Assembly (NCBI GenBank): GCA_903920865.1
Contig: CAIXNN010000055.1
Location: 1 to 35,535, forward strand
DNA from: an uncultured Actinomycetes bacterium
GTDB lineage: Bacteria > Actinomycetota > Actinomycetes > UBA12327
DNA length: 35,535 nt
Direction of reading: 5' to 3'
The position numbers were made by a program, and so were the translations under genes. Positions 1 through 35,535 of the stretch are shown piece by piece. The notes beneath the pieces are model-generated. The model saw nothing but the letters and a program-made list of their open reading frames with translations, did not search any database and was not told where the DNA came from. Each line of letters begins with the position of its first letter. Position 1 is the stretch's first letter.

Positions 1-314
1 ATGATGGCTTCGGTGTGGGCCAAGGTTCTGATGGTGGTGTTGGCGGCCTCACGCTCTGACTGGCTCAAGCTCGGATGCCACGGAGCCAGTACCAAAACTT
101 CGCGATCAAAATGTTGACGAACCATCGCTACTTCTCTTTGGGTTCCCACTGCGATCGTGCTCACCGGCAGTCGAACCGCTTCGAGAGCGAGTTGCTCATT
201 GGTAAATCCATACCCATTTCCCTTGATGACGGGAACAAGGCTTGAATCCTTAGCGATGGTCTTGGACAGGTGCTCACGCCAGAGCGGACCGTCCACGCGC
301 AATGAAAAACTCAC
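1..314 (-). CDS. alanine racemase-like protein (partial, truncated by window edge)
   Basis: Reverse-strand frame from GTG at 314 reads VSFSLRVDGPLWREHLSKTIAKDSSLVPVIKGNGYGFTNEQLALEAVRLPVSTIAVGTQREV...; 'VIKGNGYGF' resembles the alanine racemase N-terminal PLP-Lys motif (V-K-A-[DN]-A-Y-G-H). Confidence 0.6.
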   Translation of the reverse strand, partial: MSFSLRVDGPLWREHLSKTIAKDSSLVPVIKGNGYGFTNEQLALEAVRLPVSTIAVGTQREVAMVRQHFDREVLVLAPWHPSLSQSEREAANTTIRTLAHTEAI

Positions 315-338
315 GTGCCCATCCTCTCAACTACTGCG

Positions 339-1487
339 TTAACGGCGGGCTAAATACGCCGTGACGGCCCGGTGCAAAAGTGCATTGAGCGGAAAGTCGA
401 ATTCACCGATGTATTCGCTTGCCCGGCCGTTAGTTCCAAGCTTGAAACGAATTAGACCAAACAGCGGGTCTGATGGGTCCAAACTATCGCCAATTCCACG
501 AAGGTCGTAGGTGTGAGCTCCTGCTTCATGGGCGGCCTTGATCATTGCCCATTGGATCGCATTGCTGGGGCGCAAATCCCGACTTGCAGTCGTTGATGCC
601 CCGTAGGAATACCAGGCATGTCCATTAACGGTGACCAAGGTTGTTGCGGCCAGGACCTCATCTCCACGCTTGGCCAGGAAGAGCCGCAAACGAGCTGGAT
701 CTTCGTCAGCCATGGCCTGCCACATGCGCTCAAAGTAGGAAAGGGGCCGTGGGGTGAAGTGATCGCGTTGCGCCGTTTCAACATAGACGATGTGAAAGTC
801 CTTGAGGTCATCGAAGGTGCCTTCTTTGACGGCTACGTCGGATTTTTCTGCCTTCCGAATATTTCTGCGCCATTCCTGACTAAATCCATCAAAGAGTTCG
901 TCAAGGCTCTTGTTTTCAAGGCCGAGTTGAAAAACAAATCGTGGCTGCACATCGCCAAACCCATCAGCCTTTGATGATTCCTGCTGCCAGCCACTGGCAC
1001 GCAATTGTTCAACGAGCTCTTGAGCTTGCGCTGAGTGGGAATCAGCAGGAACATCACCAAGTTTGCTCACGTTCCCGTTGGCAATTGCTGACTTGATCGT
1101 GGCCGCATTCCATTGCCGGCTAATCACCGGTGGGCCCATTTTGATGCTGAAGACTTTCTTGGTTTTGAGGTAATCAACCAGTGGTGTGGCCCAACTGTCC
1201 ACCGGGAGCTCTGGATTGAGGGTTGGCAACGATGGGCCTTCAGGAAGATAGGCCAAGGACCACTTCAGTTTCGGGATTGGGCGGTAGAGCACAAGGGCTG
1301 CGCTGACTAGGGTCTGGCCGCGGAACCACCCAAGGGATTCGTTCCTCCAGTCTGCCTTCACCTTTCCCCATGCGGGGGTTTGGAGGAAAGAAGCGCTGTG
1401 ATCGGCAAGCCAGGTCAGGTGGTCTTCAGCTGAAATGGGACTGACCGTTAGCCCAGGGGTCAATGGGACTTGGGTCTGGTCAGGCAC
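339..1487 (-). CDS. FemAB/FemX-like peptidoglycan bridge aminoacyltransferase (GNAT-fold)
   Basis: 382 aa; SFLQTPAWGKVKADW...GWFRGQTLVSAALVLYRPIPKLKWSLAYLPEGP and C-terminal YDLRGIGDSLDPSDPLFGLIRFKLGTNG.ASEYIGEFDFPLN are typical of the FemAB family. Confidence 0.85.
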   Translation of the reverse strand: MPDQTQVPLTPGLTVSPISAEDHLTWLADHSASFLQTPAWGKVKADWRNESLGWFRGQTLVSAALVLYRPIPKLKWSLAYLPEGPSLPTLNPELPVDSWATPLVDYLKTKKVFSIKMGPPVISRQWNAATIKSAIANGNVSKLGDVPADSHSAQAQELVEQLRASGWQQESSKADGFGDVQPRFVFQLGLENKSLDELFDGFSQEWRRNIRKAEKSDVAVKEGTFDDLKDFHIVYVETAQRDHFTPRPLSYFERMWQAMADEDPARLRLFLAKRGDEVLAATTLVTVNGHAWYSYGASTTASRDLRPSNAIQWAMIKAAHEAGAHTYDLRGIGDSLDPSDPLFGLIRFKLGTNGRASEYIGEFDFPLNALLHRAVTAYLARR

Positions 1488-1540
1488 CCCTCAACCTTAG
1501 CCACCGTGAACTCCAATCGCCGGTAGCCAACTAGCGCCGA

Positions 1541-1598
1541 TAACTCACCGGATTATCACCGCCTGTTCACCTTCTCTTTGCCTGCAGGTTCACCTTCT
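1541..1598 (+). promoter_or_regulatory. Candidate PHO box (PhoP-binding direct repeats) upstream of the pst locus
   Basis: TCACC at 1545, 1556 and 1567 (exact 11-bp spacing), degenerate TTGCC at 1578, TCACC at 1590; includes two identical GTTCACCTTCT 11-mers (1565-1575, 1588-1598). Confidence 0.65.
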
Positions 1599-1631
1599 AG
1601 ACCACGGTTAGGCACGTGAAGGAGGTGAACG

Positions 1632-2081
1632 GTGTCTGATCCACGAGTGGTCTTCGTAGAAGGCTCGGGCGATGCCCCAAGTACCTTGACCTTGTCTGAA
1701 AAAGGAATGAAAACCTGGATCTTGTGGCGTTTACTTTCGGCGAATAACCGCGATCTTGGTCGAGGACAAAATCTCTTTGCTTCTCACGACCAAAGTGTTC
1801 AACACTTCCGCTTTGTTCGAGAAAACATTGAACGCGTTGAACCGGTCATTACTCATGCCGATGCTGGACTTGAATGGTTTTGGGTTTTGATGCTTGATGA
1901 ACAGCCAGTTGCCCGCAGCTCACGAGGGTATGAGCGGTTACGCGAATGCCACTATTGCCTGGCCCAATTTTTGGAGTCAGTGTCCACCGCTGAAGTTGTC
2001 GATGACCCCGAACGCATTGTTCGACTCCGACAAGATCACGCAGCACCGGGAACCTTTGAACCCTTTGCGGATGCACTGTGA
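1632..2081 (+). CDS. hypothetical protein, possible tandem DUF1508/YegP-like repeats; first gene of the pst locus
   Basis: 149 aa, GTG start with GGAGGTG upstream; WILWRLLSANNRDLGRGQNLFAS... and WFWVLMLDEQPVARSSRGYERLRECHYCLAQFLESV look like two degenerate YegP-type units; stop overlaps pstC start. Confidence 0.6.
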   Translation: MSDPRVVFVEGSGDAPSTLTLSEKGMKTWILWRLLSANNRDLGRGQNLFASHDQSVQHFRFVRENIERVEPVITHADAGLEWFWVLMLDEQPVARSSRGYERLRECHYCLAQFLESVSTAEVVDDPERIVRLRQDHAAPGTFEPFADAL

Positions 2082-3094
2082 ATACAACCGTTGTAGAACA
2101 GCGTCCAGAAACCGATGTAGCGGCACGGGAAATTCGTGAACGAGTCGGAATTGCTGATCTGATCTTTAGAGGAATTACGCGAACCAGCGGCATCACGGTC
2201 CTGACCATCATGTCTCTGGTGGGGCTCTTCTTGGCCTACCGAGCCAGTGAGGCCCTTCGAGCACAGGGGTTCAAATTTCTTACCGATCAGGCCTGGGAGC
2301 CAGATTCACGAAACTTTGGCATTGCCGCGATCTTGTTCGGAACATTCCTCATTGCATTGGTGGCAATAACAGTTGCAGTGCCGCTGGCAATTGGCACGGC
2401 TCTTTACATCTCTGAATATGCGCCACGTCGTTCTAAGCAATTGCTCATTAGTTTGGTCGACTTAATGGCAGCGGTGCCCAGCATCGTTTATGGATTGTGG
2501 GGATTGTTCCTTCTCCAAGGACGCGTCACTGGAATTTCGCGCTGGCTGACCACCTACTTCGGTTGGATCCCATTTCTGCATGTCGATGGTTTTGATAAGG
2601 CAGATCCGCTCGCTGGTCCGGCCGGAACGTTGACGTCCTCAACATTTATCGCAGGCATCGTCGTTGGGTTGATGGTCACTCCCATTGCTACCTCTGTGAT
2701 GCGGGAGGTTTTTTCCCAAGCTCCAGCAGGTGAGCGCGAAGGTGCGTTGGCCCTTGGAGCGACCAAGTGGGGAATGATCCGCTCGGTGGTGCTTCCCTTT
2801 GGCAAGGGCGGGATCATCGGCGGCACGATGCTTGGTTTGGGCCGAGCATTGGGCGAGACCATCACGGTCTACTTGATTATTTCGCCAGTCTTTTCTGTTC
2901 AGCCACACATTTTGGAAACGGGCGCTAGTTCAATCGCCGCCACTATTGCAGGTAAATACGGCGCCGCAAGCGCATTCGGTACGTCAGCGCTATTCGCCGC
3001 AGGGTTAGCGCTGTTTCTGGTGACATTGGTTGTCAACTTTGTGGCGGCATCCATCGTTGCTAAATCTCGTTCTGGAGCCGTGAGCGATGCCTGA
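2078..3094 (+). CDS. pstC: phosphate ABC transporter permease PstC
   Basis: 338 aa; DLMAAVPSIVYGLWGLFLL, EGALALGATKWGMIRSVVLPFGKGGIIGGTMLGLGRALGETITVYLII; GTG start overlapping upstream stop. Confidence 0.95.
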   Translation: MNTTVVEQRPETDVAAREIRERVGIADLIFRGITRTSGITVLTIMSLVGLFLAYRASEALRAQGFKFLTDQAWEPDSRNFGIAAILFGTFLIALVAITVAVPLAIGTALYISEYAPRRSKQLLISLVDLMAAVPSIVYGLWGLFLLQGRVTGISRWLTTYFGWIPFLHVDGFDKADPLAGPAGTLTSSTFIAGIVVGLMVTPIATSVMREVFSQAPAGEREGALALGATKWGMIRSVVLPFGKGGIIGGTMLGLGRALGETITVYLIISPVFSVQPHILETGASSIAATIAGKYGAASAFGTSALFAAGLALFLVTLVVNFVAASIVAKSRSGAVSDA

Positions 3095-4319
3095 GATAAC
3101 AGATCCGGAAAAACTTTTTGCGCCCCGTGCTGATGGTTTGAGCACCACCGTTGTGCCACCTATTCCTAGTGATGCTCCTGCGACTCGAGCTCGCAGCATC
3201 TCTGGTTTGCGTCGATCAGATCTGCTGGCCCTTGGTGGTTCTGCGCTGGCTGCGTTGAGCATTGTCACCTTGCTGTTTACGCAGATTGCGCCCCTTTCGG
3301 GCCCGATTGGTTTTGTGCTCTTGACCTATGTGATTTTCTTGGTCCTTTATGCACTCTTGGTTTCCTTTGACGAATCGGGTCCGGTCGTTCGCGACCGCGT
3401 TGTGGCAGCCGTAGTGCACTCCCTTGCTTTTCTGCTCCTGTCCGCGCTTGTAGTGATCGTTGCTTTTACGGCTTACCGTGGGTTGAAAGCCTTGGTACAC
3501 ATAAATTTTTATACCCAGGACTTGACTAATGCCGGACCGCTGGATCCGTTGTCTGTGGGTGGAATCAGTCACGCCATCGTTGGCACCCTGATTGAAATCA
3601 GTATCGCCTTGGCGATAGTTATTCCACTGGGTATCACCTGCGCGGTATTTCTTAATGAAATCCCTGGAACATTCGCACGTTTTGTCCGCACCATTGCCGA
3701 AGCGATGACTGCGTTGCCCTCCATCGTTGCAGGACTTTTTATTTACGCGACATTGATTTTAATTTTGGGATTGCCTAAGTCTGGTTTTGCTGCCGCACTT
3801 GCGATCAGCGTGATGATGCTTCCCATCATCATTCGAGCAGCCGATGTGGTGTTGCGCCTGGTCCCGGGTTCATTGAAGGAAGCATCCCTTGCCTTAGGCA
3901 CTGGCCAGTGGCGAACGGTCTGGCACGTGACCTTGCCCACGGCGCGCTCCGGGTTGATGACAGCGGTGATTTTGGGTGCCGCTCGTGGCATTGGTGAGAC
4001 ATCCCCAGTCTTGATCACCGCTGGATACACGGCGTCGATGAACACCAATCCGTTCTCCGGTCCGATGGTCTCGCTGCCACTAGCCGCATTCAACTTGGTG
4101 GGCAACCCGCAGATTACGTCGATTCAACGCGCCTTTGGCGCTGCTATGACGTTGCTAGTTGTGGTCTTAGTTCTGTTTGTGATCGCGCGAATTATTGGTG
4201 GGCGTGGGCCAGGAAACCTCACGAAGCGCCAAGTGCAGCGACGGGCCAAAGAGTCTGAACGCGATGCCAAGAGATTTTCTCAGTTAGCAGATACCACTAC
4301 AAGGAGTTCATCAACGTGA
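3087..4319 (+). CDS. pstA: phosphate ABC transporter permease PstA
   Basis: 410 aa; MTALPSIVAGLFIYATLILILG, KEASLALGTGQWRTVWHVTLPTARSGLMTAVILGAARGIGETSPVLITAG. Confidence 0.95.
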   Translation: MPEITDPEKLFAPRADGLSTTVVPPIPSDAPATRARSISGLRRSDLLALGGSALAALSIVTLLFTQIAPLSGPIGFVLLTYVIFLVLYALLVSFDESGPVVRDRVVAAVVHSLAFLLLSALVVIVAFTAYRGLKALVHINFYTQDLTNAGPLDPLSVGGISHAIVGTLIEISIALAIVIPLGITCAVFLNEIPGTFARFVRTIAEAMTALPSIVAGLFIYATLILILGLPKSGFAAALAISVMMLPIIIRAADVVLRLVPGSLKEASLALGTGQWRTVWHVTLPTARSGLMTAVILGAARGIGETSPVLITAGYTASMNTNPFSGPMVSLPLAAFNLVGNPQITSIQRAFGAAMTLLVVVLVLFVIARIIGGRGPGNLTKRQVQRRAKESERDAKRFSQLADTTTRSSST

Positions 4320-5923
4320 TGCGCCAACGATTCAGTTTTGTGAAGTCTCGTCGCGGATTGACCACTTTCATGACTCTTGGTTTGTCCATTTTGGTGATGA
4401 CGATCGGCAGTCCCGCGCAAGCTGCAAGTTATGTACCGGTTAGTGGCGCCGGTTCTACCTGGAGCCAGGTTGCTTTGGACCAATGGCGCCGAAACGTTGT
4501 GCAGTACGGCATCAAGGTCAACTACGCAGGTACTGGCTCCTCTGATGGTCGAAACCAATTTCGCAACGGCACCGTTGACTTCGCCGTTTCCGAGATCCCT
4601 TACGGCCTCAAGGATGGTGGTGTTGTTGATAGCCCGCCATCTCGTGGCTACGCGTACATGCCGATCGTGGCTGGTGGAACCTCTTTTATGTACAACTTAG
4701 TTATCGGCGGAAAGCGTGTCACCAACCTGCGATTGTCAGGTCCTACCTTGGCAGGCATCTTCACCGGCAACATTAAGAACTGGAATGACCCTAAGGTTGC
4801 AGCTGACAATCCCTCCCTTGCTCTGCCAGCTCGCAAGATCGTTCCGGTAGTTCGCTCGGATGGTTCGGGTACGACAGCTCAGTTCACAACGTGGCTAAGT
4901 TCGAAGTACTCAAGTTTGTGGAATGCCTACTGCGTGAAGGCCGGCAGAAATTCGCCCTGTGGGGTGACGTCGAACTACCCGGTGGTTCCTGGCGGCGGCT
5001 TTACCGCCCAGTCAGGTTCCCTAGGTGTTTCTGGCTATGTCTCACAGAGCGCAAACGTGGGAACGATCACCTATGTCGAGTACGCCTACGCACTCAACAC
5101 TGGGTTCCCAGTTGCCAAGGTGCTCAACAAGGCGGGCTACTACACCGAACCAACCGCCTCCAATGTTGCAGTTGGGCTTCTTGGGGCCACTGTGAACAAC
5201 GATTCCAAGTCCTCGGCCTATCTGACCCAGCAGCTGGGTGGGGTCTACAACAACTCGGACAAGCGCACCTACCCGCTGTCGAGCTACAGCTACATGGTCA
5301 TCCCCACGCGCCAAGAGTTTGGTTTTAGTTCAGATAAGGGCTACACATTAGGCGCCTTTGCGTACTACTTCCTGTGTCAAGGTCAGCAGCAAGCCGATGT
5401 TTTGGGGTATTCGGCGCTACCGATCAACTTGGTGAAGGCAGGGCTAGAACAGGTGAAGAAGATCCCTGGTGTTGACGTGAAGTCCGTCAACATTGCCAAA
5501 TGCAATAACCCAACGTTCTCAAGTACAGGGGCGAACTTGCTGGCCAAGAACGCCCCTTATCCGCCGGCCTGCGATAAGCAAGGTGCAGCTCAATGCACTA
5601 CGGGCACCGGTGGTCAGCGCAACACATCAACTGCTGTGACCAAGGGATCAGGTAGTACGGGGACATCTTCGACGACGGGTTCGACCACCACCGACACTGC
5701 AACGACCTCTGGTGCTGTTGATCCAGCCGGTGGCACTGCAGTGCAAGGTGGAGGCCTCACCGGCGAACAAAGTCAAGCCACGGCCTTGACTGTGCCCCCA
5801 TCAACTGGTTGGGGCATTGAGCAAACTTCCGTCATTGTTGCGGGCATCTTCTTGCTCGGATTGGTGATTGCTCCACCACTTGTAGCTCGCCGGTTACGAC
5901 GCCGTGGGGGCCTTACGCCATGA
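4316..5923 (+). CDS. pstS: PstS-family phosphate substrate-binding protein with C-terminal Ser/Thr linker and TM anchor
   Basis: 535 aa; signal peptide; VSGAGSTWSQVALDQW, GTGSSDGRNQFRNGTVDFAVSEIPY, VVRSDGSGTTAQFTTWLS; C-terminal TM VIVAGIFLLGLVIAPPLVARRLRRRGG. Confidence 0.88.
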   Translation: MMRQRFSFVKSRRGLTTFMTLGLSILVMTIGSPAQAASYVPVSGAGSTWSQVALDQWRRNVVQYGIKVNYAGTGSSDGRNQFRNGTVDFAVSEIPYGLKDGGVVDSPPSRGYAYMPIVAGGTSFMYNLVIGGKRVTNLRLSGPTLAGIFTGNIKNWNDPKVAADNPSLALPARKIVPVVRSDGSGTTAQFTTWLSSKYSSLWNAYCVKAGRNSPCGVTSNYPVVPGGGFTAQSGSLGVSGYVSQSANVGTITYVEYAYALNTGFPVAKVLNKAGYYTEPTASNVAVGLLGATVNNDSKSSAYLTQQLGGVYNNSDKRTYPLSSYSYMVIPTRQEFGFSSDKGYTLGAFAYYFLCQGQQQADVLGYSALPINLVKAGLEQVKKIPGVDVKSVNIAKCNNPTFSSTGANLLAKNAPYPPACDKQGAAQCTTGTGGQRNTSTAVTKGSGSTGTSSTTGSTTTDTATTSGAVDPAGGTAVQGGGLTGEQSQATALTVPPSTGWGIEQTSVIVAGIFLLGLVIAPPLVARRLRRRGGLTP

Positions 5924-8322
5924 CCTCAACTCCACTGACAACCAATCACACCCGCCTTGGCCGACTGGCCTTGGCGAGTGTGGTTATTTCGGTTGCAGTG
6001 GGTTCATCGTTGATCGGCGCCCCGAATATGGCGCAAGCAACCTCTCGGGTTGGGGCCGCGTCGATTACTCAGTCGGGCACAGGGGACTACAGCGACCTTA
6101 AAGTCACGGTTGACCAGACGGAAAACCTGACCAATCAAGTGGTGCGTGTGTCCTGGACGGGTGGGGTTCCCACTCCGGTGGATTCGATTTACTCGAAGAA
6201 TTACTTGCAGATGTTTCAGTGCTGGGGTGATGCAGCAGAGGGACCTGATCGCACGCAATGTCAATTTGGTGGCTTTACCGGAGACCCTCGCGGTGGTGCA
6301 GATTCATCAACGTCTTCTCGTCAAGTTAGCTATGGCTCGCTACGCGATGATCCAGCCGAGCCCATCAAATATGACGGTGGTTTTTATCAAGCGTCCGTAC
6401 CTTTCAAGTCTGTAACGGGTAAAACGATCCCAGGTGTTGGCGACGACTCTCGAGAGTTCTTTAACTCGTTTACGACGAACGAGATTCCCTACGCGCGTAC
6501 CAGCCCTGATGGCACCGGCGAGCAGTTTTTTGAGGTCCAAACAGCCCTTGATGCGCCCGGCCTTGGTTGCGGAACTCCGGTTGGCTCAGGAACAACTGCG
6601 CGCGGCCGTGGTTGCTGGCTTGTGGTTGTTCCACGCGGCGATCGAGACGTCAATGGCACCCTGATAGAAGGCAGCAATTCGCTGTATTCCTCACCTTTGG
6701 AGTATTCCAACTGGCAGAACCGAATTGTCATCCCGTTAGGTTTCCAGGCCATTGCTGCCTCATGCAAGATCGGAGCCAAGGAGCGTGAAACTCTTGGTCA
6801 AGAAGGGGTTGAAGAGGCACTGAACCGGTGGCAGCCGAAGCTTTGCGAAAGTGCTGGAACGATTTTTAGCTACTCGCAGGTGCCGGACTCCACAGCTCGT
6901 GCCAACTTAGTAGCCAGTCCTTCATTGTCGTTCCTATCTAACCCGGTCTCAAATGATCGACTTGGCGCTGATCACCCAGCTGTCTATGCCCCGGTTGCTG
7001 CCAACGCCACTGTTATCGCCTTCAACATCTACAGCAATTCCAGTGGACGCGCGCCGCCACCGGAGGTGACCAAAGATGATGGCAAGCGCTTGACGCAGAT
7101 GAATCTCAACCAGCGTTTGGTTCTTAAGTTGTTATCGCAGTCGTATCGCTTGAGTTTGGCCAATGCCTTGGCGCCCGAAGTTGCGAACAACCCCGAGGAC
7201 ATTGTCGCCGACACTGAGTTTAGAAATCTCAATCCAAACTTCACCGGCAAGGGGCGCCAACTCCAGACCCTGTCAAGACTCTTGATGACGGTAAGCAATT
7301 CCGATTCCGCGAGCACGTTGTGGAAATGGGTACTCAGTGATAAGGATGCTCGCGACTTTTTGGCCGGCAAGCCCGATCCCTATGGCATGACAATCAATCC
7401 AAACTACAAGAACCTTGATCTGGCCATTGATCGCTTCCCTCGAAATGACCTGTATTGCGCCGATGTGCAGCCAGGTTTTCCGCAACTGTGCGAATTTGAT
7501 GCCCACCCTTATGCCGCAGATGACCACGATGCTGCGCGCGCGACCTCACGCGGTGACACGCTTGGCCGCTTGTGGGATCCAAACTCCACCCCGCCGTCCT
7601 TCAAGCGAGTTCCTCTGCAGCCCAATAACGCGCAAGGCTTGTTGTGTATCACCGATGCTGCTACTGCCGCGCGATATGGCCTATCTACAGCCAACCTTGT
7701 GAACGCCAGCAAGAACTTCGTAGCACCGACATCCACAAACATGCTTGCCGCGATCGGACACATGAAAGAAGTCGCAGGTACGTCGGTTCTTCAAGCGAAC
7801 CCATCGGCGGCTACTGGGAATTCCTATCCACTCACGAACCTGACCTATGCAGCCACCGTGCCCACCAAGTTGACAGCTGAAGCGGCAAAGGATTACTCGG
7901 ACCTGATCAAATATGCAGTCGGACCTGGACAAACTCCAGGATTGCTCCAGGGTCAGTTACCTGACGGATACGCCCCGTTGCCTAACAATCTCCGCGCCCA
8001 GGCTGTAACCGCCGCTGACCACATAGTTTCGCAGCAGAAGATCGGCGTAGTGGCTCCATCAAGTTCTGGAACTAACCGCGCTCCGGGCAACACGTCAGCG
8101 GTTCCCAGCATTGATGGTGGCCCGGTCGTGCCGGTAGCAGCTGTGACCGCGCTGCCGGACAACCAATCGCGATCACCCCTTGCAGCTGTTGTTAACGCTG
8201 CGCAAGCAGTGGTAGCGGCTCTGGGGCTTGGCCGATTTGCAGTTCTGGTCGCGTTGATTCTTGCATTGGGTTCGGCCTTTAGTGGGCCGATTCTCTACAA
8301 GCTCGGGGGGCGTGCGCTATGA
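5920..8322 (+). CDS. large secreted PstS-like protein (800 aa) with C-terminal TM anchor
   Basis: ATGA overlap with upstream gene; signal peptide; C-terminal part YPLTNLTYAATVPTKL...YSDLIKYAVGPGQTPGLLQGQLPDGYAPLPNNL resembles PstS C-termini; TM FAVLVALILALGSAFSGPILYKLGG. Confidence 0.7.
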   Translation: MTSTPLTTNHTRLGRLALASVVISVAVGSSLIGAPNMAQATSRVGAASITQSGTGDYSDLKVTVDQTENLTNQVVRVSWTGGVPTPVDSIYSKNYLQMFQCWGDAAEGPDRTQCQFGGFTGDPRGGADSSTSSRQVSYGSLRDDPAEPIKYDGGFYQASVPFKSVTGKTIPGVGDDSREFFNSFTTNEIPYARTSPDGTGEQFFEVQTALDAPGLGCGTPVGSGTTARGRGCWLVVVPRGDRDVNGTLIEGSNSLYSSPLEYSNWQNRIVIPLGFQAIAASCKIGAKERETLGQEGVEEALNRWQPKLCESAGTIFSYSQVPDSTARANLVASPSLSFLSNPVSNDRLGADHPAVYAPVAANATVIAFNIYSNSSGRAPPPEVTKDDGKRLTQMNLNQRLVLKLLSQSYRLSLANALAPEVANNPEDIVADTEFRNLNPNFTGKGRQLQTLSRLLMTVSNSDSASTLWKWVLSDKDARDFLAGKPDPYGMTINPNYKNLDLAIDRFPRNDLYCADVQPGFPQLCEFDAHPYAADDHDAARATSRGDTLGRLWDPNSTPPSFKRVPLQPNNAQGLLCITDAATAARYGLSTANLVNASKNFVAPTSTNMLAAIGHMKEVAGTSVLQANPSAATGNSYPLTNLTYAATVPTKLTAEAAKDYSDLIKYAVGPGQTPGLLQGQLPDGYAPLPNNLRAQAVTAADHIVSQQKIGVVAPSSSGTNRAPGNTSAVPSIDGGPVVPVAAVTALPDNQSRSPLAAVVNAAQAVVAALGLGRFAVLVALILALGSAFSGPILYKLGGRAL

Positions 8323-8452
8323 CGCTACCTCGTAGTCCGCACCACCAGCTACACAACTCAATATGGTTTACAACTTCATAAGGCCCGCACAACAACAACC
8401 CGGCGCAAATTGTGTTGGGACAACTGAGATAGAAATCGAGAGGAAATTGATT

Positions 8453-9991
8453 ATGAACAGCAAGTACAAGCTTGCTACGGCAGCGGCTGCGGTTATCGCA
8501 ATTGCTGCTAGTGGACTCACGATGGGCTCGGCCTATGCCGATCCATCTGGTTCCCCCACGTACCGCACCCTTTCAGGTGTTGGCTCCGACACCACTGAAG
8601 GTGTCGTCGCTGGCCTTTCTGACGGCATAACCTCCTTGTCCTTGACCTCGTCCTTGGTTTCGGACGGAACAATTACGGACTTGACCGGTGCCACGATTCC
8701 TAGCGGCACCAAGATCGTCGGTAGCTACAACGCCCAAGGAACAGCCACCATCAAGACCAAGGCTTCAGCTTTGTGTGACGCGGTAACGCGTCAAAATGGT
8801 TCGGGCGCCGGCAAGACGGGTCTCTTGGCTTCGTTGAACAACGTCAACACGCCTGCTACGACCAGTGCGACCGGTGATGTCAACACCAACGGAACCATCA
8901 CGAACGTCTCGAGTACCACTGGCGTTCAGGCAGGTCTTCAAGTCACCGGCACAAACATTCCAGCCGGAACCTTTGTCACCGGGGTTTCAGGAACCACGAT
9001 TTCAACATCTGGTCCTACCTTGCCAACAGGTGCCGCGACTGCTGCCGCGCTCGGATTCAAGGGTGACGGTTGCTTGCAGTTCTCACGTTCATCATCTGGT
9101 GGATCTGGAACCAACAGCCCAGCTTTGACCTACGTGCCGTTCGCACTCGATGCAGTGGACTATGCAGTCACCCCCACGAGCAACGTCTCGCGCACTTTGC
9201 GTAAGTCAGACCTCCAGGGTTACTACACCTGCAACACCGACTACGTAACCGAGACGATCACCTCGATCTCTGTTACCGCTGGTGGTACGGGTTACACCTC
9301 AGCTCCCACCGTTGTGATCACCGGCAACGCCAGCCAGGGCTCCGGCGCAACGGCAACTGCAGTAGTTACCTCCGGTGCTGTTACCGCCGTCAACTTGACC
9401 AACGCTGGTTCGGGCTACGGTTCAATTACCGTGAGCTTCACCGGTGGCGCTGGCTCGGGTGCAGCTGCCAAGGCCGTAGTTACCTCCGACATCAAGCCTG
9501 TGCTTCCGCAGGCTGGCTCGGGAACTCGCTCCTTCTGGGAATCCCAAATGGGTATTGCTGACGCCGACGTTGTTGCTGGTAAGTACCCATGCATCATCGA
9601 TGGTTCCTACAACAGCCAAACCATTGAGGAGCACACGGGAACATTCCTCACCGACAACATGTTGGTGCCGTTCTCCATCCCGCAGTACAACGCGCAAGCA
9701 ACTCAGTTGCTAACCGACCGTCGCGGTCGTGCCCAGTTGGCTTCAATTGCTAGCGGTGGAACCTCATCCGCGCCAACAGGAATCACCTCGCCAAACAAGG
9801 TGAACACGTCCTTCAACATCACACGATCTGTCTACAACGTGATTCCTACTGCGTTGAAGAACACCTCGCCGTGGAAGGAAGTTTTCAACGGTGGCTCATC
9901 GTTGGCGTGTAGCTCTGCTAGCCAAGCGATCATCCAGGCCTATGGCTTTGGATTGTCGGGAAGCTGTGGAGACGTCAGCAACTCGTACTAA
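8453..9991 (+). CDS. secreted PstS-like substrate-binding protein with two repeat-type insertions
   Basis: Start chosen at ATG 8453 (GAGAGGAAA upstream), not the ORF start 8363; signal peptide; [51 protein letters not shown] are SBP-like. Confidence 0.75.
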
Positions 9992-10010
9992 CCAGTAGTT
10001 ACTAAAAAAG

Positions 10011-10066
10011 GTTTGGCGGCGGTGCGACCCACAAGGTTGTACACCTGGGTAGCACCGCCGCCAAAC
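10011..10066. terminator. long inverted repeat between secreted-protein genes (possible attenuator, stabiliser or minus-strand terminator)
   Basis: GTTTGGCGGCGGTGC (10011-10025) is perfectly complementary to GCACCGCCGCCAAAC (10052-10066); A-tract at 10004-10009 reads as a T-tract on the minus strand. Confidence 0.6.
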
Positions 10067-10108
10067 ACAACTCCCGCACAACATTCGAGAGAACAGAAGG
10101 TTAACATC

Positions 10109-11794
10109 GTGAAAATCAAGAAGCTGGTAGCCATCTCGGTTACCCTGAGTTTGACTGCTTTGGTTGGTGGGCTCAATGCCTCACCTGCCAGTGCAGCTGT
10201 GATTGGTTCGTTGGCATTGACGCCTGCGACCGGATCTAACTCCTCCGTGGTCACGGCCAACAGCTCTGGCGCCTGTGACAACGGTACAAACATCAAAATG
10301 ACCGTCGCTGGTACGGGCGTTCAAACAGCATCAGAGAACATTGTTGGCAACTCGGGTATCGCAGGATACGCGACCAACGGCAATGGCGGGATCACCGTTC
10401 CGTCGGCGTACAACATGACGGACTTCGGAAACCTGCAGTCACCGGCTCTTACTAGTTACAGCGGTCGGTATGACTTCACGCTGGTGTGCAAGAACTCTGT
10501 CGGTGCAACGACCTATGGAACGTTCACTGGTGGCATTTACTTCACCTCATCAACCGTTTACCACACCACTGCAACGTCAATTACTGCTTCGGGTGCGCAA
10601 ACCAGTGCCACCACGGATACGGCTGACTTGACGGCCACTGTCTCAGGTTCGGTTACACCTGTGGGCACGGTTCAGTTCAAGGTGGACGGCAGCAACGTTG
10701 GCAGCCCAGCAACCGTTAACGGTTCAGGTGTTGCCACGTTGACGACGCCCACCCTCTCGGTGGGAAGCCACACGGTGGACGCCACGTTCATCCCCAGCAC
10801 GACGGCATTCGATGGTTCCGCTGCAACGCAGGGATCCTTCTCCACCGTTGCCAAGCTCGTTGCCACGACCACCACGTTGACCGCTGACCAGGGCTCACCT
10901 GTGACCCCCGGCACGGCGATCACCTTGACGGCGGCAACTGGCCCAGCCAGCACCCCTGGTTCGGTTCAGTTCAAGAAGAACGGTTCGAACTTGGGTTCGC
11001 CCGTGACTGTTGCTTCTAACCAGGCGCAGTACGTGTACACCCCCAGTGGCGAGGAAACGGATGCCTTTACGGCCACCTTTACTCCTACCGGATCGTTCAC
11101 TGACTCAACGTCAAACACGGTGAACATTGAAGTGAGCAACAAGCCTTCATCGACCGAAGACATTGTGACCAAGATTACCGCTCAGGGTGCCTTGGTTATT
11201 TCGGTCAATGGTTGCTCCTACGCCAGTCCACCGCAGGCTGCACCGCTGAACGATGGCCCATCAACGGGTCCGTCAAATGGTGCAAGCGGAACGGTCGGAA
11301 GCACTGACAACACGGTCAACCCTTGTAACGATGTCATTTTGCCGACACCAACTCTCAACGGTGCTGGCAACTTGCTGCAGACCTCGGGAACCTTGAAGCC
11401 AGTGACGATCACTGACACTCGCACTCCTGACCAGTCGTGGTCCTTCACCGGACAGGTTGACGACTTCAAGGACTTCGGTGGGGTTCACACTCTGCCTGGT
11501 TCAGGTCTTGGTTGGACTCCTTCGGTGACCTCAACCAACATCGCGGACAACGTTTTCGCTGGTGCAACTGTGGCCAGTGACGCCGGTCCGATCACCTTCT
11601 CCTCGAGTGCTGGTTTGAAGACGGCTCGCGCCTTCGCTTACACCAGCTCGAAGACCGGAACAGTTGGTACCTCTGGTGCCGCAACCGGTTCAGGTCTGGG
11701 AACCACAGTGCTGGGAGGCTCGTTGACCCTGAACGTGCCCACCAACGCCGTTCCTGGTGTGTACCTGGCTCATCTGACCCTGACCGCCATCTAG
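10109..11794 (+). CDS. secreted Ig-like repeat protein with C-terminal WxL-like domain
   Basis: GTG 10109 preceded by AGAAGG; signal peptide VKIKKLVAISVTLSLTALVGGLNASPASAA; two Big_5-like Ig domains (GTVQFKVDGSNVG..., GSVQFKKNGSNLG...); C-terminus ITDTRTPDQSWSFTGQVDDF...LGWTPSV...LTLNVPTNAVPGVYLAHLTLTAI. Confidence 0.75.
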   Translation: MKIKKLVAISVTLSLTALVGGLNASPASAAVIGSLALTPATGSNSSVVTANSSGACDNGTNIKMTVAGTGVQTASENIVGNSGIAGYATNGNGGITVPSAYNMTDFGNLQSPALTSYSGRYDFTLVCKNSVGATTYGTFTGGIYFTSSTVYHTTATSITASGAQTSATTDTADLTATVSGSVTPVGTVQFKVDGSNVGSPATVNGSGVATLTTPTLSVGSHTVDATFIPSTTAFDGSAATQGSFSTVAKLVATTTTLTADQGSPVTPGTAITLTAATGPASTPGSVQFKKNGSNLGSPVTVASNQAQYVYTPSGEETDAFTATFTPTGSFTDSTSNTVNIEVSNKPSSTEDIVTKITAQGALVISVNGCSYASPPQAAPLNDGPSTGPSNGASGTVGSTDNTVNPCNDVILPTPTLNGAGNLLQTSGTLKPVTITDTRTPDQSWSFTGQVDDFKDFGGVHTLPGSGLGWTPSVTSTNIADNVFAGATVASDAGPITFSSSAGLKTARAFAYTSSKTGTVGTSGAATGSGLGTTVLGGSLTLNVPTNAVPGVYLAHLTLTAI

Positions 11795-11812
11795 TCAGGA
11801 GTTAGTCCCTGG

Positions 11813-11851
11813 TGGGGGCTGTCGAGTCCAATTCGGACTCGACAGCCCCCA
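11813..11851 (+). terminator. strong hairpin downstream of the Ig/WxL-like gene (terminator or attenuator-like, no U-tract)
   Basis: TGGGGGCTGTCGAGTCC - AATTC - GGACTCGACAGCCCCCA, 17-bp perfect stem with 5-nt loop. Confidence 0.65.
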
Positions 11852-11951
11852 TCGCTTTGGGGGTGGCCAGGCGCCAAATCCACGCTCGCAATTCACAGGC
11901 ACTTCCCTGCTCGTTTACCTGCGCGCCACCTTGGTTGGGTTGGCTTTAGGC

Positions 11952-13097
11952 ATGCAGAACAGCCGTGGATCACGCCCTGGGTGGCGGTGGGTGTCCATGC
12001 TTTTTGCCACGCTTGTTCTTGGTTCCACAGTTGCAGCTCCAGCAATTGCCGCGCCCACGCCAGAGCCGACCTCGCCACTGAAAACGTATGGAGCTCCGAG
12101 TCAACAAACAACAGCCACCTGGGCGTTGGTGCCAGTTGACGCAAGCGGAGACCTAGATGGTCGTTCGAAGTATGCATATACGGCCAAGCCGGGTGCGGTG
12201 ATCACCGACATGATGGGTGTGACAAATTTCAGCACCCAAGCATTGACCCTGAAACTTGAAGCCATCGATGCTTTCAATACCCCCGACGGGCAGTTTGCAT
12301 TGTTGCAAACGGGAGCAAAGTCCAAGGACCTTGGCCAGTGGATTACTCCCAGCCAATCACGAATAACGGTGCCGGCACGAACACGTTTGAGCATTCCATT
12401 CACACTCCGTGTTCCAAAGGATGCCTCACCTGGTGACCACATTGCTGGCGTTGTAGCAACCGCGGTCCAAGGTGCATCGGGATCAAAGGATCAGAAAGTT
12501 GCAGTCAATTTCCGCACTGGTTCTCGGGTGTATCTGCGGGTAACGGGGGCCATTCGCGCAACTTTGTCGCTGACCAATGTCTCGGCAAGCTATTCCCAGA
12601 CAGCCAACCCATTAGGTCGCGGCACGGTCACTGTGCGTTATCGAGTTGTCAACAGTGGCAACGTTCGCTTGGCCGCACGTGGCACGGTCACTGTGGCAGG
12701 TGTTGGAGGGCTAAACCCCACACCTGAACAGAAGCTGCAAATCAGTGAGCTCCTGCCGGGACAGTCTGCTGACCTTTCTACCGAGATCGATTCAGTTGCA
12801 CCGCTGGGGCTGTTGAAGGCATCCGTTGTCCTTCATCCCGTTCTCGCCCGTGGTGTGAGCGCCCCCAAACTCGCGGATACAAGCGCCAGTGTGTGGTTCG
12901 TGGCGGTATCTGTCACAGCAGCATTGATCCTGTTTGGCCTACTAGCTGGATTCGTTCTCTGGCTCTTGGTTCTACGACCAGGAGTGCCTGGCATCGGTGG
13001 CGGCAGCGGTAGTGGCGATGCCAATACTGACCCAACGCCGCAAGCCCCGACCAGTGATTTTGTTGAATCCGATGTTGATCTAGGAGCGTTGGTGTAG
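11952..13097 (+). CDS. DUF916/WxL peptidoglycan-binding-domain-like membrane protein
   Basis: ATG 11952 preferred over TTG 11931; signal peptide; ATWALVPVD...PGAVITDMMGVTNFSTQALTLKLEAIDAFNTPDGQFAL...FTLRVPKDASPGDHIAGVVATAV...GSRVYLRVTG; C-terminal TM LILFGLLAGFVLWLLVLRPG. Confidence 0.75.
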   Translation: MQNSRGSRPGWRWVSMLFATLVLGSTVAAPAIAAPTPEPTSPLKTYGAPSQQTTATWALVPVDASGDLDGRSKYAYTAKPGAVITDMMGVTNFSTQALTLKLEAIDAFNTPDGQFALLQTGAKSKDLGQWITPSQSRITVPARTRLSIPFTLRVPKDASPGDHIAGVVATAVQGASGSKDQKVAVNFRTGSRVYLRVTGAIRATLSLTNVSASYSQTANPLGRGTVTVRYRVVNSGNVRLAARGTVTVAGVGGLNPTPEQKLQISELLPGQSADLSTEIDSVAPLGLLKASVVLHPVLARGVSAPKLADTSASVWFVAVSVTAALILFGLLAGFVLWLLVLRPGVPGIGGGSGSGDANTDPTPQAPTSDFVESDVDLGALV

Positions 13098-13822
13098 TGA
13101 AAGTTCGATGGCTAGCCGCACTTGTGTCAACGATTGTCATGGGCGTGCTCTTTGCTGTGGCCTCGCCTAGTTATGCCTCAACTCTGGGTGATCTCACGGT
13201 CACGCCAGCCAACGGAAACGATTCATCCGTTGTGGTGATCACGACCTCTGGTCCTTGTCCGCGCGAGGCAACCAATGTCATTGCCACCATCACTGGTTCG
13301 GGATTTGAATCAGGACAAAACCTGATTGGGAACTCTCCGTTACGAATCTACCCTCGCACTACCAAAGGGGGATACATCATCCCGTTGCAGTACACGTTCG
13401 GGGACGTGGCAAAACTTCAACGTGTGTATAAGGGCCTTACCGGTTCGTACAAAGTCGTGGCCACGTGCCGCGGGGTGATTAAGCCGACAGATCTGGGTCA
13501 ATTCACCGGCACTGTTTCCTTTTCGAACAAGGTTGGAGCCGGTGGTTACCGCAACTATGTCGCTAAGAACCCGGCAACTGCACCGGTGCCGACTCAGGGC
13601 ACGCTGAACGGCCAAACGAAGGGTTCTGGCTCTTCGGCCTCGCAGCCGGTTCAAACTCCGCAGGGATTGAGCCCATCAACTAACGGTGATGGAACCGATA
13701 GCGCAGGTTCGAATTCTGACTCAGGAATTGGCCGTGAACTTTTGTTCGTAGGTCTTGCCATCATTTTGATGCTGGCTGCTGCTTTGTACGTTCGTCGTTC
13801 CCAATCCGCAAAGAGGTCCTAG
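13097..13822 (+). CDS. secreted/TM-anchored protein with the paralogous 'LGxLxxTPAxG' module
   Basis: 241 aa; signal peptide, STLGDLTVTPANGNDSSVVVITTSGPC..., C-terminal TM LLFVGLAIILMLAAALYVRRSQSAKRS. Confidence 0.7.
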   Translation: MKVRWLAALVSTIVMGVLFAVASPSYASTLGDLTVTPANGNDSSVVVITTSGPCPREATNVIATITGSGFESGQNLIGNSPLRIYPRTTKGGYIIPLQYTFGDVAKLQRVYKGLTGSYKVVATCRGVIKPTDLGQFTGTVSFSNKVGAGGYRNYVAKNPATAPVPTQGTLNGQTKGSGSSASQPVQTPQGLSPSTNGDGTDSAGSNSDSGIGRELLFVGLAIILMLAAALYVRRSQSAKRS

Positions 13823-13922
13823 GGATGTTCACAAACCATTTCAACTATGTACGGGGAAGAAGCTAATGAATAGGGATGTTCACAAACCATTTCAACTATG
13901 TACAGGAAAGAAGCGAATGAAG
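13821..13922 (+). repeat. 51-bp tandem duplication (2 copies) spanning RBS and start codon of the next gene
   Basis: agggatgttcacaaaccatttcaactatgtacggggaagaagctaatgaat (13821-13871) / agggatgttcacaaaccatttcaactatgtacaggaaagaagcgaatgaag (13872-13922); 47/51 identical. Confidence 0.93.
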
Positions 13923-15218
13923 ACGAGCAGGCGTCAGATTGCCTCTGTAGTGACCGTATGTGGCCTAGTGGCTGCAGGCTTGTTTGCCGTAAGTGCCCCG
14001 GCCCAGGCAGCGGTTCTTGGTTCTCTAAAGATCGCCCCAGGATCTGGAAACCTTCAAACGGTTATTTCAGTGTCAACTCCAGGCCAGTGCGATCAGGGCA
14101 CCAATATCAAGGTCATCATTTCTGGCGCTGGAGTCCAATCAGCCACCGAGAACATCGTGGGAAATACAGCAATTACGTCGTACCCAACCAATCTTGATGG
14201 CGGATTCGATATTGAATTCCCGTCAACACTGGCCGATTACGGTACTACCCAATCACCAGCGCTGACATCGTTTAGTGGCCGCTATGACATCAGCGTGATT
14301 TGTAAGAACAGTTTCGGGACCACAACCTATGGAACCTTCACCGGTTCGCTCTACTTCTCATCAGGAACTGCCTGGACAAGCACGAAGCCGGCAACGACAA
14401 CAACCCTGACGGCAACTCCGGCTAGCAGCTCCTACCAAGGCGAAAACGTTCACTTGGAAGCAGCGGTTACTCCATTAGGGGTGGCTGGAACTGTGCAGTT
14501 CAAAGACGGCGCTGTAGATCTTGGAAGCGTCTCGCCTGCCCCTACCGGTGTAGCAAGTCTCGACACCACAGCCCTTACCGTCGGCCCGCACATCCTCACA
14601 GCGGTATTCACGCCCGCTGATGCACTCTCCTTTGGGGAATCAACATCAAATTCGGTGTCTTACGAGATTTTGACCCCGGCGGCTCCGAGCGTAATTACAG
14701 GGGCAAGCGCAACTGGCACCTACAAGGTTGGTTACACAATCGCCTGTGGAGCCGCTTTCCAGGGAGCGAGCTCGACTGCCTACGCCTGGCTCAACAATGG
14801 TGTGGCAATTTCGGGGCAGACGGCTAGCACTTTCTACCTCTCGGGTAGTTACTACAACCGCACAATTTCTTGTACAGCCACCGGACACAACTCCTACGGC
14901 GATACACCATCGACAAGCACAGGCCACCTGATCGCTCTGGGTTCAAAGCCAACGCTGCGCAGAGCTCCAGTGATTTCGGGAACAGTCAAGGTTGGCAAGA
15001 CCATTTCTACCTCTAAGGGGACGTGGTCACTTTCAGGTTTGACGTATTCGTATCAGTGGAAGCGAAACGGCAAGTCAATTGCTGGAAGTGTGGCCCGCAA
15101 AATCTCCTACAAGGTGGTTGCAGCCGACAAGGGCAAGTACCTCACCTGCACTGTCACCGTTCGCAAGACCGGTTATGCGAGTAACTCGGCAACGACCGGA
15201 CGCAAGAAGGCTGCATAG
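13917..15218 (+). CDS. secreted protein with paralogous N-terminal module, Ig-like domain and two cell-wall-type YQW repeats
   Basis: ATG 13917 gives signal peptide MKTSRRQIASVVTVCGLVAAGLFAVSAPAQAA; in-frame alternative ATG 13866; repeats ...YAWLNNGVAISGQTASTF... and ...YSYQWKRNGKSIAGSVARKISYKVVAADKGKYLTCTVTV. Confidence 0.75.
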   Translation: MKTSRRQIASVVTVCGLVAAGLFAVSAPAQAAVLGSLKIAPGSGNLQTVISVSTPGQCDQGTNIKVIISGAGVQSATENIVGNTAITSYPTNLDGGFDIEFPSTLADYGTTQSPALTSFSGRYDISVICKNSFGTTTYGTFTGSLYFSSGTAWTSTKPATTTTLTATPASSSYQGENVHLEAAVTPLGVAGTVQFKDGAVDLGSVSPAPTGVASLDTTALTVGPHILTAVFTPADALSFGESTSNSVSYEILTPAAPSVITGASATGTYKVGYTIACGAAFQGASSTAYAWLNNGVAISGQTASTFYLSGSYYNRTISCTATGHNSYGDTPSTSTGHLIALGSKPTLRRAPVISGTVKVGKTISTSKGTWSLSGLTYSYQWKRNGKSIAGSVARKISYKVVAADKGKYLTCTVTVRKTGYASNSATTGRKKAA

Positions 15219-15220
15219 TC

Positions 15221-16183
15221 ATGACAACCACGTCCGCACAACGACCCTCAGACTCTGGTATCGCATCAGAGTCTGAGGTCGTGCGGTCTTCGGTCGGACA
15301 AAACCAGCTTTCGTCAAATACCGGCGAGACGTTGAACCAGCCGCAATCGGTTCTTGTAGGTGCAAGTTTGTGCATCCTGGCGGCGCTGCTGGTTGGATTT
15401 CTGGTCAATTTGACGGTCGTGGGTTCACTCAAGCATGCACGTGATCAGGTCGTGGCCTTTGATTCCCTCCGCGTTTCCTTGGCTAAGGCCACCGCACCGG
15501 TGGGACCCAAAGACGTAAACGGCCGCTTGCTCAGCCTGGGAACTCCGGTTGCTTTAATTACGATTCCAAAATTGGGCGTTGAGCAAACGGTTCTCGAGGG
15601 CACCACATCCCGAGTACTTGTGAGCGGACCTGGGCACCAACGAAGTTCAGTTCTTCCGGGCCAAGCTGGTTCGGTCATCATCATGGGTCGCAAAGACGCA
15701 TACGGCGGTCCGTTTGCTGGCTTGAAGAATATGTATCGCGGACAGCTGATCCAGACGACAACGGGTCAAGGTAAGGCCACGTACAAAGTGGTGGCGGTCA
15801 ACAGTGGGGCCAAAGCCGCTGTTGCTCCTGCAAATTTGCCACTCAATCGACTGACCTTGATCACGGCCGATGGCTACCGATTCCTTCCGGACGGAATTAC
15901 CCGAGTCGATGCGGAGCTCATCACTCCTGCGTTCAACCCTGCGGCCCAGTTGCTTTCTGACGCATCCTTGACACCAGCTGAGGCTGCTTTAGCCGGAGAT
16001 TCGAGCGCCTGGATTCCGCTGGTTTTTTGGATCCAAGCCCTACTCGTTGCGGCCCTGGCCATGACGTGGGCGTGGGCGCGTTGGGGCCGTTGGCAGGCCT
16101 GGGTTGTTGGAGTTCCAGTGATTTTGTTCATCGGTTTGTCCGTTGCCGGACAAGTCTCGTTGCTTTTGCCTAATCTGATCTAA
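15221..16183 (+). CDS. sortase-fold membrane protein lacking the catalytic Cys and His (predicted pseudo-sortase)
   Basis: 320 aa; N-terminal TM; ALITIPKLGVEQTVLEGT...GPGHQRSSVLPGQAGSVIIMGRKDAYGGPFAGLKNMYRGQLI...NRLTLITADGYRFLPDGITRVDAELI; two C-terminal hydrophobic segments. Confidence 0.8.
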   Translation: MTTTSAQRPSDSGIASESEVVRSSVGQNQLSSNTGETLNQPQSVLVGASLCILAALLVGFLVNLTVVGSLKHARDQVVAFDSLRVSLAKATAPVGPKDVNGRLLSLGTPVALITIPKLGVEQTVLEGTTSRVLVSGPGHQRSSVLPGQAGSVIIMGRKDAYGGPFAGLKNMYRGQLIQTTTGQGKATYKVVAVNSGAKAAVAPANLPLNRLTLITADGYRFLPDGITRVDAELITPAFNPAAQLLSDASLTPAEAALAGDSSAWIPLVFWIQALLVAALAMTWAWARWGRWQAWVVGVPVILFIGLSVAGQVSLLLPNLI

Positions 16184-16191
16184 GGAGAGAT

Positions 16192-17061
16192 ATGCCTAAC
16201 GTGAATGGAGCCACCATCGTGTTGCCCGCTGCACCCGATGTCATCAATGAGAAGTCAGTAGAGCCCGGTCGTGGGTTCAGTGATGGGCAAAGCGCTCTTG
16301 AGGCACGTGAGATCACGGCATGGTTTGGCACTCATAAAGTTCTTGATCGCGTTTCATTGACCATGCCAGCTGGCCAGGTGACGGCTTTGATCGGCCCATC
16401 CGGCTGTGGTAAGTCAACCTTTCTTCGCACCTTGAACAGAATGCATGAATTAATTCCTGGATCAAGTTTTGCTGGTGAGGTTTTGCTTGATGGGGATGAC
16501 CTGTATGCACCCAATCGTCGCCTCACTGATGCGCGTCGCCAAGTTGGCATGGTCTTCCAAAAGCCAAACCCGTTCCCAGCAATGTCGATCTATGACAATG
16601 TCTTGGCTGGTCTTAAGCTCACCGGCGCTAAGACTGATCGTGACCAGAAAGATGCTTTGGTTGAGGAGTGCCTGACAAAGGCTGGACTATGGAAGGAAAC
16701 CAAGGACCGCCTACGCCAGCCTGGTGGGGCGCTCTCAGGTGGCCAGCAACAGCGGCTGTGCATTGCTCGCAGCCTTGCAGTTCGTCCGCGGGTCCTGTTG
16801 ATGGACGAACCGTGTTCGGCCCTGGACCCGACGTCGACTCGACGTATCGAGCAAACGATTCGCGAACTTGTTGAAGAGGTAACCATCGTGATCGTCACGC
16901 ACAACATGCAACAGGCTCAACGTGTTTCTGAGCAGTGTGCCTTCTTCCTTGCCGAACAAGGTACCCCTGGTGTCATCGTTGAATATGGTCCCACTGAAGC
17001 CATGTTCAGCGAACCATCAGATCAGCGCACGTTTGACTATGTGCACGGTCGTTTCGGATAA
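16192..17061 (+). CDS. pstB: phosphate ABC transporter ATP-binding protein PstB
   Basis: Walker A GPSGCGKST, signature LSGGQQQR, Walker B VLLMDEPCSALDP, VTHNMQQAQRVSEQCAFF, C-terminus TFDYVHGRFG. Confidence 0.95.
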   Translation: MPNVNGATIVLPAAPDVINEKSVEPGRGFSDGQSALEAREITAWFGTHKVLDRVSLTMPAGQVTALIGPSGCGKSTFLRTLNRMHELIPGSSFAGEVLLDGDDLYAPNRRLTDARRQVGMVFQKPNPFPAMSIYDNVLAGLKLTGAKTDRDQKDALVEECLTKAGLWKETKDRLRQPGGALSGGQQQRLCIARSLAVRPRVLLMDEPCSALDPTSTRRIEQTIRELVEEVTIVIVTHNMQQAQRVSEQCAFFLAEQGTPGVIVEYGPTEAMFSEPSDQRTFDYVHGRFG

Positions 17062-17089
17062 GGCTCAGTTAGTTGCTGTGGTTGGGCGA

Positions 17090-17866
17090 TCAGATGTGCG
17101 CGCGTAGGAAATCAATGTCCGCACTTTGAGCTTCAACCCCGTTTGGCGTCTCGCACACGGTGGGGCAGTTGGCAGCTTTGATGACTTCAACGATTGCTTG
17201 GGCGTCAATGGTTCCTGAACCAAAGTTGTCATGCCGGTCCCGGCCAGAATCAAAACTATCGCGTGAATTATTTGCATGAATCAGATCAATTCGACCAGTG
17301 ATTGCTTTAATGCGATCAACTGCGTCAACAAGCTCAATTCCGCCGGCCCAGGCGTGGCAGGTATCCAGACAAAAGCCCACATCGTGCCCATCTAGGGCAG
17401 TGAAGAGCTGGTCAATGGCCTCGAGCCGTCTAGCCATGGCGTGCTCTCCGCCGGCAGTGTTTTCAATAAGTACGGGCACCTTTTGGTCTAGGCCTTCAAA
17501 TGCCTTGCGCCAATTATCAAAGCCGGTTGCAGGATCATCGTCCTTAGTGACATGGCCACCATGAACGATCACTCCACTGGCTCCACACTCGCTGGCTAGG
17601 TCAACGGTTTGTTGGAGCAATTTCCGCGATGGGATGCGAATCCGGTTGTTCGTTGAGGCCACATTAATGATGTACGGCGAGTGGACAAAAAGTTCCACGT
17701 TGGCTGCCTCAAGCGCGCTCTTGAGCGCAACAGCACCGCCATCAAAGGCCACCGAAGGTTTGACCCATTTTTGTGGGTCACCAAGAAATATCTGAACGAC
17801 TTCGGCGCCACGAGCTTTTGCGTCGGAAACCGGATTGATCTGATCTACGTGCGAGCCAATCCTCAT
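17090..17866 (-). CDS. nfo: deoxyribonuclease IV (AP endonuclease family 2)
   Basis: MRIGSHVD...GAEVVQIFLGDPQKW...ELFVHSPYIINVAS...VIVHGGH...IENTAGGEH...FCLDTCHAWAGG...IHANNSRDSFDSGRDRHDNFGSG. Confidence 0.93.
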   Translation of the reverse strand: MRIGSHVDQINPVSDAKARGAEVVQIFLGDPQKWVKPSVAFDGGAVALKSALEAANVELFVHSPYIINVASTNNRIRIPSRKLLQQTVDLASECGASGVIVHGGHVTKDDDPATGFDNWRKAFEGLDQKVPVLIENTAGGEHAMARRLEAIDQLFTALDGHDVGFCLDTCHAWAGGIELVDAVDRIKAITGRIDLIHANNSRDSFDSGRDRHDNFGSGTIDAQAIVEVIKAANCPTVCETPNGVEAQSADIDFLRAHI

Positions 17867-17888
17867 GTGCCCAGCCTAGAAGAGTTGA

Positions 17889-18179
17889 TCAATTAATAGC
17901 GAACCAGAAGTTGACCGCAGCAAAGGTGCCGGACAAAATCCAGCCCGGCATCAAAATCCAGCGCTCCCGCGTGTTCGTTGAGGTCATTTGGGCGTACATG
18001 GAGATGACAAAGCCGATAACGCCGGTGATAACCCCAATAAAGTGCGCACTTTTGGCAAGGTTGAAGCTTTCGCCCAATGCGATACCCAAGGTGATGACAC
18101 CAAGCACCAAGCAGAGGTAGGCCAATGCGTCACTGCGAGTTTTGGACTGAATCGGGGTCGATGTTGATGCCTGGCTCAT
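17889..18179 (-). CDS. small multi-TM membrane protein
   Basis: MSQASTSTPIQSKTRSDALAYLCLVLGVITLGIALGESFNLAKSAHFIGVITGVIGFVISMYAQM...; start taken at the internal Met (CAT 18177-18179). Confidence 0.6.
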   Translation of the reverse strand: MSQASTSTPIQSKTRSDALAYLCLVLGVITLGIALGESFNLAKSAHFIGVITGVIGFVISMYAQMTSTNTRERWILMPGWILSGTFAAVNFWFAIN

Positions 18180-18339
18180 CGGGCTTACTCCTGGTAGGCG
18201 TGTAGTTGCTCCAAGCGTAGCCCTTGCGCGTGGGGGATAAGCGCACATTGCTACCCTTTGGTGTTCCTGCTACGACGCAGGTGCCCTCCTGCCGCGGATC
18301 GACCGTGGCCGCTTGAGACCAGAGGAGGTGGGTTTATTT

Positions 18340-18630
18340 ATGCGTCGTTACGAAATGATGGTCATCCTTGACCCCGAGCTTGAAGAGCGTACCGTTGCGC
18401 CCTCACTCGAGACATTTCTCAATGTCATTCGTCAATCCGGTGGTGCCGTCGACAATGTCGACATTTGGGGCCGTCGTCGCTTGGCCTATGAAATTGAAAA
18501 GAAGGCTGACGGCATTTACGCCGTTATCGATATGACCTGCGAACCAGCCGCTGTGAAAGAGCTCGATCGTCAGCTCAATCTCAATGAGTCTGTTTTGCGC
18601 ACCAAGGTCATCCGTCCGGATGCACGGTAG
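18340..18630 (+). CDS. rpsF: 30S ribosomal protein S6
   Basis: [35 protein letters not shown]...[33 protein letters not shown] upstream; synteny with ssb-rpsR-rplI. Confidence 0.96.
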
Positions 18631-18638
18631 GTAGCGCC

Positions 18639-19136
18639 ATGGCACAAGGTGATGTTCAAATCACAGTCGTAGGCAACCTGACCGGGGACCCTGAACTTCG
18701 GTTCACGCCCTCAGGTGCGGCCGTTGCTAACTTCACTGTGGCTTCGACCACTCGAATTCTTGACAAGGCTACGAACGAGTGGAAAGACGGAGACACTGTC
18801 TTTCTTCGTTGCAACGTGTGGCGTCAATACGCTGAAAATGTTGCCGAATCGCTCACCCGTGGAACTCGCGTCATTGTTACTGGCCGCCTGAAAGTGCGTC
18901 AGTACGAAGCTCGGGATGGCTCTAAGGGCACTTCAGTTGAATGTGAAGTAGACGATGTCGGTCCTGTTCTTCGTTATGCCACTGCCAAGGTCGCCAAGGT
19001 TTCTCGTGGCGCCGGATCTGGTGGCGGATTTGGCGGCGACGCAGGTCCGGCCGCTCCTGCAGATGACCCCTGGGCAACGCCGGCACCTTCCGGTGGCGAC
19101 TGGGGAGCACCCTCGGCCGAAGAACCCCCCTTCTAA
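18639..19136 (+). CDS. ssb: single-stranded DNA-binding protein
   Basis: [28 protein letters not shown]...[65 protein letters not shown]; acidic tail ending EEPPF. Confidence 0.96.
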
Positions 19137-19164
19137 ATTTCTTGACTGGAAAAGGTAACTAACT

Positions 19165-19410
19165 ATGAAGCCCTCAAATAAGGCACCGCTTCGTAAGCTA
19201 AAGAAGAAGAGCAATCCGCTCAAGGCTGCGAAAGTGGAATACATCGACTACAAGGACACCAACTTGCTTCGCAAGTTCATCTCCGACCGCGGCAAGATCC
19301 GTGCCCGTCGGGTAACTGGTGTCACCGTGCAGCAACAGCGTCAACTCGCTAAGGCAATCAAGAACGCACGTGAAATGGCATTGCTTCCCTACACCTCTTC
19401 AGCACGCTGA
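19165..19410 (+). CDS. rpsR: 30S ribosomal protein S18
   Basis: [58 protein letters not shown]. Confidence 0.96.
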
Positions 19411-19424
19411 GTTAGGACATCATC

Positions 19425-19871
19425 ATGAAACTGATTCTTACTGAAGAAGTAAACGGTCTGGGCACACCAGGCGATGTGGTTGAGGTCAAGGATGGTTACG
19501 GTCGTAACTTCCTGATGCCACGCGGCCTAGCTATTCGCTGGACACGCGGTGGTGAAAAGCAGATCACGCAGATTCGTCGGGCTCGTTCGGCTCGAGAGAT
19601 TCGTGACCTTGGTCATGCGTTGGATGTCAAGTCGCAACTTGGTTCAACCAATGTTGTTCTTGCTACCAAAGCTGGCGACACTGGCCGCCTGTTTGGTTCA
19701 GTGACCACATCTGATGTTGCCGATGCCATTAAGGCATCTGGTGGTCCTGATTTGGATAAGCGCTCGATTGCGATTTCCGGTGTTATCAAGAACGTCGGTA
19801 AGCACAACGTCACGATTAAATTGCACCCAGAGGTCAGCACTGAGCTGACCATTTCGGTTGTAGCCAACTAG
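19425..19871 (+). CDS. rplI: 50S ribosomal protein L9
   Basis: MKLILTEEVNGLGTPGDVVEVKDGYGRNFLMPRGLAIRWT... Confidence 0.96.
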   Translation: MKLILTEEVNGLGTPGDVVEVKDGYGRNFLMPRGLAIRWTRGGEKQITQIRRARSAREIRDLGHALDVKSQLGSTNVVLATKAGDTGRLFGSVTTSDVADAIKASGGPDLDKRSIAISGVIKNVGKHNVTIKLHPEVSTELTISVVAN

Positions 19872-19916
19872 TTCCAGCCCGGCGGGCTAGAAAGATGTCC
19901 GCTGGTTCATTTTCGG

Positions 19917-19951
19917 TTTTTGCCGGCTTCCCATCTGGGGGCCGGCAAAAA
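19917..19951 (+). terminator. intrinsic terminator after rplI
   Basis: TTTTTGCCGGC - loop - GCCGGCAAAAA followed by CTTTTTAT. Confidence 0.8.
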
Positions 19952-20019
19952 CTTTTTATACACAAGCAAAAGCCCTGTTTTCCCCTGCCCCTAGGCGCGT
20001 CTTGAGACAAAAAACTTAG

Positions 20020-20028
20020 TTATCCACA
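20020..20028 (+). promoter_or_regulatory. DnaA-box-like 9-mer upstream of dnaB
   Basis: TTATCCACA, exact match to the canonical DnaA box; near-match CTATCCACG at 20064-20072. Confidence 0.5.
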
Positions 20029-20176
20029 GGTCGCTCCCCAGCATCTCCACCGGTTTGGGGCACCTATCCACGGGCCTTCCACACCTTCGCCCACAGGCAG
20101 ATTTGGTGCTTGCGCGCGCTGCCTCCACACTGTCACACATCAGCGTCATGATGAGACTTGAGCAGGAGGTGAGTAG

Positions 20177-21538
20177 ATGAGTCTGGCCGAGGTTTCCTCA
20201 CCCAATTTTTCAACACCATCTCTCGAACGCACACCGCCGCAAGATGTCGCTGCGGAACAGTCAGTTCTCGGTGGAATGTTACTCAGCAAGGATGCGATCG
20301 CTGATGTTGTTGAAGTAGTTCGCGGAACAGATTTCTATAAACCAGCCCACGAAACTATTTACGAAACCATCATCGACTTGTATGGCCGCGGTGAACCCGC
20401 CGATGCCGTCACCATTTCTGCTCGTTTAGCTAGCGATGGTGAATTGGCCCGCATTGGTGGTGCACCGTATTTACACACCTTGGTTTCCTCAGTGCCGACT
20501 GCAGCAAACGCTGGATATTACGCGCGCATCGTTCGTGAACGCGCCATTCTTCGCCGACTCGTTGAAGCCGGCACGCGCATCGTGCAGTTGGGTTATGCAG
20601 CCGATGGCACCGAAGTCGATGACGTTGTTGATCAAGCACAGGCTGCCGTTTACGAAGTAACTGAACGTCGCGCCAGTGAGGACTACCTGCCGCTGTCGGG
20701 GATTTTGCAAGACACTGTTGATGAAATCGATGCCATCCAGGCTCATGGTGGTGGCTTCAGCGGGGTGCCCACGGGCCTGGTTGAACTGGACCAAAAGACG
20801 CACGGATGGCACCCAGGACAGCTCATCGTGGTGGCTGCTCGACCAGGTTTTGGTAAGTCCACCCTTGGTTTGGACTTTGCCCGAACCGCAAGTATTCGAA
20901 ACGGGCTCACCAGTGTGATCTTCTCGCTTGAAATGAGCCGCAACGAGATCGCCATGCGTTTGTTATCCGCCGAAAGTGGCGTCCCGCTGACAAACATGCG
21001 ATCTGGCAGCGTCACTGATCCGCAATGGCATGAGATTGCTAAGCACATGGGGCGGGTAAACGATGCTCCCTTGTTTATTGACGACTCAGCAAATATGTCA
21101 ATGATGGAGATTCGGGCTAAGTGTCGTCGCCTCAAGCAGCGTCATGACCTCAAGCTCATCGTCGTTGACTACCTGCAGTTGATGTCGAGTGGAAAGCGCG
21201 TTGAGTCTCGACAACAAGAAGTCTCCGAGTTCTCTCGTTCAATGAAGTTGTTAGCCAAAGAGCTTGAAGTTCCCGTGATCGCGATCAGTCAGTTGAACCG
21301 AAGTTCAGAGGCTCGCGCTGACAAGCGACCCATGCTGTCCGACCTTCGTGAATCAGGCGCCATTGAGCAGGATGCTGACGTGGTCATCTTGATTCACCGC
21401 GACGACGCCTATGACGAAACCAATCGCCCCGGTGAAGCAGACTTGATCATTGCTAAGCAGCGAAACGGACCAACCGGCCTAGTTCCGGTGTCCTTCCTGG
21501 GCCACTACAGCCGCTTTGCCGATATGGCTCAGCTGTAA
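20177..21538 (+). CDS. dnaB: replicative DNA helicase DnaB
   Basis: RTPPQDVAAEQSVLGGMLLS...GVPTGLVELDQKTHGWHPGQLIVVAARPGFGKST...VVDYLQLM...QLNRSSEARADKRPMLSDLRESGAIEQDADVVILIHR. Confidence 0.96.
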   Translation: MSLAEVSSPNFSTPSLERTPPQDVAAEQSVLGGMLLSKDAIADVVEVVRGTDFYKPAHETIYETIIDLYGRGEPADAVTISARLASDGELARIGGAPYLHTLVSSVPTAANAGYYARIVRERAILRRLVEAGTRIVQLGYAADGTEVDDVVDQAQAAVYEVTERRASEDYLPLSGILQDTVDEIDAIQAHGGGFSGVPTGLVELDQKTHGWHPGQLIVVAARPGFGKSTLGLDFARTASIRNGLTSVIFSLEMSRNEIAMRLLSAESGVPLTNMRSGSVTDPQWHEIAKHMGRVNDAPLFIDDSANMSMMEIRAKCRRLKQRHDLKLIVVDYLQLMSSGKRVESRQQEVSEFSRSMKLLAKELEVPVIAISQLNRSSEARADKRPMLSDLRESGAIEQDADVVILIHRDDAYDETNRPGEADLIIAKQRNGPTGLVPVSFLGHYSRFADMAQL

Positions 21539-21577
21539 TTGGCATTGCTGACTCACCAGTAGTGCGTCGGATCTGAC

Positions 21578-23101
21578 CTACGAGCGCCTAATTCCCACGA
21601 TCGTCAGGTCGTCAATGCGCCAACGGCCTGCTCGTTCGCGGGCAGCCGCGGCCAGAGACTCAATGGAACCTCGGACCGAATCCTTGTTGGCTGTTAGTTC
21701 GGCGAAGGTCTCATCCGACCAAGCATCAGATAGTTCAACATTGTCAATATCGCGCGATTCGCTCAGTCCATCTGAGGTGATCAGTAATAGGGAATCGCTA
21801 GGCAACCGGGTCTTATCCATACTCCACTGCCCGCCCAGTGCCGACAGTATCGGTCCGGTTTTCGTCAGACGCTGAGTCACCGTGTGGCGATCAATGATCA
21901 GTGGCTCGACATGGCCGGCATTTGCCCAGGCCACTTCCCCCGAGCCAGTCATCGTGATCACAACTGCAGTTGCAAAGCGTTCACTCTCACCTGACAACAC
22001 GTGCGCACCAGCTTCCAGCACTGCACGCGGACTGCCACCGGCTTCAAGACAAGCTGTCATGGCGTACTTCAGTTTCAGCGCTATCAATCCAGCAAGAGGC
22101 CCATGACCAGATACATCCACCATCACCACGGCTAGTCGACCATCAGCTAGGACCAAGGTGCTGAACCAGTCACCGGCGAGCACACCTTCAGCAGGCAGTA
22201 GAAGTCCGGCGGTTTCAAGGCCAGGAATAGTCAAAGTGGAGGCATTCACCCGGCTTTGAAGTTCACGGCGCAGAGCGGCAACCACTGGCCCGCGCTGATC
22301 GAGTGCTTCGCGCGCTGCAACGGCCTCATCAATTTCGTTGACCAAACGTTGACGCATGGCTTCGGCATCTTGAGCAGTCTGCGCAATCTCAGCCGGTCCG
22401 GTGGACTGGATTCGATGCTTGAGTTCACCGTGGGTGACTTCCCGAAGGTCAGCAGCGATGTCAATAAGTGGTTGCGTCACCCACCTGCGCAAGCCCCACC
22501 ACAACACAAAGACCAAAAGCACAATGATGATCAAAGAAGTAATCAGTGCAATACGCAAGATCTCCAAGGACGTGCGTGTACTTGCAGTTTCAGCATCACG
22601 CCAGGTGTACAAGTTGGACTGCAATCTCGTTAAGTCGGATCGCAAGGTGTCGGTGAGAGCAATAGAAGCAGGCGTGGTTTGGATATCGCGCGCGGACCGA
22701 CGGTCCGTGAGCGTTTTGGCATCCAACAGGGGCGCAATAACAGTGGTGTACCACTGGTCGTAATCGTTTGTCGCAGTCTTGGACGCGGAGTTGGTTGCAA
22801 CATCGCCACTTGAGGCACTGGTCAATGTGCTCAGGGCGCGACGTGTTGCGACATCGGCAGTTTTGTTGTCGGCGCGATCCTGAGCTGAGCCATCAAGGGC
22901 AAATCGCGACGCTGTAAATTCAATTTCTAAAATGTTTGCGGTGACATCGTTGGCCGCTGCCACCGAAGGCTGAACCTCGGCAGTAATAGTTCGTCCATTA
23001 GCAGAGACCGTGCTTATGCGGGTAGAGACCAAAATACTTAGTCCTAGTAGGCAGATCAGAACAATGATTAGTACCCATTGGAGTCTGCGTCGTATTCCCA
23101 T
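21578..23101 (-). CDS. membrane HAMP-domain PP2C/SpoIIE-type protein phosphatase
   Basis: Two TMs flanking an extracytoplasmic region, HAMP-like RRWVTQPLIDIAADLREVTHGELKHRI, then LLPAEGVLAGDWFSTLVLADGRLAVVMVDVSGHGPLAGLIALKLK...WANAGHVEPL...LLITSDGLSESR. Confidence 0.88.
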   Translation of the reverse strand: MGIRRRLQWVLIIVLICLLGLSILVSTRISTVSANGRTITAEVQPSVAAANDVTANILEIEFTASRFALDGSAQDRADNKTADVATRRALSTLTSASSGDVATNSASKTATNDYDQWYTTVIAPLLDAKTLTDRRSARDIQTTPASIALTDTLRSDLTRLQSNLYTWRDAETASTRTSLEILRIALITSLIIIVLLVFVLWWGLRRWVTQPLIDIAADLREVTHGELKHRIQSTGPAEIAQTAQDAEAMRQRLVNEIDEAVAAREALDQRGPVVAALRRELQSRVNASTLTIPGLETAGLLLPAEGVLAGDWFSTLVLADGRLAVVMVDVSGHGPLAGLIALKLKYAMTACLEAGGSPRAVLEAGAHVLSGESERFATAVVITMTGSGEVAWANAGHVEPLIIDRHTVTQRLTKTGPILSALGGQWSMDKTRLPSDSLLLITSDGLSESRDIDNVELSDAWSDETFAELTANKDSVRGSIESLAAAARERAGRWRIDDLTIVGIRRS

Positions 23102-23130
23102 ACCTTCAGGCTAGGTCTAGGCTCAATGAT

Positions 23131-24219
23131 GTGACGTCCGCACACTCCGAACCAGAACTTCGAGCAGCTCTTGATGCTGTGCCGCGTTATAAGGCTGGAG
23201 TAGCCCCGCCACCTGGCCCAGTTGGACTCACGGCCTACAAGGTGGCATCCAATGAGAATCCCTACCCGCCGCTACCTGGGGTTTTAGCTGCCATTGCAGA
23301 TGCGGCCACCGGAGTAAATCGCTATCCAGACTTTGCGGCCACCGAATTGACGCAGGCGCTGAGCACGTCGTTGAACGTCGCTGCTGACCAACTTGCGCTG
23401 GGCACAGGATCGGTGGCCTTGATTCAGTACGCGGTTCAAATCTCATGTGACCAAGGCGATGAGCTTGTCTATGCCTGGCCATCCTTTGAGGCCTATCCGA
23501 TCGTTGCGGCCATCGCGGGAGCGGAATCAATTCAAGTTCGAGTCAATGATTCTTATGAACACGATCTGGCTGGGATGGCGGCTGCAATAACTGACAAGAC
23601 TTCAATGGTCATTGTCTGTAGCCCCAATAACCCGACGGGAACCTCATTTTCTCGAGCCCAACTTGTTGAATTTCTTCAGTCCGTGCCATCACGAGTTCTC
23701 GTCGTTCTTGATGAAGCCTATGTGGAATTTGTTGACGATGATCGTGATTTAAGATCCGTTGACCTGGTGAAGCAATTTCCCAACCTCTGCGTGATGCGCA
23801 CTTTTTCTAAGGCGTATGGCTTGGCTGGTCTTCGCTTGGGCTATGCCATTGCATCACCGACAGTTGCAGGTGCCCTTCGTGCAGTGTCTTTGCCCTTTGG
23901 AATTTCTGCGGTTGCTCAAGCTGCTGGTTTAGCAATCCTGGCGCCGGCAGCCCAAGGTGAGTTGCAACTTCGGGTGGATCACCTTAAAGCTGAAAGGTCA
24001 CGTGTACTTACAGCATTAGGACCGATGGCTACGCAAGATGCTCAAGGCAACTTCGTGTGGCTGCCGTTGGGGGAGCGTTCGGAAACATTTGCGAGTATGT
24101 GTTCACAGCAGGCGTTATCGGTGCGTTTGTTTTCGGGTGTGGGGGTTCGCGTGACCATTGCTGAACGTGCGGCGAACGATCGCCTTATCGCACTGGCCAG
24201 CGAATTTGTCAGCCCGTGA
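23131..24219 (+). CDS. hisC: histidinol-phosphate aminotransferase-like class I/II aminotransferase
   Basis: YKVASNENPYPPLPGV...SPNNPTGTSF...DEAYVEFVDDD...MRTFSKAYGLAGLRLGYAIA; GTG start. Confidence 0.87.
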   Translation: MTSAHSEPELRAALDAVPRYKAGVAPPPGPVGLTAYKVASNENPYPPLPGVLAAIADAATGVNRYPDFAATELTQALSTSLNVAADQLALGTGSVALIQYAVQISCDQGDELVYAWPSFEAYPIVAAIAGAESIQVRVNDSYEHDLAGMAAAITDKTSMVIVCSPNNPTGTSFSRAQLVEFLQSVPSRVLVVLDEAYVEFVDDDRDLRSVDLVKQFPNLCVMRTFSKAYGLAGLRLGYAIASPTVAGALRAVSLPFGISAVAQAAGLAILAPAAQGELQLRVDHLKAERSRVLTALGPMATQDAQGNFVWLPLGERSETFASMCSQQALSVRLFSGVGVRVTIAERAANDRLIALASEFVSP

Positions 24220-25856
24220 CAGCAGGCCAAGATTCACATAACCCCCTTCGCTGGGATCAGCAGGGCGAAATTATTGATGCTGTTGCTGCGGTGGCCGAGG
24301 GCGAAGATATTCACATCATTTTGGAACGATTGTTGCGTGGTGCTTGGGAAGTCTTGGGGGCTCGATATGGGGCCTTGGGGCTAACAGGCCGGTCAGGGGT
24401 TCCTTATGAGTTCATCCACGTTGGGATGGATGAATCGGTTGTAGCGGGCATGGACCACCCCCCGAAGGGGTTGGGGGTACTCGCTTCGACCGCACATGCT
24501 GAAACCCCGATACGCCTTGATGATTTGACAAAGCATCCCGCGTCGGTCGGCTTTCCGGAAGGCCACCCGCCCATGCACACTTTTGTTGGCGCCCCGATAC
24601 GGCTACGCGGTGAAAGTGTTGGAACGTTCTACTTTACCGAGAAGATGAACGGCGAACCTTTTACTGACGAAGACCTAAGGAGATTGGTCGCCTTTGCCAG
24701 CGTTGCCGGAATTGCCATCGAAAATGCTCGACTATTTGCACGATCGAAACGTCGCGAGGAGTGGCTAAGGGCTTCTAACGAAGTGACTTCTTCACTGCTT
24801 TTGGAAAGGGAATCACAGGAGATCTTGGACTTAGTTGCTCGTCGAGCTGTGATGTGCGCGCGGGCTGATGGGGTCGCCATCATGTTGGAAGATTCCAATG
24901 GGCGCATGGTGGTTCAAAGTGCATTGGGTGAATACACTGATGGTTTCCAGGGCATAGTGGCTGACGATTCATGGAAGTACTCCATGCACGCCCGATCATC
25001 GGGGCAACCGGTGGTCATTGATGACTTGGGAGCCCTTGGTGATGGGGAGGATCCCAACTTCCGAAACCTCGGCACGGCAGTGCTCTTGCCGTTAGTTGCC
25101 GCTGGAGAAACCTTTGGCGCTATTGCATTGATCCGCAATCATGGCCGCGGTAAATGGGACGACGAAGACATCAAATTCGCCGAAGCCTTCGCGGGACAAA
25201 CAGCCGTTGCCATGGTGCTAGCTCGGGCGCAACGAGAACAAGAGCGCCTGGCAATTTACGTCGATCGTGACCGCATCGCACGTGACCTTCACGACTTGGT
25301 GATTCAGAGACTGTTTGCCACTGGGTTGACCTTGCAAACAGTGCAGCGCCGAAACGATGTGCCACTGGAAGTTGCGACCAAAGTTGACAATGTTGTCGGC
25401 GAGCTTGATGCCACGGTTCGTGAGATTCGGCAAACGATTTTTGAATTGGCGCATAACGATTCGCAATCCTCATCCTTGCGGCCGCGTGTGATTCGTGAGG
25501 TAGCCACGGCAAGTGAGAGTCTGGGATTTCAACCCCACGTATTGTTTGAAGGTCCGCTTGACTCTGTTGTGCCATCCACCGTTGTAGAGCATCTCGTTGC
25601 GGCCCTGAGGGAAGCGTTATCGAATGTGGTTAAACACGCTAGGGCTAGCTGGGTGGATATTCGCCTTGAGTTACTCGGAGACGATGTTGTCCTCACCGTT
25701 GAAGATGACGGTGTTGGCATTTTCCCGACTCATCGCCGAAGCGGTATCAAGAATTTGGAGCAGCGAGCCAGCGAACTCGGTGGTTCAAGTGACATTGAAG
25801 CAACGCGCCCAGACGGCTCCGGTACGCGCCTTATTTGGCGAGCCAGCATCCTCTAG
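24216..25856 (+). CDS. two-GAF-domain sensor histidine kinase (DevS/DosS-like)
   Basis: Two GAF-like regions, HisKA_3 motif DRIARDLHDLVIQRLFATGLTLQ, HATPase ALREALSNVVKHARA...VEDDGVGI; GTG start overlapping hisC stop. Confidence 0.9.
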   Translation: MTAGQDSHNPLRWDQQGEIIDAVAAVAEGEDIHIILERLLRGAWEVLGARYGALGLTGRSGVPYEFIHVGMDESVVAGMDHPPKGLGVLASTAHAETPIRLDDLTKHPASVGFPEGHPPMHTFVGAPIRLRGESVGTFYFTEKMNGEPFTDEDLRRLVAFASVAGIAIENARLFARSKRREEWLRASNEVTSSLLLERESQEILDLVARRAVMCARADGVAIMLEDSNGRMVVQSALGEYTDGFQGIVADDSWKYSMHARSSGQPVVIDDLGALGDGEDPNFRNLGTAVLLPLVAAGETFGAIALIRNHGRGKWDDEDIKFAEAFAGQTAVAMVLARAQREQERLAIYVDRDRIARDLHDLVIQRLFATGLTLQTVQRRNDVPLEVATKVDNVVGELDATVREIRQTIFELAHNDSQSSSLRPRVIREVATASESLGFQPHVLFEGPLDSVVPSTVVEHLVAALREALSNVVKHARASWVDIRLELLGDDVVLTVEDDGVGIFPTHRRSGIKNLEQRASELGGSSDIEATRPDGSGTRLIWRASIL

Positions 25857-26494
25857 CGCTTGCTCACCTGTCGCCGAGCAACAAATGCTGCAGCTTGCGT
25901 ACGACGTTCCATCCCTAACTTGGCAAGAAGCGAAGATACGTAATTCTTCACGGTTTTTTCAGCAAGGAACAAGGTCTGACCAATTTGGCGGTTCGTCATA
26001 CCTTCGCCGATCAGATCCAAAATCTTTCGTTCCTGCTCGGTCAAGGCTGCGACTGCATCATCTTCCTTGTGTGGGGTGCGCAGACGCTCCATAACGCGTT
26101 GGGTGGCCATCGGATCAAGCAGCGATTTTCCGGAAGCGATAGTTCGAATAGCTTCGAGCAAGTCAGTGCCTTGGATGTCCTTGAGAACATAGCCAGTGGC
26201 CCCAGCCATGATGGCGTCAAACAGTGCCTCGTCGTCGGCGTAGGAAGTTAGCATCAAACATTGAGTTTGAGGCAAGTCGTTGCGAATATCGCGGCAGACC
26301 TCAACGCCATTTCCATCGGGTAGGCGGACATCAAGTACCGCAATGTCAGGTTTGACCTGTGGAATGCGTGTCAGCGCTTCGGCGGCAGTTCCGGCTTCGC
26401 CGACCACTTCCATGTCAGGTTCAGCTGAAACTAGATCTATCAAGCCCCGTCGAACAACTTCATGGTCGTCCATGATGAAAACTTTGATACTCAT
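25853..26494 (-). CDS. NarL/DevR-type LuxR-family response regulator
   Basis: MSIKVFIMDDHEVVRRGLIDLVSAEPDMEVVGEAGTAAEAL...AVLDVRLPDGNGVEVCRDIR...LTEQERKILDLIGEGMTNRQIGQTLFLAEKTVKNYVSSLLAKLGMERRTQAAAF. Confidence 0.94.
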   Translation of the reverse strand: MSIKVFIMDDHEVVRRGLIDLVSAEPDMEVVGEAGTAAEALTRIPQVKPDIAVLDVRLPDGNGVEVCRDIRNDLPQTQCLMLTSYADDEALFDAIMAGATGYVLKDIQGTDLLEAIRTIASGKSLLDPMATQRVMERLRTPHKEDDAVAALTEQERKILDLIGEGMTNRQIGQTLFLAEKTVKNYVSSLLAKLGMERRTQAAAFVARRQVSKR

Positions 26495-27219
26495 CCTTGG
26501 TACCCCGTAACTGGTTGTAATGCTTGAATGCCGACCGGAATTTCGGCCTGCACGGTAAAGATCGTTCCTGGTTCCTGATGTTGTAAGGATGCAAGGTGCG
26601 CCTGCGCAACTTCAATAGCATCAATGACTTTGAAACCCATTTGGCGCATTCGCTCGCCTCCACCCGGTCCGAGAATCGGAGTGTCCACAAGACCTGGACA
26701 CACTCCATTCAGAATGACCCCTTTTTCGAATAAAGATGGTGCGATTGACCGAATCCATCCAATCGTTGCCCATTTGGACGCCCCATAGATAGGACTTTGG
26801 ACATGGGCCGCAAGTCCCGCAATGGACGAAGTCACTGAAATCGCCCCTCCGCGATCGGCCATGGAGCGGAAAAGCTCGCGTGTTCCGTAGAAAACTCCAC
26901 CAATGTTGGTGTCCATGACTGTTTCGAAGAGTTCATCAGGAACCTCGCGTAAGTCCTCAAAACGAGCCCCGGCACCGGCATTGAGGACAGCGAAATCCCA
27001 TGGGCGGCTGGCGGCAATGGCAACCCATGCGGCGGAGTCTCGAACATCGAGGTGCTGGTAGTCGGCGCCGATTTCAGCTGCAACGGGTGCACCGAGTTCA
27101 TCGTTGATATCGGTGATCAGGACGTGGGCACCTTCGTTGCGAAGCAAGCGCGCGGTTGCTTCGCCGATTCCACTGGCAGCGCCAGTAACCAAGACTTGCT
27201 TACCAGTGAAAGCGCTCAT
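26491..27219 (-). CDS. short-chain dehydrogenase/reductase (SDR)
   Basis: MSAFTGKQVLVTGAASGIGEATARLLRNEGAHVLITDIND...VLNAGAGA...SSIAGLAAHVQSPIYGASKWATIGWIRSIA; start moved to ATG 27219. Confidence 0.92.
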   Translation of the reverse strand: MSAFTGKQVLVTGAASGIGEATARLLRNEGAHVLITDINDELGAPVAAEIGADYQHLDVRDSAAWVAIAASRPWDFAVLNAGAGARFEDLREVPDELFETVMDTNIGGVFYGTRELFRSMADRGGAISVTSSIAGLAAHVQSPIYGASKWATIGWIRSIAPSLFEKGVILNGVCPGLVDTPILGPGGGERMRQMGFKVIDAIEVAQAHLASLQHQEPGTIFTVQAEIPVGIQALQPVTGYQG

Positions 27220-27287
27220 GGATGTCCTCGGTGTAGTTGTTCCTTTGTAACTACCGTACCCACTACAGCAGGCCATATCCTTTAAAC

Positions 27288-28733
27288 GTGAGTGCGAAGT
27301 CGTTGCCCCAAGCCTGGGAACAGGTATGGCGAGCTGCGCCGGAAGCGGTGGTGCTGATCGATAGATCGGGACAGATGTATTCAGCGCAAGAGGTGCTGGC
27401 CGAAAGTTCTCAGCGTGCAGCCTCGCTAGCCGCCAGTGGTGTGCGCAGTGGAGCCCGTGTGTTGATGTCGTGCTCACCGAGTGTTGATTTGATCTTGACC
27501 TACATCGCGATGATGCGTTTAGGGGTGACGATCGTGCCGGCTAACACTGGATACACCGATCGCGAACTTGAATACATTGTTGATGATGCCAAGCCGGTTG
27601 CCGCCGTCGTTGATGAACCAGCCAAGCTCCGGTGGCTTGAGCGCCACGGTGTCGAGATGGTGATCGGGCCGGCCCTTGACCTTCCGCAGGCTCCGGTCAC
27701 TGGTGACTTACCTGCGGTTGATGCCACCTCAGCGGCCTTCATCGCCTATACCTCTGGAACCACGGGTGCACCCAAAGGTGCGGTGTTGACGCACGCCAAT
27801 TTGTTAGCGGGTTCACAGAGCCTCAAGCAGGAGTGGCAGTGGACAGCTTCCGATCGCTTGGTCATGGCGTTGCCCCTGTTTCACATGCACGGATTGGGTA
27901 TTTGCCTTAATACCTTGTTGTTAGCGGGCGGCAGTTCTGTCGTCCTAGAGAAATTCACCGTCGATGGGGTCTTTGATGCGATCGCTGAATTTAACGCCAC
28001 CATGTTTTCTGGCGTGCCCACGATGTATTCGCGTATCGCCGCCTCTGATCGAGTCACCGAATTGGCATCGCTGCGCGTGGCTATGAGCGGCTCCGCTCCG
28101 TTGCCGATATCGGTGTGGAATCGCATCGCTAAACGCAGCGGGGTTCATATCCTTGAACGTTATGGGATGACCGAGACGGTGGTCCTCACGTCAAACCCAG
28201 TTGATGGAATACGCAAAGCGGGAACTGTCGGTCGGCCCATACCTGGCGTTGAGCTGCGATTGGGTGAAGGTGATGCAGTCGAAGTGCGCGGCGCGAATGT
28301 ATTTAGTGGGTACCTTGACCGCCCGCACGCAACCGAAGCGGCCTTTGCCGCGGATGGGTGGTTTCGCACCGGTGATGTGGGTTCTATCGATGAGGATGGC
28401 TACCTCAGTTTGGTTGGGCGAACGAGCGAATTGATCATCACTGGTGGATACAACGTCTATCCACGCGAACTAGAAGACATTCTTCGTGAGCACCCCTTGG
28501 TTGTAGATGTTGCCGTAGTTGGTACCCCCGATGAGGAATGGGGAGAGATAGTCACCGGCTATGTCGTGCTTGATGAATCGGCATCTGCATATTCATCGTG
28601 GCGGGATACTTTGATGTCGCACGCTGCTGAGCGTTTGGCGCCCTACAAAGTCCCGCGCATTTGGCATCGAGTTCGTGACCTGCCTCGCAACGCGATGGGC
28701 AAAGTGGTGCGGTCGGAACTGACTCCTCCCTAG
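27288..28733 (+). CDS. AMP-binding acyl-CoA ligase/synthetase
   Basis: AAFIAYTSGTTGAPKGAVLTHANL...ERYGMTETVVLTSNP...DGWFRTGDVGSIDEDGYLSLVGRTSELIITGGYNVYPRELED...APYKVPR; GTG start 27288. Confidence 0.92.
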   Translation: MSAKSLPQAWEQVWRAAPEAVVLIDRSGQMYSAQEVLAESSQRAASLAASGVRSGARVLMSCSPSVDLILTYIAMMRLGVTIVPANTGYTDRELEYIVDDAKPVAAVVDEPAKLRWLERHGVEMVIGPALDLPQAPVTGDLPAVDATSAAFIAYTSGTTGAPKGAVLTHANLLAGSQSLKQEWQWTASDRLVMALPLFHMHGLGICLNTLLLAGGSSVVLEKFTVDGVFDAIAEFNATMFSGVPTMYSRIAASDRVTELASLRVAMSGSAPLPISVWNRIAKRSGVHILERYGMTETVVLTSNPVDGIRKAGTVGRPIPGVELRLGEGDAVEVRGANVFSGYLDRPHATEAAFAADGWFRTGDVGSIDEDGYLSLVGRTSELIITGGYNVYPRELEDILREHPLVVDVAVVGTPDEEWGEIVTGYVVLDESASAYSSWRDTLMSHAAERLAPYKVPRIWHRVRDLPRNAMGKVVRSELTPP

Positions 28734-28754
28734 CCCAAGCCCTAGATTGTTCCC

Positions 28755-29591
28755 ATGAGCACTCGGGTGGGCCTTCTTCAGCTACAGGTGGACTCTGCTG
28801 ACGGAGTGGACCAGCGGATTGACCGCGCTATGAGTCTTGTGGAGAAAATCCTGGCCGGTGCGAACGTGGAACTGCCGGTCGTTGCTGCTGAGGGCACTGA
28901 TCTCTCCGCAAGCGTTGAATTCCTAGTTCTTCCAGAATTGTGGACTGTGGGCGCGCTGGACTCCGAGGCGATGCTGGCTGCCCCACTTTCCATTGATGGA
29001 TCAGTGGTTAAAGCCTTTGCTGAGTTGGCGGCAAAATATTCGGTGTGGTTGCACTTAGGTTCAATTCCTGAAGTTGATGGCGATCAACGTTTTAATACAT
29101 CCATCGTTTTTGGTCCAGACGGAGTAATTGCCGCTACGTATCGCAAGATTCACCTCTTTGGGTTTGATTCCGGTGAGGCTGCAATGCTTACATCGGGCAC
29201 CCAGATTGTGTGTGTGCCCACCGCGATTGGCGCGACAGGTTTGTCCACCTGTTATGACGTTCGCTTTCCAGAACTGTATAGGCAGCAACTTGATGCTGGT
29301 GCTGAGAGTTTTGTCATCCCGGCCGGCTGGCCGTTGGCACGCATTGAACACTGGCGAACCTTGCTCAAATCTCGCTCGATTGAAAACTTGGCATGGACGC
29401 TGGGGTGTAACCAAGTCGGAACCCAAGCCGGAGTTGTGTTGGGCGGGGCATCCGCGGTGGTCAACCCTTGGGGAGAGGTGCTTGTTGAGGCTCCCGCGGA
29501 CCAAGAGTGTTTAGTTCTCGCCGATGTTGATGTTGAGCTTGTGCACGCTACGCGTAGTCGCTTTCCGGTTTTACGAGACCGCAAACTCTAG
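28755..29591 (+). CDS. carbon-nitrogen hydrolase (nitrilase/omega-amidase family)
   Basis: Glu-Lys-Cys motifs: VLPELWTVGA, YRKIHLFGFDSGE, LSTCYDVRFPELYRQQ. Confidence 0.92.
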   Translation: MSTRVGLLQLQVDSADGVDQRIDRAMSLVEKILAGANVELPVVAAEGTDLSASVEFLVLPELWTVGALDSEAMLAAPLSIDGSVVKAFAELAAKYSVWLHLGSIPEVDGDQRFNTSIVFGPDGVIAATYRKIHLFGFDSGEAAMLTSGTQIVCVPTAIGATGLSTCYDVRFPELYRQQLDAGAESFVIPAGWPLARIEHWRTLLKSRSIENLAWTLGCNQVGTQAGVVLGGASAVVNPWGEVLVEAPADQECLVLADVDVELVHATRSRFPVLRDRKL

Positions 29592-29604
29592 GAGGGTCAA
29601 AGTT

Positions 29605-30483
29605 ATGAAGCGTTCAACCATGCAGGTTTGTACGGCCGTACTTTTCGTGGCGCTGGCATCTGCGTTGGCCGGATGCGGTGGATCGAAAACACCGACAGCG
29701 ACCCCAACAACAGCAGTAAAAGATGCGGCGTTGGCTGCCCAAGTATCAACGGAATTGAGGGGCCGAACACTGACGGTGGGAACCGATGCAGCGTTGCCGC
29801 CATCGGAGTTTCTTGATCCAGGTAGTAAGGAATTCGTTGGATCAGACATTGATCTGATGAACGCAATCGCGTCGGTGCTTGATCTGAGGATCGCTTACAA
29901 GAATGTGCCCTTCGCAACGATTGTTCAAGGTGTACAAAAGGGAGCCTTCGATCTCGGCATCTCCTCCATTTACGACACCCAAGCCCGAGAGGAGAGCGTT
30001 GATTTCGCGACCTACTTCCAGGCCGGTGGTGGCATTTATGTCAAAACAGGAACTGAACTTTCTACAACGTCTCAGTTGTGTGGCAAGACAGTGGAAGTTC
30101 TAGCTGGCACTGTCTATGTTGACACGTTAAAAACCCTGACCGCCAACTGTAAAGAGGGCGATGACATCACGATTCGACAAGTTCCACGTCAAGCTGATGC
30201 AACCAATGATGTTCTCAGTGGCAAGGCTTTTGCCAGCCTCATTGATGAACCAGTTGCCCGGTGGATTGTGAAGCAATCAGGTGCCAAGCTGGCGGTCGTT
30301 GGTCCGGCCCTTGGCGTCAAGCCGTATGGCATTGCCGTTGCGAAGGACAGTGGACTAGCTGAGCCACTAAACGCTGCGATCAATGCATTAATCAAGCAGG
30401 GAACCTATGGCGCAATTCTTCAAAAGTGGGGTTTGTCCTCAGATGCTATTAAGGAGTCGGTAGTCAATGGTGCGATTGAATAG
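29605..30483 (+). CDS. amino-acid-type ABC transporter substrate-binding lipoprotein (family 3 SBP)
   Basis: Lipobox LASALAGCGG; GRTLTVGTDAALPPSEFLDPGSKEFVGSDIDLMNAIASVL...; start moved to ATG 29605 with AGGAGG upstream. Confidence 0.88.
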   Translation: MKRSTMQVCTAVLFVALASALAGCGGSKTPTATPTTAVKDAALAAQVSTELRGRTLTVGTDAALPPSEFLDPGSKEFVGSDIDLMNAIASVLDLRIAYKNVPFATIVQGVQKGAFDLGISSIYDTQAREESVDFATYFQAGGGIYVKTGTELSTTSQLCGKTVEVLAGTVYVDTLKTLTANCKEGDDITIRQVPRQADATNDVLSGKAFASLIDEPVARWIVKQSGAKLAVVGPALGVKPYGIAVAKDSGLAEPLNAAINALIKQGTYGAILQKWGLSSDAIKESVVNGAIE

Positions 30484-31387
30484 TCCTGGCACCCTGCCCA
30501 TGCGCCCCGGGTTGGCCACTTCAGGATCAGTAGTTCTCGTCATCGCCGTTGCACTTGTTTTATCGGGTTGTGGCGGCTCAAATAAAGTTGCTTCATCGCC
30601 AACGCAGACCACAGCACCTATTAATGAGAAGTTGGCAAAATCAGTTCCCGCGCGATTTAAAGTCCAGCCACTCATTGTGGCAAGCGATGCGACTTTGGCA
30701 CCGATGGAATTTGTCCAAGGTAAAAAGAAGTACATCGTGGGTGCGGACATCGACATTGCTACTGCGCTTGCTCAAACCCTTGGACTTCGCCTCGTTGTCC
30801 AAAATGTTTCGTTCGCAGACATCATCCCCGGCGTCCGCTCAGGTGCCTATGATCTGGGAGTTTCAAGCGCGACTGTAACCAAGGCGCGGGAAACCAAAGT
30901 GGATTTCGTGTCATATTTTCAAGCAGGTAGTTCGTACTACGTGCGCAAAGGTGCAAGGCAGGTGTCCAAGCCAGCTGACTTGTGCGGACAAACGATTGCG
31001 GTTCAAAGGGGCACCGTGGCTGAGGCACTCGCCGTGAAACAAAAACCCAAGTGTGCCAAGGCTCGTCCGCTAAAGATTGAACGGTTCTCGGGCCAAACGG
31101 CTGCGACTCAGGCAGTCTCCAAAGGTGCGGCAGATGTCACGATCACAGATACCCCTATTGCGACCTGGGCCGTGCGAAATTCAAAGGGCAAACTCACATT
31201 GAGTGGTAAGCCCTTTGGTGTTGCTCCGTATGGGATAGCCATCGCCAAGGGCAGCGGATTAACTGGGCCACTGAACAAAGCGATGAATGAACTTATTGCC
31301 AATGGGGTGTACGACAACATCTTGCTCAAGTGGGGCTTAAACGCTGGGGCGATCGAAAAGTCAGTCATCAATAGCGCAAAGAAGTAA
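30467..31387 (+). CDS. amino-acid-type ABC transporter substrate-binding lipoprotein (paralog of the preceding gene)
   Basis: Lipobox ALVLSGCGG; QPLIVASDATLAPMEFVQGKKKYIVGADIDIATALAQTLGLRL...; ATG 30467 overlaps the upstream gene by 17 nt, alternative ATG 30500. Confidence 0.87.
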   Translation: MVRLNSPGTLPMRPGLATSGSVVLVIAVALVLSGCGGSNKVASSPTQTTAPINEKLAKSVPARFKVQPLIVASDATLAPMEFVQGKKKYIVGADIDIATALAQTLGLRLVVQNVSFADIIPGVRSGAYDLGVSSATVTKARETKVDFVSYFQAGSSYYVRKGARQVSKPADLCGQTIAVQRGTVAEALAVKQKPKCAKARPLKIERFSGQTAATQAVSKGAADVTITDTPIATWAVRNSKGKLTLSGKPFGVAPYGIAIAKGSGLTGPLNKAMNELIANGVYDNILLKWGLNAGAIEKSVINSAKK

Positions 31388-31398
31388 AAGCAAAAACT

Positions 31399-31430
31399 AA
31401 AAGGCGCCCAAAGAAATCTGGGCGCCTTTT
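31399..31430. terminator. bidirectional intrinsic terminator between convergent genes
   Basis: AAAAGGCGCCCA - AAGAAATC - TGGGCGCCTTTT, 12-bp perfect stem. Confidence 0.88.
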
Positions 31431-31440
31431 AGTGTGCAGT

Positions 31441-31830
31441 TTATGCGGCTTGAGCCGTGCCAGCTGGCCCACGGTAGGTCGCATCCCCAGCGCCAAGGAT
31501 CAGTAAGAAGATCCAACTGAGGAAGATCAGGCCGATGGCAAAGCCGGTGCCCTTGGAGAAGCACTGGGCAAGTTCTATGTAAAGAATGATCACCACGATG
31601 AGATTGACAATCGGAATCAAAAGCAGCAACAACCACCAAATTGGCTTGCCAACAATCTTCAGCAAGACGATGGTGTTCCAGATCGGGATGAAGGCAGCTA
31701 CCGGCGACTCGTTCGCCTTCTTGTAGACAAGTGCCAATGGCACACAGGCAATGAGGTAAACGATGAGGATGCCGAGGAAGCTGCCAAGGCCACTACCAGT
31801 GCTAGTGGACTGAGCTAGTTGGATGTGCAT
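31441..31830 (-). CDS. small membrane protein (DUF5684-like)
   Basis: 129 aa; LGSFLGILIVYLIACVPLALVYKKANESPVAAFIPIWNTIVLLKIVGKPIWWLLLLLIPIVNLIVVIILYIELAQCFSKGTGFAIGLIFL. Confidence 0.72.
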   Translation of the reverse strand: MHIQLAQSTSTGSGLGSFLGILIVYLIACVPLALVYKKANESPVAAFIPIWNTIVLLKIVGKPIWWLLLLLIPIVNLIVVIILYIELAQCFSKGTGFAIGLIFLSWIFLLILGAGDATYRGPAGTAQAA

Positions 31831-31925
31831 ACTGATCCCTTCACTATGTCGAATCTCGACCTAGTTATGGTGCACTTAGATTCGCTCAGCCAAACTCACG
31901 CCACGCCGAACTGCAGGCGAGGTGC

Positions 31926-33581
31926 TTAGTAAACAGCGCCGGAGGGTGCCGCTCCACTCGGTGCCACTACACCCGGTGCCACGCCACCCGGTGTAACTTC
32001 GGCGAGTGCATCAGCGGCATCTTGTTCAAAGGTCGGGCGCGCGCGGAAAAGCACGAGCGCTCCAACTCCTAGCAAGACTATGAGGACTGAGAGTCCAGCA
32101 CGCACGCCAATTTGAAGAGCAGAGACGGTTTCACCCTCGCCAATTCGTGCGATAACAAATGCCGAGATTGAACCAACTAGGAGTGCGCCAACCGAACTTC
32201 CGATAGTGATCAGGAATTGAGCGATGGCGAACCCGGTGCCGCGCTTGGATGCAGGAATGACGTCTGCAGTTGCTGCTCCAAGGTTGGACAAGGCCAGCAG
32301 GTTAAAGAAGTTGATCACGAAGAACAAGGCGATATCAAGCGGAAGAATCGGGACAACGATAAAGATAAGTACCGATACGGCTGAGAATAGAAGGCTGAAT
32401 GCGCCAACGGTGATTCTCCAAGCTGCACGCTTGCCCACACCACGGTCCCCGATCCGCGATGACAAGGCGCCTCCAAGCAAAAGCCCCAGTAGCCCAACAC
32501 CACCAGTAATTCCTGAAGCTGGTCCAGCCTCAAGAGCAAAGACTCGTTGCAAATAAATCGTTACCCAAGAGAACAGTCCGGCAAACCCTGCGAACAACAA
32601 CATCTGTCCGATGATGATGAACTTCAAGCTACGGATTGCCAGGACACTCTTGAGTCGCTCCTTGATCGATTCGTTTGAGTAGTCAGCGGTTAGCGCATGG
32701 GTAATGTCAATGGGCTCGCCAGAGTCGGGGGTATTTATAGTTGAGCCCACCACGATGGAGTTGGCTGCTGGACCGGTCACTTTGCTCTGGCTGTTTCCGT
32801 TTGCTGGCACAGCGCTAGGTGCTGATGGATTGACAGAGTTGCCTGCAGTTTGACCATCAGGAACTTCAACGCTGACCAAGCCTGCGCCTTTAGCCATGGT
32901 CGTGATTTCATCGGCTAGCCCACGGCGTGGTTCACGAAGGACGAAGAAGATCACGGCGGCCAGGACTAGTGCGGGAACTCCCATAAACAAGAACGCAGCC
33001 CGCCATCCCAAGGTTTGTGAAACCACGCCGCCGATGACAAGGCCCAGTGGCAAACCCAGGTATTCAAAAACCCTCAAGACCGCGAAGGCCTTGGTGCGCA
33101 CTCGCGTTGTGTAGAGGTCTCCGGCAATTGATGCCGATGCAGGAATGGTAAGGGGAGTTGCCATACCGAGAACGATGCGAACAAGAAGAAAGATTGCGAA
33201 GGTCGGCGCTGCTGCTGAGCCGAAGGACAGGAATGCCCAAATCGTGATCACGATACTGAGCAAAATGGTGCGGTTACGTCGATCAGCGAATCGTCCGGCG
33301 GGAATAACTAGGGCAAGAGCTGCGATAGTGGGTGCTGAGAGCAAGATTCCTGCAACGAAGTCATTGAAGCCGAACTCCTCTTTCAGTTTTTCTAGCGCGC
33401 CACCCAAAATGGTTTGGTCGGCTCGGTCGATGGCCGCAACAAATCCCAAGAGCACCGCCGGTGTCCAGCCAAAGGGTGCAGCTTTTCTCAGATCTATTTT
33501 TCGAAGGCCACGTCCAGGGAAGGCTTCTATCTCTGCTTCAAATTCGCTCACCATCGTCGCGCCACTTGTTTGACTAGACAT
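31926..33581 (-). CDS. MFS transporter with long central cytoplasmic loop
   Basis: 551 aa, about 12 TMs; GRFADRRNRTILLS; loop of about 90 aa between TM6 and TM7; low-complexity C-terminus. Confidence 0.88.
   Translation of the reverse strand: MSSQTSGATMVSEFEAEIEAFPGRGLRKIDLRKAAPFGWTPAVLLGFVAAIDRADQTILGGALEKLKEEFGFNDFVAGILLSAPTIAALALVIPAGRFADRRNRTILLSIVITIWAFLSFGSAAAPTFAIFLLVRIVLGMATPLTIPASASIAGDLYTTRVRTKAFAVLRVFEYLGLPLGLVIGGVVSQTLGWRAAFLFMGVPALVLAAVIFFVLREPRRGLADEITTMAKGAGLVSVEVPDGQTAGNSVNPSAPSAVPANGNSQSKVTGPAANSIVVGSTINTPDSGEPIDITHALTADYSNESIKERLKSVLAIRSLKFIIIGQMLLFAGFAGLFSWVTIYLQRVFALEAGPASGITGGVGLLGLLLGGALSSRIGDRGVGKRAAWRITVGAFSLLFSAVSVLIFIVVPILPLDIALFFVINFFNLLALSNLGAATADVIPASKRGTGFAIAQFLITIGSSVGALLVGSISAFVIARIGEGETVSALQIGVRAGLSVLIVLLGVGALVLFRARPTFEQDAADALAEVTPGGVAPGVVAPSGAAPSGAVY
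31945..31995. repeat. 15-bp minisatellite in the 3' end of the MFS gene
   Basis: GGTGYM-type units start at 31945, 31960, 31975 and 31990 (15-bp period); encodes ...GGVAPGVVAPSGAAPSGAVY. Confidence 0.75.
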
Positions 33582-33655
33582 CTGGATCTTTAGCCCTTCG
33601 CTTTGGCAAACCCCGTAGGCATAGCCAACACCAGCGCCAGCGATTTCGCTCGTTA

Positions 33656-34348
33656 ATGGCTCAAGGCACGCCTGAAAGTGTGAATTTCTGGGAGACTGTC
33701 AGCGTGATCCTGGACCGGCTGGTGGAACTTGCAAGCTCTTTGGGCGATTGGCTGTACCTGATTCTGGGCGGATTGGCCTTCGCCGAGGCGGCCATCATGT
33801 TGGGATTTATCCTTCCCGGCGAAACAGCCCTGCTAGCCGGCGGTGTCTTGGCCGCTGAGTCAGTCTTGGACATCAAGCTCATGTTTGTTGTTGCGGTTGG
33901 CTGTGCGATAGCTGGTGACTCTGTTGGTTATGAGGTAGGCAAAGTCCTAGGGCCACGCCTGGAAACGTCCTGGGTTGGGCGACGCGTTGGAGATCGCCGT
34001 TGGGAAATCGCCCAGAAATTCTTGGACACTCACGGTGGCAAAGCGGTTTTCATGGGACGAGGCGTTGCGCTTCTTCGAGCTCTAGTTCCAGGTTTGGCTG
34101 GAATGAGCGGAATGCGTTACCGCAGATTCCTTGGCTGGAATGCTTTAGGCGGACTTTTGTGGGGTGGCGGATGTGTGTTGCTTGGGTATTTCTTCGCGAA
34201 ATCCATTCGCCGTGTTGAGTCGTACTTAAGCTACGGTGGAATCACCTTATTTGTTGTAGTAGTCATCGGATTTGTAACTGCGCACATCATTGGTAAACGT
34301 CGTGAAGCACGTATTGCTGCGCAGGTTGAAGGGCAAAAGACCCTTTAG
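33656..34348 (+). CDS. DedA family membrane protein
   Basis: FILPGETALLAGGVLA...AGDSVGYEVGKVLG...FLDTHGGKAVFMGRGVALLRALVPGLAGMSGMRYRRFLGWNALGGLLWG. Confidence 0.92.
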   Translation: MAQGTPESVNFWETVSVILDRLVELASSLGDWLYLILGGLAFAEAAIMLGFILPGETALLAGGVLAAESVLDIKLMFVVAVGCAIAGDSVGYEVGKVLGPRLETSWVGRRVGDRRWEIAQKFLDTHGGKAVFMGRGVALLRALVPGLAGMSGMRYRRFLGWNALGGLLWGGGCVLLGYFFAKSIRRVESYLSYGGITLFVVVVIGFVTAHIIGKRREARIAAQVEGQKTL

Positions 34349-34512
34349 CTCTCGCAAGCGTCCGATTCAGGACCTATTCAGACAATTACTGCGCCTCTGG
34401 GCTGGCCTGCTGTGCCAGCAGTCCAATGTCCGGCAGGAGTTGATTGCTGGACTGAGTTCACCTAAGTTCATCAGGTGGTCCGGGCTAACTAGGTGAGGTA
34501 GCCCATGAGTCG

Positions 34513-35535
34513 ATGGGAAACATTGTGCAGCTTGATCTGATTTTGGAGCCTGACCTGACCCCTGCTCAAGTAGCAGAGATTGCCGTTGCGGCTGAAGGCT
34601 ACGGATTTCGAACTCTGTGGCATTCGAATTACCACCAAAATCCTGATGCCTTCCTAGCCCTAGTGCCTGCCGCACTGGCCACGACCAAGATCAAGTTGGG
34701 GATCTTGGCCATTAGCCCCTACGAAATGCAACCTTTGAAGATTGCCAACTCATTGCTGACGCTCAATGAGTTAAGTAATGGTCGCGCCATTGCGGCCATT
34801 GGCGGTGGCGGCTCTTTGATGAGCGCAATAGGAATTTCGCAGAATCCAACGAAACTGCGCATGGTTCGCGGTGTTCGCGAAGCGGTGGAGATTACCAAGG
34901 CCGTCGTCTCCGGCGAGCCCTCACGCGGGTACCAAGGTGAGGTATTCCAAGTTGCTCGCCCCTTCCACCACCGTTGGAAATCTGCACCTACTGCTCAAGT
35001 CTTCACCTGCTCCACTGGTTCGAAGATGCTTCAAATGGCAGGACGTGTGGCCGATGGCACTCAAATGAGCGATGTGACTCCGGAAAAGATTGAACATCAC
35101 ATGGCGGACCTTCGCCTTGGTTTGGCCGAGCGTGAAATTCCAGCTGAAGACTTCCGAGTGGGAAACTTCTGGGCTTGGCACATTAAGAGCGATGTTGAAA
35201 AGTCTATGTATGAGGCCCGCCGCGAACTTGTCTTCCGTGCCGAGTTGTTACCGCCAAAGTACGACATGGTCCCCTACGTCACCGAGGAAGAGCGAGCTCT
35301 GGTTATCGATAAGTGGACCAATTTCCAAAAGGCTTTTTGGACTCGCTCAGGTGTCATTGAGGATGTTCCTGAAGACATCGTCAATCGACTCATTGCCGGA
35401 TGTTCTTCGGCAGGTGGCTTTGATGCCATTGATGAGCAAATTGAACGTTTCCGGATATTTGAAAATGCCGGGCTTACCGAGCTGGCTATTCGACTCTTTG
35501 ATGACCCAATGGATGGCTTAAAGATTGTTGCGGAC
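34513..35535 (+). CDS. LLM-class (luciferase-like, putatively F420-dependent) oxidoreductase, partial at window end
   Basis: Open frame with no stop to window end: MGNIVQLDLILEPDLTPAQVAEIAVAAEGYGFRTLWHSNYHQNPDAFLALVPAALATTKIKLGILAISPYEMQPLKIANSLLTLNELSNGRAIAAIGGGG... Confidence 0.85.
   Translation, partial: MGNIVQLDLILEPDLTPAQVAEIAVAAEGYGFRTLWHSNYHQNPDAFLALVPAALATTKIKLGILAISPYEMQPLKIANSLLTLNELSNGRAIAAIGGGGSLMSAIGISQNPTKLRMVRGVREAVEITKAVVSGEPSRGYQGEVFQVARPFHHRWKSAPTAQVFTCSTGSKMLQMAGRVADGTQMSDVTPEKIEHHMADLRLGLAEREIPAEDFRVGNFWAWHIKSDVEKSMYEARRELVFRAELLPPKYDMVPYVTEEERALVIDKWTNFQKAFWTRSGVIEDVPEDIVNRLIAGCSSAGGFDAIDEQIERFRIFENAGLTELAIRLFDDPMDGLKIVAD

Follow-up and report, generated by a model that had tools for sequence, protein, structure and literature searches.

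The described proteins closest to the one reported here are the class E sortases SrtE1 of Streptomyces coelicolor (5cuw) and SrtE of S. avermitilis (5go5/5go6), which have a beta-barrel, an N-terminal transmembrane (TM) segment and a framework of conserved motifs (IP.LG, EGTT and GPGH..T.LPG[QE].G). In SrtE1, a beta6/beta7 loop of 26 residues contacts a bound tripeptide (PMC5148588). Two other systems bear on the genomic setting, namely the PstSCAB phosphate ABC importer and the WxL/WxLIP surface systems of Firmicutes. To our knowledge, no sortase-fold protein is part of the known WxL systems. The locus analysed here lies in a 35,535-nucleotide stretch of DNA from an uncultured Actinomycetes bacterium (contig CAIXNN010000055.1; hereafter ‘the window’), and it encodes a protein with the class E barrel, N-terminal TM and motif framework. 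Unlike class E sortases, this protein lacks the catalytic triad, has a shorter loop before beta-7, carries two extra C-terminal TM helices and belongs to a constant operon with Pst genes and a gene that we call orf800. We refer to it as the pseudo-sortase.

The pseudo-sortase gene (15221-16183, + strand) encodes 320 amino acids, and our description of it draws on the open reading frame, Pfam, TM segments, an AlphaFold2 model and structure matches. An N-terminal TM (residues ~44-66) is followed by a helical linker to residue 88, the sortase barrel (~107-236), two further TM helices (~261-288 and ~290-315) and a conserved end, LLPNL(I/L). As hydrophobic segments, the three helices map to ~44-62 (TM1), 263-281 (TM2) and 298-316 (TM3). 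The loop joining TM2 and TM3, RWGRWQ, is positive, and by the positive-inside rule this fits a topology in which the N-terminus is inside and both the barrel and the C-terminus are outside.

A sortase beta-barrel fold is recovered by family models, profile comparison and structure search alike. Pfam Sortase (PF04203) matches residues 113-215 (E 8.4e-14; 51.8 bits, cut-off 26.6), profile-profile alignment with canonical relatives gives a probability of 99.9, and the AlphaFold2 model (pLDDT 86, pTM 0.79) retrieves sortases as all top 50 matches listed in a Foldseek search of the PDB. Among these are SrtD (4d70, TMt 0.71) and SrtE (5go6, TMt 0.74), with class E structures in general at TMt 0.70-0.74. 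The NCBIfam models for class E, GN and D sortases also match, all below their own cut-offs; the class E model NF033747 scores 55.2 bits against a cut-off of 160, which places the protein outside that class as the model defines it. A preliminary description of the window had reported a clear sortase frame at this position with two C-terminal hydrophobic segments. Both observations are borne out, with TM1 as a further segment, and the overlay of a predicted model on sortases that it suggested points the same way.

Active sortases have a His within a G-H-R..TYG.PF motif, a nucleophile Cys that ends beta-7 (TLTTC) and an active-site Arg in beta-8, and none of the three is present in the pseudo-sortase. 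The His site is occupied by Arg157 (codon cgc, 15689-15691, + strand), the Cys site by Ala216 (gcc, 15866-15868, +) and the Arg site by Ile226 (att, 15896-15898, +). Across 130 distinct homologues, the His site is always basic (Arg in 126, Lys in 4). The Cys site is Ala in 107, Ser in 12, Gly in nine, and Thr and Val in one each, but never Cys, and the Arg site is mostly Val, Ala, Ile, Leu or Thr, with Phe, Glu and Ser found once each and Arg not at all. A gapless TL.T[C/A] match and profile-profile alignment both assign Ala216 to the Cys site. One MAFFT run, with the column shifted by one, instead offered Asp217, against both of these. The loss of the nucleophile does not depend on this placement, because the sortase domain is devoid of Cys in all 130 homologues.

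The preliminary description had already proposed that Arg replaces the catalytic His and Ala the catalytic Cys; both proposals are confirmed, and alignment with sortases does not move the catalytic residues elsewhere. It was mistaken in regarding the catalytic Arg as retained, since the Arg that it saw is Arg228, two residues beyond the equivalent position. Retention is ruled out by the alignment for the 130-member clade and is true only of its deepest Pst-linked relatives. With His, Cys and Arg all replaced and the fold kept, there is strong support for the idea that the sortase fold is catalytically dead. Judged by these three positions, the pseudo-sortase is a sortase-fold protein and not a sortase enzyme. 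The same genome codes elsewhere for an ordinary sortase (L001) with GHR..NGEPF, TMTTC and RLIV motifs, and thus the substitutions are specific to the pseudo-sortase gene. With an Arg in place of the His and, beside it, a small residue in place of the Cys, the site would be suited not to catalysis but to binding an anion, a carboxylate or a backbone carbonyl. The segment that runs from beta-6 into the Cys strand is also altered, with ~20 residues in the clade compared with 22-56, usually at least 29, in canonical relatives, whose loop lengths were taken by motif search.

Relatives of the pseudo-sortase in 60 genomes fall into two sets, one of full-length proteins without the triad and the other of ordinary sortases that match only residues ~50-220. 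A profile search of 394 genomes of the class was likewise bimodal, with 53 genomes at or above ~137 bits and ordinary sortases at or below ~120 bits; one canonical sortase in this sample (G310/L167) was left out. A scan of a collection of named genomes returned 428 relatives. The best 80 of these (L033-L112) come from Streptomyces, Streptacidiphilus, Kitasatospora, Amycolatopsis, Micromonosporaceae, Jiangella, Nakamurella, Cellulomonas, Promicromonospora, Microbacterium, Glaciihabitans and Planotetraspora, as well as from metagenome-assembled genomes labelled Bifidobacteriaceae, Acidimicrobiales and others. A search for carriage on plasmids gave no match.

In the window, the pseudo-sortase gene is embedded in an operon of the order pstC-pstA-pstS-orf800-orf542-Ig-like-WxLIP-241aa-450aa-pseudo-sortase-pstB, all on the + strand. 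The genes for a PstC-type permease (2078-3094; TIGR02138, E 1.8e-75), a PstA-type permease (3087-4319; TIGR00974, E 6e-60), a PstS-type substrate-binding protein that has a C-terminal TM and keeps the RSDGSGT motif (4316-5923) and a PstB-type ATPase that begins 8 bp downstream of the pseudo-sortase (16192-17061) are clear members of the PstSCAB families, and together they make this a Pst-type ABC operon. Compared with PstSCAB, it adds the degenerate giant PstS encoded by orf800, the secreted PstS-like product of orf542, the pseudo-sortase and surface proteins. Because the genome also has an ordinary PstS-C-A-B set at a separate site, the operon with the pseudo-sortase is an additional system. 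In the PstS of the window and most of its relatives (38/50), a Glu follows VDFA.S, where Asp is found in 12. This site is near the ligand in E. coli PstS, and the substrate may differ from phosphate.

Among the genes between orf800 and the pseudo-sortase, orf542 and those for the Ig-like and WxLIP-like proteins are variable members. The product of orf542 (8363-9991, +) is a secreted PstS-like protein with GVGSDTT and GSGTR motifs and no C-terminal anchor; it belongs to no Pfam family and has a weak profile match to solved phosphate-binding proteins. It is followed by a secreted Ig-like (Big_3_5) protein (10013-11794, +), whose listed TTG start is probably too early, a membrane-anchored WxLIP-like protein (11931-13097, +; PF06030, E 1.9e-7), a secreted or anchored protein (13097-13822, +) and a second secreted Ig-like (Big_3_5) protein (13866-15218, +), which adjoins the pseudo-sortase on its upstream side. 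The Ig-like proteins of the window have no match to the Pfam WxL domain. The 13097-13822 product and the two Ig-like proteins, of 593 and 450 aa, have in common an N-terminal domain of ~130 aa that corresponds to no named family and follows the pattern LGSL..P..GN..SV...C...TNI......G......EN..GN. At other loci (L054, L070, L039, L056, L066, L094 and others), some proteins carry LPxTG- or LAxTG-like C-termini, which are absent from the window operon.

The tie to Pst genes persists while gene order varies between loci, with pstB sometimes leading the operon. In the named genomes, pstB lies downstream of the pseudo-sortase at 80/80 loci. Genes for pstA, pstB or pstC are present at 46 of the 54 class-sample loci, the other eight being fragments of 3.5-9.9 kb, and Pst genes accompany the pseudo-sortase at all 13 loci from other classes.

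The most constant partner is orf800 (5920-8322, +). As judged by profile, model and motif alignment, it encodes a PstS-fold protein that is anchored in the membrane and carries a large extra domain. It belongs to no Pfam family. Its profile matches the C-terminal part of PstS, and its model (pLDDT 83.5, pTM 0.82) matches PstS structures with TMt up to 0.80, with a large extra region. The protein begins with a signal-like segment and ends with a TM. When aligned with PstS, it has only a gap opposite the SGT of RSDGSGT, and this phosphate-binding motif appears to have been lost. At every locus where orf800 was detected (125/125), it shares its strand with the pseudo-sortase; this includes loci from other classes, where pstA is on the opposite strand in 9/13 and orf800 is still on the pseudo-sortase strand. 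In one sublineage of the class sample (25 loci), the two genes are immediate neighbours, less than 600 bp apart. A survey of 198 genomes found them together in 27. The pseudo-sortase occurs without orf800 in three genomes of 78-86% completeness (G002, G019 and G062), and orf800 occurs alone in two (G003 and G070), where the contig stops short of the place at which the pseudo-sortase would be expected. A third apparent case of orf800 alone, G171, was rejected when its weak match proved to be an ordinary PstS. Genomes with two pseudo-sortase copies mostly have two orf800 copies. The preliminary description had envisaged a binding role for the dead fold, with the neighbouring surface proteins as partners; these vary between genomes, and what is constant is the Pst transporter, above all orf800.

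We give modest preference to the reading that a specialised Pst-like ABC transporter has this non-catalytic, membrane-anchored sortase fold as a dedicated subunit on its extracytoplasmic side. The three TM helices would hold the dead barrel at the external surface of the membrane, and the barrel might bind orf800, most likely its partner, in the role of a scaffold or receptor, perhaps through an extended orf800 linker lying in the old substrate groove. In this way the barrel might position or regulate orf800 at the PstCA permease. Genetic linkage to Pst and orf800 is no proof of physical contact, and it could also be that TM1 and TM2/3 are the functional part and the barrel a mere spacer.

Alternatively, the pseudo-sortase might be a membrane receptor that retains or displays Ig-like and WxL-type surface proteins, with the Pst genes as mere neighbours. 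We consider this unlikely, if still deserving of attention, given that, in the window as in many Actinomycetes, genes for surface proteins and a WxLIP-like protein separate orf800 from the pseudo-sortase. The presence of WxLIP_PGBD (PF06030) and Ig-like secreted proteins in the window operon also recalls the WxL/WxLIP systems of Firmicutes, but these proteins are not constant across the pseudo-sortase family. A large sublineage has the order pstC-pstA-pstS-orf800-pseudo-sortase with nothing between the last two. Among the class-sample loci, WxLIP proteins are found at 20/54 and orf542 at 12/54, as against 49/54 for orf800, in a comparison where fast-evolving surface proteins are detected less sensitively.

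We regard as quite improbable that the pseudo-sortase binds sorting signals without cleaving them and so regulates the housekeeping sortase or acts as its decoy. Sortases with a Cys-to-Ala change are established substrate traps in vitro, and such mutants (1t2o and 9j0t) are among the structure matches. Sorting-signal-like C-termini are also present, with 12 somewhere in the 80 loci. However, there are none in the window operon, none on 49 PstS proteins and one weak case among 61 orf800 proteins. The substrate loop is shortened, and the tie to Pst and orf800 would be left unexplained.

Less probable again is that the protein is still an enzyme in which other residues, such as Arg157, His139, Arg210 or Thr181, replace the triad. 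Several polar residues are indeed near-invariant (H139, R141, R157, T181, Q183, R210 and D230). However, sortase chemistry needs a Cys thioester, and the domain offers no nucleophile Cys in any of the 130 homologues, most of which have Ala at that site. Furthermore, H139 is part of the GPGH motif that active relatives carry besides their catalytic His, and the pre-beta-7 loop, at ~20 residues, is shorter than the 26-residue SrtE1 loop that contacts the tripeptide (PMC5148588).

The pseudo-sortases form one clade, split from 18 canonical sortases by a single branch (SH-aLRT 97), and the family apparently has a single origin. Near-invariant residues in the clade include Q76, R84, Q148, R157, T181-G-Q-G184, R210, D230, W294 and P317-N318, and these lineage-specific positions argue for a kept function. 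A pair of homologues within the genus (L005 and L007) differs by a dN of 0.024 and a dS of 0.379 (dN/dS ~0.06), and other close pairs give ~0.07-0.35; in these measured pairs, the ratios indicate purifying selection on the gene. The preliminary description had noted that its interpretation would fall if orthologues kept Cys and His, and this is not so in the same genus, the same family, the class or other classes. Gene decay, misassembly or a sequencing error, which a single genome alone could not exclude, has a negligible chance of being the explanation, since the same substitutions recur in the same genus (L005, L007) and in many families and dN/dS within the genus is ~0.06; a strain mutation or sequencing error is ruled out on these grounds.

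A plausible route from an active enzyme can be sketched from relatives outside the clade. Three-TM sortases with the LLP end motif are found in another actinobacterial class (L185-L204, L233, L235-L238 and L240-L242). They resemble the pseudo-sortase in their N-terminal TM, sortase domain, LLP.. end and RW..W-type loop between two C-terminal TMs, and differ in that His, Cys and Arg are intact in 24 of the 25 examined and that no Pst genes are found at the eight loci with 12-20 kb of context. In eleven deep Pst-linked members, drawn from that class and its neighbours, the His site is occupied by Arg and the Cys site by Ser, Ala or Met, and seven of the 11 still have the catalytic Arg. A quick tree of 130 columns, from which the three catalytic positions had been left out, places these members at the base of the pseudo-sortase clade, with modest support at some deep forks. 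The simplest order suggested by these sequences would start from a three-TM sortase, proceed to linkage with Pst and the loss of His and Cys, and end with loss of the Arg. The protein first recruited to a Pst locus was probably a three-TM sortase that was still active; there it would have exchanged its His for Arg and its Cys for Ser or Ala, and the Arg would have been lost later as the groove-side loops shortened.

Two relatives have unusual combinations of residues. One (L226:3639-5876) keeps the His, has Ser for Cys and Gln for Arg, and lies near YacP-like and DivIVA-like genes, away from Pst. In the tree it sits near the base of the pseudo-sortase clade, and it may have branched off early or undergone its loss independently; the change from Cys to Ser might thus predate Pst linkage or be independent of it. 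The other (L231) is Pst-linked and has Met at the Cys site, with Cys residues flanking the loop of the His site (CRRLAFGGPC).

We found no prior account of a conserved dead-sortase family or of a Pst-linked sortase in the open-licence literature searched, and an earlier account elsewhere is possible. The excerpted text of a 2026 study gives five Actinoplanes missouriensis sortase candidates of 792, 273, 184, 240 and 247 aa, of class E and class F, and describes none of them as catalytically dead or Pst-linked (PMC13251363).

The family is widespread, with members in 53 of the 394 class genomes sampled and, in the named set, in Streptomyces and many other genera. By the Pfam domain alone, these proteins would be labelled sortases, which misleads both sortase counts and predictions of surface anchoring. 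How an enzyme could have turned into a non-enzyme can plausibly be traced through close relatives that are still active and through partial intermediates. The locus also hints at a Pst-type system that has not been described before and that includes PstS-like proteins of three kinds. We see a balanced case for the broader proposal that a sortase has given up catalysis to become an obligate part of a distinct Pst-like transport (or surface-sensing) machine, paired with a giant PstS-fold protein that itself appears to have lost phosphate binding. If so, these two degenerate proteins would constitute a new transporter module spread over Actinomycetota.
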